Assembly (NCBI RefSeq): GCF_013003985.1
Contig: NZ_CP053073.1
Span: 3,844,001 to 3,908,000, forward strand
DNA: 64,000 bases
Origin: Usitatibacter palustris
GTDB taxonomy: Bacteria > Pseudomonadota > Gammaproteobacteria > Burkholderiales > Usitatibacteraceae
Direction: 5' to 3'
This document shows, piece by piece, positions 1 through 64,000 of the stretch (position 1 is its first letter; every line of letters starts with the position of its first letter). The notes beneath the pieces were generated by a model that was not told where the DNA came from, did no database searches, and worked only from the letters and a program-made list of their open reading frames with translations. The position numbers and the translations under genes were made by a program.

Positions 1-1
1 C

Positions 2-1384
2 ATCGACGACGACCGCTCGATTCGCTGGGTATTCGAGAAGGCGCTCGCGCGCGAAGGCATCTCGCACCGAATCTTTGCCGGCGCGCAGGATGCTCTCGAT
101 CACCTCGGCGACGAATCCCCGCAAGTCGTCGTGAGCGACATCCGCATGCCCGGCTTCTCGGGCCTCGAGCTGATGTCGCGCCTCAAGGAAAAGTTGCCCA
201 CGACGCCGGTGATCATCATGACGGCGTACTCGGACCTGGAGAGCGCGGTCGCCGCGTTCCAGGGGGGTGCGTTCGAGTACCTGCCCAAGCCCTTCGACGT
301 GGACCACGCGATCGACCTCGTGCGCCGCGCGATCGAGGAGAGCCGGCGGCAGGTGGAAGTCATTCCCACCGAGGACGAGACCCCCGAGATCCTCGGCCAG
401 GCGCCGGCGATGCAGGAGGTCTTCCGTGCGATCGGGCGCCTGTCGCAATCGCACGCGACGGTGCTGATCACGGGCGAGTCCGGTACCGGAAAGGAACTCG
501 TCGCGAGGGCGCTGCACCGTCACAGCCCGCGCGCCGCGCGCGCGTTCATCGCGATCAACACCGCGGCCATTCCAAAGGACCTGCTGGAAAGCGAGCTCTT
601 CGGCCACGAGCGTGGCGCATTCACGGGCGCGCAGACGATGCGCCGCGGGCGCTTCGAGCAGGCCGAGGGCGGCACGCTGTTCCTCGACGAAATCGGCGAC
701 ATGCCTCCGGACCTGCAAACGCGCCTGTTGCGCGTTCTCTCCGACGGCCAGTTCTATCGTGTGGGCGGCCACACGCCGCTCACCGCCAACGTGCGCGTGA
801 TCGCGGCCACGCACCAGGACCTCGACGCACGAGTTCGCCAGGGATTGTTCCGCGAAGACCTCTTCCACCGGCTCAACGTGATTCGTCTTCGCCTGCCGCC
901 GATGCGCGAACGGCGCGAGGACATCCCGGGACTCGCGCGCCATTTCCTCGCGAAGAGCGCGCGTGACCTCGGCGTCGAGGGCAAGCGCCTCACCGAGAGC
1001 GCGGTCGCCTTCCTCGCCGCGCAGGACTGGCCGGGCAACGTGCGCCAGCTCGAGAACCTCTGCCATTGGGTGACGGTGATGGCGCCCGGGCAGGTGGTCG
1101 ATGTGAAGGACCTTCCGCCGGAGGTACGCGGCGAAGTGCCCGCGGGTGCCAGCGCGGGCGAAGGCGATTGGCGGCGGGCGCTCGAACGCGAAGTGGCCGC
1201 GCGCCTGACGCGCGGTGAATCGGGTGTCGCCGATCCGCTCACGCGCGACTTCGAGACCGCCCTCATCGTGAAGGCGCTCGCGCATACGGGCGGGCGGCGG
1301 ATCGAGGCGGCGGGGCTGCTCGGCATCGGCCGCAACACGCTCACGCGCAAGATCCAGGAACTGAAGATCGAAACGAAGGACTGA
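2..1384 (+). CDS. ntrC: NtrC-family sigma-54-dependent response regulator (5' end missing)
   Basis: The frame is open from base 2, so only the first few residues lie outside the window; 460 residues are visible. Receiver domain first, with the acidic pocket IDDD and phospho-acceptor Asp in [10 protein letters not shown]; then an AAA+ domain with Walker A GESGTGKE, the sigma-54 contact loop GAFTGA and Walker B LFLDEIGD; last a Fis-type helix-turn-helix ([11 protein letters not shown]). This order and length are those of NtrC/GlnG, which activates nitrogen-assimilation genes after phosphorylation by NtrB. The N-terminal [15 protein letters not shown] also reads as NtrC rather than a generic member. 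No ntrB is visible because the left side is cut off. It converges on the GGDEF-EAL gene with only 7 bases between the stops. Confidence 0.9.
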
Positions 1385-1391
1385 CGGGCCG

Positions 1392-4091
1392 CTACTTCAC
1401 GTAGCGCTGCTCGAATTCCTCGGCCGGAAGCGCGGCCGACGTGAGGAAGCCCTGGTATTCGTCGCAGCCGAGCTCGCGCAGGGCCGCGAGCTGCTCGGGC
1501 GTCTCCACGCCTTCGGCCACCACCCGCAGCCCCATCGAATGGGCCATCGCGAGGATCGCGCGGATGATGGCTTCGTCGTTCGGATCGGCATGGATGTCGC
1601 GCACGAACGAGCTGTCGATCTTGATCGAATCGACCGGCAGGGCCTTCAGGTACGACAGCGACGAGTACCCGGTGCCGAAGTCGTCGATCGCGAGGCCCAC
1701 TCCCAGCTTCCCGAGGCGATTGAGGAGTGCCACCTTCTCGTCGATGTTCTGCATGAGCAGCGATTCGGTCAGCTCCAGCTCCAACGTGGCCGGGTCGATG
1801 CCCGAGAGCGCCAGGGCACGTTGCACCGCGGCGAACAAACGGTCGCCATCGATCACCTGGCCGATCGAGACATTCACCGAAAGCTGCAGATCCTTCTTGG
1901 CCGCGAGCTGCCACTGCCGCACCTGCTTGCAGGCGTTCTCGATCACCCACTCGCCGATCGGAACGATCAGGCCCGATTCCTCCGCGACTTCGATGAACCG
2001 GTTGGGCGGGAGCAGCCCGCGACGCGGATGCTGCCAGCGGATGAGCGCCTCGACGCCGGCAAGCTCGCCGGTGGCGACCTTCATGCGCGGCTGGTAGTGG
2101 ACGACGAGCTCGCCGCGGCGAAGTGCCAGGCGCAGGTAGTTCTCGACGGACAGCCGCTCCTGCGCTCGCGCATTCATCTCCGAGGAGAAGAACTGGTAGT
2201 TGTTGCGGCCCTTGTCCTTGGCGTAGTACATCGCGACGTCGGCGTTCTTCATGAGCGTGGCCGAGTCCTTGCCGTCGACCGGATAGAGGCTGATGCCGAT
2301 CGAGCACGACGTGTTCAAGTGCTGGTTGTTCACGAGCATCGGCGCGCCCATCGCCGCGATCATCTTCTCGGCCACCTGCTGCGCGCCTTCGTCGTCATCG
2401 TCGCGAAGGTTTTCGAGGATCACCGCGAACTCGTCGCCGCCCAGGCGGGCGACGGTATCGGAAGCGCGCACGCAGGCCGTGAGGCGCGCGGCGACGCGCT
2501 TGAGGAGCTCGTCGCCGACTTGGTGGCCCAGGGAATCGTTGATGGTCTTGAAGCGGTCCAGGTCGATGAACATGAACGCGAAGCCCACCTGGTTGCGCGC
2601 GGCGTTCACGATGCATTGCTCGAGGCGATCGTGCAGGAGCACACGGTTGGGCAGGCCCGTGAGCGCATCGCGGGTGGCGAGGTACTCGGCGCGCTCTTCG
2701 GCGGCCTTGCGCTTGGTGACGTTCGTCGTGGTGCCCGTGAGGCGCACGGCGCGGTTGCTGTCGTTGCGCATCGTGACCTTGCCGCGCGAATGCACCCAGA
2801 TCCATTCGCCCACCGCATTGGGTACGCGGTACTCGCAGTCGAACTGCTCGCTCACGCCCCGGATCGCGTTGCCCATGGATGCTTCAAAGATCTCGCGATC
2901 CTCGGGATGTGTCCACGACAAGACTTCCGCGCTCCCGAACGTCGCTTCGCGCGGCGCATCGCCCAGGAGTTTCGCCCAGGACTCGTTGTAGTAGACGCGA
3001 TCGGCGACGATGTCCCAGTCCCAGAGCGCGAGGTTGGAACTCGAGAGCGCGAGGTCGAGCCGCTCCTTCGAGCGCGCCATCTGCTGCTCGGCGCGCCGCC
3101 GCAAGGTGATGTCGCGGCCCACGCCGATCATGTAGGTGAGGCCGCCCAGGCGCAGCGGCCGGCCACTGAACGCGTACGGGCGCACGTTGCCGGCGCGATC
3201 GACGACCTCCGCCTCGACCGTCACTTCCTTGCCTTGCTCGATCACCTGCCGGATCGCCGCCTCGAGCGGCGCGCGATCCTTGGGCGACATGAAATCCTGC
3301 GGGCGCATGGTGGCGATCTCGGCGTCGGTGTAGCCGGTCGCAAGACCCAGGCTCGCGTTCCAGCGCAGCACGTGATCGCCCTCGGGGCCGACGAGATAGA
3401 AGGCGCCGGGCAGGCTCTGGATCATCGCGTCGGAGAATTCCTTCTCGCGCCGCAGCTTGTCCTCCGCGCCGCGCCGCAGGCCGATCTCCTCCTCGAGCAA
3501 TTCGTTCATGCGCTGGTACTCGCGCGCGAGATGCTGGATGCGCTCCTCGGCATTTCCCTCGAGGGCACCCGCCTTGGCAGCGACGACGGCGGGTGCTTGC
3601 AGCAGGCGCGTCTCGAGCCGGGCGACGGCGAGTGTCGCGAGATTCTCGAGCGCCGTGCGTTCCTGCGGCGAAAGCGTGCGCGGGATGCGATCGAGCACGG
3701 TGAGCGTTCCCAGCACCGCGCCGTCGGGCATGATCAGCGGCATCGCGCAGAAGAAGCGCACGCGCAGTTCGCCCGCGAACAGGGGATGCTCGGCGAATTG
3801 CGAGCGCGCGGCATCCTCGATGAGGAGTGCGGAGGCCGGCTCGCCGCGATTGAACGCGAGCGAGTGTTCGCGCGGCAGGTGGGCGAGTGCCACGCCCGCC
3901 TTGGCCTTGATCCACTCGCGTTCGCCGTCGAAGAAGGAAAGCCACGCCATGGGCGCGCGCACCGCATCCTGGGCGCGCCGCACCAGCTCGTCGAACGCGG
4001 GCTCGGGCGGCGTATCGAGGACGCGGTAGGCCTTCAGCCGCGCGAGTCTTTCCTCGTCGGTGACATCGCCGGGGCGCTTGAGTGCGGCCAT
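1392..4091 (-). CDS. GAF-PAS-GGDEF-EAL cyclic-di-GMP turnover protein
   Basis: Predicted 899 residues. Order: GAF domain (about 30-165), a coiled stretch, two PAS/PAC modules (about 200-430), GGDEF (about 460-620) and EAL (about 640-890). The GGDEF motif is intact (ARLGGDEFAVI), as are EAL signature residues (VEALIRW, NVS, ELTES, DDFGTGYSSL, KID, AEGVE). So by sequence both diguanylate cyclase and c-di-GMP phosphodiesterase activity are possible; many such hybrids keep only one. No membrane segment or signal peptide is visible, so it is likely a soluble sensor. The chosen ATG overlaps the xth stop by one base (TGATG), which places it last in the prlC-DUF4124-xth run; the frame stays open further upstream but that part lies inside xth. 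Confidence 0.9.
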   Translation of the reverse strand: MAALKRPGDVTDEERLARLKAYRVLDTPPEPAFDELVRRAQDAVRAPMAWLSFFDGEREWIKAKAGVALAHLPREHSLAFNRGEPASALLIEDAARSQFAEHPLFAGELRVRFFCAMPLIMPDGAVLGTLTVLDRIPRTLSPQERTALENLATLAVARLETRLLQAPAVVAAKAGALEGNAEERIQHLAREYQRMNELLEEEIGLRRGAEDKLRREKEFSDAMIQSLPGAFYLVGPEGDHVLRWNASLGLATGYTDAEIATMRPQDFMSPKDRAPLEAAIRQVIEQGKEVTVEAEVVDRAGNVRPYAFSGRPLRLGGLTYMIGVGRDITLRRRAEQQMARSKERLDLALSSSNLALWDWDIVADRVYYNESWAKLLGDAPREATFGSAEVLSWTHPEDREIFEASMGNAIRGVSEQFDCEYRVPNAVGEWIWVHSRGKVTMRNDSNRAVRLTGTTTNVTKRKAAEERAEYLATRDALTGLPNRVLLHDRLEQCIVNAARNQVGFAFMFIDLDRFKTINDSLGHQVGDELLKRVAARLTACVRASDTVARLGGDEFAVILENLRDDDDEGAQQVAEKMIAAMGAPMLVNNQHLNTSCSIGISLYPVDGKDSATLMKNADVAMYYAKDKGRNNYQFFSSEMNARAQERLSVENYLRLALRRGELVVHYQPRMKVATGELAGVEALIRWQHPRRGLLPPNRFIEVAEESGLIVPIGEWVIENACKQVRQWQLAAKKDLQLSVNVSIGQVIDGDRLFAAVQRALALSGIDPATLELELTESLLMQNIDEKVALLNRLGKLGVGLAIDDFGTGYSSLSYLKALPVDSIKIDSSFVRDIHADPNDEAIIRAILAMAHSMGLRVVAEGVETPEQLAALRELGCDEYQGFLTSAALPAEEFEQRYVK

Positions 4092-4858
4092 CAGGCAGCA
4101 ACCTCGCACAGCACGGGGGCGTGATCGGAGGGCCGCTCGAGGCGGCGCGGTTCGACGTCGATCGTGCAAGAGGTGCACGACTGCGCCAGCGCGGGCGACA
4201 ACAGGATGTGGTCGATACGCAGCCCGATGTTCCGGCGGAACGCGTTCATGCGGTAGTCCCACCACGTGAACGATTTGTCCGGCTGCGGAAAGAGGCGATA
4301 GGCGTCGGCGAAGCCGAGGTCGAAGAGACCGCGCAGGGCCGCGCGCTCCGGTTCGCTGAAAAGCACCTGGCCTTCCCACGCGTGCGGGTCATGCACATCG
4401 CGATTCTCCGGCGCGATGTTGTAGTCGCCCAGCACCGCGAGGCGCGGATGCGCCGCGAGCTCGGTGCGCAGCCAGGCGGTGAGGGCCGCGAGCCAGCGCA
4501 GCTTGTACTCGTACTTGTCGGAGCCCACGCTCTGGCCGTTGGGCACATACACGGACACCACGCGCGTGCCTTGCACATCGGCCGCGATGACGCGGCTCGC
4601 CGCATCGGTGAATTCGGGAATGCCCCGGCCCACGCGATCGCAATCGACCTTGGTGAGCAGCGCCACGCCGTTGTAGGTCTTCTGGCCGCTGTGGACCCAG
4701 CGATAACCAGCGGCCTCGATCTGGGCGGCGGGAAAGGCCTTGTCCTCGCATTTCGTTTCCTGCAGGCAAACCGCGTCGGGCGAATGCTTCGCCAGCCAGT
4801 CGATCAGGTGAGGAAGCCGGACCTTGAGCGAGTTGACGTTCCAGGTCCCGATCTTCAC
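4091..4858 (-). CDS. xthA: Exodeoxyribonuclease III
   Basis: 255-residue member of the exonuclease-endonuclease-phosphatase family, which repairs abasic sites and removes 3' blocking groups. Landmarks in order: KIGTWNVNSLKVR at the N terminus, metal-binding Glu in LQETKCED, YNGVALL, LGDYNIAP, SFTWWDYR, RIDHILLS and the C-terminal SDHAPV with its catalytic His. The length matches the family. I chose a GTG start at 4858: the protein then begins exactly at the family N terminus, and the codon is nested in the upstream gene's stop (GTGA), implying translational coupling. The stop overlaps the start of the GGDEF-EAL gene. Confidence 0.93.
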   Translation of the reverse strand: MKIGTWNVNSLKVRLPHLIDWLAKHSPDAVCLQETKCEDKAFPAAQIEAAGYRWVHSGQKTYNGVALLTKVDCDRVGRGIPEFTDAASRVIAADVQGTRVVSVYVPNGQSVGSDKYEYKLRWLAALTAWLRTELAAHPRLAVLGDYNIAPENRDVHDPHAWEGQVLFSEPERAALRGLFDLGFADAYRLFPQPDKSFTWWDYRMNAFRRNIGLRIDHILLSPALAQSCTSCTIDVEPRRLERPSDHAPVLCEVAA

Positions 4859-5439
4859 TGCTTCGCCGGCGGCTGTCCTTCTGCGGGCGGTTGGCCGTCG
4901 GCCTTCGGCGGTGCCTTCGCCGGTGCGGGCGGCGTCGAGCCCGGCAGCGCGGTCTTCGGATAACCGGCGCCGTCGAGCGCGGCGGTCCACTGGCCTTCTT
5001 CGTAACCCTTCACCTTCGACTCGCCGACGACCAGCGTGGGCACATCGAGGCCGCCGACCAGCTTCTTCAGTGCTTCAGCGGCTTCGGCGTTGCCTTGCGC
5101 ATCGCGCTCCGCAAACGGAATGCCGCGCTTGGTCAGCAGCGCGCGGCCTTGCGCGCAAGACTCGCCGCAGTCCGTGCCCGTGTACAGCGTGACCGGGCTC
5201 TTCTTCATCGCGATCTGCGTGGCGTACGGAAGATTCGACGTGGCAGCGTAACCGCCACCGACGGTCTTCTGCTCCGACTTCTTCGCGTCCGACGGCGGCG
5301 GCGAATCCGAGAAGTGCGTCTTGCCGTCCTTGTCGACCCACTTGTAGACCGTCTGTTGCGCGGCAACGAGCGCGGGAACGGCAACGGCGGCCGCTACGAG
5401 CATGGGCAGGACCTTGGCGATGATTTGCTTCGCGGACAT
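4855..5439 (-). CDS. DUF4124 / glutaredoxin-like secreted protein
   Basis: 194 residues. A signal peptide (about 1-27, ending in PALVAA) is followed by a DUF4124 segment with the characteristic YKWVDKDGKTHFSDSPP, then a thioredoxin/glutaredoxin-like fold (about 80-150) with two cysteines in DCGESC and a cis-proline region GLDVPTLVV. The tail is a low-complexity Pro/Ala/Lys/Gln stretch. DUF4124 proteins are common envelope proteins in beta- and gammaproteobacteria; the fused redox domain suggests a periplasmic thiol role, which is inference. The cysteine pair is spaced CxxxC, not the canonical CxxC. It sits 13 bases after prlC and overlaps xth by 4 bases. Confidence 0.8.
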   Translation of the reverse strand: MSAKQIIAKVLPMLVAAAVAVPALVAAQQTVYKWVDKDGKTHFSDSPPPSDAKKSEQKTVGGGYAATSNLPYATQIAMKKSPVTLYTGTDCGESCAQGRALLTKRGIPFAERDAQGNAEAAEALKKLVGGLDVPTLVVGESKVKGYEEGQWTAALDGAGYPKTALPGSTPPAPAKAPPKADGQPPAEGQPPAKQ

Positions 5440-5452
5440 TTTGTATCTCCGT

Positions 5453-7474
5453 CTAGGCGGTGACCGTCATTCCATTATGACGCAGAAGGGCGTCGATCTG
5501 CGGCTTGCGCCCGCGGAAGGCCATGAACGATTCGATCGCCGGGCGGCTGCCGCCCGCGGCCAGCACTTCGCGGCGGAAGCGTGCGCCGACTTCGGGGTTC
5601 AGCACGCCGCCTTCCTCGAATGCGCTGTAAGCATCGGCGGAGAGCACTTCGGCCCATTTGTAGCTGTAGTACCCGGCCGCATACCCGCCGCCGAAGATGT
5701 GCGAGAACTGGTTCGGGAAGCGGTTGTAGTCCGGATACGGGACAACGGCCACGTCGCTGCGCACCCCTTTGAGCAGGTCGAGGTAGCGACCCTCGAAGGC
5801 CGCGTGCAGCCGCATGTCGAACATGCCGAACTCGAGCTGGCGAACGGTCTGCATGCCGCTCTGGAAATTCTTCGCCGCGAGCATGCGATCGAAGAGCGCG
5901 CGCGGCAGGGGCTGCCCGGAATCGACGTGACGCGACATGTGCTGCACCACGCCCCACTCCCAGCAGAAGTTCTCCATGATCTGGCTGGGGAGCTCCACCG
6001 CATCCCATTCGACGCCGTTGATGCCCGACACGCCGATCTCGTCGACCTGCGTGAGCAACTGGTGCAGGCCGTGGCCGAACTCGTGGAAGAGCGTCTCCAC
6101 TTCGTAGTGCGTGAAGAGCGCGGGCTTGCCGCCGACGGGCGCGGAAAAATTGCAGGTGAGCGTTGCCACGGGCGTCTGCACGCGCGCGGCCAGCCGCCGG
6201 CGGGCGATCGCTTCGTCCATCCACGCGCCCCCGCGCTTGCCTTCGCGCGCGTAGAGATCGAGGTAGAAGTGGCCGATGGCGCCACCGGCATCGGCGATCT
6301 CGAAGAAGCGGATCGACGGGTGCCACGTTTCGGCCCGGGCCTCGCGGATGCGTACGCCGTAGATCGTCTCGACGACGCGGAACATTCCGGCGAGCACCGT
6401 ATCCTCGGGGAAGTACTGGCGCACTTCCTGGTCGGAGAAGGCGTAGCGCTTCTGGCGGAGCTTCTCGCTCGCGTAGCCCACGTCGCAGGCGCGCAGTGCG
6501 CCGATCCCGAGCTCGGAGCGCGCGAACTCGGTGAGCTCGGCCATGTCGCGCTCGGCAAAGGGCCGCGAGCGGCGCGCGAGGTCATCGAGGAACGAAAGCG
6601 CCTCGGCAGGTTGCGCGGCCATCTTCGTGAAAAGCGAGACTTCCGCGTAGTTGCCGAACCCGAGGAGCGTGGCCGCTTCCGTCCGCAGCGCGAGGATGCG
6701 CCCGATGATGTCGGTGTTGTCCCACTCGGTCTTGCCGAACTCGGAGGCGCGGGTCACGAAGCCGCGGTAGAGCGCCTCGCGCACATCCGCGTTGTCGGCG
6801 TACTGGAGTACGGGCATGTAGCAGGGCATGTGCAACGTGAGCTTCCAGCCGGGCTTGCCGTCCTTTTCGGCCGCGGCCTTCGCGGTCGCGAGCACATCGT
6901 CCGGAATGCCCGCGAGCTGCGACGGGTCGGTCACGAAATGGCCGAAGTCGTTGGTCGCATCGAGCACGTTGTCCTGGAACTTCGCCGAGAGCGTGGCGAG
7001 CTCCTCCTGGATGGCGAGGAAGCGCGCCTTCTGCGGCGGGGGCAGCTCCGCGCCGCCCAGGCGGAAATCGCGCACGCGATTCTCCACGAGGCGCTTGCGC
7101 GAGGCTGTCAGGGCCGCGAATCCGGATGAATCGCGCAACGCACGCAGCCGCGCGTAGAGGCGCTGGTCCTGCCCCTGCTCCGTGAAGAACTGCGTCACCT
7201 TGGGCAGCGCGGTGTTGTATGCGTCGCGCAGCTCCGGCGTGCTGACCACCGCATTGAGGTGGCTCACGTGCGACCACGCGCGCCCGAGGCGCTCGTTCGC
7301 ATCATCGAGCGGCTCGACGAAGTTGTCCCACGTGGGCGCGCGGTCGTCCACGGCGAGGCGTTCGACCGTCTCGCGAGCCGTGCCGATCAGCGCATCGATG
7401 GCGGGTGCGACATGTTCGGGCCGAATGGCCGAGAAGCGCGGGAGGCTTGAAAAATCGAGCAGCGGATTGTCCAT
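5453..7474 (-). CDS. prlC: Oligopeptidase A (M3 family zinc metallopeptidase)
   Basis: 673 residues, the usual size for PrlC/OpdA. The zinc site HEFGHGLH lies at about residue 463, with the downstream Glu-containing helix that completes M3 sites. The N terminus MDNPLLDFSSLPRFSAIRPEHV matches the family start, so I placed the start at this ATG although the frame is open about 300 bases further into the pyrC-like gene. The enzyme is cytoplasmic and degrades short peptides, including cleaved signal peptides. It lies 35 bases after the pyrC-like gene and 13 before the DUF4124 gene, apparently in the same transcription unit. Confidence 0.93.
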   Translation of the reverse strand: MDNPLLDFSSLPRFSAIRPEHVAPAIDALIGTARETVERLAVDDRAPTWDNFVEPLDDANERLGRAWSHVSHLNAVVSTPELRDAYNTALPKVTQFFTEQGQDQRLYARLRALRDSSGFAALTASRKRLVENRVRDFRLGGAELPPPQKARFLAIQEELATLSAKFQDNVLDATNDFGHFVTDPSQLAGIPDDVLATAKAAAEKDGKPGWKLTLHMPCYMPVLQYADNADVREALYRGFVTRASEFGKTEWDNTDIIGRILALRTEAATLLGFGNYAEVSLFTKMAAQPAEALSFLDDLARRSRPFAERDMAELTEFARSELGIGALRACDVGYASEKLRQKRYAFSDQEVRQYFPEDTVLAGMFRVVETIYGVRIREARAETWHPSIRFFEIADAGGAIGHFYLDLYAREGKRGGAWMDEAIARRRLAARVQTPVATLTCNFSAPVGGKPALFTHYEVETLFHEFGHGLHQLLTQVDEIGVSGINGVEWDAVELPSQIMENFCWEWGVVQHMSRHVDSGQPLPRALFDRMLAAKNFQSGMQTVRQLEFGMFDMRLHAAFEGRYLDLLKGVRSDVAVVPYPDYNRFPNQFSHIFGGGYAAGYYSYKWAEVLSADAYSAFEEGGVLNPEVGARFRREVLAAGGSRPAIESFMAFRGRKPQIDALLRHNGMTVTA

Positions 7475-7509
7475 GGCGGAATCGTGCAACGAGAGTGAAA
7501 GGGGGAAAG

Positions 7510-8784
7510 CTAGGCCGAATGCACCACGCGGCCGCCCACGAGGGTGCGCACCACGCGGCCGGTCAGCTCGAAACCGAGGAAGGGCGTGTTCTTGCCCTGG
7601 CTCGCGAGCGCCGCGGGCGTCACCACCCACGGGTACTTTGGATCGAAGAGGCAGATATCGGCCCGCGCGCCCGGCGCCAGCGTTCCCGCGTCGACCCCGA
7701 GCACCTGTGCGGCGCGATTGGTGACGGTGGCCAGCGTGGCGGGAAGCTTGAGACCGGACTCGCTCCCCCATTTGAGCGCAAGCGGCAGCAGGAGTTCGAG
7801 TCCGGAAGCGCCCGGCTCGGCCTCGGCAAAAGGGACCAGCTTGGCGTCGTCATCGACCGGCGTGTGGTCGGAGCACACCGCGTCGATCGTTCCGTCGGCC
7901 AGGCCCTTGCGCAGCGCGTCGCGGTCGCGCGGATCGCGCAGCGGCGGTACCAGGTTGCATTGGGAATCGAAGTCCGCGAGGTCGCGGTCCGACAGGTGGA
8001 GGTGATGCACGCCGACGTCGCAGGTGAGAGCGGCGCCTTTCGCCTTGGCTTCCGCCACGATCGCGACCGCTTGCGCGGTCGAGAGCCGCGCGAGGTGCAC
8101 GCGCGCGCCCGTGGCGCCCATCAGTTCGACGATCGTGCGCACGGCAACCGTTTCGGCGATCGCCGGAATCGCGGCAAGCCCCAATCGCGTGGCCACTTCC
8201 CCTTCGTGCGCGATGCCGCCGCGCGCGAGAGCCATGTCCTGCGGCCGCAGCCAGACGGTGAATCCGAAGGTCGCGGCGTAGCGCATCGCCGAGAGGAGCA
8301 CGTTGGTGTCGGCAATCGGCGCATTCGCCTGGAAGAAGCCCACGCAACCCGCTTCCGCGAGCTCGGCCATTTCCGCGAGCCGCTCGCCCTTGAGGCCCAC
8401 GGTGAGCGCGCCCAGCGGATGCACGCGCGCCTGCTCGAGGCTTTGCGCGCGCCGCGTGAGCATTTCCACGAGGCCCGGCTCATCGAGTGGCGGATCGGTG
8501 TCGGGCGGGCATGCGAGCGTGGTCACGCCACCGGCCACCGCCGCGCGCATCTCGGATTCGAGCGTCGCCTTGTATTCGAAGCCCGGCTCGCGCAGCCGCG
8601 CGCACAGGTCCACGAGGCCCGGGCAGGCCACGAGCCCCTTGGCATCGATCGTCTCTTCGGCGCGGAATCCGTCGGGCGCCTTGCCGATCGCGGCGATGCG
8701 GCCCTGGTCGATGTGCAGCGATGCGGTCTCGTCGCGACCGCTGGCCGGATCCACCACGCGCGCGCCCTCGATCGTGATTCTCAT
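7510..8784 (-). CDS. pyrX: Dihydroorotase-like protein lacking zinc ligands (PyrC')
   Basis: 424 residues with the overall fold of class I dihydroorotase, but the active site is degraded. The expected HxH of the PGxxDxHxH signature reads [14 protein letters not shown], and the later His-Ala-Glu-Asp region reads [15 protein letters not shown] and CSDHTP remain recognisable. In pseudomonads and many betaproteobacteria such a PyrC' is an inactive partner needed for assembly of aspartate transcarbamoylase, and a separate active dihydroorotase exists elsewhere. Its start overlaps the pyrB stop by 4 bases (ATGA), consistent with that partnership. Databases often label such genes pyrC; I think catalytic activity is unlikely. 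Confidence 0.85.
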
Positions 8785-9764
8785 GCGGCGGGTCCGTCGG
8801 TGAGGGCGCCTGCGGCGGATCCCGCAAGAATCGACATCACGGCCATCCGCACCGCGATGCCGAAGGTCACCTGCGGGAGGATCACGCTCTGGCGTCCGTC
8901 GGCGACGTGCGAATCGATCTCGACGCCGCGATTCATCGGACCCGGATGCATCACGATCGCATCGGGCTTCGCGAGCGCGAGCCTTTCGGCCGTGAGGCCG
9001 TAGGCCTTGAAGAATTCACCGGCCGAAGGGAGCAGCGCGCCGTTCATGCGTTCGCTCTGCAGCCTGAGGGCGATCACGACATCGCAACCCTTGAGTCCGG
9101 TGGCGAGGTCATGGTGGACCGTGACGCCGAGCCGCTCGACATCCGCGGGAATGAGCGTGCGCGGGCCAATCACGCGCAGGTCCGGTACGCCGAGCGTCTT
9201 CAACGCGTGGATCTGCGAGCGCGCGACGCGCGAGTGCAACACGTCGCCGACGATCGCGACCGAAAGCCCCGAGAAATCCTTCTTGTAGTGGCGGATCGTG
9301 TACACGTCGAGCAACCCCTGCGTGGGGTGCGCGTGCCGGCCGTCGCCCGCGTTGATCACCGCCACACCGGGCTTCACGTGCTTCGCGATCAGGTGCGGCG
9401 CGCCCGATTGCGCGTGGCGGACGACGAACATGTCCGCGTCCATCGCCTGCAGGTTGTAGACGGTGTCGAGCAGCGACTCGCCCTTCGCGGTGGAGGACGC
9501 GCCGATGTTGAGGTTGATCACGTCGGCCGAGAGGCGCTTGGCGGCGATCTCGAACGTGGTGCGCGTGCGCGTGGAGTTCTCGAAGAAGACGTTGAAGATC
9601 GACTTGCCGCGCAGCAGCGGGAGCTTCTTCACCTCGCGCTCGTTCACCGAGACGAACTGCTCGGCGGTGTCGAGGATGCGGCGGATCATCGCCGCGGGCA
9701 GTCCCTCGGTCGTGAGGAGGTGCCGGAGGCGCCCCTGCGCGTCGACCTGCAGGTTCGCGTTCAT
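8781..9764 (-). CDS. pyrB: Aspartate carbamoyltransferase catalytic subunit
   Basis: 327 residues. It carries the carbamoyl-phosphate loop [12 protein letters not shown], the [12 protein letters not shown] segment and the C-terminal [11 protein letters not shown] that identify aspartate rather than ornithine transcarbamoylases. It catalyses the committed step of pyrimidine synthesis in the cytoplasm. Both junctions are 4-base overlaps, with pyrR upstream and the PyrC-like gene downstream, so the three are almost certainly co-translated. There is no pyrI-type regulatory subunit, as expected for the class of ATCase built from PyrB and PyrC'. The N terminus [22 protein letters not shown] is slightly longer than in enteric PyrB, usual in this class. 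Confidence 0.95.
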
Positions 9765-10264
9765 GCGGGTCTCCGGATCGCGGCGAGCCGCAGCTTGCCC
9801 CCGTCGTTGGAGAGCACCAGCTCCTCGTCGCGGCTGACTTCGACTTTCGCACCGAGGTAGTCGGCCGACACGGGAATCTCACGCCCGCCGCGATCGGCGA
9901 GGATCGCCAGGCGCACCGCGCGCGGCCGGCCGAAGTCGAAGAGCTCGTTCAACGCGGCGCGGATCGTGCGCCCCGTATAGAGCACGTCGTCGACGAGGAC
10001 GATCTCGCGCCCATCGACCGGGAAGGGAATCTGGCTGCGCCGGTTTTCGCGATGCAGGCCGATGCGCCCGAAGTCGTCGCGATGCAGCGTCACCGCGAGC
10101 AGGCCCAGCGGCACCTTCGAGCCGAGCGCGCGATGCAGGCGTTCCGCGACCCAGGCGCCGCCGGTGTAGATGCCCACGATGCCCGCGTCGGGCGAGAGGC
10201 TCTTGCGCATCTCGCCGGCGAGCGCTTCCACGAGGCGTTCGGGATCAGGAAGCGAGGGGCTCAT
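9761..10264 (-). CDS. pyrR: Bifunctional pyrimidine regulator / uracil phosphoribosyltransferase PyrR
   Basis: 167 residues with the type I phosphoribosyltransferase PRPP loop [17 protein letters not shown]. In Gram-positives PyrR is an RNA-binding attenuator of pyr operons; in proteobacterial clusters like this one its control target is less clear. It overlaps pyrB by 4 bases and begins 20 bases inside the end of ruvX. I see no obvious pyr attenuator hairpin in the short spaces of this cluster, so regulation by RNA binding cannot be shown here. Confidence 0.9.
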
Positions 10265-10679
10265 GCGACTCCGGTTCGTTGAGATAGCTTTGCAGGATCA
10301 CGGCGGCAGCCAGTGCGTCGATGTCGGTTTTCCCGCGAATGCGCGCGTGCGTATCGCGCATCTGTTCCTCCGCCTCGGCCGAGGAGAGCGTCTCGTCGAC
10401 GAACACCACCGGCAGCGAGAATCGGCCCGCGAGGCGCCGGGCGAATTTTTCCACGAGCTTCGCGACCGCGTGCTCGCCGCCATCGGGATGGCGGGGACGC
10501 CCGACGACGAACCCGGTCGGGTGCCACTCGCTCACGACTTTCTCGATGAGCGCGAAGCGCGCGTCGGTGGCTTCCGCGACGATGCCCATCAGGGGGTGTG
10601 CGATACCGGTTTCGGTCTCGCCGACTGCAACGCCAATACGCTTTTCGCCGAAGTCGAAGCCGAGGAGGGTCCCGGCCAT
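10245..10679 (-). CDS. ruvX: Holliday junction resolvase-like YqgF/RuvX
   Basis: 144 residues with an RNase H-like fold: FDFGEKRIGVAVG at the N terminus carries the first catalytic Asp, VVGRP the middle strand, VDETLSSAEA the Glu region, and DIDALAAAVILQSYL the C-terminal Asp. YqgF is implicated in pre-16S rRNA 5' maturation and was first proposed as a resolvase. The start at MAGTLLG overlaps the algH stop by one base (TGATG); the end overlaps pyrR by 20 bases. Confidence 0.92.
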   Translation of the reverse strand: MAGTLLGFDFGEKRIGVAVGETETGIAHPLMGIVAEATDARFALIEKVVSEWHPTGFVVGRPRHPDGGEHAVAKLVEKFARRLAGRFSLPVVFVDETLSSAEAEEQMRDTHARIRGKTDIDALAAAVILQSYLNEPESHEPLAS

Positions 10680-11236
10680 CACGCGTGTCCTGCCTCCTCG
10701 GACAGGAAGGCGGGATTCACGCCAAGGGCACGCATCGCGGTGTCGTAGCGTCCCTCGGGAGGCACGCTGAAGATGAGGTCGACGTCGGTCTCGACCGTGA
10801 GCCAGCCATTGCGCTTGATCTCGTCCTCGAGCTGTCCGGGCGCCCAGCCCGCGTAGCCGAGGGCCACCAATTGGTCGCGCGGACCGCGGCCCTTGGCCAT
10901 GGCTTCGAGGATGTCGCGGGAAGTGGTGAGGCCCATCTCGCCCACGGGGAGCGTGGACTTCCAACTGCCCAGGGGTCGGTGGAGGACGAAGCCGTGGTCG
11001 AACTGGACCGGGCCGCCGTAGAAGACGGGCTGGTCGGCAAGCGGGGAATCGTCGAGGGGAATCTCCACCTGGCGGAAGAGGGTGCCGAGCGTCACGTCGA
11101 TCGGCCGGTTCACCACGATCCCGAGCGCGCCGCGCTCGTTGTGCTCGCAGATGAAGGTGAGAGTCCGGGAAAAATTCGGGTCTGCCATGGCAGGCATGGC
11201 GATGAGGAACTGGCGAGTGAGGTTGACCGTTTCCAT
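10679..11236 (-). CDS. algH: AlgH/YqgE family protein (DUF179)
   Basis: 185 residues. Typical features are [37 protein letters not shown] near the N terminus, written here as family-typical segments [11 protein letters not shown] and [11 protein letters not shown], followed by VNRP and PVFYGGPV. AlgH was named as an alginate regulator in Pseudomonas; its biochemical role remains unclear. It is the first gene of the ruvX-pyrR-pyrB-pyrC' run, an order conserved in pseudomonads and betaproteobacteria. An A/T-rich -10-like TAAAAT lies about 15 bases upstream, so the leader would be very short. Confidence 0.92.
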
Positions 11237-11251
11237 CTGCTGCCCGCCGCT

Positions 11252-11257
11252 ATTTTA
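11252..11257 (-). promoter_or_regulatory. Possible -10 element upstream of algH
   Basis: TAAAAT on the minus strand, 16 bases before the algH start, in an otherwise GC-rich 80-base gap. The hexamer 17 bases upstream (TGTGGG) is a poor -35. It would give a very short leader without a clear Shine-Dalgarno, so this is only a candidate. Confidence 0.3.
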
Positions 11258-11287
11258 GCCTTTCCACCCCCTTCCCCACAAATCGGA

Positions 11288-11306
11288 GCCGCGCGGCGGG
11301 CGCGGC
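11288..11306 (-). terminator. GC hairpin after the secreted-protein gene
   Basis: Perfect 7-bp stem (GCCGCGC / GCGCGGC) around a 5-base loop, 11 bases beyond the stop of the 11317 gene. On the minus strand it is followed only by a weak T-containing stretch (CGATTTGTGG), so it is a moderate intrinsic terminator candidate separating this gene from algH. Confidence 0.5.
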
Positions 11307-11316
11307 CCCGTCGTGG

Positions 11317-12096
11317 CTACTGCCGGACGGCGCCGAAACGCCCGACGCCCAGGCCATCGCGGCCGGTGTCGCTGATCGTGCCGGTCACGCCGCCATCGGT
11401 GAATTCCAGGCGCGTGATCCCGAAACTGCCCGTGTCGCCGTTGGCGCATTCGTACTGCCCGGAGAAGGACCCGTAGCGGCCCTCTTGCTTGTACGGGCCG
11501 CGGTAGTTGCACGTGCCCTTCACGTCGCTGGTCACGCGCATGAGGCCCTCGCCGTTCTCGACGTACATCAGGAACTCCGCGTCGTAGTACATCGTGCCGT
11601 AGGGCGGCCCGCCGGGCTGCGAATAGCGCAGGCGGAAGTTGCCCGCGTAGTTGGCCGCCGCGATCGGGATCTCCCACGTGAGCCGCGTGAACGTCTTCTG
11701 CACGGAGATGTTGTTCACCTCGTAGTCGACCTTGATCGTGGCGAGCTCCGTGGGGCTCACGTAGAGCGTGCCGACCGCGATCGTCTCGGACTTCGACGCG
11801 TCCCACGGCCCGGAGAAAGCCGAGCCCCGGGTGCGATAGAGCGTGCCGCGGAACTGCGGGAGGCCGCCCGCGCTGTATGCATAGGCTCGCGCGTCGGGCG
11901 CGACCAGCCAGAGTGGCTCGCCATTGGCGCCGTAGACGAAGAGGGTGACAAACGCGGTTTCACCCTGCTGCACGATCTGTGCGCCGGTGCCCGATTCCTG
12001 GGCGTTCCACCACAGGTCGGTGAAATTGGCGGCCCGCGAATCGAGCGCGCCGGCCAGCAGCAAGCCTGCCAGCAGGCAGCGGATATGGGTACTCAT
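11317..12096 (-). CDS. Secreted protein of unknown function, DLWWN-type
   Basis: 259 residues. A signal peptide (about 1-22, ending DSRA) precedes a module beginning NFTDLWWNAQESGTG, followed by a TLFVYGANGEPLWLV segment. This DLWWN...ESG...VYGxxGxPxW pattern recurs in many secreted proteins of beta- and gammaproteobacteria, but I know no function for it. Two cysteine-bearing segments (GTCNYRGPY and GQYECANGD) in the C-terminal half could form a disulfide. No catalytic motif is seen. It has its own upstream region with a large hairpin and probably its own promoter, so it may be monocistronic. Confidence 0.7.
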   Translation of the reverse strand: MSTHIRCLLAGLLLAGALDSRAANFTDLWWNAQESGTGAQIVQQGETAFVTLFVYGANGEPLWLVAPDARAYAYSAGGLPQFRGTLYRTRGSAFSGPWDASKSETIAVGTLYVSPTELATIKVDYEVNNISVQKTFTRLTWEIPIAAANYAGNFRLRYSQPGGPPYGTMYYDAEFLMYVENGEGLMRVTSDVKGTCNYRGPYKQEGRYGSFSGQYECANGDTGSFGITRLEFTDGGVTGTISDTGRDGLGVGRFGAVRQ

Positions 12097-12160
12097 GGAA
12101 CCTCTCCCCTTCGGAAAAAACGGAAGGTTAAGAGGTTAGCCGCCATGCGGCCAGCTTACT

Positions 12161-12172
12161 GCGACGAAATGC
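12161..12172 (-). repeat. Shared 12-mer, copy 1 (upstream of the secreted-protein gene)
   Basis: The minus-strand 12-mer GCATTTCGTCGC occurs 65 bases before the 12096 start. An identical copy in the same orientation lies 95 bases before the S9 peptidase start. A shorter match (CATTTCGTC) is present at 12185-12193, in the hairpin loop. It could be a shared operator or a promoter element; function is inferred only. Confidence 0.45.
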
Positions 12173-12203
12173 GCCGGCGGGTGGACGAAATGTACCCGCC
12201 GGC
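12173..12203 (-). terminator. Large hairpin after the S9 peptidase gene
   Basis: Perfect 10-bp inverted repeat (GCCGGCGGGT / ACCCGCCGGC) with an 11-base loop, 10 bases beyond the S9 stop. No T tract follows, so termination would be weak or Rho-assisted; it could equally be a regulatory structure for the gene downstream. Confidence 0.5.
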
Positions 12204-12212
12204 AACTTTCGG

Positions 12213-14087
12213 TCAGGTTCCGACGTGCTTCTTCAGGAACTTCTCCATCGCCTCGTAGAACTCGAAGCGGTTTTCCTCGTTGCGGAAGCCGTGCCCCTCG
12301 TTGTCCTTCACGAGGTACTCGACTTCGACGCCACGCTTCTTCATGGCCGCGACCATCTGGTCGCTCTCGTCCTTGTTGACGCGCGGATCCTTGGCACCCT
12401 GCGCGATGAAGAGCGGCGTCTTGATCTTGTCCGCATGCAGCGCGGGCGAGGCCGAGGTGAGCAGCGCCTTGTCCTTCTCCGGGTGCCCCACCATCTCGTG
12501 GAACATGTCGAGGTAAGGCTTCCAGTACGGCGGAATGGTGTTGAGGAACGTGAAGAGGTTCGACACGCCCACGTAGTCGACCGCGGCCGCATACAGGTCC
12601 GGCGTGAAGGTGATGCCCGCGAGCGTCGTGTAGCCGCCGTAGCTGCCGCCGTAGATCGCGATGCGCTTGGGATCGGCGATGCCTTCCTTGATGAGCCACT
12701 GCACGCCGTCGGTCACGTCGTCCTGCATCGTCTTGCCCCACTGCTTGAACGAGGCCTCCCAGAACTTGCGCCCGTAGCCCGTCGAGCCGCGGAAGTTCAT
12801 CTGGAAGACCGCGTAGCCGCGGTTGGCGAGGAACTGCACCTCGGGGTTGAAGCCCCAGTTGTCGCGATACCACGGACCACCGTGCGGATTCACGACGACG
12901 GGCAGGTTCTTCGCAGCCACGCCTTTCGGGAGCGTCAGGTAGCCGTGGATCGTGAGGCCGTCGCGCGACTTGTACTGGATGGGCTTCATGTCGGCGAGCT
13001 GGGATTCCACGAGCCACGGGGACACGTCGGCGATCTGCGTCATCGCCTTGGTCTTCGTGTCGTACAGGTAGCGCTTGCCGCGCGTCTTGTCGTTCACGCC
13101 GCCGACGATGAAGACGTCCTCGTTCTTGTTCCACGAGGCGATCGCCACTTCGTAGCCGGGGAGCTTCGCCTGGACGTCCCTGAAGAGGGCTTCGACTTCC
13201 TTGTCGAAGAAGTGGTAGTCCGACTTCCACGTGACGTAGCGCGAGGCCGTGAGCACTTTGCGCTTGCGCGAGTACGACACGCTCGAGACATCCACGTCCT
13301 GGCGCTCGTAGATGACTTCTTCCTTCGCCGTGGCGGGGTCGAAGATCACCACGGCGGCCTTGTCGCGGCCACGGTTCGAGATGGCGTAGAGCTTCTTGTT
13401 GTCGAAGGTGAAGAACTCGGGGTTCACGTTTTCCCGGAAGTTCGTCGTGAGCACCGTCTTGAAGGGCTGGTCCTCGGCTTCGCGATAGAGGAGGCTCGTG
13501 TTCACGCCGTCGGTGGTCGTCGCGACGCGCACCTTGCCGTCGTGGTCGGTGAGCCAGCCCACGATGTTGCCCGGGTTCTCGGCGACCATCTTCGAATCGC
13601 CCGTCGCGATGTTGACGCGGTAGACGTCGAACACCTTCGCGTCGCGCTTGTTGTGCGAGATGAGCATGTCGGTCGGGTGGTCCTTCAGGTCGTCGACGAT
13701 GCCCGCGCGCACCTTCTCGAAGGGCGTGAGGTCCTTGAGGCCCTCGCCGTTGCGGTCGACCGACACGATGTGGAAGTTCTCGTCGCCGCCGAAGTCCTTG
13801 GCGTAGATCAGGCGATCGTTGCCCTTCCAGGCGAAGCCGGCGATGTCGCGCGCCGTTTCCGAGGTGATGCGCTTGGCTTCGCCGCCCTTCACGGGGCGCA
13901 CGAAAATGTTGAGGCGGCGCTCGTAGGGCGCCCGGTAGGCGATCCACTGGCCGTCGGGCGACAGCGAGTGGGAGACCTCGGCGGGGTTCTTGAAGAAATC
14001 GCGCAGGGGAACGGGTGCGGCGGACGCGAAACCCGCGGGGATTCCCGCCAGGGTGACGGCCACGAGAAGGGCCTTCAGGAAACGCAT
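12213..14087 (-). CDS. S9 family prolyl-oligopeptidase-type serine peptidase (periplasmic)
   Basis: 624 residues. A signal peptide (about 1-23, ending in FASA) implies export. The N-terminal half is a beta-propeller-like region with SPDGQWIAYR-type repeats; the C-terminal half is an alpha/beta hydrolase with nucleophile GGSYGGYT (Ser near 481), Asp in GAKDPRVN (near 564) and His in GHGFRN (near 597). This is the acylaminoacyl-peptidase/dipeptidyl-peptidase branch, which cleaves short peptides. The start is supported by AAGGAG seven bases upstream. It stands alone between tonB and the secreted-protein gene, with hairpins on both sides. Confidence 0.9.
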   Translation of the reverse strand: MRFLKALLVAVTLAGIPAGFASAAPVPLRDFFKNPAEVSHSLSPDGQWIAYRAPYERRLNIFVRPVKGGEAKRITSETARDIAGFAWKGNDRLIYAKDFGGDENFHIVSVDRNGEGLKDLTPFEKVRAGIVDDLKDHPTDMLISHNKRDAKVFDVYRVNIATGDSKMVAENPGNIVGWLTDHDGKVRVATTTDGVNTSLLYREAEDQPFKTVLTTNFRENVNPEFFTFDNKKLYAISNRGRDKAAVVIFDPATAKEEVIYERQDVDVSSVSYSRKRKVLTASRYVTWKSDYHFFDKEVEALFRDVQAKLPGYEVAIASWNKNEDVFIVGGVNDKTRGKRYLYDTKTKAMTQIADVSPWLVESQLADMKPIQYKSRDGLTIHGYLTLPKGVAAKNLPVVVNPHGGPWYRDNWGFNPEVQFLANRGYAVFQMNFRGSTGYGRKFWEASFKQWGKTMQDDVTDGVQWLIKEGIADPKRIAIYGGSYGGYTTLAGITFTPDLYAAAVDYVGVSNLFTFLNTIPPYWKPYLDMFHEMVGHPEKDKALLTSASPALHADKIKTPLFIAQGAKDPRVNKDESDQMVAAMKKRGVEVEYLVKDNEGHGFRNEENRFEFYEAMEKFLKKHVGT

Positions 14088-14181
14088 GGAATGCTCCTTG
14101 GAATAGGGGTGTGCCAGGCCGGCCGGGGGGCCGGTGCATGAAACCATTCTGGCCCCGGGGCGGGGATTATGCTCCGGCCGG

Positions 14182-14193
14182 GCGACGAAATGC
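14182..14193 (-). repeat. Shared 12-mer, copy 2 (upstream of the S9 peptidase gene)
   Basis: Identical to the 12-mer at 12161-12172 and in the same orientation relative to the downstream gene. It lies in the 132-base gap between tonB and the S9 gene, which otherwise holds only GC-rich dyads such as CCGGCC-CCCC-GGCCGG. Confidence 0.45.
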
Positions 14194-14219
14194 AGGCCCC
14201 GCGGTGCGAACTGTAGGAA

Positions 14220-15125
14220 TCACTCCGTCGTCACTTGGTCGCCCCGCGCGAAGGTCCAGGTGCGCGTGATGTAGAGGATGTCCGTGTCGGCGCGGATGTT
14301 GTCGGGGAAGCGGTCGAAGGGGGCAGCGAGCCGCACGATCCGGATGGCGGCCTGGTCCAGGACCTTGTACCCCGACGAGCGTTCGATCGCGACGGATTCG
14401 ACGTCGCCGTTCGCCCTGATGCCCACGGTCAGCTGCAGCGCGCCATGGAGTTTCCGGTCGCGCGCCTCGCTCGGATAGTTGAGGTTGCCCACACGCTCGA
14501 TCTTCAGTCGCCAGTTGTCAACGTACTGCGCGAAGCGGTACTCCTCGGCGCGCGCCCCCACGAACTTCTTGCGCGGCCGCTCCTGGTAGGCCTGCATCTC
14601 GCGGCGGATCTGCGCCTCGAGGCGGGCGATCTCGAGGCTCTTCGCGACGAGCTCCTTCGCCTTGTCGTCGGCCTTCGCTTCGCCCGTGGCTTCCTGCGGC
14701 ACCTGTGCGGGCGACTTGAGCTGCGTCATCAGCTGCTTCGCCTCGCGCTCGAGCGTGCGCACGCGTTCCTCGGCAGCTTTCGGATCGTGGGTCGGTACCT
14801 TGTTGTCGAGCGCGGGAAAGGGCGTCTTCGCGCGCAGCTTCTCGTCGGTGTTCCCACCGCCGTCGAGATTGGCCTGCGCGAGTGCGTCGGCCTTCACGGG
14901 CTTGGTGGCCGAGCGGGAGTTCACGAGCACGACCTCGAGGAGGTTGTGGGGCGCCTCGGTCTTGCGCCAGTCGAGAACCTGGAAGCCGAAACCGACGATC
15001 ACGAAGACGTGCGCGGCAATGGATGCCACCACCGCCACCTGCATGGAGGCGACGAGGCCGAAGCGTTCCAGGAGGAAATCGGAGAACGAGACGACGGCGT
15101 CAGGTGGGGGTTGCCGCAACTGCAT
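14220..15125 (-). CDS. TonB-family energy transducer
   Basis: 301 residues. One N-terminal membrane segment (about 30-52, VAVVASIAAHVFVIVGFGFQ), a long charged and partly coiled periplasmic region (KAAEERVRTLEREAKQL), and a C-terminal TonB domain (about 200-290) with YPSEARDRKLHGALQLTVGI and VLDQAAIRIVRLAAPF. It should couple the proton-motive force to outer-membrane receptors, but no exbB/exbD or receptor lies in the window. The ATG chosen overlaps the RNase gene by 26 bases; an internal ATG about 27 residues on is possible. It is the last gene of the mpl-phzF-yqiA-rnb run. Confidence 0.85.
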   Translation of the reverse strand: MQLRQPPPDAVVSFSDFLLERFGLVASMQVAVVASIAAHVFVIVGFGFQVLDWRKTEAPHNLLEVVLVNSRSATKPVKADALAQANLDGGGNTDEKLRAKTPFPALDNKVPTHDPKAAEERVRTLEREAKQLMTQLKSPAQVPQEATGEAKADDKAKELVAKSLEIARLEAQIRREMQAYQERPRKKFVGARAEEYRFAQYVDNWRLKIERVGNLNYPSEARDRKLHGALQLTVGIRANGDVESVAIERSSGYKVLDQAAIRIVRLAAPFDRFPDNIRADTDILYITRTWTFARGDQVTTE

Positions 15126-16968
15126 GAGCCGAAATTGTACCTAGGTACCGGCAAAGTACCGAGGGGTCCCAGTAATCGGGTTCTCCGAACGCCACGCGAA
15201 CGCGCGTTCCCGGAACGGTGGCAGCGGGCAATCCCACGACGCGGCAGACGAGCGGAATGCCCTCGAGCCGCACCAATTCGTCGCGAATCACGGTGGCGTC
15301 TGCCTCCCCAAGGCTCTCCTGCGCGATGTAGCGCAGGCACCAGAAGCGCTCGAGCGTTCGCTGGTGCTCGGCATAGGCCTCATAGGTCGTTTCGAAATCG
15401 CGCGCCGCCAGCGAGAGTTCGTCCTTGGTGTACACCGGCTCGTCGCCGCGGAGCGACGCCACCAACTGCCGCTGGTTCGCGAGGTCGGCAAAGCGGCGCA
15501 GCGGCGAGCTCGACCACGCGTAATGGGAGACACCCAGCCACTCGTGAGCCGCGGGTTCGACCTCCATCCGCGTCTTGATGCCGCGCTGGTTGCGGTACAT
15601 CGCGACGTAACCGCGCTCCGCGAGCCATTTCCCCCACGTGGAATTCACGTGGATCATCAGCTCCGAGACCAGCAGGTCGATGGGTGTATCGCGCCGGCGT
15701 GGCTCGAGGGCGATGCGCTCGCCGGTGATGCGGAACGTGTAGTCGAGGCGCGCGTTCTTGTCGTCCGCGGCACCGCGCGCGGCGCGCAGCTTCATCGCGA
15801 AGCGCCAAAGGAGCAGCAGGTCCTCGCCGTGCTCGCCCTCGACACGACCGGCCGCGACCGCCGCGTCGTTGAGCCGCGTCTCGAGGTCGGAAATGCGCAG
15901 GTTGCTCGCGATCTGCACGCGTTCCAGCGCCGATTGCGATTCGATGATCTCCAGCGTTCCCGGATCGACCGTGAGGTAGAGGGTGGCGGCGGGAACGCGC
16001 CGGCCGGCCGCGAGCGTCGACTGCTCGACCGCGTTCTCGGGAAGCATCGTGATCTTCGCGCCGGGAAAGTACGCCGTGGACAACCGTTCGCGGGCGAGCG
16101 CCTCCAACGGGTGGTCGCGACCGAAGAAGAGTGAGGGCGCAGCGATGTGGATGCCGATGCGCACGCGATCGGCCGCGAGGCGCTGCACCGAGAACGCATC
16201 GTCGATCTCGGTCGTCTCGTGATCGTCGATGGAAAACGCTTCCGCCTGCGCCTCGGGCAGCTCACCGGGATCGGCCAGGGGCGGCATCATCGCGAATCCC
16301 GTGCCCTCGGGGAAGTATTCGAACTTGAAGCGCCGCAGGAGGAAATCCTCCGCGCCCTTCAGCGCACCCGCTTGGGCGAGAAGCTTCGGCGGTGCGAGGC
16401 CCGCGGCGGTGGCCGCCTGGTCGAGGGCGCGCCACTCGAGCGACATCTTGTCGGGCTTGAAGAGCAGCGTGTCGAGATTCGCCGCGACCTTCTCGGGCAC
16501 GCGGCCGGCGGCGAGGTCGGCCGCCCACTGGTCGACCTGCTCCTGCTGTCTCTTCTTCTTCTCGATGCCCGCGAGCGCGGCCTTCAGGTTCTCCTCGGCC
16601 GCGGCCTGGAAGCGACCCTTGCCGCGCTTGTAGAAGAACACGGGGCTCGATTGGAGCTTCAACGCGACCGCCGTCGCCTCGGTGGGCGAAGGCGCGTGAC
16701 CGAAATACTCGCGCGCGAGGTCGCCGAAACCGAACTCGTCAGGCCCGCACACCTCCCACAGGAATTGCGGGTCGATGTCCTCGGAAAGCTTCTGCGCCTC
16801 GGGCATCATCGCCACGAGCGACTGGCCGTCGAACCGAAGGAGGATGCTGGCCGCCTTCACTTTCGAGCGCTTGCCGTGCGCGGCTTCCACTTGAAAGGAC
16901 GCGCCCGCCTCGGAAAGGATCGTCCCGAGCCGGAAGGTACCGTCTTCGTCGAACAGGACTTGCTTCAC
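15100..16968 (-). CDS. RNB-domain exoribonuclease (RNase II/R family)
   Basis: 622 residues from a GTG start. An N-terminal region typical of the betaproteobacterial members (KQVLFDEDGTFRLGTI, GKRSKVKAASILLRFD) precedes the RNB catalytic domain with the metal-binding Asp cluster SIDDHETTEIDDAFSV at about residue 237-252, then GIHIAAPS and later YAWSSSPLRRFADL. It degrades RNA processively 3' to 5' in the cytoplasm. The GTG at 16968 is nested in the esterase stop (GTGA) and gives the family N terminus; an in-frame ATG at 16980 would add four residues. It is shorter than E. coli RNase R and lacks an obvious long Lys-rich tail. Confidence 0.88.
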   Translation of the reverse strand: MKQVLFDEDGTFRLGTILSEAGASFQVEAAHGKRSKVKAASILLRFDGQSLVAMMPEAQKLSEDIDPQFLWEVCGPDEFGFGDLAREYFGHAPSPTEATAVALKLQSSPVFFYKRGKGRFQAAAEENLKAALAGIEKKKRQQEQVDQWAADLAAGRVPEKVAANLDTLLFKPDKMSLEWRALDQAATAAGLAPPKLLAQAGALKGAEDFLLRRFKFEYFPEGTGFAMMPPLADPGELPEAQAEAFSIDDHETTEIDDAFSVQRLAADRVRIGIHIAAPSLFFGRDHPLEALARERLSTAYFPGAKITMLPENAVEQSTLAAGRRVPAATLYLTVDPGTLEIIESQSALERVQIASNLRISDLETRLNDAAVAAGRVEGEHGEDLLLLWRFAMKLRAARGAADDKNARLDYTFRITGERIALEPRRRDTPIDLLVSELMIHVNSTWGKWLAERGYVAMYRNQRGIKTRMEVEPAAHEWLGVSHYAWSSSPLRRFADLANQRQLVASLRGDEPVYTKDELSLAARDFETTYEAYAEHQRTLERFWCLRYIAQESLGEADATVIRDELVRLEGIPLVCRVVGLPAATVPGTRVRVAFGEPDYWDPSVLCRYLGTISAHAVAATPT

Positions 16969-17537
16969 GTGGTGGCCCATTCGACGAGGTCGGGAAGATG
17001 CTCCGGGAACGACGAGAGCGAGTGATCGCCCCCGCGAACGACGGTCTGGAAAGCGCCTGCGTAGTAGCGCGTGGCCTCGCGATAATCGAGAACCTCGTCG
17101 CCCGTCTCAACGACGAGCCAGTAGCGCTCCTCGCGCGAGATCACCTCGACGTCGAGCGCGTGGAGCTCGTCGATGTGTTCCTGCGTGAGCTCGAAGTGCT
17201 CGCCGGTGTACAGGTTGCGCTGCGGGCCGAGGAAGCGCGCGAAGTGCGCGTGCGGGTGGACCGCCGGATTGAGGAGCACGGCCTTGCAGTCGAGGCGCTC
17301 GGCGAGTGCGGTCGCGTAGAAGCCGCCCAGCGAACTGCCGACAAAGGTGAGGTCGGCGCTCGCACGCCCGGCGCACGCCTTCTCGATCTGGGCGGCGGCC
17401 TGGGCGGGACGATGCGTAAGTTCCGGGACGAGGTATTCGACGGTGGGCGCGTGGCTGCGGACGTAGTCGCCCAGCATCACCGCTTTCTTCGATTTCGGCG
17501 AGCTGATGAAGCCGTGCAGGTAGACGATCGTCTTCAA
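16965..17537 (-). CDS. YqiA-like esterase
   Basis: 190 residues, small alpha/beta hydrolase. The N terminus KTIVYLHGFISSPKS places the oxyanion-hole HGF early; the nucleophile is in FVGSSLGGFYA; GDEVLDY supplies the acid and GGDHSLSSF the His. This pattern and size match the YqiA/YcfP group of esterases. Start assigned to TTG at 17537, nested in the upstream stop (TTGA); no ATG lies near. It is flanked by phzF and the RNase gene with short overlaps, which suggests coupled translation in the mpl operon. Confidence 0.82.
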   Translation of the reverse strand: MKTIVYLHGFISSPKSKKAVMLGDYVRSHAPTVEYLVPELTHRPAQAAAQIEKACAGRASADLTFVGSSLGGFYATALAERLDCKAVLLNPAVHPHAHFARFLGPQRNLYTGEHFELTQEHIDELHALDVEVISREERYWLVVETGDEVLDYREATRYYAGAFQTVVRGGDHSLSSFPEHLPDLVEWATT

Positions 17538-18379
17538 AGGGCCAGCGTTCCGCGGGCGAGCGCGATCACGTCGCCTCCCACCGTGACTTCGCCGCCGCGC
17601 ACCGCGAGGTAGAGCGTCGAGGGACGATGGATCTCGTCGCCCTGCTGGACCTCGCGCACGAGGTCCACGCCGGGTTGCATTGCGCAGAACCATCCGCCGA
17701 GGTTGGCGCAGGCCGAACCGGTCGCGGGATCCTCGAGGATCGCGGCCCCGTTCGGAAAGAAGAAGCGCGCGGTGACGCTATCGCGCGCATCGCCGTTGTC
17801 GGCAAATACGTAGGCCATGCTCTGGCCGTCGACGCTCTTCAGGCGCCGGAACGCATCGGCCTGGGGTGCGGCGCGACGCACGGCGTCCGCGCTCGCCACC
17901 GGAACCGCGAGCTGCTCCTTGCCCGCGTTCACCCAGAGCGGCCGCTCGACGAGGTCGCCGCTCACGAGCCCGAGCATCTGCGCGAGCTCCGCGCGCGATT
18001 CCGAGACCTCGCGCCAGCTGGGCCGGTTGGCCTGCAGCGTCCAGCGATCACCTTTCGCGGCAACCGGGATCACGCCTGCCTTCATTTCCAGCGTGACGGC
18101 ATCGCCCGCAGAGAGCAGCTCGCGTACGACGTGCGCCGTGCCCAGCGTCGGATGACCGGCAAAGGGCATCTCGTATGACGGCGTGAAGATGCGCACGCGA
18201 GCCGTGGCCCGGTCCGAGGGCAGGATGAACGTCGTCTCCGACAGGTTCATCTGCCTTGCGAGCGCTTGCATGGCGGTTTCATCGAGGCCGCGGCCGTCTT
18301 CGAAGACGCACAACGGGTTGCCGGTGAGCGTGCCGCCGCGCGTGAAGACGTTGACGATGCGATATGAAAGTGTGGCCAT
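17534..18379 (-). CDS. PhzF-family isomerase
   Basis: 281 residues. Family landmarks: the catalytic Glu in NLSETTFI, GHPTLGTAHV, and DPATGSACANLGGWF near the C terminus. PhzF homologues adopt a diaminopimelate-epimerase-like fold; outside phenazine producers their substrate is usually unknown, and there are no other phz genes here. It starts 4 bases after the mpl stop and its stop is nested with the esterase start. Confidence 0.88.
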   Translation of the reverse strand: MATLSYRIVNVFTRGGTLTGNPLCVFEDGRGLDETAMQALARQMNLSETTFILPSDRATARVRIFTPSYEMPFAGHPTLGTAHVVRELLSAGDAVTLEMKAGVIPVAAKGDRWTLQANRPSWREVSESRAELAQMLGLVSGDLVERPLWVNAGKEQLAVPVASADAVRRAAPQADAFRRLKSVDGQSMAYVFADNGDARDSVTARFFFPNGAAILEDPATGSACANLGGWFCAMQPGVDLVREVQQGDEIHRPSTLYLAVRGGEVTVGGDVIALARGTLAL

Positions 18380-18382
18380 GGC

Positions 18383-19753
18383 TTACTCCGGGGAGTTGGG
18401 TGCGCGGCTCTCGAGGCGCGCGAGGAGCTTCGCGTGCACGCCGCCGAAACCGCCATTGGACATGACGAGCACGTGATCGCCGGCGCGCAGCACGTGGGCG
18501 AGCGCCTCGACCATGGGATCGAGCTCGGTGTAGATCGCCGCGCGCGAGGACAAGGGTGCGAGCGCGGTCGCGGGATCCCATCCCAGGTTGGCGGCATAGC
18601 AGTACACGAGGTCCGCGCCCGAGAGGCTCTGCGCGAGCTGGCCCTGCATGGTGCCCAGCTTCATCGTGTTCGAGCGCGGCTCGAACACCGCTACGACGCG
18701 TCCGCTTCCGGCGCGGCGGCGCAGGCCGGCGATGGTCGCCTGGAAGGCGGTCGGGTGATGCGCGAAATCGTCGTACACGGTGATGCCGTTCACCGTGCCG
18801 CGCTTCTCCATGCGCCGCTTCACGCCCTGGAAGCTGGACAGGGCCTCGATCCCCGCGGCGACGGGCACGCCCGCATGGCGCGCGGCGGCGAGGGCCGCGA
18901 GGGCGTTCATGCGGTTGTGGTCGCCCATCAGCTCCCAGCGCACGGTGCCTTGCACCTGGCCATGGAGCACGACGTCGAATGAATCATCGGCGTGGATCGC
19001 CCCCACGCTCCACGCGCCGCGCGCGCCGAAACGCTCGACCTGCGTCCAGCAGCCGCGCTTCAACACGCGCTCGAGTGCCTCGACCTCGTTGTTGACCACC
19101 ATCAATCCGTTGGCCGGCACGATGCGCGCGAGGTGATGAAACTGCGTCTCGATGGCCGCGAGGTCGGGGAAGATGTCCGCGTGGTCGAGCTCCAGGTTGT
19201 TGAGGATCACCGTGCGCGGCCGGTACCACACGAACTTCGAGCGCTTGTCGAAGAACGCCGTGTCGTACTCGTCGGCCTCGATCACGAAGAACGGCGAGTC
19301 GGTCGCGAGCGCGGACGTGTGGAAGTTGCGAGCCACGCCGCCGATGAGGAAGCCCGGGTTGAGCCCGGCGTGCGCGAGGATCCACGCGACCATGGAGGCG
19401 GTCGTGGATTTCCCGTGCGTGCCCGCGACCGGAATCACCCATTTGTCGTGAAGGATGTGCTCGCTCAGCCACTGCGGGCCGGAGACGTACTCGAGGCCGC
19501 GGTTGAGCATCTCCTCGACCACGGGAAAGCCGCGCGTCATCGCATTGCCCACCACCACGAGGTCGGCCTTGTAGCGATCGAGCTGCTCGGCGTCGTAGCC
19601 TTCGTGCAGGTGAATGCCGAGCGAGCGAAGCTGGTCGCTCATCGGCGGATAGACCTGCGCGTCGCAGCCCGTGACGACATGGCCCGCCTCGCGGGCGATC
19701 TTCGCGAGGCCCCCCATGAACGTGCCGCAAATTCCGAGAATATGCAGGTGCAT
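18383..19753 (-). CDS. mpl: UDP-N-acetylmuramate:L-alanyl-gamma-D-glutamyl-meso-diaminopimelate ligase
   Basis: 456 residues, Mur ligase family. MHLHILGICGTFMGGLA is the N-terminal nucleotide-binding strand, VAGTHGKSTTASM (near residue 110) the ATP loop, and DDFAHHPTA plus FEPRSNT the C-terminal signatures that separate Mpl from MurC. It reattaches the recycled tripeptide to UDP-MurNAc in peptidoglycan recycling. The start is the ATG giving MHLHIL; an upstream in-frame start would add unrelated residues. It heads the run with phzF, the esterase, RNase and tonB. Confidence 0.93.
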   Translation of the reverse strand: MHLHILGICGTFMGGLAKIAREAGHVVTGCDAQVYPPMSDQLRSLGIHLHEGYDAEQLDRYKADLVVVGNAMTRGFPVVEEMLNRGLEYVSGPQWLSEHILHDKWVIPVAGTHGKSTTASMVAWILAHAGLNPGFLIGGVARNFHTSALATDSPFFVIEADEYDTAFFDKRSKFVWYRPRTVILNNLELDHADIFPDLAAIETQFHHLARIVPANGLMVVNNEVEALERVLKRGCWTQVERFGARGAWSVGAIHADDSFDVVLHGQVQGTVRWELMGDHNRMNALAALAAARHAGVPVAAGIEALSSFQGVKRRMEKRGTVNGITVYDDFAHHPTAFQATIAGLRRRAGSGRVVAVFEPRSNTMKLGTMQGQLAQSLSGADLVYCYAANLGWDPATALAPLSSRAAIYTELDPMVEALAHVLRAGDHVLVMSNGGFGGVHAKLLARLESRAPNSPE

Positions 19754-19769
19754 CAGGATGGCAGCTGCA

Positions 19770-20123
19770 TCAGGCGGCGAAGATGAAGTAGACCGCACCC
19801 ACCAGGCACAACGCCGCCCAGAGGTAGTTCCACTTGAGGCCCTCGCCCATGTAGAACACGGCGAAGGGCACGAAGATCACGAGCGTGAGCACCTCCTGCA
19901 GGATCTTCAGTTGCGCGAGGCTCATGCCGCCGGCGAAGCCCATGCGGTTGGCGGGGACCTGGAACATGTACTCGAGGAGCGCCACCGCCCAGCTCACGAG
20001 GGCGGCGATGTACCAGGGGCTCGCCTGCAGGTGCTTCAAGTGCCCGTACCAGGCGAACGTCATGAAGAGGTTCGAGATGGCGAGCAGGGTCGCGGTGAGC
20101 GCGACGGTCTGTACGGAAGTCAT
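19770..20123 (-). CDS. DUF486 (DMT-like) membrane protein
   Basis: 117 residues with four predicted membrane segments (about 5-25, 35-57, 67-90, 97-115). WYGHLKH, EYMFQVPANRMG and LAQLKILQEVLTL are the DUF486 family pattern. Function unknown; the fold resembles half of a drug/metabolite transporter, so it may act as a dimer. It lies 16 bases upstream of mpl and is divergent from gshA. Confidence 0.85.
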   Translation of the reverse strand: MTSVQTVALTATLLAISNLFMTFAWYGHLKHLQASPWYIAALVSWAVALLEYMFQVPANRMGFAGGMSLAQLKILQEVLTLVIFVPFAVFYMGEGLKWNYLWAALCLVGAVYFIFAA

Positions 20124-20166
20124 GGATGGAACTCGCGGGGGTTGAAACTCTGACGCGGAGCCGCAA

Positions 20167-20172
20167 ATTCTA
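20167..20172 (-). promoter_or_regulatory. Possible -10 element for the DUF486-mpl run
   Basis: TAGAAT on the minus strand, 44 bases before the DUF486 start, in the DUF486/gshA divergent region. It differs from TATAAT at one position. No good -35 lies 16-18 bases upstream, so confidence is modest. Confidence 0.35.
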
Positions 20173-20257
20173 GCATCGCGAGGTGTCGCGTTCCGGGCCT
20201 GCTCGCGCGTGTAAACTCATTGCCCGCCCTCGAAATACAACGCCCCAACCGACGCCG

Positions 20258-21565
20258 ATGGTTCCCCACCTGACCACCTCGCTCACCGGCCCGCTGCGCG
20301 AACTCGAGCGGCAAGTCCTCGATCGCCGGCCCGATATCGAACATTGGTTCCGCAACCAGTGGATCGAGCACGAAGTCCCCTTCTATTCGTCGGTGGATCT
20401 CCGCAACAGCGGCTTCAAGCTCGCCCCCGTGGACCTGAACCTCTTCCCGGGCGGGTTCAACAACCTCAATCCCGATTTCCTGCCGCTGTGCGTTCACGCG
20501 GCAATGTCCGCCGTCCAGAAGATCTGCCCGGACACGCGCCGCTTCATACTCGTGCCCGAGAACCACACGAGGAACCTCCACTACCTGCAGAACGTCGCGA
20601 CCCTCAAGCGCATCCTCGAGGCCGTCGGCCTCGATGTGCGCATCGGAAGCCTCATCCCCGACCTCACCGCGCCCCAGGAGGTCGAAACCTCCGCGGGCGA
20701 GAAGCTCCTGCTCGAGCCGATCGTGCGCAAGGGCAACCGGGTGATGCTCGAGGGCTTCGATCCGTGCGCGGTGCTCGTGAACAACGACCTTTCCGCGGGC
20801 ATCCCCTCGATCCTCGCCGGCCTCGAGCAGCCGGTCGTGCCCCCGCTCGTGGCCGGCTGGTCCACGCGCCGGAAGACCCAGCATTTCCACGCCTACGACC
20901 GCGTCGCCGAGGATTTCGGCAAGTTGATCGGCATCGACCCCTGGTTCATCAACCCGGTGTTCAGCCAATGCGGCAAGGTGAATTTCGCCGAGAAGGAAGG
21001 CGAGGACTGCCTCGCGGCCAACGTGGAATTCGTGCTGAACGAGATCAAGGAAAAGTACGCCGAGCACGGCATCACCGAGGCGCCGTTCGCGATCGTGAAG
21101 GCCGACGCCGGCACCTACGGCATGGGCATCATGACGGTGAAGAGCGTCGACGACGTGCGCAACCTCAATCGCAAGACGCGCAACAAGATGTCGGTGATCA
21201 AGGAAGGCCAGCCGGTCCACGAGGTGATCATCCAGGAAGGTGTCTACACGTTCGAGACGGTGAATGACGCCGTGGCCGAGCCCGTGCTCTACATGATCGA
21301 CCAGTTCGTCGTGGGTGGCTTCTACCGCGTGCACACCGGGCGCGGCATCGACGAGAACCTCAACGCCCCGGGTTCGCAGTACTCGCCGCTTGCGTTCGAG
21401 TCCGATTGCCAATCGCCCGATTGCTCCGGCAAGCCCGGCATGGCGCCCAACCGCTTCTATACCTATGGCGTCGTGGCCCGCCTGGCGCTGCTCGCCGCGG
21501 CCTACGAAGTCGAAGCCCTGGTCGAGCGCGCATCCGCCCTCGAGGTGAAGGCAGCGAACGCATGA
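20258..21565 (+). CDS. gshA: Glutamate-cysteine ligase (proteobacterial non-enteric type)
   Basis: 435 residues. The sequence is not the enteric GshA but the type found in Acidithiobacillus and many betaproteobacteria: LTGPLRELERQVLDRRPDIE, FYSSVDLRNSGFKLAPVDLNLFPGGFNNL, KADAGTYGMGIM and GMAPNRFYTYGVVARLALLAAAYE are the conserved stretches (quoted in part). It makes gamma-glutamylcysteine, the first step to glutathione. I took the ATG at 20258 because it is the first codon giving family-like sequence; a GTG at 20183 would add 25 odd residues. Its stop overlaps gshB (ATGA). Confidence 0.9.
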   Translation: MVPHLTTSLTGPLRELERQVLDRRPDIEHWFRNQWIEHEVPFYSSVDLRNSGFKLAPVDLNLFPGGFNNLNPDFLPLCVHAAMSAVQKICPDTRRFILVPENHTRNLHYLQNVATLKRILEAVGLDVRIGSLIPDLTAPQEVETSAGEKLLLEPIVRKGNRVMLEGFDPCAVLVNNDLSAGIPSILAGLEQPVVPPLVAGWSTRRKTQHFHAYDRVAEDFGKLIGIDPWFINPVFSQCGKVNFAEKEGEDCLAANVEFVLNEIKEKYAEHGITEAPFAIVKADAGTYGMGIMTVKSVDDVRNLNRKTRNKMSVIKEGQPVHEVIIQEGVYTFETVNDAVAEPVLYMIDQFVVGGFYRVHTGRGIDENLNAPGSQYSPLAFESDCQSPDCSGKPGMAPNRFYTYGVVARLALLAAAYEVEALVERASALEVKAANA

Positions 21566-22497
21566 AGTTCGCGTTCGTGGTCGATCCGCTCGACCACCTG
21601 AAGGCCTACAAGGATTCCTCGATCGCGATGATGCGCGAGGCCGCGCGCCGCGGGCACGAAGTGCACGCGTTCGAGGCCCGCGAGATCTTCGTTCGTGCGG
21701 GCTCGGTCGTCGCACCCGCGCGCAAGCTCGCGATCTCCAGCGACAACGCCGCCTGGTACCAGGCCGGCGCGCCCGTGGAGGCGCCGCTCGCGTCCTTCGA
21801 CATCGTGATGATGCGCAAGGACCCGCCCTTCGACCAGGAGTACTACTACGCCACGCTGCTGCTCGAGCGCGCCGAGGCTGAAGGCACGCGGGTCGTGAAC
21901 CGCCCGGGCGCCCTGCGCGACTGGAACGAGAAGCTCGCGATCCTGCGCTTCCCTCAATTCACGCCGCCCACGCTCATCGCGTCCGATCCGGCGCGGGTGC
22001 ATGCCTTCATCGACGAGCGGCGCGACACCATCCTCAAGAAGCTCGACGGCATGGGCGGGACGATGATCTTCCGCGTGACCGCCACCGACCCCAACCGCAA
22101 CGTCATCGTGGAAACCATGACGGAGCTGGGCACGCGCACGATCATGGCGCAGGGCTACATCCCCGAGATCTCGCAGGGCGACAAGCGCGTCCTGGTGATC
22201 GGCGGCAAGCCCTTCGGCCATTGCCTCGCGCGCATCCCTCGCGAAGGCGAGACCCGCGGCAACCTCGCGGCCGGCGGCATCGGGCGCGCGCAGCCCCTCT
22301 CGAAGCGCGACCGCGAGATCGGCGAAACCGTGGGCCGCGAGCTGGTGAAGCACGGCATCACATTCGCGGGACTGGACATCATCGGCGACTGGCTCACGGA
22401 GGTGAACGTCACGAGCCCGACGTGCATCGTGGAAATCCGCGAGCAGGCGGGCAAGGACGCCGCCGTCGACCTGATGGACGCGCTGCTGGGCGCCTGA
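21562..22497 (+). CDS. gshB: Glutathione synthetase
   Basis: 311 residues, ATP-grasp fold. N-terminal KFAFVVDPLDHLKAYKDSS, substrate-binding MRKDPPFD, ATP-grasp segments LKKLDGMGGTMIFRV and DKRVLVIGGKPFGH, and NVTSPTCIVEI at the C terminus. Adds glycine to gamma-glutamylcysteine. Translationally coupled to gshA by a 4-base overlap, so the two steps form a two-gene operon. Converges on the next gene with 3 bases between stops. Confidence 0.95.
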   Translation: MKFAFVVDPLDHLKAYKDSSIAMMREAARRGHEVHAFEAREIFVRAGSVVAPARKLAISSDNAAWYQAGAPVEAPLASFDIVMMRKDPPFDQEYYYATLLLERAEAEGTRVVNRPGALRDWNEKLAILRFPQFTPPTLIASDPARVHAFIDERRDTILKKLDGMGGTMIFRVTATDPNRNVIVETMTELGTRTIMAQGYIPEISQGDKRVLVIGGKPFGHCLARIPREGETRGNLAAGGIGRAQPLSKRDREIGETVGRELVKHGITFAGLDIIGDWLTEVNVTSPTCIVEIREQAGKDAAVDLMDALLGA

Positions 22498-22500
22498 ACC

Positions 22501-24120
22501 CTAGAAGGTGAAGCGGTCGAAGTCCGTGCCGTGCTCGAGGACGTCGTAGACGGTCGCTTCCTTGGCCGCTTCTTCGATCCAGATCTCGATCCCGCGCCCG
22601 CGCAGGGCCATGCCGCCGGGCACCACGAGCGATTCCGGAATGTTGAGCTTCGGGATCGCCGGCAGGCGGAAGCCCTGCACCCACTGAGCCGTCTGGCGAT
22701 TGCGCGCGTCACCCGCCCGCACGGCAATCGGCTCGGGACGGCCCGGAAAGAGCGTCACCGTGATCACGATGCGCCCGTCGGTCTCCTGCACGAGCGCGCT
22801 CACCATGCCGAGGAAGAACGGCGCGCCGTCGCCCAGGCGCATCGCGACCAGGCGCCCGATCGCGACCCCCTTCGAGGCCGTCGCGGGGCGGAGCAGCCGC
22901 CATGCGCCGAGCATCTCGTCGACGACACCCCAGTTCTCGACCGTGAAGTTGAACTCGCTCGACATCATCGACTGCGTGCTCTCGCGCACGCGCCCGAACA
23001 TGGCGATGTCGTTCTTCTCCTGGCGCGTGAGCTCGCGAGTCTTGTCGGGCTGCTCGAAGATCTTCCCGCTCGAAAGGAAGAAGTGGATCTCGTTCACGCC
23101 GAAGGTCAGGCCCGCGGTCGTTTCGTTGGGCACCTTCGCGGGCGGACGCGGCGGCGCGCCTTCGCACCAGAGCTTGTGCAGGCGCTGCATCTGGTGAAGC
23201 GCGTCGAGCGCGCTTGCCTCCGCGGGCAACCCCAGGCTCGCGGGTTCCTCGTCGTTCTGCAGGGCGCGCACGCGCCGGCGGATGCTCTTGGAAATCTGCT
23301 CGACATCGAAGACGCGGTGCGAGGCTTGCTGCGCGCCATGCGAGAGCGGGCGCGCGCCGATGGGCTTGGTGAGGTCGACCGCCAGCGGCCAGGCCGTGGT
23401 GCCCTCGGCGGGCGGCGGCGGCTCCTTGAGCAGCCGCACCTTGCGGATCCACAGCCGCAGCAGGGCTTCGGCGAAATCCATCTGCGGCGCCGTCATCTCG
23501 GACAGATACGCCGCCTGCATCATCACGACGTGCGAGTAGGCCTCAGCCACGCTCGACACGCCCTCCTCGCCCTCGAGCGAATCCTTCACTCGCTCCTCGG
23601 CCACGCCGCGGCGCTCGGCCTCGGCGTAGAGCTGGTGCAACCGCAGCCAAACGGCCGGATCGAAGCGGCGATAGGCGACCGCGTGGAACAGCATCTGCGT
23701 CCCGAGGTAGCGCACGATGCGCTGGGTGACGAGCGCCACGTGGCGGGAGATCTCGCCCGACTCGTTCATCGCCTGCTCGAGGCACTTGCGGTAGCCGTTC
23801 TCCATTTCCTCGAGCAGCGCGCGGCCCGTGCCCCACGCGGCCGAATCATTGGGCGAGAGCGGCATCGTCTTGCCGAAGTAGCGCGAGCGTTGCTCGCCCT
23901 GCAGGAACGAGATCTTGTCGCGCATGAGCTCGATGCACTTCAGGCGCTCGATCGCCTCGAAGTCGTCGGCGCGGTTGAGCACCTTCAGCGCGTCGAGCAC
24001 GAGGCTCTGCGCCTGCGGGATGTTGGTGAGCGGCAGCGCGTTGAGCCACTCCTTGCACGCGCGCGCGTCGCCGAACGGAATCGATCCCGTCGGCCGGCTG
24101 TTGGGAGGCTGCGTCGCCAT
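22501..24120 (-). CDS. Conserved protein, unknown function (possible C-terminal PilZ-like region)
   Basis: 539 residues, mostly helical in the first two thirds (LVLDALKVLNRADDFEAIERLKCIELM, quoted in part) and a beta-rich last third. The segment from about 400 on (NWGVVDEMLGAWRLLRP followed by VAIGRLVAMRLGDGAPFFLGMVSALV) resembles the NESAGG-plus-beta-barrel arrangement of atypical PilZ proteins. If real, that would suggest c-di-GMP linkage, but the canonical PilZ motifs RxxxR and DxSxxG are not clear, so I do not assign it. No signal peptide or membrane segment. It follows the HIT gene with a one-base stop/start overlap. I do not recognise a named family. Confidence 0.6.
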   Translation of the reverse strand: MATQPPNSRPTGSIPFGDARACKEWLNALPLTNIPQAQSLVLDALKVLNRADDFEAIERLKCIELMRDKISFLQGEQRSRYFGKTMPLSPNDSAAWGTGRALLEEMENGYRKCLEQAMNESGEISRHVALVTQRIVRYLGTQMLFHAVAYRRFDPAVWLRLHQLYAEAERRGVAEERVKDSLEGEEGVSSVAEAYSHVVMMQAAYLSEMTAPQMDFAEALLRLWIRKVRLLKEPPPPAEGTTAWPLAVDLTKPIGARPLSHGAQQASHRVFDVEQISKSIRRRVRALQNDEEPASLGLPAEASALDALHQMQRLHKLWCEGAPPRPPAKVPNETTAGLTFGVNEIHFFLSSGKIFEQPDKTRELTRQEKNDIAMFGRVRESTQSMMSSEFNFTVENWGVVDEMLGAWRLLRPATASKGVAIGRLVAMRLGDGAPFFLGMVSALVQETDGRIVITVTLFPGRPEPIAVRAGDARNRQTAQWVQGFRLPAIPKLNIPESLVVPGGMALRGRGIEIWIEEAAKEATVYDVLEHGTDFDRFTF

Positions 24121-24554
24121 CAGCGGCCCGTCCCCAGTTTCGCGCCGATCGCGGCACCCAGGCGCCCGGCATCGGCCCGGCGCGCGGCATTCGCGTTGGG
24201 CTCGCGCTTCGCCGCCGCCCACACCGGTCCGGGGAAATGGCGATCGTCGGCAAAACGCGGAATCACGTGCCAGTGCACGTGCGGCGTCATGTTGCCGAGG
24301 CTCGCGAGGTTCATCTTGTCCGGCTGCATCGTGTCGCGCATTGCGCGTTCGACTCCCAATACCACTGCGAGGAGCGCCGTGCATTCGTCGGGCGTGAGAT
24401 CGGTCATCTCCTTCGCGTGGCGATTCACGATCACGCGGCAGAAGCCCGGATAGTCCGCTTCCTCCACCGCCACCACACGGCAAAGGTCATTCTGCCAGAG
24501 GAGGGTTCCGCCCGTCTCCCGGCAAAGCTCGCAGTCCTGGGTCGCCGCATTCAT
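24120..24554 (-). CDS. HIT-family nucleotide hydrolase
   Basis: 144 residues. The histidine triad appears as HVHWHVIPR at about residues 93-101, preceded by NLASLGNMTP, and there is a CELC pair near the N terminus that may bind zinc. HIT hydrolases cleave dinucleoside polyphosphates or nucleoside phosphoramidates. It is coupled to the 22501 gene by a one-base overlap and lies 22 bases after the FAD/Fe-S oxidoreductase gene. Confidence 0.88.
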   Translation of the reverse strand: MNAATQDCELCRETGGTLLWQNDLCRVVAVEEADYPGFCRVIVNRHAKEMTDLTPDECTALLAVVLGVERAMRDTMQPDKMNLASLGNMTPHVHWHVIPRFADDRHFPGPVWAAAKREPNANAARRADAGRLGAAIGAKLGTGR

Positions 24555-24576
24555 CGTGCGACGATTCTACGCGGCG

Positions 24577-27500
24577 TCAAAGCAGAACGCGCTCGATTCC
24601 GCCGTGACGCGCCTTGGCGACGTAATCGGCCATCCAGTTCTCGCCGAGCAGGTGGCGGGCCATCTCGACCACGATGTAGTCGGCCTGCGTGCCCGAATCG
24701 CGATCGAAGCGCGAGAGGCCCTGCAGGCATGAAGGGCACGAAGTGAGGACCTTCACGTCGCCCGTGAAGCCGTCGGCGCGCAGGCGATCCGAACCCTTGA
24801 TCATTTCCTCTTCCTTGCGGAAGCGAACCTGTGTCGAGATGTCGGCGCGCGTGGCCGCGAGCGTTCCCGATTCGCCGCAGCAACGCTCGTTGAGCGGCAC
24901 CGCCTGCCCCATGAGCGTGCCCACCACCTTGAGCGGCGCATAGGTCTTCATTGGCGTGTGGCAGGGGTCGTGGTACATGTAGCGCACGCCCTTCACGCCC
25001 TCGAGCTTCACGCCCTTCTCCATGAGGTACTCGTGGATGTCGAGGAGCCGGCAGCCCGGGAAGATGCTCTCGAATTCGTACTTCTGGAGCTGGTCCATGC
25101 AGGTGCCGCAGGAAACCACCACGGTCTTGATGTCGAGGTAGTTGAGCGTGTTGGCCACGCGGTGGAAGAGCACGCGATTCCGGATCGTGATCTCTTCGCC
25201 CTTGTCGGCCTGGCCCGCGGAGGTCTGCGGGTAGCCGCAGCACAGGTAACCCGGTGGCAGGACGCACTGGCTGCCGACTTCGTAGAGCAGCGCCTGGGTC
25301 GCGAGGCCCACCTGCCCGAAGAGCCGCTCGGACCCGCAGCCGGGGAAATAGAACACCGCGTCGGACTCGTCGGTCACTTTTGCCGGATCGCGCAGGATCG
25401 GCACGATCGCGTCGTCCTCGAGATCGAGGAGTGCGCGCGCGGTCTTCTTCGGCAATCCTCCGGGCATCGGCTTGTTGATGAAGTGGATCACCTGCGCGCG
25501 CAGCGGCGGCTTGCCCACCGTGGAAGGCGGATGGCGCGTCTGTCCTCGCGTGACGAGGAAGCGCCGGGCGAACGCATGGGCCGCACGCTGCACGCGGTAG
25601 CCGATGTCCACCATCAGCGCCTTCACCAGCTTGATCTTCGTGGGATCGGTCGCGTTGAGGAACTGCAGCGCCGCGAACGTCCCGAGGTTGAAGCGCTTCT
25701 TCTTCAGGCGCGTGAGGAGGTTCCTCATCGCGATCGACACGTCGCCGAAATCAATGTCGACCGGACAGGGCGCCTCGCACTTGTGGCACACCGTGCAATG
25801 GTCGGCGACGTCGCCGAACTCGTCGAAGTGGCGGATGCTCACGCCGCGTCGCGTCTGCTCCTCGTAGAGGAACGCCTCGGTGAGCAGCGACACCCCGAGG
25901 ATCTTGTTGCGCGGGCTGTAGAGCAGGTTGGCGCGCGGCACGTGGGTCGCGCACACGGGCTTGCACTTGCCGCAGCGCAGGCAATCCTTCACCGAAGCGG
26001 CGATCGCGCCGATGTCGCTGCGTTCGAGGATCAGGGACTCGTGGCCGAGCAGTGCGAACGACGGCGTGTAGGCGTTCTCGAGGTTCGCGCCCGCGAGGAG
26101 CTTGCCGCGGTTGAAGCGGCCCTCGGGATCGACCTTCGCCTTGTAGGCGGCGAAGGGCGCCATCTCGCCCTCCTCGAGGAATTCGAGCTTGGTGATGCCG
26201 ATGCCGTGCTCGCCGGAGATCACGCCGCCGAGGCTGCGCGCGAAGGCCATGATCCGCGCCACCGCGCGGTTGGCCTCCTGCAGCATCTCGTAGTTGTCGG
26301 AGTTGACCGGAATGTTCGTGTGCACGTTGCCGTCGCCCGCGTGCATGTGCAGCGCCACGAACACACGGCCGCGCAGCACCTCGGCATGGATCGCCCGCAC
26401 GCGCTCGAGGACCGGCGCGAAGGCGCGGCCGTCAAAGATCTCGCACAGGGGCTCCAGGAGCTCGCGCTTCCACGAGATGCGGTCGACGTGCGTCTGCACC
26501 GCCGAGAACACTTCCGGTTCGCCGAGGCGATCGAGCACGCCGCGCCAGCGCGCCGCGGTGCGCGCGAGCAGATCGAGTGCCAGCGCCGGGCGGTCACCGA
26601 GAAGGCCTTCGCGGTCGCCGCGCTCTTCGGCATGCACCGGGACTTCGCCGCGGAAGAATTCCTCGAGTGCGGCCACGAGCTTCAGCTTGTTGCCGATCGA
26701 GAGCTCGATGTTGATGCGCTCGATTCCCTCGGTGTATTCCGCGAGGCGCGGCAACGGAATCACCACGTCTTCGTTGATCTTGAAGGCGTTGGTGTGGCGC
26801 GCGATCGCGGCGGTGCGCGCGCGGTCGAGCCAGAAGCGCTTGCGAGACTCGGGGGTGGTCGCGACAAAGCCTTCTCCTTCGCGCGCGTTGGCGATGCGCA
26901 CGACCTGCGAGGCCACCTGCGCCACCGCGTTCTCGTCGTCGCCCACGATGTCGCCCAGAAGCACCATGCGCGGCCGGCCGCGGCTCTTCGCCTTCGTCGT
27001 GTAGCCCACGGCCTTCACGTAGCGCTCGTCGAGGTGCTCGAGGCCCGCGAGGATGGCGCCCGGATGACCGTCGACGTAATCCTTGATCTCCACGATCGCC
27101 GGCACCGCGCGCTTCACGTCGCCGAAGAACTCCAGGCATACGGTGCGCACGTGCGGCGGCATCCGGTGGAGGATGAACGTGGCCGACGTGATGATTCCGT
27201 CGCAGCCTTCCTTCTGCACGCCCGGCAGGCCCGCGAGGAACTTGTCGGTCACGTCCTTCCCGAGGCCCACCTTGCGGAAGCTCGCACCGTCGACCTCGAG
27301 GATCTCCTGGCCGATCGGCGTCTTGCCGTCGCGCTGCAGGCGGGTGAGGCGGAACTTCACGCGCCCCGCGTCGTGGATCTTGCCCAGGTTGTGATCGAGC
27401 CGTTCGACTTCGAGCCATTCCGCGCGCGGCGTGACCATGCGCCATGACGCGAGGTTGTCGAGCGCGGTGCCCCACAGCACGGCCTTCTTGCCGCCCGCGT

Positions 27501-28353
27501 TCATCGCGACGTTGCCGCCGATGCACGAGGCATCGGCCGAGGTGGGATCGACCGCGAACACGAGCCCCGAAGCTTCCGCGCTTTCCATCGCGCGCCGCGT
27601 GACGACACCCGCGCCGCAGCGCACGACCGGCACCGGTTGCGCGAGGCCGGGCAGCGTCACGCGTTCGACGGCGGCGAGGCGGTCGAGTTTTTCGGTATTG
27701 ATGACCGCGGAGAGGCGCTCGAGCGGAATCGCGCCACCCGTGTAGCCGGTGCCGCCGCCGCGCGGGATGATCGTGAGCTCGAGCTCGATCAGGGCTTCGA
27801 CGATCGGCCGGCACTCCTCCTCAGTGTCGGGCGACACGACAACGAAGGGGTACTCGACGCGCCAGTCGGTCGCGTCAGTAACGTGCGAGGCGCGCGCGAG
27901 CGCGTCGAAGGCGATGTTGTCCTTGCGCGTGATGCGCGAAAGCACGCGCAGCGTCCTGCGGCGCAGTCGCCGCACCTGCTCGAACTCGCCCTCGAAGGCA
28001 TTCACCGCGCCGTGCGCCGCATCGAGTAGCTGTCCTACGCGCTCGTGGCGCTCCACATCGGCGCCATCCTCGCGGCGGCGCTTCTCGATTTCCGCGAGCC
28101 GGTGGCGCATGGCCTCCACCAGGAGGGCGAGGCGCCGCGGACTGTCGAGAAGATCGTCCTGCAGGTAGGGATTGCGGCGCACGACCCAGATGTCGCCGAG
28201 CACTTCGTAGAGCATCCGCGCGGAGCGCCCCGTGCGCCGCTGCGAGCGCAGCTCCGCGAGCAACTCCCACGCATCGTCGCCGAGCAGGCGGATGACGATC
28301 TCGCGATCCGAGAACGACGTGTAGTTGTAGGGAATCTCGCGCAGGCGGGTCAT
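24577..28353 (-). CDS. DUF3683-FAD/Fe-S fusion oxidoreductase
   Basis: 1258 residues. Order: DUF3683 (about 1-165, start [20 protein letters not shown]), FAD-binding type 4 domain (about 180-420, [15 protein letters not shown]), FAD-oxidase C-terminal domain (about 450-760, with [15 protein letters not shown] and GEHGIG), two 4Fe-4S motifs ([25 protein letters not shown]) and two CCG domains ([11 protein letters not shown]...[13 protein letters not shown]...CCGESG). This joins in one chain the parts that GlcD/GlcF or D-lactate dehydrogenase systems carry separately, so a D-2-hydroxyacid dehydrogenase feeding the respiratory chain is likely; the substrate cannot be read. Probably membrane-associated but without membrane segments. 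The chosen ATG gives the family N terminus. Confidence 0.88.
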
Positions 28354-28417
28354 GGGCCTTGGTGCCACGGTGTTCGGTACGGCGGACCGGCCATCATACT
28401 GCACTGCAACATCGCGA

Positions 28418-28831
28418 CTAAACCAGCGCGACGGCCTGCGCGATCAGCACGTAGCGCGCGAACTTGCCCAAGGCCATCGCCGCGAGCGACCAACCCCACG
28501 ACACGCGCAGCCAACCGGCCGCGGCGCACAGCGCGTCTCCGATCAGGGGGACCCATGAAAGCAGGAGTGCCGCCGCGCCGTAACGTTCCACCCATGCGAG
28601 CGCGCGGCCCTTGGGAAGGCGCTTGGGAACGAGGCGCCCGAGCAGGTAGGTCGTGAATCCGCCCAGCGTATTGCCGAGCGTGGCGACCAGGACCGCGGTC
28701 GCTGCACTGCCGGGAAAGCTCTTCAACACGGCGACCAGAACAATCTCGGAATTTCCGGGCAGGATCGTGGCCGAGACGAACGCCGAGATGAAGAGGCTGG
28801 CGAGGCCCGTATCGGCGCTCCAGTCAGGCAT
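28418..28831 (-). CDS. YqaA-family membrane protein (DedA/SNARE-associated superfamily)
   Basis: 137 residues with about four membrane segments. The pattern [49 protein letters not shown] and [10 protein letters not shown] is that of YqaA. Superfamily members include lipid scramblases or flippases; the role of this branch is uncertain. It is upstream of the FAD/Fe-S gene with a 64-base gap and divergent from hemC with 56 bases between starts. Confidence 0.85.
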
Positions 28832-28887
28832 GCGTCGAGTCTATCGCGTGCTAGGCTTTCAAGTCCCTCAAGGGGATTTCACGACCC

Positions 28888-29829
28888 ATGCCCACCCTGC
28901 CGACCCACCTGCGGATCGCCACGCGCGAAAGCCGTCTCGCGCTCGCCCAGACCCACCTGGTGGCCGAGACCCTGCGCAGCCGCAACCCCGGCCTGAAGGT
29001 CGAGATCGTGGGCATGACCACGCGGGGCGACACCGTCCTCGACCGCCCGCTCTCGCAGGTCGGCGGCAAGGGCCTCTTCATCAAGGAGCTCGAAGTGGCC
29101 CTCGTCGAGGAGCGCGCCGAGATCGCGGTGCATTCGATGAAGGACGTTCCCATGGAGATCGATGCCGCGTTCGCGCTCACGACCTTCGGCACGCGCGAAG
29201 ACCCGCGCGATGCTTTCGTGAGCGCGCATTTCGAAAGCCTCGATGCGTTGCCCGCCGGATCCGTGGTCGGCACCTCGAGCCTGCGGCGCGAATGCCAACT
29301 GCGCAGCGCCTTCCCGAAGCTCCAGTTCAAGCCCCTGCGCGGCAACGTGAACACGCGCCTCGCCAAGCTCGACGCGGGCGACTACGACGCGATCATCCTC
29401 GCCGCCGCCGGTCTCAGGCGGCTCGGATTCGAAGCACGCATTCGCACGTACCTGCCGCCGGCCCTCGCGATTCCCGCGATCGGCCAGGGGATCCTCGCCA
29501 TCGAGCACCTCGCCGGACGCGATGACATCGCGGCCCTGCTGCGTCCCTTCCGCGATCCTGCGACGAAGCATGCGGCGCGCGCCGAGCGCGCCTTCGGCCT
29601 GGTCGCCGAGGGAAGCTGCGAGGTTCCGGTGGGTGCGCTCGCGCATGTCGCCGCGGGTCAACTCTCGCTCGAAGCCTTCATCGGTCTGCCCGACGGAACG
29701 CGCGTGGTGCGGGACGCCGTGCGCGGCGATGTCGCGCAAGACGAAGCGCTCGGCCGCACCCTGGGAGAAAAGCTGCTGGCCATGGGTGGGCGCGAGATCC
29801 TCGCGGCCCTGCAGCGCGCCAACGCATGA
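28888..29829 (+). CDS. hemC: Hydroxymethylbilane synthase (porphobilinogen deaminase)
   Basis: 313 residues. LRIATRESRLALAQ, MTTRGDTVLDRPLSQVGGKG (quoted in part), HSMKDVP, GTSSLRRECQLR and GNVNTRLAKLD are the family hallmarks. The dipyrromethane cofactor attaches to Cys in EGSCEVPVGA; most relatives read GGCQVP or GGCxxP here, so the Ser before Cys is a mild variation. It makes the linear tetrapyrrole of the heme pathway. First gene of the hemC-hemD-hemX-hemY run; hemD starts inside its stop. Confidence 0.96.
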   Translation: MPTLPTHLRIATRESRLALAQTHLVAETLRSRNPGLKVEIVGMTTRGDTVLDRPLSQVGGKGLFIKELEVALVEERAEIAVHSMKDVPMEIDAAFALTTFGTREDPRDAFVSAHFESLDALPAGSVVGTSSLRRECQLRSAFPKLQFKPLRGNVNTRLAKLDAGDYDAIILAAAGLRRLGFEARIRTYLPPALAIPAIGQGILAIEHLAGRDDIAALLRPFRDPATKHAARAERAFGLVAEGSCEVPVGALAHVAAGQLSLEAFIGLPDGTRVVRDAVRGDVAQDEALGRTLGEKLLAMGGREILAALQRANA

Positions 29830-30602
29830 GCACCGCGCGCCCGCTCGAAGGATTGGGCGTGGTCATCACGCGGCCCCTGCCGCTGGCTGAATCCGTCGCC
29901 GCCGAGCTGGCCGCCGCGGGCGCCAGGCCGATCGTGTTCCCGACGCTCGAAATTCATCCCGTGCAATCGGATCCCGCGCTCGATGCCGCCCTCGCGCTGC
30001 TGCCGCGCGCGGACCTCGCGATCTTCGTGAGCGCCAATGCGGTGGAGCGCGGAATGGAGGCGGTGCGCGCCCGCGGCGGCTGGCCGAAAGGCGTGCCCGT
30101 GGCAGCCGTGGGTGAGTTCACCGCGCGCGCGCTGCGGAACTCCGGCTTCAAGGAAGTGATCTCACCGGCCGAGCGCTTCGATAGCGAAGCGCTCCTGGGT
30201 TTACCCGCATTGCAGGCGGTCGACGGGAGAAATATCATCATTTTTCGCGGCCAGGGCGGACGGGAGCGCCTGAAGGAAGGCCTCGAAGCCCGTGGCGCCC
30301 GCGTGACGTATGCCGAGTGCTACCGCCGCGAGCGACCCAAGGCCGATCCCAAGCCGTTGCTGGAAGCGTGGGGCCGGGGCGAGGTCGATGTCATCGGCGT
30401 GCTCAGTGCCGAGACGCTCGAGAACTTCGTCGAGATGATCGGCCCCGAGGGACGCGCGAAGCTCGCCGCCACCGCGCTCGTCGTCCCGCACGAAGCGATC
30501 GCCGCGCATCCCGATGCCAAGCGTTTCGGCCGCGTCATCCTCTCGCCTCCGGGCGCGGAGGGACTTTCGAAGGCGCTGGCCCAATACCGGACCAAACGAT
30601 GA
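29826..30602 (+). CDS. hemD: Uroporphyrinogen-III synthase
   Basis: 258 residues, a poorly conserved family recognised by GLGVVITRPLPLAESVAAEL at the N terminus (quoted in part), FVSANAVERG, VAAVGEFTARAL, IIIFRGQGGRERL and VIGVLSAETLENF. It closes and inverts ring D of hydroxymethylbilane. The context is decisive: 4-base overlaps with hemC before it and hemX after it. Confidence 0.93.
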   Translation: MSTARPLEGLGVVITRPLPLAESVAAELAAAGARPIVFPTLEIHPVQSDPALDAALALLPRADLAIFVSANAVERGMEAVRARGGWPKGVPVAAVGEFTARALRNSGFKEVISPAERFDSEALLGLPALQAVDGRNIIIFRGQGGRERLKEGLEARGARVTYAECYRRERPKADPKPLLEAWGRGEVDVIGVLSAETLENFVEMIGPEGRAKLAATALVVPHEAIAAHPDAKRFGRVILSPPGAEGLSKALAQYRTKR

Positions 30603-31630
30603 ACGACCCGCTTCTCCCGACGCCCGACCCTGCACCCGCGACCACGGGGCGGACCACGCGCCTGCTCGCGGGCCTCGCCCTGCTCGCGGCCGCGGCCGCC
30701 GCATTCTTTGCATGGGACGCGCGCCAGGCCCTGCGCTCGCTCGAAGCAACTGCGGGCGGACGCCTCGCGGAACTGGGTGCGGAGAATGCGCAGGCGCGCA
30801 CGGCACTCGCGCAGAACCAGGTCGTCATCAAGGAATCGCAGGCGAGGATCGCGGAGCTCGAATCGCGCGTCGCCGAAACGCACGAGAACCGCGTCGCGCT
30901 CGAGGACATGTACAAGGAGCTCTCGCGCAGCGCGGATGATCGCCTGCTCTCCGAAGTCGAGCAGATCCTGGTCGCGGCGAGCCAGCAGCTTCAATTGCAG
31001 GGCAATGTGCGCGGTGCGCTCGCCGCCTTGCAGGCGGCCGACCAGCGGCTCGCGCGCGCCGAGAAACTCGCGGTCGCCCCGCTGCGCCGATCCCTCGCGC
31101 AGGACATGGATCGCCTCAAGGCGCTGCCGCAGGTGGACACCGTCGGCATCGCGGTGAAGATCGACAACCTCATCACGCTGGTGGATGGCTTGCCGCTGGT
31201 GATCGCCGACACGCTGCCGCCCACGCGCGTGGCGTCGCGCGCGAAGACGCTCGAGGAGTCCGGCTTCTCGCGGGCCGCGCGCGACTTCTGGGAAGAAATG
31301 AAGGGCCTCGTGCGCATTCGCGAGCTCGAGACCTCCGACGCGGCGCTGCTCACGCCCTCGCAGGCGTACTTCCTGCGCGAGAACCTGAAGCTGCGTCTCC
31401 TCGCCGCGCGCATCTCGCTGCTCGCGCGCGACGAAGTGTCCTTCCGCGACGACGTGAAGGCGGCGCAGGCCTGGCTCGCGCGTTATTTCGATCCGAAGTC
31501 CAAGGGCGGCGTCGCGGCAGCCGGCGCGTTGAAGCAGCTCGCGGAGAGCCCCGTGTCGATCAGCGTTCCCGACATCAATGCGAGCCTCTCGGCGGTGCGC
31601 ACCGCGCGAGCCGCCCGGGAGAAGCGCTGA
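30599..31630 (+). CDS. hemX: HemX-like membrane protein (uroporphyrinogen-III C-methyltransferase-like annotation)
   Basis: 343 residues: a short Pro-rich cytoplasmic tail, one membrane segment (about 20-40), a coiled coil (about 45-105, rich in Glu/Ala/Gln) and a helical C-terminal domain. Although such proteins are often labelled uroporphyrinogen methyltransferase, no SAM-binding motif is visible; the name comes from E. coli hemX. It probably scaffolds heme-pathway enzymes at the membrane (inference). It overlaps hemD by 4 bases and hemY by one base. Confidence 0.88.
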   Translation: MNDPLLPTPDPAPATTGRTTRLLAGLALLAAAAAAFFAWDARQALRSLEATAGGRLAELGAENAQARTALAQNQVVIKESQARIAELESRVAETHENRVALEDMYKELSRSADDRLLSEVEQILVAASQQLQLQGNVRGALAALQAADQRLARAEKLAVAPLRRSLAQDMDRLKALPQVDTVGIAVKIDNLITLVDGLPLVIADTLPPTRVASRAKTLEESGFSRAARDFWEEMKGLVRIRELETSDAALLTPSQAYFLRENLKLRLLAARISLLARDEVSFRDDVKAAQAWLARYFDPKSKGGVAAAGALKQLAESPVSISVPDINASLSAVRTARAAREKR

Positions 31631-32802
31631 TGCGCTTCGCGATCTGGTCCGTCGTCCTCGCCGCGGTCGCCGTGGGCATCGCGCTGTTCGCGCGGCATTC
31701 CACGGGCTATGTCGTGATCGTCTCGGCGCCCTATCGCATCGAGCTCTCGCTCAACCTGCTCGTGCTGATCGTGCTTGCGGGCTACCTCGGCTTCTACGCG
31801 ATCACCCGCCTCGTGTCGTCGCTGCTCGCGATTCCCGCGAGAGTCGCGGCCTACCGCGAGGAGCGTTCGCGCTCGCGTTCGCGCCAGTCGCTCAACGACG
31901 CGCTCCTCGCGTTCTTCCAGGGCCGCTACGCATCGGCCGAACGCAGCGCGGCCAATGCGCTGGCCACCGACGAAACCAAGGGCGTGGCCGCGATCATCGC
32001 CGCGCGCAGCGCGCACGAGCTCGGCCGCTTCAGCGAGCGCGAGCAGTTCCTCGACCAGGCGCGCGGGCATGCGCCCGAGGTCGACCAGGCGCGCCTGACG
32101 ACGCTCGCCGACCTCCTCGTCTCGCAGGGCCGCTTCGACGAAGCGCTGGCGGTGCTCAAGGACCTCTCGGCGCGCGATGCGCGCAACCTGCGGTTGCTGC
32201 GCCTGCGCCTGCAAGCCGAGCAGGCGACGCGCCGTTGGGATGACGTGCTGTCCACTGCGGGCGCGCTCGGCAAGCTCGGCGGCCTTTCACCCGCGGATGC
32301 GGCCACCGCCCGGCGCGCAGCGCACCTCGGGAACCTCTCGCAGAAGGCCCAGGACCCGGCGATGCTCGCCGCGTACTGGAAGCAGATTCCTTCGGAAATG
32401 CGGCTCGATCCGACCGTCGCGGCCACGGCTGCGCGACTGCATCTCGCACTCGGCGGCGACAGCGAGGCGCGCGACATCATCGAGGACGCGCTCGAGCGCG
32501 AATGGAGCGCGAACCTCGTGGCCCTCTATGGCGAATGCGGCGGGACGAACGCGATGCCGCTGATCGAGCGCGCGGAGAAGTGGCTTCGCATCCACGCACG
32601 CGATCCGGCGCTGCTGCTCGCACTCGGAAAGCTCTGCATGCGCCAGGGGCTCTGGGGCAAGGCGCAGAGCTACATCGAGGCGAGCCTCGCGCTCGAACCC
32701 ACGCACGACGGGCACATGACGCTCGCCGCGCTGATGGAAAAACTGGGCAAGCCCCAGGAAGCGGTCCGGCACTTCCGGCGCAGCGCGGAGCTTGCCGGCT
32801 AG
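31630..32802 (+). CDS. hemY: HemY-like TPR membrane protein
   Basis: 390 residues. Two N-terminal membrane segments (about 1-22 and 38-62) followed by TPR-type helical repeats, e.g. DEALAVLKDLSARDARNLRLL and LEPTHDGHMTLAALMEKLGK (each quoted within limits). This is the proteobacterial HemY of the hemCDXY operon, not the protoporphyrinogen oxidase of the same name. Its role in heme synthesis is unresolved. Start overlaps the hemX stop (TGATG). Confidence 0.9.
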   Translation: MRFAIWSVVLAAVAVGIALFARHSTGYVVIVSAPYRIELSLNLLVLIVLAGYLGFYAITRLVSSLLAIPARVAAYREERSRSRSRQSLNDALLAFFQGRYASAERSAANALATDETKGVAAIIAARSAHELGRFSEREQFLDQARGHAPEVDQARLTTLADLLVSQGRFDEALAVLKDLSARDARNLRLLRLRLQAEQATRRWDDVLSTAGALGKLGGLSPADAATARRAAHLGNLSQKAQDPAMLAAYWKQIPSEMRLDPTVAATAARLHLALGGDSEARDIIEDALEREWSANLVALYGECGGTNAMPLIERAEKWLRIHARDPALLLALGKLCMRQGLWGKAQSYIEASLALEPTHDGHMTLAALMEKLGKPQEAVRHFRRSAELAG

Positions 32803-32817
32803 CTAGAGGAGGACGCC

Positions 32818-33396
32818 ATGTCGCGCGAGTACTCCGGCCTCACGATCAACCTGCTTGCCCCCGCCGCCCGCCTCGCCGAGCAGCACCAGCTCGAGCGCGT
32901 GACGCTCGACGATCCGGCGTTCGCGGTGATGACCGACCTGCGCGAAGTCGCACCGGCGACCATCGGACCGGAGAAGCGCATCGACGAAGCGAATGCGGCA
33001 ATGCTCGAGCGCGGCGTGCGATTGCTCTTCGTGATCGACACCACGCGCGCGATCGTGGGCGTCATCACCGCGACGGACCTGCTCGGCGAGAAGCCGGTGC
33101 GCCACACGCAGGAGCGCGGCGTGCGCCGCGGCGAAATCCTCGTGGCCGACATCATGACGCCCGCCGCGATGCTCGAAGCCATCTCGATGCAGGACGTCGC
33201 GCAGATGCGCGTGGGCCACATCGTCGCGACGTTGAAGGCGGTAAACCGGCAGCACTTGATGGCGTCCGAGGAAAACGGAAGACGCGTCCGGGGATTGTTC
33301 TCGGCCTCGCGCATCGCGCGGCAGCTGGGCGTCGAAGTGGTCACCAGCGAAGTGGCGAAGACCTTCGCGCAAATTGAGGCGGCGTTAGCGCGCTAA
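32818..33396 (+). CDS. CBS-domain protein
   Basis: 192 residues with a CBS pair: first CBS about 37-95 (VMTDLREVAPATIGPEKRID, then RLLFVIDTTRAIVGVITATDL), second about 115-180 (VADIMTPAAMLEAISMQDV and VRGLFSASRIARQLG). CBS pairs usually bind adenine nucleotides and regulate a partner. No enzymatic domain is attached. It has a strong Shine-Dalgarno (AGGAGG, five bases before ATG) and sits 15 bases after hemY, probably co-transcribed. A perfect palindrome spans its stop. Confidence 0.85.
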   Translation: MSREYSGLTINLLAPAARLAEQHQLERVTLDDPAFAVMTDLREVAPATIGPEKRIDEANAAMLERGVRLLFVIDTTRAIVGVITATDLLGEKPVRHTQERGVRRGEILVADIMTPAAMLEAISMQDVAQMRVGHIVATLKAVNRQHLMASEENGRRVRGLFSASRIARQLGVEVVTSEVAKTFAQIEAALAR

Positions 33397-33401
33397 CGCC
33401 G
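33380..33401. terminator. Palindromic hairpin across the CBS-gene stop
   Basis: A perfect 22-base palindrome includes the TAA stop; as RNA it folds into an 8-9 bp stem with a CGCG loop on either strand. It lies between convergent genes, so it fits a bidirectional terminator, but there is no strong T tract on either side. Confidence 0.45.
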
Positions 33402-33428
33402 TCCTGAGCCTACGAGGGACCTGCTGTT
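33401..33428 (+). repeat. Short dispersed repeat, copy 1
   Basis: Begins GTCCTGAG and ends GGACCTGCTGTT, filling the whole gap between the CBS gene and the convergent reductase. The same two end blocks in the same relation recur inverted at 61867-61902. The middle differs in length (8 versus 17 bases), so each copy is a small dyad-like element with conserved ends. Confidence 0.55.
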
Positions 33429-34458
33429 ATTTCTTCGGATCCACCGAGTAGGTGAACGCGTCGCAGAAGAATTCGTCCTCGGGAAGGCCCTTCTGCTCGA
33501 CGAACGTGGCCTTGGCGATGTCGGTCATCGCCGGCGCGCCGCACGCGTAGACCTGGAATCCCGCGAGCGAAGGAAAATCATCGAGCACCGCCTGGTGCAC
33601 GAAGCCCGTGCGGCCTGACCATTCGTCGCCCGGCAATGGATCCGAAAGCACCGGGACATACGAGAAATTCGGATGCTCGGCCGCCCACTTCGCCGGCACC
33701 TCGGGCAAATAGAGATCCGATCGCGCACGCGCGCCCCAGTAGAGAACCATCTGCCGGTCCATGTCCTTCTGGAATGCGTGCTCGATGAGCGACTTGATCG
33801 GCGCGAAGCCGGTGCCGCCGGCGACGAAGATCACCGGCTTGTCGGAGTCCTCGCGCAAATAGAAGGTGCCCAGGGGACCCTCGAAGCGGATGATCGCCCG
33901 CTCCTTCATTTCCTCGAAGACGAACTTCGAGAACGCGCCGCCCGGCGCCTTGCGCACGTGCAGTTGCAGCAGCGCGTCGTCATGCGGCGCATTCGCCATC
34001 GAGAAGCTGCGGCGCTTGCCGTCCTTCAGCAGGATGTCGATGTACTGGCCCGCGAGGAACTGCAGCCGCTCCGAGGCGGGGAGCTTGAGGTAGAGAACGG
34101 CGACGTCCTCCGCGGGCTTTTCCACGCGCTCGATGCGCGCGGGGAGCGTGCGAATCTGGAGATCCTTCGCGCCGGCGAGCTCGCGAACCTGCAACGTGAC
34201 ATCCGTGAGCGGCTTGGTGCAGCACGTGAGCGCCTTGCCCGCGGCCTTCTCGCTGTCATGCAGCGCGCGCTCCTGGTAGTCGCCGTATTGCAGCTCGCCC
34301 GAGACGAGCGTCGACTTGCAGGCGCCGCACGCGCCGTTGCGGCAACCGTAGGGCAAGCCGATGCCCTGGCGCAGGGCGGCCTCGAGAACCGTCTCGCCGG
34401 AATTGACGCTGAAGGTGTGGCCGCTGGGCTCGAGGCGGACTTCGTGCGACTCCGCCAA
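33427..34458 (-). CDS. 2Fe-2S ferredoxin/FAD/NAD reductase (CDP-6-deoxy-delta-3,4-glucoseen reductase-like)
   Basis: 343 residues. N-terminal plant-type 2Fe-2S domain with CRNGACGACKSTL and a distal Cys pair in LTCCTKPL; FAD domain with RSFSMANAP (RxxS); NAD domain with FVAGGTGFAPIKSL and YACGAPAM. This arrangement is shared by AscD-like reductases and oxygenase reductase subunits. In betaproteobacteria a stand-alone copy with this annotation is usual, and no sugar dideoxygenation genes lie beside it, so the real electron acceptor is unknown. I chose a TTG start at 34458, just after the FxsA stop; it gives AESHEVRLEPSGHTF, the family N terminus. Confidence 0.87.
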   Translation of the reverse strand: MAESHEVRLEPSGHTFSVNSGETVLEAALRQGIGLPYGCRNGACGACKSTLVSGELQYGDYQERALHDSEKAAGKALTCCTKPLTDVTLQVRELAGAKDLQIRTLPARIERVEKPAEDVAVLYLKLPASERLQFLAGQYIDILLKDGKRRSFSMANAPHDDALLQLHVRKAPGGAFSKFVFEEMKERAIIRFEGPLGTFYLREDSDKPVIFVAGGTGFAPIKSLIEHAFQKDMDRQMVLYWGARARSDLYLPEVPAKWAAEHPNFSYVPVLSDPLPGDEWSGRTGFVHQAVLDDFPSLAGFQVYACGAPAMTDIAKATFVEQKGLPEDEFFCDAFTYSVDPKK

Positions 34459-34460
34459 GG

Positions 34461-34847
34461 CTAACGGGTGCGGCGGAATTCGCCGTCGATGATCGTGCTG
34501 TTTCTGCGAACCGGCGTCGGATCGACGACGGCGCGCGGCCCCGGAAGCAGGAGCAGCGTGAGTGCCATCAGGTCGGAGACGACGCCCGGGAAGATGAGCA
34601 GCAGGCCGGCGAGCACCGTGCGGGCGCTGTCGACCAGGGCCGCGATCGAGAACCTGCCTTGCGAGAGGGCCGCCGCGAGGCGGGCGACCAGGGCGAAGCG
34701 CGCTTCCTTGATGAGCGCCACACCGGCGCACGCAGCGAGGACGACCCAGGCGAGCACCCACCAGCCATGCGTCTCGCTCAGGCGCGCGAGCAGCGTGAGT
34801 TCAAGGAAGGGGAATGCCAGTAAGATCGCCAGCAGAATCAACCGCAT
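34461..34847 (-). CDS. fxsA: FxsA-family membrane protein
   Basis: 128 residues from the ATG giving MRLILLAILLAFPFLELTLL (family start). Three hydrophobic segments, with WVVLAACAGVALIKEAR and LLIFPGVVSDLMALTLLLLP characteristic of FxsA, which in E. coli modulates F-plasmid exclusion of phage T7. A second in-frame ATG six codons upstream (34865) is possible, but AAAGGTG lies eight bases before the chosen start. It runs into the reductase with 2 bases between stop and start, and is divergent from cutA with only 19 bases between starts. Confidence 0.85.
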   Translation of the reverse strand: MRLILLAILLAFPFLELTLLARLSETHGWWVLAWVVLAACAGVALIKEARFALVARLAAALSQGRFSIAALVDSARTVLAGLLLIFPGVVSDLMALTLLLLPGPRAVVDPTPVRRNSTIIDGEFRRTR

Positions 34848-34866
34848 CGGTGCAACACCTTTCATC

Positions 34867-35187
34867 GTGACCGCCATCGCCGTCCTGACCAACCTACCCG
34901 ACTCCGACTCGGCTTTCAATCTTGCGCGGGAACTCGTGAGTTTACGCCTTGCCGCGTGCGCCAACGTCCTGGCGCCGGCCACCTCGTTCTACCGCTGGGA
35001 GGGCCGCGAGGAGCAGGCCACGGAGGTCCCGGTCCTCATCAAGTCCACCCGCGAACGCTACCCGGCACTCGAAGCCCATATCAAAAGCCGCCACCCCTAT
35101 TCGGTGCCGGAGATCATCGCCTGGCCCCTCGAGCTCGGATCGGCCGAATACCTGGCCTGGGTCGAGCGCGAGTCCCAACCTATATAG
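34867..35187 (+). CDS. cutA: CutA-family divalent-ion tolerance protein
   Basis: 106 residues from a GTG start. Core strands VTAIAVLTNLPDSDSA, AACANVLAPATSFYRWEG, and EVPVLIKSTRERYPALEAHI, then HPYSVPEIIAWPL match CutA1, a trimeric PII-like protein. Its copper-tolerance role in E. coli is indirect; general function is unclear. No ATG gives this N terminus, and the length fits. The tlpA-like gene follows after 11 bases. Confidence 0.88.
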   Translation: MTAIAVLTNLPDSDSAFNLARELVSLRLAACANVLAPATSFYRWEGREEQATEVPVLIKSTRERYPALEAHIKSRHPYSVPEIIAWPLELGSAEYLAWVERESQPI

Positions 35188-35198
35188 GGGCGCCTCCG

Positions 35199-35747
35199 CT
35201 GAATGCAAAGCTGCTCTTCGCGGGCGTCGGCGTGCTCGCCTTCCTGGCAGGCGCCGCGCTGTGGATCGGGTCGCGCGCGCCGAGCTCGGCCGCCGTGAAT
35301 CCCCTGGCCGATGCCACGCCTGCGGCGCTGTTCGCCGCCACTTTCAAGGGACCCGAGGGCCAGGACCAGGCCATCGGCCAGTTCCAGGGCAAGATCCTGG
35401 TCGTCAATTTCTGGGCGACCTGGTGCGCGCCCTGCAAGGAAGAGATGCCGGGCTTCGTCCGGCTGCAGGCGCGCTGGAAAGACAAGGGCGTCCAGTTCCT
35501 CGGGATCGCCAATGACGACCCGGCAAAGGTCCGCCGCTTTGGAACCGACCTCGCGATCAACTACCCGCTGTGGACGGGAGGCGCCGAAGTCTCGGAATTG
35601 TCGAAAAGGCTCGGCAACCGAGTCGGAGTGCTCCCCCATACCGTCATCCTTGACGGCCAGGGCCGAGTGTTGGAAAGTCGGATCGGCATATACTCCGAGC
35701 CGGCCATGGAAGAGCGTCTCTTCGCGGCGACAAAAACGGCCGGTTAA
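35199..35747 (+). CDS. TlpA-like membrane-anchored thioredoxin-fold protein
   Basis: 182 residues if started at CTG. An N-terminal membrane anchor (LLFAGVGVLAFLAGAALWIG) precedes a periplasmic thioredoxin fold with VVNFWATWCAPCKEEMPGF (WCAPC active site) and the cis-Pro region GVLPHTVILD. It likely reduces disulfides in the periplasm, for instance in cytochrome c maturation. Start choice: the frame has no ATG, GTG or TTG between the cutA region and the anchor; CTG at 35199 is preceded by AGGGG with normal spacing and gives MNAKLLF. A GTG at 35231 inside the anchor is the alternative and would truncate it. Confidence 0.82.
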   Translation: MNAKLLFAGVGVLAFLAGAALWIGSRAPSSAAVNPLADATPAALFAATFKGPEGQDQAIGQFQGKILVVNFWATWCAPCKEEMPGFVRLQARWKDKGVQFLGIANDDPAKVRRFGTDLAINYPLWTGGAEVSELSKRLGNRVGVLPHTVILDGQGRVLESRIGIYSEPAMEERLFAATKTAG

Positions 35748-35755
35748 CTAGTTTC

Positions 35756-35778
35756 CCGAAGTCTGTGCATAACTTCGG
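35756..35778 (+). terminator. Hairpin between the tlpA-like gene and aroQ
   Basis: 7-bp stem CCGAAGT / ACTTCGG with a 9-base loop, nine bases after the stop. There is no T run after it (TCAAAACTGG), so it is a weak terminator candidate or leader structure for aroQ. Confidence 0.35.
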
Positions 35779-35823
35779 TCAAAACTGGACATCTTGCATC
35801 GATCTGCGGCAAACTCGCCGCCC

Positions 35824-36273
35824 ATGTCCAAGATCCTGGTCCTCCACGGACCCAACCTGAATCTCCTGGGCACCCGCGAACCCGAGGTCTATGGGCGAGA
35901 CACCCTCGCGGACATCGATCGCCGGTTGGTGGAGCAGGGGAAGCGTGCCGGGGTGGGGGTCAGCACCTTCCAGAGCAACGCCGAGGTAGCCCTGATCGAA
36001 CGCATTCATGCTGCGAAAAGCGACGAAACTGCCGTGATCGTCTTCAATCCTGCTGCCTTCACGCACACCAGCATCGCCCTTCGGGACGCGCTGGCGGCAG
36101 TCGGAGTCCCGTTTATCGAAGTACACCTGTCCAACGTCCACGCCCGCGAGCCCTTCCGGAAGCATTCGTACTTCTCGGACCTGGCCATCGGGGTGGTCGC
36201 CGGATTTGGCGCCAAGAGCTACGAGCTCGCCCTGGAGGCGGCCATCAGCCGCCTGACGGGCAATAAAAACTAG
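35824..36273 (+). CDS. aroQ: Type II 3-dehydroquinate dehydratase
   Basis: 149 residues. The active-site segments [20 protein letters not shown] (Tyr included), [33 protein letters not shown], and [17 protein letters not shown] are all present, so the enzyme should be active. It is the third step of the shikimate pathway and forms dodecamers. The order aroQ-accB-accC is common in proteobacteria. Start at the ATG of MSKILVLHG; accB follows after 10 bases. Confidence 0.95.
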
Positions 36274-36283
36274 AGGACAACCC

Positions 36284-36742
36284 ATGGACCTCAGGAAACT
36301 CAAGAAACTGATCGACCTCGTCCAGGAGTCGGGGATCGGCGAGATCGAGATCACGGAAGGCGAGGAGAAGGTCCGTATCAGCCGCCAGCCGGCCGGGGGC
36401 GCCCCGGTCCTCATGGCCGCCCCGGGCATGCAGCCGATGATGATGGACGGTGGTGCCGCTGCCGCCGCCGCGGCCCCGGCCGCACCCGCCGCGCCGGCCG
36501 AACCCACCGGTCACACCCTGAAGTCGCCGATGGTCGGCACCTTCTACCGCGCGCCTTCGCCGGGAGCGCCCAACTTCGTCGAAGTGGGCCAGGTCGTCAC
36601 GAAGGGCCAGACGCTGTGCATCATCGAGGCGATGAAGCTGCTGAACGAGATCGAATCCGACGTGGCCGGCACCGTGAAGGCCATCCTCGTCGAGAACGGC
36701 CAGCCGGTCGAATACGGCCAGGCCCTGTTCGTGATTTCCTGA
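36284..36742 (+). CDS. accB: Biotin carboxyl carrier protein of acetyl-CoA carboxylase
   Basis: 152 residues. An N-terminal dimerisation segment ([20 protein letters not shown]) is followed by an Ala/Pro-rich flexible linker (about 55-78) and the biotinyl domain with the attachment Lys in [11 protein letters not shown] (E. coli has MKMMN). The thumb typical of bacterial BCCP is present ([12 protein letters not shown]). It carries carboxybiotin between AccC and AccAD. Sits between aroQ and accC with 10-base gaps, so co-expression with accC is near certain. Confidence 0.95.
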
Positions 36743-36752
36743 AGATCCCGGC

Positions 36753-38117
36753 GTGTTCGAAAAGATCCTGATCGCCAACCGCGGCGAAATCGCGCTGCGG
36801 ATCCAGCGTGCCTGCCGGGAGATGGGCATCAAGACGGTGGCCATCCACTCCGAGGCCGACGCCGACGCGAAGTACGTGATGCTCGCGGACGAAAGTGTGT
36901 GCATCGGTCCCCCGCCCTCGCGCGATTCCTACCTCAACATTCCCGCGATCATCAGCGCCGCGGAAGTCACCGACGCGCAGGCGATCCACCCGGGCTACGG
37001 CTTCCTCTCGGAGAACGCCGACTTCGCCGAGCGCGTCGAGAACTCGGGGTTCGTCTTCATCGGGCCGACGGCTGCCTCGATCCGCATGATGGGCGACAAG
37101 ATCTCGGCCAAGAACGCGATGAAGAAGGTCGGCGTGCCGTGCGTGCCGGGCTCCGAGGGCGCGGTGCCCGACGATCCCAAGGAAATCCGCAAGCTTGCAG
37201 CGACGATCGGCTACCCGGTAATCATCAAGGCCGCGGGCGGCGGCGGCGGTCGCGGCATGCGCGTGGTGCACACCGAAGCCGCCCTCGTTAATGCGGTGAC
37301 GATGACGCGCACCGAAGCGCAGAACGCGTTCAACAACCCGGTCGTGTACCTCGAGAAATTCCTCGAGAAGCCGCGCCACATCGAGATCCAGGTGCTCGCC
37401 GACGAGCACAAGAACGCGATCTACCTGGGCGAGCGCGACTGCTCGATGCAGCGGCGCCACCAGAAGATCATCGAAGAAGGCCCCGCACCCCTCATCAAGC
37501 CGCGCCTGATCGAGCGGATCGGCGAGCGCTGCGCGGACGCGTGCCGCAAGCTCGGCTACCGTGGCGCGGGAACGTTCGAGTTCCTCTACGAGAACGACGA
37601 GTTCTACTTCATCGAGATGAACACCCGCGTGCAGGTCGAGCACCCGGTGACCGAAATGATCACGGGCGTGGACATCGTGCAGGAGCAGATCCGCGTGGCC
37701 GCGGGCCTCAAGCTTCGCTACCGGCAACGCGACATCGTGAAGCGCGGGCACGCGATCGAATGCCGCATCAACGCCGAGAACGCCTACACGTTCGTGCCCT
37801 CCCCGGGACGCATCACGCAGTACCACGTCGCGGGCGGTCCGGGCATCCGCTACGACTCGCACGTCTATGCCAACTACTACGTGCCGCCGCACTACGACTC
37901 GCTCATCGGCAAGTTGATCGCGTACGGCGACACGCGCGAGCAGGCGATCGCGCGCATGAAGGTTGCGCTCTCGGAGATGGTGATCGAGGGCATCCAGACC
38001 AACATCGCCCTCCACCAGGAATTGATGAACGATGCCGCCTTCGTCCGCGGGGGCGCGTCCATCCATTACCTGGAGGAAAAGATGGCGGCGCTCAAGTCCA
38101 TCCAGACGGACTCGTAG
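36753..38117 (+). CDS. accC: Biotin carboxylase subunit of acetyl-CoA carboxylase
   Basis: 454 residues. N-terminal [23 protein letters not shown]-grasp Gly-rich loop [12 protein letters not shown], catalytic [14 protein letters not shown] and RINAEN are all present. It carboxylates biotin on AccB at the first step of fatty acid synthesis. The start is GTG (VFEKIL); the ATG alternatives lie inside the conserved fold. Confidence 0.96.
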
Positions 38118-38136
38118 GCCCGGGGGTCGACTGACC

Positions 38137-39033
38137 ATGGCCTGGCAACGCGTGCGGCTGGTTGTCGAAGGCCGCCATGCCCAGCAGCTCGCCGAGGCGC
38201 TCGAGGGCGCGGGCGCGCTTTCCACCGAACTCACCGATGCCGACGCGGGCACTCCCGAGGAGTCCGCCGTCTTCGGCGAACCGGGCTCCGAAGCGTCGGT
38301 CTGGGCGCGTTGCTGCGTCGGTGCGCTGTTTGCGGGCGACGCGAATGCCGCCGCGGCGATCGATGCCGCGCTCGACGAGAGTGGCGTTCCGACGCTGTCG
38401 GCCGCCTCGCTCGATCGCCTCGAGGACGCGGACTGGGTCGCCGAAACGCAGCGCCAGTTCGAACCGATCCGCGCCGGCACGAAACTCTGGATCGTCCCCA
38501 CGTGGCACGAGGCACCCGATGCGAGCGGCGTGAACATCGTGCTCGATCCAGGCGCGGCCTTCGGAACGGGCAGCCATCCCACGACGCGCCTGGTGCTCGG
38601 GTTTCTCGAGCGCACGGTGAGCGCGGGCGACAACGTGCTCGACTACGGTTGCGGCTCGGGGATCCTCGCGATCGCCGCGCTCAAGCTGGGTGCGGGTAGC
38701 GCCATGGGTGTCGACATCGATCCGGCCGCGCTCGAAACCGCACGCTACAATGCGGCGCGAAACGGCGTGACGCTCGAACTCGTGCCCGCCGACAAGACGC
38801 TCGCTGCGCAATACCGGATCACGGTCGCCAACATCCTCGCCAATCCCCTTCGAATGCTGGCCCCCTTGCTCGCAACGCACACCGCTCCCGGAGGCCACAT
38901 CGCACTGTCGGGCATCCTCGCTTCGCAGGTCGATGAGGTGACGCTCGCCTATGCACCCTGGAGCGATCTCGCGGTCGAAGGTGAAGAGGAGGGCTGGGTG
39001 TTGCTCGCAGGAACGAGGAAAGCCGGATGCTGA
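38137..39033 (+). CDS. prmA: Ribosomal protein L11 methyltransferase
   Basis: 298 residues. The substrate-recognition domain (about 1-90) is followed by the SAM domain: GAAFGTGSHPTTRLVL, LDYGCGSGILAIAALKLGA, GVDIDPAALE and VANILANPLRML. It trimethylates L11 in the cytoplasm. A common neighbour of accBC. The zinc-ribbon gene starts 7 bases before its stop. Confidence 0.95.
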   Translation: MAWQRVRLVVEGRHAQQLAEALEGAGALSTELTDADAGTPEESAVFGEPGSEASVWARCCVGALFAGDANAAAAIDAALDESGVPTLSAASLDRLEDADWVAETQRQFEPIRAGTKLWIVPTWHEAPDASGVNIVLDPGAAFGTGSHPTTRLVLGFLERTVSAGDNVLDYGCGSGILAIAALKLGAGSAMGVDIDPAALETARYNAARNGVTLELVPADKTLAAQYRITVANILANPLRMLAPLLATHTAPGGHIALSGILASQVDEVTLAYAPWSDLAVEGEEEGWVLLAGTRKAGC

Positions 39034-39881
39034 TCACCACCTGCACGCATTGCCTCGCGCGCTTTCGCGTGACGCCGCAGCAGTTGAACCTGCGGCAGGG
39101 GCAGGTGCGCTGTGGAAGTTGCCAGACCGTGTTCAGCGGCTTCGAGGCGCTCGAGCGTTTCCCGGACGATGACACCGGCACGCGGATCCTCGCGGCGCGT
39201 GCCGCGGCCGCCGCTGGAGGCGCGCACGGCGAAGCACTCCCCTCCGGAGCGGCTCCGATTGCCGATCTTCCCGACGAGGGCGTTCCCGAAGTCGCCGATG
39301 AGGTCGCGCGCACGCCGGCCGCGGCGGCGGAACCCGCGGCCGAGCGCCCCCGGGTACAGCCGCCGGTGTCGCCATTGATCTTCGAGGAACCCGCGCCGCC
39401 GCCGCGTCCGTCGCGCGCGTGGGTCTTCGGCTGCGCCCTGATGGCGGTGTTGCTCGTGGTACAGCTCGCCTATGCCTTCCGTTCGGAGCTCGCGCAGGCC
39501 TATCCGGTTTCGCGGCCGTTCCTCGAATCGGTTTGCGCGTCAGCCGGTTGTTCGGTGCCGTGGGTGAATGACGCCGCGCGCCTGAAGCTCGAGGACTCCG
39601 AACTGCTCGAGGTTCCCGGCCGTCCGCAGGAGATCGCGCTCGGCGCACGCATCCGCAACCTCGCGCCGGTGTCGCAGGAATTCCCGCACATCGAGCTCAC
39701 GCTCACGGATCTTTCGGGACAGGCGGCCGCGCGACGCATCTTGCGGCCCGTCGACTACCTGGGCCGCGCGCCCGCACCGAGCGAGGCGATGTCCGCGGGC
39801 TCCGAGCTCGCAATCCAGTTGCGCCTCGAGACGCCGCGCATCAAGGCCACGGGCTACGAGCTGCAGCTCTTCTACCCGTAG
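39027..39881 (+). CDS. Zinc-ribbon DUF3426 membrane protein
   Basis: 284 residues. N-terminal MJ0042-type zinc ribbon (CTHCLARFRVTP, then CGSCQTVFSGFEAL), a disordered Pro/Ala/Glu-rich linker (about 60-120), one membrane segment (WVFGCALMAVLLVVQLAYAF), and a periplasmic DUF3426 domain that contains a Cys pair around CASAGCSVP. Function unknown; it is a regular companion of prmA in betaproteobacteria. It overlaps prmA by 7 bases and converges on the DUF1631 gene. Confidence 0.85.
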   Translation: MLITTCTHCLARFRVTPQQLNLRQGQVRCGSCQTVFSGFEALERFPDDDTGTRILAARAAAAAGGAHGEALPSGAAPIADLPDEGVPEVADEVARTPAAAAEPAAERPRVQPPVSPLIFEEPAPPPRPSRAWVFGCALMAVLLVVQLAYAFRSELAQAYPVSRPFLESVCASAGCSVPWVNDAARLKLEDSELLEVPGRPQEIALGARIRNLAPVSQEFPHIELTLTDLSGQAAARRILRPVDYLGRAPAPSEAMSAGSELAIQLRLETPRIKATGYELQLFYP

Positions 39882-39892
39882 CGAAACCGGCT

Positions 39893-42178
39893 TCAGGCCG
39901 CGCGGGCGTTCTCGAGCATCGAATCCACGGCGCGACCGACCAGCGGGCCGGTGTCGATGATGCGTGCCTCGCCCTGGCGAAGCTGCTCGGCGAGCGCCTC
40001 GGGTGAAATCGAGATCGCGCTCTCCGACTCGTTCGCATTCGTGAACAGGTAGACGCCCTTCGCCGGGCTGATCCAGGTGAGGCGCGCGCGAATCACCGGT
40101 GCGCCCAGCGGCATGAACTCGACCCAGGTTCCGCGCGGCAGGTTGGTCCACACACCCGTGCGCGTGAAGACGTTGCGCACCATGCCCTTCGTGCGCGGCG
40201 TATTGAGGCGAATCTCCTGGACCTGCACGCCGCCCGCGGGGAGGACGGTGCGCTCGATACTCGGCGCAACCGGAAGCTCCGGTGCCGCTGACGGCCCATC
40301 CGGAACGATCGCCATTCCACGCAACCCCGCCCTCACGGCATTGGCGTGGCAATCGACGAGCGAACCCAGGAAGAGGTCGCGCCCCTCGATCGGCGTGTCG
40401 GCGCGCAGCATGCCTTCCTGCAGCTGCTTGAGCATCGACGGCAGCATCGTGACCAGGCGCTTGCGGTCATCGGCCGCCGCCTTGGGCTCGACGCTCCAGA
40501 GCAGATCCTCGAGCGTGTGCAGCAGCGACTGCCACGGGGGCGATCCCTCGCCCTCCGTGAGGTGCACGTTCGCGAGCGCGCGGACCCAATGGGTGTTGAG
40601 CATCTCGCGCACCGGCGCGGGAACCCACGCGCGCACTTCCAGGCGGCGGGCCACTTCGTCCTCGGCGGTGAGGCGCGCGATTTCCTGGCGCTCGCGTTCC
40701 TCGATGTAGCGCGACGAACGCTCGACGATGAGCTCTTCGGTCTTGCGCTGGTTCTCGATGAACGCGTCGACCTCGGAGATGAGGCGCACGAAGAGCGTGA
40801 CGTCGGTGTCGAACTCCGTGAGCACCGTGTGGACCGTGGCTTCGATCATGTCGACCGAGGCCGCGCCCTTCGCGCTGCGCTCGTCGAGGCCCATCGCCGC
40901 TTCCGCGAGGCGGTCGATCAGGCGGCGCGTCGGATGCTCCTTCGACGAGAAGAATTCCTTGTCGAGCAGGGCCACCTTGAGCGTCGGGATCTGCAGGCGC
41001 GAGAGGATCGCCTTCACGTTCCCCGGGATCTGCGGGTCGTCGAAGATGTAGTCGAAGATCATCGCGACGACGTCGATCGTCATCGAGTCGATCGAGGTGA
41101 GCGAAGCGCTGCCCGGAGCGACCTTCAGTGCACGAAGGACGTTGACGACCAGCGCCTCGCCCCCCGCGGGTACGGCCACCTCGCCACCATCGCGATGCAT
41201 GCGCGTGAGCTCGGTAACGAACGCCTGGGGCGCGGCCACGCCTGGGATCGTAGGCCACACCAGGGTCCCGTTACCGGCTCCGGCGGCGGAGGGTGCTCCC
41301 GCGGCGGGGCCGCTCAAGCCTCCCTGAGGCTGAGAACCTAGAAACTGGGCAAGACTGCGAAAGACATCGACATCGGATCCGGGTGCGGCGGGGGCTCCGC
41401 TCCTGCCTCCGGCGGAACCACCAGTCGCTCCAGGCGCGCCGCTCGCGCCCTTGGGGCGCTGCGCCGAAGGCGCGTTCTTGCGCGCCACGGGACGGATCTC
41501 CGGCAGGATCTGGCGCTGCACGAGATGCGCGTTGAGGTCGTGGTAGACGTTGTGCAGATCGGCCGTCACGTAGCTTTCGAACTGGCGCATCAGCGCCATC
41601 CGAACCTTGAAGCCGGCCTCGACCTGGCCACACGCGTCCTTGAGGGCCGCGCAGAACGTCGCGGGTGAAAGCGGATTCGCGTCGTCCTTGAGCTCGGGCC
41701 GGTCCATGAGGAAGCCGAAGCGCTGCGAGAGCGCGAAGAGCTCGCTCTCGCACGAGTTGGACATCTTGCGCGCCATCTCGGAGGCGGCAAGCGTGCCCTC
41801 GAGATCCTCGTCGCCGACGAGCGAAAGCTCACCCATTTGCGACGATGTCGCGGCCGCACTTTCGCCGCGCACCTTGCGATTGAAGAATTCGACGAACTGG
41901 CGCCGGAATGCGGCTTCGATGGTCGGGCGCTTTTCGCGCGCGACGGCGCGCGCATCGAGGTAGACGTTCTGGGCTTCGCGATCGTGCGACTTCTCGGCCA
42001 TCTCGAAGAGGTCGTCTTCGATGCGGTCGAACATTCCCGAGAGCGACGATGCGATGCGGTCGAGCGCGAGCTCGCGGCAATCCTTGAGGACGCCCGCGGT
42101 CTCCTGCGGTGAGAGTCGTGAGCGTGCCCGGGAGTGATCTCCCAGCGACACCACTTTGCCGTTCGTCGCGTTCGCCAT
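39893..42178 (-). CDS. DUF1631 protein under a c-di-GMP riboswitch
   Basis: 761 residues, mostly helical, of the DUF1631 family (NATNGKVVSLGDHSRARS then CRELALDRIASSLSGMFDRI at the N terminus). A low-complexity Gly/Ala/Ser linker (about 265-320) separates the N- and C-terminal parts. The last 120 residues are beta-rich (RNVFTRTGVWTNLPRGTWVE, LTWISPAKGVYLFTN), like a small barrel; this resembles PilZ-type folds but lacks their clear motifs, so that is only a suggestion. The DUF1631 function is unknown. The ATG chosen has AAGGGG eight bases upstream, and the frame upstream of it runs through the riboswitch, so an earlier start is unlikely. Confidence 0.85.
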   Translation of the reverse strand: MANATNGKVVSLGDHSRARSRLSPQETAGVLKDCRELALDRIASSLSGMFDRIEDDLFEMAEKSHDREAQNVYLDARAVAREKRPTIEAAFRRQFVEFFNRKVRGESAAATSSQMGELSLVGDEDLEGTLAASEMARKMSNSCESELFALSQRFGFLMDRPELKDDANPLSPATFCAALKDACGQVEAGFKVRMALMRQFESYVTADLHNVYHDLNAHLVQRQILPEIRPVARKNAPSAQRPKGASGAPGATGGSAGGRSGAPAAPGSDVDVFRSLAQFLGSQPQGGLSGPAAGAPSAAGAGNGTLVWPTIPGVAAPQAFVTELTRMHRDGGEVAVPAGGEALVVNVLRALKVAPGSASLTSIDSMTIDVVAMIFDYIFDDPQIPGNVKAILSRLQIPTLKVALLDKEFFSSKEHPTRRLIDRLAEAAMGLDERSAKGAASVDMIEATVHTVLTEFDTDVTLFVRLISEVDAFIENQRKTEELIVERSSRYIEERERQEIARLTAEDEVARRLEVRAWVPAPVREMLNTHWVRALANVHLTEGEGSPPWQSLLHTLEDLLWSVEPKAAADDRKRLVTMLPSMLKQLQEGMLRADTPIEGRDLFLGSLVDCHANAVRAGLRGMAIVPDGPSAAPELPVAPSIERTVLPAGGVQVQEIRLNTPRTKGMVRNVFTRTGVWTNLPRGTWVEFMPLGAPVIRARLTWISPAKGVYLFTNANESESAISISPEALAEQLRQGEARIIDTGPLVGRAVDSMLENARAA

Positions 42179-42265
42179 GGTCGCAGCCCCTTGGGGTCGC
42201 CCAAACCGGGGAGGAACGCGAAGTCGGGGATGGCGAGAGGCCGCCCGGATGGGCGACGGTGGAGC

Positions 42266-42284
42266 GATCGGCCGGGGGCCGATC
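42266..42284 (-). promoter_or_regulatory. Hairpin downstream of the riboswitch aptamer
   Basis: Perfect 8-bp stem GATCGGCC / GGCCGATC with a 3-base loop, 12 bases 3' of the aptamer on the minus strand. No T run follows, so as expression platform it might act in a Rho-dependent or translational manner. The DUF1631 Shine-Dalgarno (AAGGGG) also sits next to CCCC, a possible local pairing partner. Confidence 0.55.
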
Positions 42285-42294
42285 CCACGAATCT

Positions 42295-42385
42295 CTGGCA
42301 ATCCCGCTGTCGTAGGGCCTTTGAACGGCACCCTTTAGACCGGTGACTTTGCGCCCCCACCTTTCGATGGGTTTGCCCTGTTTCA
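42295..42385 (-). ncRNA. Cyclic-di-GMP-I (GEMM) riboswitch aptamer
   Basis: On the minus strand the leader of the DUF1631 gene matches the GEMM-I consensus: CAGGGCAAACC, a 6-bp stem CCCATC / GGTGGG closed by a GAAA tetraloop, then GGCGCAAAGTCACCGG, TCTAAAG (tetraloop-receptor side), a variable hairpin, and CAGCGGGATTGCC at the 3' end. 5' GGCAA can pair with 3' TTGCC to close the outer helix. The order and spacing of these blocks match RF01051 members such as Vc2. It ends about 118 bases before the ATG. Which way it switches cannot be read directly. Confidence 0.9.
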
Positions 42386-42408
42386 GGTGTTTCGTGTGCG
42401 CCACGGGT

Positions 42409-42440
42409 GGTATCGGTCGTACTGGCGACAACCTGATACC
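42409..42440. promoter_or_regulatory. Imperfect 32-base inverted repeat in the divergent promoter region
   Basis: GGTATC at one end and GATACC at the other, with additional inner symmetry (GGTCG / CAACC-like). It lies just upstream of the riboswitch on one side and 150 bases before the PfkB-kinase start on the other. It is placed where an operator for either gene would be. Confidence 0.4.
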
Positions 42441-42592
42441 TACATCAATACTGGTCCTACGCTCGCGATGTTGCCGGAAGGCGACAAGAGGGTCAACGCC
42501 GCTTGTCGGCGCTGAGGCGCCGCACGTCTGGTTAGGTGAGTGCTTGCTCCAAGGTAGACTCTGCCTCGCAAAAACAGCTTGAGGCTTGCTCG
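42441..42592 (+). other. Leader of the PfkB-kinase gene, no gene seen
   Basis: Remainder of the 414-base gap between DUF1631 and the kinase. It holds a small hairpin at 42497-42511 (CGCCG / CGGCG) and GAGG about nine bases before the kinase ATG. I see no convincing promoter hexamers, tRNA or open frame of interest. Confidence 0.4.
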
Positions 42593-43525
42593 ATGACGAT
42601 CGTGGTCTGCGGTTCCCTCGCCTACGACACCATCATGGTGTTCGAGGGCCAGTTCCGGAAGCACATCCTCCCGGACAGGATTCACATCCTGAACGTGTCC
42701 TTCATGGTCCCGCAGATGCACCGGTACTTCGGGGGGTGCGCGGGCAACATCGCCTACAACCTGTGGCTGCTGGGTGACCAGCCGGCGATCATGGCCACCG
42801 TGGGCCACGACTTCAAGCCCTATGGCAAGCGCCTCAAGGAGTTGGGCCTGACGGACCGGCACGTGCGCCGCGTCGACGACCAGTTCACCGCCCAGGCCTT
42901 CATCACCACCGACCTCGAGGACAACCAGATCACCGCCTTCCATCCGGGGGCGATGATGTTCTCGCACCTGAACAAGATCGCCGACGCGCCGGAGGCGACG
43001 CTCGGCATCGTCTCCCCCGACGGCCGGGACGGGATGTTCGAGCACTCGCGCGGATTCGCGAAAGCCGGCGTACCGTACCTGTTCGATCCGGGCCAGGGCC
43101 TGCCCATGTTCTCGGGCGCGGACCTCCTGGAGCTGATCGCGCCCGCCAAGGCCCTCACGGTGAACGATTACGAGGCCCAGATCGTCGAGGAAAGGACGGG
43201 CAAGAAGGTGGCTGAGCTCGCGACGATGGTGGAGGCCGTCGTGGTCACCCGGGGCGCCGAGGGATCGATCGTCCATACCGGCGGTCAACAGATAGAGATC
43301 CCGTGCGTTAGGCCGGATGGAGTCGTCGATCCGACAGGCTGCGGGGATGCCTACCGCGCCGGCCTGCTGCATGGCCTTGCGAAGGGCTGGGACTGGGGCA
43401 AATCGGCCCGGCTCGCGTCGGTGCTGGGAGCCTTCAAGATCGCCCATCGCGGCGGCCAGAACCACCAGCCGACGCTCGAGAAGATCGCGGCGAAGTTCAA
43501 AGAGGAGTTTGGTGAATCGCTCTAG
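42593..43525 (+). CDS. PfkB-family carbohydrate/nucleoside kinase
   Basis: 310 residues. N-terminal VVCGSLAYDTIMVFEGQF, then GGCAGNIAYNLWLLG (substrate-binding Gly pair), VTRGAEGSI, and the catalytic DPTGCGDAYRAGLL with its Asp base. The pattern is closest to adenosine/ribokinase-type members of betaproteobacteria; the substrate cannot be fixed from sequence alone. Start taken at MTIVVCGSL; an upstream in-frame start would add 19 residues of unlike composition. The lipoprotein gene follows after 10 bases. Confidence 0.85.
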   Translation: MTIVVCGSLAYDTIMVFEGQFRKHILPDRIHILNVSFMVPQMHRYFGGCAGNIAYNLWLLGDQPAIMATVGHDFKPYGKRLKELGLTDRHVRRVDDQFTAQAFITTDLEDNQITAFHPGAMMFSHLNKIADAPEATLGIVSPDGRDGMFEHSRGFAKAGVPYLFDPGQGLPMFSGADLLELIAPAKALTVNDYEAQIVEERTGKKVAELATMVEAVVVTRGAEGSIVHTGGQQIEIPCVRPDGVVDPTGCGDAYRAGLLHGLAKGWDWGKSARLASVLGAFKIAHRGGQNHQPTLEKIAAKFKEEFGESL

Positions 43526-43535
43526 GGAGATGGTC

Positions 43536-43994
43536 ATGAACACCAGGAAGACGTTGGCTTTGGTCGTGTGCGCGCTCGCCGTCGGCGGCTGCGCCTATCC
43601 GCGGCAGGGCAGCGGCGATTACACGGCCTACGGCGTGCGCGCTGAGCAGAGCGTGCGATTCGGAGTCGTGGAATCCGTGCGCCTCGTGCGCATCGACAAC
43701 CCCAACAGCGGCGTGGGCGGCGTGTCGGGTGCCATCGTCGGCGGCATCGCCGGCAGCCACGTCGGCGGTGGCTCGGGCCAGGCAGTCGGCGCGGTCCTTG
43801 GCGCGGTTGCTGGTGGCCTCCTTGGCCAGGCCATCGAGCAGGACGCAACACAGCGCACCGGCCTCGAGATCACGATCCTCCTCGACTCGGGCAAGTACGT
43901 CGCGATCACGCAGGAAGCCGACGAGAATTTCCGCTCCGGCGACCGCGTTCGCATCCTGCAACAGGCCAACGGCATCTCGCGCGTCACGCGCTGA
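43536..43994 (+). CDS. Glycine-zipper outer-membrane lipoprotein (SlyB/Rickettsia 17 kDa-like)
   Basis: 152 residues. Lipoprotein signal with lipobox AVGGC (lipidated Cys at about 20), then a glycine zipper (about 65-105: GGVSGAIVGGIAGSHVGGGS, AVLGAVAGGLLGQA), and a short C-terminal domain with YVAITQEADENFRSGDRVRI. This matches SlyB/17 kDa surface-antigen-type lipoproteins of the outer membrane. ATG at 43536 sits six bases after AGGGAG; a second ATG two codons upstream overlaps that element. Confidence 0.85.
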   Translation: MNTRKTLALVVCALAVGGCAYPRQGSGDYTAYGVRAEQSVRFGVVESVRLVRIDNPNSGVGGVSGAIVGGIAGSHVGGGSGQAVGAVLGAVAGGLLGQAIEQDATQRTGLEITILLDSGKYVAITQEADENFRSGDRVRILQQANGISRVTR

Positions 43995-44020
43995 TTCAAG
44001 AAACCTTCATGTGACAGTCA

Positions 44021-44040
44021 CGGGCGGGTCACCCCGCCCG
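44021..44040 (+). terminator. Hairpin after the glycine-zipper lipoprotein gene
   Basis: 8-bp GC stem CGGGCGGG / CCCGCCCG with a TCAC loop, 27 bases past the stop. No T run follows, so termination strength is doubtful. An adjoining palindrome GTGACAGTCAC covers 44011-44021. Confidence 0.5.
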
Positions 44041-44047
44041 CTTAGCC

Positions 44048-44076
44048 TGCCCTCGTTATTTTTTACAACGAGGGCA
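44048..44076 (+). promoter_or_regulatory. Hairpin covering the olsB Shine-Dalgarno
   Basis: Perfect 10-bp inverted repeat (TGCCCTCGTT / AACGAGGGCA) with a T-rich 9-base loop, ending 3 bases before the olsB ATG. The likely Shine-Dalgarno (GAGGG) is in the 3' arm, so the folded RNA should hide it. As DNA the same dyad could be an operator. Confidence 0.5.
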
Positions 44077-44079
44077 CGG

Positions 44080-44844
44080 ATGCAGACCCAGCCGCGCATC
44101 GCCGATCACGAAAGCCCCAGGCGCCTGCAGGTCGCGCTCGCCAAGACCCCCGGCGAAGTGATCGAAGCGCAGCAACTGCGCTATCGCATCTTTTCCGAAG
44201 AGCTCGGTGCTCGCCTCGAAAGCGAATCGACGGGCCTCGACAGCGACGCGTTCGACCCCTTCTGCGATCACCTCATCGTCCGCGACGCCGGGCGGCAGGA
44301 AGTCGTCGGAACCTATCGCCTCCTGCCTCCGGCCGCGGCCCGCGCCGCGGGCCGCCTCTATTCGGAGTCCGAGTTCGATCTCGCGAGGCTTGACGGCATT
44401 CGCAGTGACCTGGTGGAAGTGGGCCGCTCGTGCGTCCACCCCGAACACCGCGGCGGGCGAGTGATCTCGATGCTCTGGTCGGGGATCTGCGAATACATGA
44501 CGACGCGTGGCCATCGCTATCTCGCGGGGTGCGCGTCGATCGGGCTCGCCGACGGCGGGCGAAACGCCGCGGCCATCTACGCGCAACTCGCCGCCGCACA
44601 TGCAGCACCTGCGGAGTGGCGCGTGTTCCCGCGCGTCCCGTTGCCACTCGATGCGCTCGAGCCCGCGCGCGACGTGAAGCTTCCGCCCCTCATCAAGGGC
44701 TACATCCGCGCCGGGGCCTCGATTTGCGGTGAGCCCGCGTGGGATCCGGACTTCAATACCGCCGACCTCTTCGTGTTGCTCCCCCTCGAGCGCTTCGCGC
44801 AGCGCTACGCCGCGCGCTTCATGGGTGAATCCGCCGCTGCATGA
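44080..44844 (+). CDS. olsB: L-ornithine N-alpha-acyltransferase (ornithine lipid synthesis)
   Basis: 254 residues, GNAT-like fold. LQVALAKTPGEVIEAQQLRYRIF at the N terminus (part), CDHLIVRD, VVGTYRLLPP, VEVGRSCVHPEHRGG and PPLIKGYIRAGASICGEPAW (part) are the OlsB signatures. It attaches a 3-hydroxyacyl group to ornithine to give lyso-ornithine lipid. The acyltransferase next door supplies the second chain. Starts directly behind the hairpin at 44048-44076. Confidence 0.9.
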   Translation: MQTQPRIADHESPRRLQVALAKTPGEVIEAQQLRYRIFSEELGARLESESTGLDSDAFDPFCDHLIVRDAGRQEVVGTYRLLPPAAARAAGRLYSESEFDLARLDGIRSDLVEVGRSCVHPEHRGGRVISMLWSGICEYMTTRGHRYLAGCASIGLADGGRNAAAIYAQLAAAHAAPAEWRVFPRVPLPLDALEPARDVKLPPLIKGYIRAGASICGEPAWDPDFNTADLFVLLPLERFAQRYAARFMGESAAA

Positions 44845-44893
44845 CCTGACGGCATGGGAGAATGGCCCGGAGTCGCCCACCGCTTCCGGAACC

Positions 44894-45706
44894 ATGACCC
44901 ACCCCAGGACGAATCGCCTCGTCCGCTTCGTCCGCTGGTCGCGCATCCTCGCTCACGTCGCGACCGCTTTCGTGATCCTGCGCTTCGGCTACCTGCGCCT
45001 CTCGCAGGGCCGGCAGCGCGCGGTCTATGGCTGGTGGTCCGCAAAGGTCCTGCACATTCTCGCGATCGAATCCCGCATCGAAGGCGAGGCCCCGCATGCC
45101 ATTCCCGGCGCGGCGGTGATGTTCGCGTCGAACCACATCTCGTGGATCGACATCTTCGCGATCTCCTCGGTGCGGCCGACGCGCTTCATCGCGAAGAGCG
45201 AGATCCGCGACTGGCCGGTCGTCGGCTGGATCTGCGAGCGCGCCGGAACGCTGTTCATCCGCCGCGCTCGCCGCCACGACACCGCGCGCATCAACGACAT
45301 GGTCCACGATGTGTTCGCGAAGGGCGATTGCGTGGGCCTGTTTCCCGAGGGCACGACGACCGTGGGCGACAAGTTGTTGCCTTTCCACAGCTCGCTCTTC
45401 GAGCCGGCGGTCGCGAACGGCGCGCGCGTGATTCCCGTCGCGCTTCGCTACGAGCACCCCGATGGAACGCTGTGCCGGCCGATGGGATTCGTGGGCGAAA
45501 TCACGTTCGCGCAATCGATGGGACTCATCGCGCGGCAGAAGAAGATCGTGGTGCGCGTGCGGTTCGGCGAGCCGATCGCCTGCGAGGGCCTCGCGCGGCG
45601 CGACGTCACGCGCCTCGTCGAAGCGCGCATCGCTAGTCTTCTCGACCTCCCGACTCCGGACAGCGCACGGCGAACACCGCCCGATCCTGCAGCCGGAACG
45701 CCGTAA
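44894..45706 (+). CDS. olsA: Lyso-ornithine lipid / 1-acylglycerol-3-phosphate O-acyltransferase
   Basis: 270 residues, PlsC family. A membrane segment near the N terminus (AHVATAFVILRFGYLRL), the catalytic box NHISWID (HxxxxD) and FPEGTTT substrate motif. Beside olsB it most likely is OlsA; general PlsC activity is the alternative. Only 49 bases separate it from olsB. Its last 74 bases overlap the 3' end of the convergent apaH. Confidence 0.85.
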   Translation: MTHPRTNRLVRFVRWSRILAHVATAFVILRFGYLRLSQGRQRAVYGWWSAKVLHILAIESRIEGEAPHAIPGAAVMFASNHISWIDIFAISSVRPTRFIAKSEIRDWPVVGWICERAGTLFIRRARRHDTARINDMVHDVFAKGDCVGLFPEGTTTVGDKLLPFHSSLFEPAVANGARVIPVALRYEHPDGTLCRPMGFVGEITFAQSMGLIARQKKIVVRVRFGEPIACEGLARRDVTRLVEARIASLLDLPTPDSARRTPPDPAAGTP

Positions 45707-46454
45707 GGCTCCGGCCCCAGACACATCCGCTGTCGAGGGACGCGAGGCCCGCCTCCACGCGCAACCCAAGCGCGGACCAGTGACCGCAGATGATGGTGTG
45801 GTCGCGACTCTTGCGCCCGGGCATATCGAACCACGGCGTCCACGCTTCGTGCACGTCGCCGGGCTCGCCCTTGAACTTGAGCACCATCGCGCCTTCGTCG
45901 TCGAGGACGCGAAGCCGCGTCATCGCGTTGATGATCACGCGCAGCCGGTCGAGGCCCTCGAGCTTGTCGCTCCAGCGATCGGGTTTGTCGCCGTACATGC
46001 GCTCGAGCAGCGCGCGATAGGAAGGCGCGCGCAGCGCGGCCTCGACCTCGGAGGCGAGCGCGCGCGCCTTCGCGATCGACCACTCGGGTAGCAGACCTGC
46101 ATGGACGAGCGCCATGTCGCCCTCCACATGCATGAGGGGACGGTGGCGCAACCAGGTGATCAACTCATCGCGATCGGGCGCTGCGAGAACATCGTCGAGC
46201 GTGTCGCGCGAACGCCGCTTCTCGACGCCCTCGGCCACGCACACGAGGTGCAGGTCATGGTTGCCCAGGACGGTGACTGCCCGGTCGCCCAGCGACTTCA
46301 CGAAGCGAAGGCAGGCGAGCGAGTCCGGACCGCGATTGACGAGGTCGCCGACGAACCAGAGGCGGTCGCGCGCAGGATCGAAGGCGACGCGCTCGAGCAG
46401 GCGCTCGAGCGGTTCGAAACAGCCCTGCAGGTCGCCGATCGCGTAATCGGCCAG
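45633..46454 (-). CDS. apaH: Symmetrical bis(5'-nucleosyl)-tetraphosphatase
   Basis: 273 residues. Metallophosphatase signatures DYAIGDLQGC, FVGDLVNRGPDS, VLGNHDLHL, LVHAGLLPEW and ICGHWSALGL identify ApaH, which hydrolyses Ap4A. No ATG, GTG or TTG gives this N terminus: the TAG stop of the preceding cytochrome gene is in the same frame, followed by GCT CCC CTG GCC GAT TAC. So initiation at CTG (46454) is the simplest reading, equal to the family's Met-Ala-x-Tyr start. A GTG about 51 codons in would remove the first two metal motifs. Confidence 0.85.
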   Translation of the reverse strand: MADYAIGDLQGCFEPLERLLERVAFDPARDRLWFVGDLVNRGPDSLACLRFVKSLGDRAVTVLGNHDLHLVCVAEGVEKRRSRDTLDDVLAAPDRDELITWLRHRPLMHVEGDMALVHAGLLPEWSIAKARALASEVEAALRAPSYRALLERMYGDKPDRWSDKLEGLDRLRVIINAMTRLRVLDDEGAMVLKFKGEPGDVHEAWTPWFDMPGRKSRDHTIICGHWSALGLRVEAGLASLDSGCVWGRSLTAFRLQDRAVFAVRCPESGGRED

Positions 46455-46460
46455 GGGAGC

Positions 46461-47027
46461 CTACTTCGCGCTGGCGACCATGTAGTCGACGGCCGCCTTC
46501 ACGTCCGCATCGGAGAGCGCGGTGTTGCCACCCTTGGGCGGCATCGCGCCCTTGCCCTTGAGCACGCTCGCGTACAGCGCTTCCGTGCCGGTCTTGATGC
46601 GCGGGGCCCAGGCGGCCTTGTCGCCGAACTTCGGGGCGCCCGCAATGCCGGCGCCGTGGCAGGCCGTGCATGCGGTGTCGTAGGTCGCCTTGCCGCTGGC
46701 GGCACCGCCGGCTTTCGCGGCAGCGGGCGGCGGAATCGCGACCGCAGCCACGGCCCCGGGCGCGGGCGCAGCGGCGGGTGCGGCCGCGGGCGGCGGCGCA
46801 TTCGGATCGACCGCGAGGCTCGCGATGGGCGCGAGGCGCTTGGCGACCTGGTCGGGCTTCATCGCGGCGTCGTCCTTCAGCGAGCGGCCGCCATAGGCAT
46901 TCACGGCGAACTGCGCAAGCAGGATGATCCCGATGATCAGCGCGACCGCGCCGATCACGATGCCGATGGCAAGCTTCACGGGGTGGGTTTCGATGTTGTC
47001 CTGGATAGGATCGTGATGCTCGGACAT
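46461..47027 (-). CDS. Membrane-anchored c-type cytochrome (cytochrome c5 family)
   Basis: 188 residues. One N-terminal membrane anchor (about 18-42, AIGIVIGAVALIIGIILLAQ), an Ala/Pro linker, then a class I cytochrome domain with one heme site CTACH and distal Met in KGAMPPKGG. It likely carries electrons in the periplasm near terminal oxidases. Shine-Dalgarno AGAGGAAG lies just upstream of the ATG, and TATAAT is 31 bases upstream. Its stop is directly followed, in frame, by apaH. Confidence 0.87.
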   Translation of the reverse strand: MSEHHDPIQDNIETHPVKLAIGIVIGAVALIIGIILLAQFAVNAYGGRSLKDDAAMKPDQVAKRLAPIASLAVDPNAPPPAAAPAAAPAPGAVAAVAIPPPAAAKAGGAASGKATYDTACTACHGAGIAGAPKFGDKAAWAPRIKTGTEALYASVLKGKGAMPPKGGNTALSDADVKAAVDYMVASAK

Positions 47028-47057
47028 GGCTTCCTCTAGCGTTGGCGTGCGGCCCAA

Positions 47058-47063
47058 ATTATA
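47058..47063 (-). promoter_or_regulatory. Consensus -10 for the cytochrome-apaH genes
   Basis: TATAAT on the minus strand, 31 bases before the cytochrome start. A -35 is not evident at 16-18 bases. A small dyad (ATCGT-TGG-ACGAT, 47068-47080) lies directly upstream, in the same space as the tRNA promoter. Confidence 0.5.
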
Positions 47064-47071
47064 GCGAATCG

Positions 47072-47102
47072 TTGGACGATGGTCCTGTAAAACGTTTAGA
47101 AT
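47072..47102 (+). promoter_or_regulatory. Probable tRNA-Arg promoter
   Basis: TTGGAC at 47072-47077 and TTTAGA/TAGAAT around 47095-47102, spaced 17-19 bases, ending 12 bases before the tRNA. Divergent from the cytochrome promoter. Confidence 0.45.
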
Positions 47103-47113
47103 CCGATAGATAC

Positions 47114-47190
47114 GCGCCCGTAGCTCAGCTGGATAGAGTACTGCCCTCCGAAGGCAGGGGTCGGACGTTCGAATCGTCTCGGGCGCGCCA
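47114..47190 (+). tRNA. tRNA-Arg (anticodon CCG)
   Basis: 77 bases including encoded CCA. Acceptor GCGCCCG pairs with CGGGCGC; D arm with AGCTCAGCTGGATAGAG; anticodon stem CTGCC / GGCAG with loop CTCCGAA, anticodon CCG at 47148-47150; T loop GTTCGAATC. It reads the CGG codon, frequent in a GC-rich genome. A glycosyltransferase gene begins 13 bases downstream. Confidence 0.96.
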
Positions 47191-47202
47191 CAAAATTCCC
47201 CT

Positions 47203-48207
47203 TTGAAGATCCTCGTCGTCCGCCGCGACAACATCGGTGACCTCGTGCTCACCACGCCCGTGTTCGCGGCGCTGCGCGCGCACTTTCCCGAGGCGCGCAT
47301 CGACGCCTTCGTGAACAGCTACAACGCGCCCGTGCTCGCGGGCCATCCCCACGTCGATCGTGTCCACAGCTACACCAAGGGCAAGCATCGCGACGAAGGC
47401 GGTGCGATCTCGGGTGCGTGGTCGCGCTTGCGCCAGCTGATGTCGTTGCGCGGCGAACACTACGACCATGTGCTGGTGGCCACACCCGGTTATCGGCCAC
47501 GCGAGATCCAGTTTGCGCGATGGCTCGCACCCGCACACATCGCCGCATTCGTGGCGCCAGGGCAGAACGTCGCCGGCGTGGACGAGCCCGTGGAGTTCGT
47601 GCCCAACGTCGGCCGCCACCAGGTGGAGGAGACGTTCCGCATCCTCACGCCACTGGGCATCTACGACGCGCCACCCGCATTGCACATCGCCGCGAAGCGC
47701 GAGCGACGCGCAGGCCCGGCCACGATCGCCGTGCACGTGAGCGCGCGCAAGGCGAGCAGCCGCTGGCCCGAGGAGCGTTTCGCGCCGTTGATGCGCGCGC
47801 TGCACGAGCGATTCGCGGCGAAGCTGCGGCTGTTCTGGTCGCCCGGCACGGAGGACGATCCCCGCCATCCCGGCGACGACCAGAAGGCACGGCGCATTCT
47901 CGAGGCCGCGAAAGGAATTCCGGTCGAACCCTGCGAGACGCGCGAGCTCGGCGAGCTCATCGCGGGACTCGCGCAATGCGATGCGATGGTTTGCAGCGAT
48001 GGCGGTGCGATGCACCTTGCCGCGGCGCTGGGCCTGCCGGTCGTGTGCTTCTTCGGGGAGTCGGACGCGGCGAGCTGGCGCCCGTGGGGCGTGCCCTATC
48101 GCGTTCTGCAGCCGGCTTCGCGCAACGTGCGCGACGTGACCCTCGAGGAAACCCTGCGCGCCTGCGAGGAAATCTTCAGCCCGACGATTTCGCCGGCACG
48201 GACTTGA
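47203..48207 (+). CDS. Glycosyltransferase family 9 (heptosyltransferase-like)
   Basis: 334 residues. N-terminal KILVVRRDNIGDLVLTTPVF, central HVSARKASSRWPEERFA and C-terminal CSDGGAMHLAAALGLPVVCFFGES are typical of ADP-heptose:LPS heptosyltransferases. Start is TTG (47203), 13 bases after the tRNA; no ATG gives the family N terminus. The acceptor cannot be specified. The last 32 bases overlap the end of the convergent CapD-like gene. Confidence 0.85.
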   Translation: MKILVVRRDNIGDLVLTTPVFAALRAHFPEARIDAFVNSYNAPVLAGHPHVDRVHSYTKGKHRDEGGAISGAWSRLRQLMSLRGEHYDHVLVATPGYRPREIQFARWLAPAHIAAFVAPGQNVAGVDEPVEFVPNVGRHQVEETFRILTPLGIYDAPPALHIAAKRERRAGPATIAVHVSARKASSRWPEERFAPLMRALHERFAAKLRLFWSPGTEDDPRHPGDDQKARRILEAAKGIPVEPCETRELGELIAGLAQCDAMVCSDGGAMHLAAALGLPVVCFFGESDAASWRPWGVPYRVLQPASRNVRDVTLEETLRACEEIFSPTISPART

Positions 48208-50047
48208 GCCGCGGGCGCTGGCCCGTCTGGAATTCCGGAACCCAGCGCTTGAGGTCGCGCCGCACTTCGGAATCGGTCGGCACGCGATCGGTGTTGAGCC
48301 ACGCGAGCAGGCCATCGAGCCATCCCTCCGCGACTTCACGCGCCTTCGCGATGCGCAGCTTCGGGTGCGGCGTGGGCCGTGTGTGCTCGTCGTCGGCCAG
48401 CAGCTCCTCGAACAACTTCTCGCCGGGGCGCAGGCCCGTGTAGACGATGCGGATCTCGCTCTCGGAGAGCTCGGAGAGGCGGATCATGTCGCGCGCGAGG
48501 TCGACGATCTTCACCGGCTCGCCCATGTCCATCACGAAGATTTCGCCGCCCAGTCCCATGCACCCGGCCTGCAGCACGAGCTGCGCAGCCTCGGGGATCG
48601 ACATGAAGTAGCGAACCATCTCCGGGTGCGTGACCGTCACGGGCCCGCCGCGGTCGATCTGCTCCTGGAACTTCGGGATCACGCTGCCCGCGCTGCCCAG
48701 CACGTTGCCGAAGCGGACCATCTCGAAGCGCGTGGTGCTCGTGGTCTGCAGCGCCTGGCACACCATCTCCGCGAGCCGCTTGGTCGCGCCCATCACGTTG
48801 GTGGGATTCACCGCCTTGTCCGTGGAGACGAACACGAACTTCTTCACCTTGAAGTCGATCGCCGCGCGCGCGACGACGTAGGTGCCGAGCACGTTGTTCT
48901 GCACGGCCTCCCACGCGTTCGCTTCTTCCATCAACGGCACATGCTTGTACGCCGCGGCATGGAACACGTGAGCAGGCGAGTACTGGTGCATCACCTGCGC
49001 CACGCGCTTGGCATTCTTCACGTCGCCGATCGCGCTCACCACGGGAATCTCGGGGAAGCTCTCGCGCAAGGCTTCGTCGATGCGGTACATGGCGTACTCG
49101 CTCTGGTCGAAGAGCACGAGCATCGCGGGCTGGAAGGCGGCAATCTGGCGGCACAGTTCCGCGCCGATCGAACCACCGGCGCCCGTGACCATCACCACCT
49201 GGCCGGAGAGCAGGTCGTGCAGGCCGGCGTCGTCGAGCGTCACCGGATCGCGCTTCATCAAGTCCTCGACCGCGACCTTGCGCACGCGAGCCGCAGTCAC
49301 CTTGCCGCCAACGACCGTGTTGAGCGTGGGCACCGTCATCACCGAGACGCGCGCCTGCTTGCAGATCTCGACCACGCGCCGGCGTACCTGGTAGGCCACC
49401 GAGGGCATCGCGATGATCGCGTGGCGCACCTTCAGGCGCTGCGCGAAGCGCGGCAGGTCCTCGACAGGACCGAGCACGCGAACGCCCTGCAGCAAGCGGC
49501 CTCGCTTGCTCGTGTCATCGTCGAGCAAACCGACGACACGCCATTCCTGGCTGCGCCCGAGTTCCTTCACCAATCCAACCGCCGCATCGCCCGCGCCCAG
49601 GACCACGACCGGCAGGCCCACTTCGCCGCCGCGCCCGTAGAGGCTCCACTCCATGAACGAGCGATAGGCCATGCGCGATCCGGCCATGAGCATCGCGAGG
49701 AAGACCGGATAGAGAACGTACTCGCGGTGGCCGAGGTTCGGGTCGAGCCCGACGATGCTGAGCGCGCCGGAAACCACCACGGTGCCCGAGACCACCGCGA
49801 AGATCACGCGCTGGATGTCGGGCAGGCTCGTGTAGCGCCAGATGCCCTGGTACACGCCGAAGAGGAGATTCACGCCGATCTGCAACGGCAGCGCGACCGC
49901 GAGCGCCGTCGCCAGGCGGTCGAGGGCCTCGGACGAGAGCGGTTGGTTCGCGACCAGGATTGCGGCAAGCAGGCCGGCGAGCGCGACGGCAATTCCGTCG
50001 TGCAGTGCGGCTGCAAAGGCGCGGCCATCCGCGCGAAGTGATTGCAT
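48176..50047 (-). CDS. CapD/WbpM-like nucleotide-sugar 4,6-dehydratase/epimerase
   Basis: 623 residues. Four membrane segments (about 10-130), a CoA-binding-like domain (VVVLGAGDAAVGLVKELG), then the polysaccharide synthesis domain with Rossmann motif VTGAGGSIGAELCRQI, VFHAAAYKHVPLME and the catalytic STDKAVNPTNVMGATKR. These enzymes convert UDP-GlcNAc toward amino-deoxysugars for O-antigen or capsule. One-base overlap with the WecA-like gene upstream. Confidence 0.9.
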   Translation of the reverse strand: MQSLRADGRAFAAALHDGIAVALAGLLAAILVANQPLSSEALDRLATALAVALPLQIGVNLLFGVYQGIWRYTSLPDIQRVIFAVVSGTVVVSGALSIVGLDPNLGHREYVLYPVFLAMLMAGSRMAYRSFMEWSLYGRGGEVGLPVVVLGAGDAAVGLVKELGRSQEWRVVGLLDDDTSKRGRLLQGVRVLGPVEDLPRFAQRLKVRHAIIAMPSVAYQVRRRVVEICKQARVSVMTVPTLNTVVGGKVTAARVRKVAVEDLMKRDPVTLDDAGLHDLLSGQVVMVTGAGGSIGAELCRQIAAFQPAMLVLFDQSEYAMYRIDEALRESFPEIPVVSAIGDVKNAKRVAQVMHQYSPAHVFHAAAYKHVPLMEEANAWEAVQNNVLGTYVVARAAIDFKVKKFVFVSTDKAVNPTNVMGATKRLAEMVCQALQTTSTTRFEMVRFGNVLGSAGSVIPKFQEQIDRGGPVTVTHPEMVRYFMSIPEAAQLVLQAGCMGLGGEIFVMDMGEPVKIVDLARDMIRLSELSESEIRIVYTGLRPGEKLFEELLADDEHTRPTPHPKLRIAKAREVAEGWLDGLLAWLNTDRVPTDSEVRRDLKRWVPEFQTGQRPRLKSVPAKSSG

Positions 50048-51051
50048 CACGGCATCCTGTGAGAGTTGTTGTTGTTGCTCACGCGACCGCGCGCCAATCG
50101 GACATCGATGGCCACGAACGCGATTGCGAAGGCCACCAACAGGCCAAGAATTATAGCGCACTGCACCATTTCGCCTGCGCGAAGCGCGACTGCCGCGGCC
50201 AGCGCGCACGCGAGCATGAGCGCCCACGCCGAGAGGGCGAGACGCCGCGGACTCCATCCCGAAAGGACCAGCCGCTGGTAGTAGTGGCTGCGATGGGCTT
50301 CCCAGATGCGCTCTCGCCGCAGTGCGCGCCGCGCGATCGTGACCGTGGCATCGGCGATGAATGGCGCGAAGACGACTGCGGCAAACCACGCGGGCCAGGC
50401 CGCGATGGACCAGCCGTACAGGCCGAAGGCGCCGGCGAGAAAGCCCAGCGGCACCGAACCCGCATCCCCCATGAAGACGCGCGCGGGCGGAAAGTTGAAG
50501 ACGAGGAATCCGGCGGCAGCGCAGGCGATGGCGCCGCAAACCAGCGCCAGCGATTCAGCGCCCGCGCCGTGCGCGGCCCACGCGAGCGCACCGAAGCCGA
50601 TGGCGGTCATGCCGCCCGCGAGGCCGTCGGCCCCGTCCATGAAGTTGTAGAGGTTCGCGCACCACACGATCGCGATCACGGCGAGTGCCGCCAGGGCGAC
50701 CGGTATCGCGGGCGCGATGGTCCACACGGCTACGGCGGCCGCGGCGAAATGCGCGGAGAGCCTCACAAGGATGGGGAGGCTGCGAAGGTCATCGGCGAAT
50801 GACACGAGGACCAGCGCCGCGGCGCAGACCAGGAGCGTTCCGGTCAGGCTGTCGGCGCAAGCCATCGCGACGGGGAGCACGGCGACGGCCATGCCCAGCC
50901 CGCCGAGGCGCGGCGTCGGCGTCGAGTGCAGGGAGCGCGCGTTGGGCCGGTCGGAAATGCGTTCCGCGAGCGCCGTGCGGCGAAGGATCGCGATCGCCAT
51001 GATGGCGACCAGCGCGGGCCCCACGACGGCGATGACCCAGGTGGCGCTCAT
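50047..51051 (-). CDS. WecA/WbpL-like undecaprenyl-phosphate sugar-1-phosphate transferase
   Basis: 334 residues with about ten membrane segments. Active-site loops SFADDLRSL (Asp pair), NLYNFMDGADGLAGG, FMGDAGSVPLGF and the HRSHYYQR loop belong to the MraY/WecA superfamily, glycosyltransferase family 4 type. It initiates O-antigen on the lipid carrier. It overlaps both neighbours (4 and 1 bases) in the three-gene cluster with the epimerase and CapD-like enzymes; the low-complexity NNNN near its end is a curiosity. Confidence 0.9.
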   Translation of the reverse strand: MSATWVIAVVGPALVAIMAIAILRRTALAERISDRPNARSLHSTPTPRLGGLGMAVAVLPVAMACADSLTGTLLVCAAALVLVSFADDLRSLPILVRLSAHFAAAAVAVWTIAPAIPVALAALAVIAIVWCANLYNFMDGADGLAGGMTAIGFGALAWAAHGAGAESLALVCGAIACAAAGFLVFNFPPARVFMGDAGSVPLGFLAGAFGLYGWSIAAWPAWFAAVVFAPFIADATVTIARRALRRERIWEAHRSHYYQRLVLSGWSPRRLALSAWALMLACALAAAVALRAGEMVQCAIILGLLVAFAIAFVAIDVRLARGRVSNNNNSHRMP

Positions 51052-51950
51052 CTCGCCCTCCAGTGCTGCGCCATCTTCGCGGCCGAGGCCTCCAGCGCGA
51101 TCTGGGCACGCCAGCCGAGGTCACGGCTCGTGGCCGCGTCATCGACCTCGAGCGATTCGACGAGCCGCCGCATGCGTTCGCCCTGCCCACCCAGGGATGC
51201 AAGGGTAACCAGTGAACCTGCAGGCATGCGGAACAGGCGACGCGGACGCCGGAGGGCCGCACGCAACGCGCTGACGAGCGCGGGCGTGGAGACGGGCCGC
51301 GGTCCGGCGCAAAGCCAGGTCCGGCCCGGCGCAGCCGGGTGGGCCGCGCAGGTGAGAAGGAGGCGCACAAGATCATCGACATCGATCATCGCGCGACCGT
51401 TCTCGATCGATGCGAAAGGGAGGGGCCAGGGCGAGTCGGCAAGCGCCATCAGCGCGGCCAGGTTGCCCGCGGCACCCGGACCCATCACGAGCGGCGCACG
51501 AACCACGGCGACCTCCAGGCCGGTGGCGCGCGCGACTTCCGCCAGGGCGAGCTCTGCACGCCACTTGGACGTCGCATAAGCGCCCGCAGGTTTCGCTGCA
51601 TCGTCGGACCGGAACGGCCCTGCGGAAGAGTCCTCACCGTTCACCTTGATCGTGCTCACGAACACCAGGCGGCGCGCGCCTCCCTGGCCCGCGGCCTGCG
51701 CCAGCGCGCGTGTCTTCTCGGTGTTGTCGCGCTCGAAAACGGCGAGGTCCTCGTTGCCGGGTTCATGCACGCGCGCCGCGAGATGGAAGACGACGGCATC
51801 GCGCCAGGCGACAGCGGCAAGCCTCGCCTGCCAATCGTCCCCGGAGAGCTTCAGGCGTTCAGGAGTAGACCCCGCGGCAACGCCGAGCCTGCGGCCCACG
51901 AAGCCCGAGGCACCGGTGAGCACGCTGCGGAAGGGAAGTTGCGTGGGCAT
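51048..51950 (-). CDS. NAD-dependent sugar epimerase/dehydratase
   Basis: 300 residues, extended SDR. Cofactor motif TGASGFVG near the N terminus, FHLAARVH, FVSTIKVNGE, catalytic YATSK and RAPLVMGPG. It resembles the UDP-hexose 4-epimerase/WbpV-type enzymes that sit next to WbpL-like transferases. The substrate is not determinable. First gene of the cluster; a strong terminator of the upstream lipoprotein lies 16 bases before its start. Confidence 0.85.
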   Translation of the reverse strand: MPTQLPFRSVLTGASGFVGRRLGVAAGSTPERLKLSGDDWQARLAAVAWRDAVVFHLAARVHEPGNEDLAVFERDNTEKTRALAQAAGQGGARRLVFVSTIKVNGEDSSAGPFRSDDAAKPAGAYATSKWRAELALAEVARATGLEVAVVRAPLVMGPGAAGNLAALMALADSPWPLPFASIENGRAMIDVDDLVRLLLTCAAHPAAPGRTWLCAGPRPVSTPALVSALRAALRRPRRLFRMPAGSLVTLASLGGQGERMRRLVESLEVDDAATSRDLGWRAQIALEASAAKMAQHWRAR

Positions 51951-51965
51951 GCAGGGCCAGAAATG

Positions 51966-51993
51966 AAACGGGCATCCCGAAAGATGCCCGTTT
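51966..51993 (-). terminator. Intrinsic terminator after the 52012 lipoprotein gene
   Basis: Perfect 11-bp stem AAACGGGCATC / GATGCCCGTTT with a 6-base loop, followed on the minus strand by CATTTCT. It separates the lipoprotein from the epimerase and is the most convincing intrinsic terminator in the window. Confidence 0.8.
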
Positions 51994-52011
51994 GCGAACG
52001 TGCCGTACCGA

Positions 52012-53343
52012 TCAGGTGCAGGTCGCCGGCACGGTCACCGTGACCGTCGTCAACGTCGTGCCATCGGTCACGGTCACCGGGATCGAGACGTTGCCCCCGG
52101 AACCCAGCGGGCCGCCGGTGCGCGTGAAGGTGATCGTGTTGCCCGACACCACCGCCGTGACGCGTGACGGATCGGAGGAGTTGACGCTGTAACCGCCCGC
52201 GCCGCCGATGATCGTGGAGCTGGCCGAGGAAGCGCATCCGATCGTGTGGGCCGTCGGCGCGATCGTCATCGCCGGCAGCGTTCCGGAGCCGGCTGACGTC
52301 GTGACCACGACGGTCACTCGGGCCCCCGTTGCATCCTGGAAGATCACGGGGAACGTTCCGCACACGCTGTCGTTGGTCGCCGCAACCGTGAAGACGCCCG
52401 GATTCGTGTTGGGCGAATTCGGGAAGACGCTCACGTGGATGCTGGTGCTCGTGGCCGTGTAGGGCGGGATGCCGTCAAAGATGTAGACCTGGGAGCTTCC
52501 CGTTCCGCAGCGAGTCGCGAGCGCGGCCGTGAACTCCAGCTCCGACGGGATGGCGACGATGGTGCCCGCGGCTTGCGAGATGGTGAAGATCGTGTCGACG
52601 TAAACGCCCGACTGCACATCGGTCAGGCGGAACGTGGCGAGCTGCGTGCCGGCGTTCGGCGCAACGTAGATGCGCGCGATCGCCTTGCCTTCGTGATCCG
52701 TCGGAATCGTGTACTGGTTCACCAGGACGCGCGTCGGATTCGAGGGCGTCTCGGGAACCACGAACTGGAAGCTGCCACGGATGACCTCGAAGCGCATGGT
52801 GCGCAGGCCATAGAGCGTCCCCTGGGAAACGGGAACCGCCGTGATGATCGATTCGCGACCCGGGCAGGCCTGGACGGCGGCGCCCGCGGAAGGCGCCGGG
52901 CAGGTCGACACGATGCTGCTGCCGTAGCCCGTGAGGAAGTTCTGCAGCACTGCAATCGCAGCGTCGTAGAACAGGCCGTTCACGTCGCGCGCGGCGACCG
53001 TGACGGTGCGGCGCGGGACCTCATTGGGCTGCAGGCCGGGATCGACGACGCCGGGGTTGTTCGGGATGACCATGATGGACCCCGAGTTGACCGTGGCCGG
53101 AATTGCCAGGACCGTCGGGTCGCTCGAGCTCATCGTGTAGGGCATGCGGCCGCCCGAGATAAGGATCTCGTTCGGGACGCCGGCGTAGAACGTGCCCGGA
53201 TCCGGCTGAATGCGCAGGATGCCGCCTTCCTGGGTGGTGGCAGCGCCACCTCCGCCGCAGGACGCGAGGAGCACAGACGACGCCACCGCCAAAACGGCGG
53301 CGACGAGCTTCATGGGGGTATTACCTAGGGCTTTTGCATTCAC
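52012..53343 (-). CDS. Secreted lipoprotein with Ig-like beta repeats, paralogue 1
   Basis: 443 residues. Lipobox LLASC then a Gly run (CGGGGAATT) marks a lipoprotein. The rest is beta-rich with repeated Ig-like segments (YAGVPNEILISGGRMPYTMS, YIFDGIPPYTATSTS, IGGAGGYSVNSSDPS), four spaced cysteines per half that could pair. It is similar along its length to the 53512 protein. Function unknown, likely cell surface. Start at GTG 53343 because AAAGGGGAAG lies at good distance; ATG at 53313 is an alternative with a shorter signal peptide. Confidence 0.75.
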   Translation of the reverse strand: MNAKALGNTPMKLVAAVLAVASSVLLASCGGGGAATTQEGGILRIQPDPGTFYAGVPNEILISGGRMPYTMSSSDPTVLAIPATVNSGSIMVIPNNPGVVDPGLQPNEVPRRTVTVAARDVNGLFYDAAIAVLQNFLTGYGSSIVSTCPAPSAGAAVQACPGRESIITAVPVSQGTLYGLRTMRFEVIRGSFQFVVPETPSNPTRVLVNQYTIPTDHEGKAIARIYVAPNAGTQLATFRLTDVQSGVYVDTIFTISQAAGTIVAIPSELEFTAALATRCGTGSSQVYIFDGIPPYTATSTSIHVSVFPNSPNTNPGVFTVAATNDSVCGTFPVIFQDATGARVTVVVTTSAGSGTLPAMTIAPTAHTIGCASSASSTIIGGAGGYSVNSSDPSRVTAVVSGNTITFTRTGGPLGSGGNVSIPVTVTDGTTLTTVTVTVPATCT

Positions 53344-53419
53344 GATTGCTTCCCCTTTGTTTGGGCGCCGCTGCGGAATTTTTGATTAGTCTTCAAAAAT
53401 TAGCGGGTTATCGTGGTTT

Positions 53420-53448
53420 ATTAAAGCGCAACTTTCAGTTTGACGCAA
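53420..53448 (-). promoter_or_regulatory. Promoter of the 52012 lipoprotein gene
   Basis: -35 TTGCGT and -10 TTTAAT on the minus strand with a 17-base spacer, in an AT-rich stretch. Between it and the start lies a perfect 8-bp inverted repeat AATTTTTG / CAAAAATT (53377-53401), which could be an operator or leader hairpin. Confidence 0.45.
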
Positions 53449-53511
53449 GGGGCAGACGCGTTGGCCCGTGGTGTCGGACCGACCCCAATGCTGCGCCGCA
53501 CTCAAGTCGCC

Positions 53512-54831
53512 CTAAGGACAGGTTCCTGCCGCCAGCCCCGAAAAGTTCACCACGACTTGGGCTGCGGACTGGCCGTCCGTCACCGAAACGGCCGCCGGGG
53601 ATACCGTGGAGGGCGGTACCGGCAGAGGGGGTTGTGTCCCCCGAACCCGTTGAATCGATACGACATTTGTGCCGGTATTGACCGACAGCGACCCTGTATT
53701 GGCGAACGCCCGGATCGTTCCAACGCCGCCGGCTACGGCCACGTTGGCGAACTCCGTGCAGCTGGTGAGCGTGACTTCCGTGGGCGCGACGACGAGCACC
53801 GGGGCGGCCGTGGTGCCTTCCTGGTTCACGACGGTCACGGTGGTGGTTCGGCCGGCTGCATCGGTAATCGCGATGCTCAAACCGGGCGTAGGCGCGCAGA
53901 TTCCGGACGCGAAGACGTTGAAACGGCCTTCGCTGGCGGTGACGGTCGTCGGCGCGACGGTAAAAGCCGAGGAGTTTCCGGAGATCGTGTAGGGCGGCGT
54001 GCCGCCGTGGATGGTGAACTCTGCCTGCACGCCGCTCGCGCATGCGCCGAGGCGCGGGCCACCGAAGGTCACGCCCGGGGGTGTCACGAAGAAGACGCTC
54101 GAATTGCCCGTGAATTGCGCAATCGTGAAGCTCGCGAGCTGATACGCGCCCGAGCCCAGGTCGGTGATCCGCAGCGTTGCCGTCTGCGTCTGCGCGAGTG
54201 CTGTCGTGCGGAAGCGCGCGCGCGCCTTGCCGGTCTCGTCGGTCGTCGTGGTCACTTCGATGCCAAGCACTTCAACCGCGCCTGCCGGCGAGGTGATGAA
54301 GCGGAAATCGCCCGTGACGACTTCAAATTTCACGCCGCGCGCTGCGAGCGGAACGCCACCCTGCGAGATGACCACCGAGGCCTCGGCATCGGAGCCGGTG
54401 CACACGGCTGGACGGCAATCCGGATTATTGGTCGGGTCGTTGCTCGGGGTCGGCGTGATGGTGATCGTGTTGGCAACCGTTCCCGGCCGCACCGTGAGCG
54501 CGGCCGTGATCACGGGCGCAGTGCCCGTATCGCGAACGGTAAGCGTGACCGGCGTCTCGGCGATCACGGGGCTCGGGATCGCGACGAAAGACTTCGTCAG
54601 CACGTTGCCTGCGATCGGCAGCACCGCCTGGTTGCTCGAGGTCACGATGTACGAGCCCGTTCCGCCAGAGAGCACGAACGTCGTGGGCAATCCCGAGTAG
54701 AGCGTCGCCGTCGCAGGCAACACGGTGATGCGCGTGGGGTCCGTCACATTGGGCGAGGGATCCACGTTTCCGCTGCAGGCGGCGATCAGTACGAGGGGTG
54801 CGGCGACGAGGCGACGGGCGAGGGCGATCAT
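53512..54831 (-). CDS. Secreted lipoprotein with Ig-like beta repeats, paralogue 2
   Basis: 439 residues. Lipobox LIAAC (Cys at about 19) followed by SGNVDPSP. Segments align with the downstream neighbour: LYSGLPTTFVLSGGTGSYIV, GVKFEVVTGDFRF, FTIHGGTPPYTISGNS (each also recognisable in paralogue 1). Only low-similarity database names would be expected; I know no function. Start at the ATG giving MIALARRLVAAPL. It is divergent from gltB. The gap to paralogue 1 is 168 bases and has no gene. Confidence 0.75.
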   Translation of the reverse strand: MIALARRLVAAPLVLIAACSGNVDPSPNVTDPTRITVLPATATLYSGLPTTFVLSGGTGSYIVTSSNQAVLPIAGNVLTKSFVAIPSPVIAETPVTLTVRDTGTAPVITAALTVRPGTVANTITITPTPSNDPTNNPDCRPAVCTGSDAEASVVISQGGVPLAARGVKFEVVTGDFRFITSPAGAVEVLGIEVTTTTDETGKARARFRTTALAQTQTATLRITDLGSGAYQLASFTIAQFTGNSSVFFVTPPGVTFGGPRLGACASGVQAEFTIHGGTPPYTISGNSSAFTVAPTTVTASEGRFNVFASGICAPTPGLSIAITDAAGRTTTVTVVNQEGTTAAPVLVVAPTEVTLTSCTEFANVAVAGGVGTIRAFANTGSLSVNTGTNVVSIQRVRGTQPPLPVPPSTVSPAAVSVTDGQSAAQVVVNFSGLAAGTCP

Positions 54832-54883
54832 GGTTCGAGATTCTAACCGCAAGCCCCGGAATGGGCTCGGAATTCCGCTTTTG

Positions 54884-54912
54884 TTGCGGTGCGATAAGTG
54901 CTGCGATACGAT
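54884..54912 (+). promoter_or_regulatory. gltB promoter
   Basis: -35 TTGCGG and -10 TACGAT with exactly 17 bases between them; start codon 36 bases downstream. Good sigma-70 candidate. No NtrC site or sigma-54 -24/-12 (GG-N10-GC with consensus flank) was evident. Confidence 0.55.
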
Positions 54913-54947
54913 GATTTCCCCCCTCCGTTCGTCTAGGACTTCCCGCA

Positions 54948-59599
<4,652 letters not shown>

Positions 59600-59600
<1 letters not shown>

Positions 59601-61045
59601 TGGGCAAGATCACCGGCTTCATGGAAATCGCGCGCAAGGACCGGGGATACGCGCCGGTCACGGAGCGCGTGAAGGTCTACAAGGAATTCGTCCGGCCGCT
59701 GGGCGACCTGGAGATGAGCCAGCAGGGCGCGCGCTGCATGGACTGCGGCATTCCCTTCTGCCAGACGGGCTGCCCGGTCAACAACATCATTCCGGACTGG
59801 AACGACCTCGTGTATCGCGGCAACTGGCGCGAGGCGCTCGAGATCCTGCACTCCACGAACAACTTCCCCGAGTTCACGGGCCGCGTGTGCCCGGCGCCGT
59901 GCGAAGCGGCGTGCGTGCTCAACATCAACAACGACCCGGTGGCGATCAAGTCGATCGAACAGGCGATCGTCGACAAGGGCTGGGCCGAAGGCTGGATCGG
60001 GCCGCAGCTCGCCGCGGTGAAGACCGGCAAGAAGGTCGCGGTCGTCGGCTCCGGGCCCGCGGGCATGTCGTGCGCCCAGCAGCTCGCGCGCGCCGGCCAC
60101 GCGGTCACGCTGTTCGAGAAGGCCGACCGCATCGGGGGCCTGCTTCGCTACGGCATTCCCGACTTCAAGATGGAGAAGACCCTCATCGACAAGCGCTGCG
60201 AGCAAATGGCGGCCGAGGGCGTCACCTTCGCCGTCAACTCGCACGTCGGCGTGAACCTCCCCGCCGCGAAGCTCCTCGCCGATTTCGATGCGGTGGTGCT
60301 CACCGGCGGCTCCGAGAAGCCGCGCGATCTCCCCGTGCCCGGCCGCGAGCTCTCCGGCGTGCACTTCGCGATGGACTTCCTCCCGCTGCAGAACAAGAAG
60401 GTCGCGGGCGACAAGGTCGCGAACCAGATCCTCGCCACCGGCAAGCACGTGATCGTGATCGGCGGCGGTGACACCGGCAGCGACTGCATCGGCACCTCGA
60501 TCCGCCAGGGCGCCAAGTCGGTCATGAACTTCGAGCTACTCCCGCAGCCGCCCGATCAAGAAGACAAGCCGCTCACGTGGCCCTACTGGCCGATGAAGCT
60601 GCGCACGTCCTCGTCGCACGAGGAAGGCGCGCAACGCGATTTCGCGGTCACCACCAAATCGCTCCAGGGCAAGAACGGCAAGATCGAGAGCCTCACCGCC
60701 TGCAAGGTCGAATGGGTGAAGGACGCGAAGGGCGCGATGAGCATGAAGGAAGTCCCCGGCTCGGAGTTCACGCTGCCCGCCGACCTCGTGCTGCTCGCGA
60801 TGGGCTACGTCCATCCCGTGCACGAAGGCATGATCACGGAGCTCGGCGTCGCGAAGGACGCGCGCGGCAACGTGAAGGCCACCACCGATGGCGCGGGCTG
60901 CTACGCCACGTCGGTCCCGAAGGTGTTCGCGGCGGGCGACATGCGCCGCGGCCAGTCGCTCGTGGTCTGGGCCATTCGCGAGGGCCGCCAGGCCGCGCGC
61001 GAGGTCGACGCCTTCCTCATGGGCGCCTCCGACCTGCCCCGCTAG
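59600..61045 (+). CDS. gltD: Glutamate synthase (NADPH) small subunit
   Basis: 481 residues. Fe-S ligands in [17 protein letters not shown] and [12 protein letters not shown] motif [24 protein letters not shown] motif [13 protein letters not shown], and the terminal [14 protein letters not shown]. It supplies electrons from NADPH to GltB. Start TGATG overlap with gltB. Eight bases further downstream the hydrolase gene begins. Confidence 0.97.
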
Positions 61046-61052
61046 GGGCTCC

Positions 61053-61856
61053 GTGCTCAAGTCCCTCGCGCTCACGGCCGCCGCGGGCTACCTCGGCGTC
61101 GCCGGCCTGCTCTGGTTCGCGCAGGAGAGCCTTCTCTTCCATCCGCAGCCCCTGTACGGCAAGCCACGCCCTCCTCCCGGCTGGATCCTCGAGGAGGTGC
61201 GCTTCACCACCCAGGACGGCACGAAGCTCGCGGGCGTCCTGCTCAAGCCGGCGACGTCGGGCCCGCATCCCCTGTTGATCTCGTATGGCGGCAACGCGGA
61301 GGAGCTCACGGCCTCCGCACCGGCGGCCGATCAGTTCGGCGCGCGCGCGATGCTACTCGTGAACTACCGCGGTTATGGCGAGAGCGAAGGCAAGCCCGGC
61401 GAGGCGGCCCTGCTCGGCGACGCGATCGAGCTCTACGACTGGGCCGCGAAGCGCACGGACATCGACGCGTCGCGCATCGCCGTGCACGGCCGCAGCCTCG
61501 GCACGGGCGTGGCGGTCCATGTGGCGGCCAAGCGAAGCGTGAAGTGCGTGGTGCTCACCTCGGCCTACGACAGCATTCGCGAAGTGGCGAAAGCGCACTA
61601 CCCGTGGTTCCCGATCGGCCTGCTGATCAAGCACCCGTTCGATTCGGCAGCGCTCGCACCGAAGCTCATGATGCCCGCGTTGTTCGTCTACGGCAGTGCC
61701 GACACCATCATCGGCCCCGCGCATTCCGAAAAGCTCGCGTCGCTCTGGGGAGGCCCCGCGGAAAAGGTCCTGCTCAAAGGCCGCGGCCACAACGACCTCG
61801 AGCTCGATCCCGCGTACATGCCGGCGATCACGCGGTTCCTCGACCGGCATCTGTAA
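61053..61856 (+). CDS. Membrane-anchored alpha/beta hydrolase (BEM46/ABHD-like)
   Basis: 267 residues from GTG. N-terminal hydrophobic anchor (about 5-25), oxyanion region ISYGGNAEEL, YRGYGESEG, nucleophile HGRSLGTGVAV, Asp in GSADTII and His in GRGHNDL. Family members act on acylated small molecules or lipids; the substrate is unknown. GTG at 61053 lies five bases after AGGGG. Probably co-transcribed with gltBD. Confidence 0.83.
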   Translation: MLKSLALTAAAGYLGVAGLLWFAQESLLFHPQPLYGKPRPPPGWILEEVRFTTQDGTKLAGVLLKPATSGPHPLLISYGGNAEELTASAPAADQFGARAMLLVNYRGYGESEGKPGEAALLGDAIELYDWAAKRTDIDASRIAVHGRSLGTGVAVHVAAKRSVKCVVLTSAYDSIREVAKAHYPWFPIGLLIKHPFDSAALAPKLMMPALFVYGSADTIIGPAHSEKLASLWGGPAEKVLLKGRGHNDLELDPAYMPAITRFLDRHL

Positions 61857-61866
61857 ACTGGCAATC

Positions 61867-61902
61867 AACAGCAGGTCCTTCGGGGGCTGCCCCCCCTCAG
61901 GA
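61867..61902 (-). repeat. Short dispersed repeat, copy 2
   Basis: On the minus strand it begins TCCTGAG and ends GGACCTGCTGTT, the same end blocks as 33401-33428, with a GC dyad (GGGGGC / GCCCCC) between. On the plus strand it runs right up to the first base of hemE, so the hemE start region is built from it. Confidence 0.55.
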
Positions 61903-62966
61903 TGACAGCGCTTATGAATGACACTTTCCTCCGCGCCTTGCTGCGCCAGCCCACGCCGTACACGCCGATCTGGATCATGCGGCAGGCGGGGCGCTACCTC
62001 CCGGAGTACAACGCCACGCGAAAGAAGGCGGGGAGCTTCCTCAAGCTCGCCCAGACGCCTGAACTCGCCTGCGAAGTCACGCTCCAGCCGCTCGCGCGTT
62101 TTCCGCTCGATGCGGCGATCATCTTCTCCGACATCCTCACCGTGCCCGATGCGATGGGGCTCGGCCTCTACTTCGCCGATGGCGAGGGGCCGAAGTTCGA
62201 GCGGCCCGCGCGCACCGAAGCCGACATCGCGAAGCTCGCCGACCCCGATCTCGAGAAGCTGCGCTATGTCTTCGACGCGATCTCGCTCACGCGCCGCGAA
62301 CTCGCGGGCAAGGTCCCGTTGATCGGTTTCTCGGGCAGCCCGTTCACGCTCGCGTGCTACATGATCGAAGGCGGCGGCAGCGACGACTTCCGTCTCGTGA
62401 AGTCGATGCTCTACGCGCGGCCCGATCTGCTCCATCGCATGCTCGAAGTGAATGCGCGCGCCGTCACCGCCTATCTCAACGCGCAGATCGATGCGGGCGC
62501 GCAGGCGGTGATGATCTTCGACACGTGGGGCGGAACGCTTTCGCACGCGGCGTACGAAGAGTTCTCGCTCGCCTACTCGCGCAAGATCCTCGCGGGCCTC
62601 ACGCGCGAGCCCGAGGGCCGCGTGATCCCGCGGATCCTCTTCACCAAGGGCGGCGGCCAATGGCTCGAGGCGATGGCCGATAGCGGCGCCGACGCGCTGG
62701 GCGTCGATTGGACGACCGACATCGGCCGCGCACGCGAACGCGTGGGTAACCGCGTCGCCCTGCAGGGCAACATGGATCCGATGGCGCTCTTCGGCTCCCC
62801 GGCCTCCATCCAGGCCGAGGCGAAGCGCATTCTCGGGCGCTTCGGAAAAGGCCCCGGCCACGTTTTCAACCTGGGCCACGGCATCTCGCAGCACACGCCT
62901 CCAGAGCACGTTGCAGCCCTCGTGGAAGCGGTGCACGCCGCCTCCCCGGGCGTCGCTTCGCGATAG
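61902..62966 (+). CDS. hemE: Uroporphyrinogen decarboxylase
   Basis: 354 residues, the E. coli length. Conserved [19 protein letters not shown] with the active-site Arg/Tyr, [28 protein letters not shown] and the C-terminal NLGHGI. It decarboxylates uroporphyrinogen III to coproporphyrinogen III. Start at [17 protein letters not shown] (aligns with enteric HemE); ATG four codons later is possible. Plus-strand neighbour of gltBD and priA, not of the hemCDXY genes. Confidence 0.95.
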
Positions 62967-63003
62967 GTGGTGTCAAGAAAAATATTTGCTCAGTAGTGAT
63001 TGC

Positions 63004-63012
63004 TTATTCACA
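63004..63012 (+). promoter_or_regulatory. DnaA box
   Basis: TTATTCACA, a match to TTATNCACA, in the hemE-priA gap; the 30 bases before it are AT-rich (AAGAAAAATATTTG). Confidence 0.5.
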
Positions 63013-63167
63013 CAAGTCTCGTTCTCGCCCGTCCGGCGCGTTTTACGATGCGACATGCAAGCAAATGCCATTAATCGCTTGCCAATCAGAGACTTGCCCT
63101 GTGTTGCGGTGCCGCATGACGGCGCCCGCCCGGGCGCGTTCCGGGGCGCTTTTCCCGGGGCGAGCAG

Positions 63168-63188
63168 GTATTCACAGGTTTATCCACA
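63168..63188 (+). promoter_or_regulatory. Tandem DnaA boxes
   Basis: GTATTCACA (63168-63176, one mismatch) followed after 12 bases start-to-start by TTATCCACA (63180-63188, exact). The second box ends 12 bases before the priA GTG, right at its Shine-Dalgarno AGGAA. Confidence 0.55.
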
Positions 63189-63200
63189 GCAGGAAATCCA

Positions 63201-64000
63201 GTGGGAAATGAGCGCCGGATCGTCCAGGTTTGCCTCGATGTTCCCCTCGTGGCGACCTTCGATTTCCGCGTTCCCGAGGGGCTCGATCCGGAGGTCGGAA
63301 ACCTCGTCGTCGTGCCCTTCGGGCGCACTCGCAAGGTGGGCGTGGTCACGGGACGCATCGCCCGCAGCGAGATCGCCCCCGAGAAGCTGCGCGACATCGA
63401 AAGCGTGGTCGCGGACGTGGCGCCATTGGGCCGCGACGAGCTCGATCTCTACCGCTTCTGCGCCAACTACTACCTGCGCCCGTTGGGCGAGGTGATCGCG
63501 GCGAGCCTGCCGCCACGGCTGCGGCAAGCGCGTCGACGCAAGCTGGCACCGGCCGCTCCCGCCACCGCGCGCGGACCGATCGCCGAGGGTCCGCCGCCAA
63601 CGGCCGAGCAGGAAGCGGCGCTCGCCACCGTGCTCGCATCCTTCGATCGATTCCATCCCGTGCTGCTCGAGGGCATCACCGGAAGCGGCAAGACCGAGGT
63701 GTACCTGCGCGCGATCGCCGAGGCCCTCGCACGCGGCCGGCAGGCGCTGTACCTCGTTCCCGAGATCGGACTCACGCCGCAGCTGGAGTCGCGAGTGCGC
63801 GGCCGCTTCCCCGGCGAGGCCGTCATCGCCGCGCACAGCCATCGCTCCGAGGGCGAGCGCGCGCAGGCGTGGCTCGCGGCGCAGTCGGGCACCGCGCGCA
63901 TCGTGCTCGGAACGCGCCTTGCCGTGCTCTCTCCGTTCGCGGACCTGGGCCTCATCATCGTCGATGAAGAGCACGACGCCTCGTACAAGCAGCAGGAGGG
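63201..64000 (+). CDS. priA: Primosomal protein N' (helicase), 3' end cut by the window
   Basis: 266 codons are visible before the window ends. GTG start giving VGNERRIVQVCLDVPLVATF, the PriA 3'-DNA-binding domain, then a helicase domain with Walker A GITGSGKTEVY, LVPEIGLTPQ, and DEEH-type VDEEHDASYKQQ. It restarts stalled replication forks. AGGAA lies six bases before GTG. The helicase zinc motifs are beyond the window. It follows hemE after 234 bases that hold the DnaA boxes. Confidence 0.93.
   Translation, partial: MGNERRIVQVCLDVPLVATFDFRVPEGLDPEVGNLVVVPFGRTRKVGVVTGRIARSEIAPEKLRDIESVVADVAPLGRDELDLYRFCANYYLRPLGEVIAASLPPRLRQARRRKLAPAAPATARGPIAEGPPPTAEQEAALATVLASFDRFHPVLLEGITGSGKTEVYLRAIAEALARGRQALYLVPEIGLTPQLESRVRGRFPGEAVIAAHSHRSEGERAQAWLAAQSGTARIVLGTRLAVLSPFADLGLIIVDEEHDASYKQQE

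Follow-up and report, generated by a model that had tools for sequence, protein, structure and literature searches.

Introduction

Does a c-di-GMP riboswitch govern a gene of the DUF1631 family, and if so, in which direction would it act? The question is raised by a 64-kb stretch of Usitatibacter palustris DNA (NZ_CP053073.1, positions 3,844,001-3,908,000), referred to here as the window, in which an RNA leader resembling a c-di-GMP-I (GEMM-I) aptamer precedes a DUF1631 gene. c-di-GMP is a signal known above all for its part in whether bacteria swim or live on surfaces, and the type example of the c-di-GMP-I family, RF01051, is Vc2 of Vibrio cholerae. In the literature searched, as far as the retrieved portions of its texts extend, DUF1631 was linked neither to c-di-GMP nor to a riboswitch; Weinberg 2007 and Sudarsan 2008, reportedly the founding GEMM papers, may mention the family. 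No such link was found in the excerpts consulted of PMC9481103, PMC9262584, PMC6274999, PMC10455584, PMC10155442, PMC10139004, and PMC12456836, and in the retrieved parts of full-text literature on DUF1631 (PF07793), the family occurred as table entries only.

Results

A c-di-GMP-I aptamer in the leader of the DUF1631 gene

A sequence-only reading of the window had assigned this leader to GEMM-I on the basis of ordered conserved blocks. These blocks, namely CAGGGCAAACC, a 6-bp stem with a GAAA cap, GCGCAAAG, CACCGG, TCTAAAG, and CGGGATTGCC, were all found in the proposed order on the minus strand, and the covariance search with RF01051 confirmed the assignment, with a match that covered model positions 1-87 of 87 and scored 76.5 bits, far above the gathering score of 35. 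Chance is excluded, because the E-value, computed for the 64-kb window and 4227 Rfam families, was 2.9e-13. RF01051 was the only Rfam family reaching its gathering score within the window (one overlapping match of the same clan with a lower score was omitted), and the aptamer is the single RF01051 match in the U. palustris genome. A custom aptamer model, R1, scored it at 95.2 bits, the window aptamer being among the 41 sequences of R1. P1, the helix that closes the aptamer, is present as CUG/CAG plus CACGAA/UUCGUG. Within this known class of riboswitches, the window aptamer is unremarkable. The coordinates of all features are collected in Table 1.

Table 1. Features of the DUF1631 gene and its leader, in window coordinates
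Feature	Position	Strand	Basis or description
DUF1631 gene, 761 aa	39893..42178	-	PF07793, 568.1 bits
Shine-Dalgarno-like AAGGGG	42187..42192	-	sequence; anti-SD duplex -6.8 kcal/mol
Anti-aptamer segment CUCU...AUCCC, predicted	42227..42239	-	minimum-energy folds
8-bp hairpin GATCGGCC-CCC-GGCCGATC	42266..42284	-	42284-42277 paired with 42273-42266, CCC loop
P1 3' strand, CAG then UUCGUG	42286..42297	-	sequence, covariation, enforced fold
c-di-GMP-I (GEMM-I) aptamer, full length	42294..42387	-	RF01051, 76.5 bits
Inner P1 5' strand CUG	42384..42386	-	pairs with CAG 42295-42297
Outer P1 5' strand CACGAA	42391..42396	-	complementary to UUCGUG 42286-42291; forms in aptamer-enforced fold

The downstream gene had also been read as DUF1631, and this identity was borne out by a PF07793 match over model positions 3-739 of 741 (gathering cut-off, 33.7 bits). 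The distance from the aptamer end to the gene is 115 nt. The neighboring DUF3426 gene (39027-39881, plus strand) is convergent with the DUF1631 gene, which is therefore the sole gene of its unit. Neither a sigma-70 promoter nor an intrinsic-terminator-like site was found in 42150-42620. A whole-genome domain search of U. palustris gave 23 GGDEF matches and one PilZ match; one of the GGDEF domains (178.8 bits) lies in the window at 2199-2678 on the minus strand, approximately 40 kb from the riboswitch.

Expected ligand of the aptamer

The pocket residues G20, A47, and C92 are all present in the window, at 42377, 42350, and 42298, respectively, in Vc2 numbering, which we take to apply to these positions. 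Family membership suggests that the window aptamer would bind c-di-GMP, and the presence of these three residues makes c-di-GMP rather than cGAMP the expected ligand. G20 and the equivalent of C92 are described in the available part of PMC6274999, which also gives G20A as the cGAMP-selective change. The 3',3'-cGAMP riboswitch (GEMM-Ib, Geobacter) shares the scaffold of the window aptamer, whereas the window lacks its G20-to-A change (PMC6274999, in the part available). Recognition of 3',3'-cGAMP or another dinucleotide is conceivable, since GEMM-I variants with such ligands exist, and c-di-GMP-I-GGC (RF03167) was the best Rfam match in six of 40 re-examined DUF1631 leaders and at the named locus L161. 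However, position 20 was G in 64 of 65 leaders, including the window, G20A was absent, and C92 is retained in the window aptamer, which together make a different ligand highly improbable. RF03167 belongs to the same clan, but the window aptamer fits RF01051 itself. The sole exception at specificity position 20 among the 65 leaders was L106:1272-1362 (G183), which carries C.

Pairing of the aptamer with DUF1631 across genomes

In the host's family, 20 of 28 genomes contained RF01051, exactly one match each, and in 18 of these 20 the aptamer was located directly upstream of a DUF1631 gene on the same strand. Seventeen of the 18 genes scored above 500 bits and one was cut by a contig end; in the remaining two genomes, a C-terminal DUF1631 fragment (G015) and a contig end (G017) followed the aptamer. 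Among the eight aptamer-less genomes of the family, three had no DUF1631 match and five had only matches below 338 bits. In the G015 case (G015:C281; L020/L045), the C-terminal DUF1631 piece stands alone 14 nt after the aptamer, owing to deletion or misassembly.

Across Burkholderiales (399 genomes), RF01051 was detected in 148 genomes and DUF1631 in 164. When the family and order surveys (414 distinct genomes) were joined, the aptamer was found directly upstream in at least 65 of 177 DUF1631 genomes, and these pairs were spread over 11 family codes. Fifty-five pairs came from joining 162 listed aptamers with 178 listed DUF1631 places, six from re-examined leaders, all best matched by RF03167, and four from genes behind other aptamers. 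The gap between the aptamer and the DUF1631 match was 91-390 nt, the one exception being a truncated gene 14 nt away. The leader element is thus conserved before DUF1631 orthologues, as a survey of related genomes proposed with the sequence-only reading was meant to establish.

DUF1631 was found in 94 of 274 sampled genomes of the class, and no upstream pair outside the order was seen among the matches listed for these 274 genomes, including 22 non-order genomes with both features. In one of the class genomes outside the order (G625), a c-di-GMP-I aptamer (C32:91911-91992) follows the DUF1631 gene on its strand at a distance of about 300 nt, and another genome of the class survey (G579) contained 15 c-di-GMP-I aptamer matches. 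Among 80 named DUF1631 loci from GTDB genomes, the custom model found an upstream aptamer in 32, with titles that included Sulfuricella, Sulfuriferula multivorans, Thiobacillus, Parasulfuritortus, Hydrogenophilus, Uliginosibacterium, and Candidatus Desulfobacillus denitrificans; by the same model, no upstream aptamer was found at the named loci of Chitinimonas, Parachitinimonas, Thiohalobacter, Sedimenticola, and Rhodanobacteraceae. One named locus (L155) begins at a contig end. Seventeen of the named loci were also run through Rfam, which recovered the aptamer in 16. In five leaders (L114, L117, L118, L122, and L139), two of which carry the aptamer and three of which lack it, DUF1631 is preceded by a tRNA gene of the same orientation, and the DUF1631 gene at G241:C1:3142166-3144466 contains two in-frame TGA codons.

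For 18 aptamers outside the pair table, the reading frame behind the aptamer was read in 17 cases: 11 frames had no Pfam match, and the others encoded one DUF1631 protein, two subtilases, a minor pilin, a PAS protein, and a glycoside hydrolase below threshold. Six more aptamers, for some of which DUF1631 was suspected, were followed by three DUF1631 genes, two subtilase genes, and one gene for a FecR protein. Subtilase genes directly behind aptamers (L053, L058, L238, and L240, in four Burkholderiales genomes) constitute a second recurrent target.

Association with one DUF1631 subfamily

Pfam DUF1631 (PF07793) is a wider family, and the riboswitch was seen with only part of it, within the order of the window. 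The listed genes were divided by score: at 500 bits or more, the aptamer was present before 57 of 84 genes, compared with 5 of 94 below 500 bits. The initial join of listed places had given 53 of 84 and 2 of 94, respectively. Re-examination of all 31 high-group leaders that had no listed aptamer (one of which, L125, is cut by a contig end) added four aptamers and that of nine low-group leaders added two; among further low-group leaders, ten yielded none, G180 yielded one, and 71 yielded none (six of these stretches being shorter than 900 bases). Four second pieces of already listed DUF1631 genes were left out of the 178 places, a contig end marks the start of G022:C249 in the low group, and the pairs in G408, G055, and G303 involve DUF1631 places beyond the 178. 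Of the five low-group pairs, two (G011 and G015) have a truncated gene, and in a third (G180) the gene was scored as two pieces.

A tree of 119 DUF1631 proteins (58 with the aptamer, 60 without, and one unjudged) required seven changes of the aptamer label, compared with 39.6 for shuffled labels, none of 500 shuffles being as low as seven; the tree is a quick, unrooted one with some long branches, in which gain and loss are not separated. Thirteen near-duplicate proteins and L213, which has an in-frame stop, were left out of it. The conclusion that the aptamer attachment is conserved and specific to one DUF1631 subfamily across betaproteobacteria is well supported. For this subfamily, the proposed tie between DUF1631 and c-di-GMP that had been suggested from the window is likewise well supported by the comparative evidence.

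Selection on the RNA

Across an alignment of 41 sequences, 11 of 20 aptamer pairs showed changes on both sides that kept the pair. The GAAA tetraloop on P2 was invariant in all 41 aptamers, and C45, C46, G48, T49, and C50 of P3, on the putative tetraloop receptor side, were also invariant across the alignment. Outer P1, for which the Rfam model holds no pairs, averaged 5.0 bp in 64 leaders compared with 3.43 +/- 0.12 when 3' strands were permuted (0 of 1000 permutations as high), a control that does not remove relatedness. The P1 sequence differs by lineage, with CUG/CAG, CUUA/UAAG, CAUUUG/CAAAUG, CCG/CGG, and GUGAU/AUCAC as its forms. L173, which contains Ns in its 5' part, was dropped from the P1 and switch counts.

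Modeled switching at the ribosome site

The unconstrained ensemble of every leader was set against a second ensemble with P1, P2, and P3 enforced and the three pocket bases kept unpaired. The set consisted of 62 leaders, with L157 (no reliable start) and L006 (no linker) dropped, and the start codons were set by rule, eight of them by hand. Enforcing the aptamer changed the openness of the SD/start region by a mean of -0.080, compared with +0.003 +/- 0.010 in 12 dinucleotide-shuffle sets and -0.009 +/- 0.014 in eight linker-exchange sets, in which natural linkers were swapped between dissimilar leaders. The region closed by more than 0.1 in 23 of the 62 leaders, compared with 2-8 in the shuffles and 5-13 in the exchange sets, and changed by at most 0.1 in 37. 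L010, L084, L146, and L192 are examples of leaders in which the modeled switch is strong. The linker overlap score, which reflects segments that pair with the SD when the aptamer is bound and with the aptamer when it is free, was 3.73, compared with 1.09 +/- 0.17 in the shuffles and 2.01 +/- 0.29 in the exchange sets, and the contrast with the shuffles persisted when leaders were clustered into 53, 43, or 33 groups. The 23 closing leaders and the overlap score of 3.73 match the prediction of a translational OFF switch, and the modeling tilts the balance in favor of this direction of control.

If the riboswitch were instead an ON switch, the ligand would free the ribosome site and DUF1631 would serve sessile life as an effector produced when c-di-GMP is high. 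Two leaders, L009 from the same genus and L014 from the same family, behaved in this way, opening by more than 0.1 with the aptamer enforced; however, two openers among 62 are at or below the controls (1-8 in the shuffles and 3-8 in the exchange sets) and stand against 23 closers, so that an ON switch appears unlikely. Within the genus, L010 was a clear OFF case (-0.35), L007 changed by -0.07, L008 combined a high overlap score with no net change, and L009 moved in the opposite direction (+0.12). In L006, the linker is absent and the start codon lies 17 nt after C92; its SD openness fell from 0.32 to 0.18 as a result of the overlap between the SD and the 3' strand of P1, and in this leader the ligand-stabilized P1 itself could cover the SD.

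The openness of the window leader changed from 0.33 to 0.24, within the range of its own shuffles, with an overlap score of 0.00. Its modeled state depends on the assumed 5' end: shorter 5' ends gave an openness of approximately 0.4 in either state, and a leader with 30 nt ahead of G20 gave a rise from 0.17 to 0.24. In the modeled free state, the predicted anti-aptamer segment pairs with AGAG (42293-42296) and GGGAU (42301-42305). The lack of a clear in silico switch in the window leader would be in keeping with an aptamer that is a relic or a separate small RNA without control over DUF1631, but the helices covary, the position before DUF1631 recurs with a gap of 91-390 nt in all cases bar one, and the aptamer and the high-scoring DUF1631 type are absent together in the family; we consider a relic or small RNA extremely improbable.

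Enforcing the aptamer cost a mean of 11.4 kcal/mol (shuffled linkers, 8.9; exchanged linkers, 10.6), and co-transcriptional folding is therefore only crudely represented by folding at equilibrium. A single fixed anti-aptamer motif was rejected, as no motif was general across the 62 leaders; moderately enriched motifs were the complement of GACGCA (14 of 62 leaders; 4.2 expected) and ATCCC (18 of 62; 9.5 expected).

The hairpin behind the aptamer and termination

The sequence-only reading had further proposed a perfect 8-bp hairpin behind the aptamer as an expression platform. The hairpin is indeed present, 12 nt past the GCC that ends the core and starting 9 nt beyond the end of the Rfam match, but the proposed role is unlikely. 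It formed in both modeled states of the window leader, free and aptamer-enforced, and no U-tract follows it, which makes it an unlikely switching part. Hairpins of 8-9 bp with other sequences occur at the same place in four leaders of the same genus (L007-L010), again in both modeled states. The hairpin is probably a spacer or an insulator. It was rejected as an intrinsic terminator, as no T-run lies behind it, and intrinsic termination was rejected across the leaders as well, none of 58 having more than seven consecutive T.

The same riboswitch might act through Rho-dependent termination, with the ligand exposing or hiding a stretch, rich in C and poor in G, that separates the aptamer from the ribosome site. 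The C-over-G skew averaged +0.107 in 58 leaders (26 above 0.1; six short leaders and L157 were left out of this count) and reached +0.44 in the best 60-nt stretch of the window leader, whereas 33 aptamer-less DUF1631 leaders, a control whose start codons are uncertain and whose genomic setting differs, averaged -0.043 (five above 0.1). However, skew by itself does not define a Rho site, and adapted pairing at the ribosome site is seen in the leaders as well; we regard Rho-dependent control as unlikely.

The DUF1631 protein

The AlphaFold2 model (761 aa, mean pLDDT of 84) consists of a long helical region and, at the C terminus, a small barrel. The search of PDB sequences revealed no relatives of DUF1631, the two hits having E-values of 0.7, and Foldseek gave no match at an E-value of 0.001 or better. 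VIA comparisons yielded Z values of at most 6.7 for the whole protein and 7.1 for the C-terminal part, which is the range of common arrangements. Fold matches of the C-terminal barrel were Tudor/KOW-like and other barrels, too weak to assign at these Z values (7.1 or below). PilZ, a c-di-GMP-binding domain considered for this barrel, was absent from the weak fold matches listed for DUF1631, and no Pfam PilZ match at an E-value of 1 or better was obtained among 46 DUF1631 C-terminal pieces. The NCBIfam name "PacR family" was not transferred to the protein, which scored 221.9 bits against a cut-off of 1200, and the PacR literature search returned nothing on DUF1631.

Discussion

A c-di-GMP riboswitch very probably acts on DUF1631. 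In the mechanism that we propose, the c-di-GMP-I riboswitch in the DUF1631 mRNA leader would sense c-di-GMP and set the amount of DUF1631 protein in cis. At low c-di-GMP, a linker segment would pair with the aptamer and the ribosome site would stay open; at high c-di-GMP, the aptamer and P1 would form, the freed linker would pair with the ribosome site, and translation would fall. DUF1631 would then be made chiefly at low c-di-GMP, for example, in planktonic or motile cells. Taken as a whole, this reading, which joins a c-di-GMP riboswitch on DUF1631, translational OFF control, and expression at low c-di-GMP, seems fairly probable to us.

The window aptamer shares with RF01051 (GEMM-I) the full-length model, the GAAA tetraloop, the P2/P3 architecture, the pocket residues, and the position in a 5' leader. 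It differs in its target, DUF1631, which was not linked to RF01051 in the literature searched; the novelty is this conserved target, not the aptamer. Its modeled platform acts at the ribosome site, unlike those of the Cd1 and pilM c-di-GMP riboswitches, which are described as transcriptional in the available part of PMC9262584.

The conserved riboswitch before one DUF1631 subfamily provides a testable handle on the role of an unstudied family. The collected leaders form a natural set for GEMM-I platforms that act on translation, and are useful in this respect because both platforms in the accessible portion of PMC9262584 are transcriptional. We tentatively suggest, as a possibility short of an even chance, that DUF1631 is a dedicated betaproteobacterial c-di-GMP output, in which the subfamily has long been under its own translational OFF switch and serves motile or planktonic life at low c-di-GMP. 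If the proposed reading is true, these leaders would represent a conserved, so far undescribed c-di-GMP regulon centered on the DUF1631 family.
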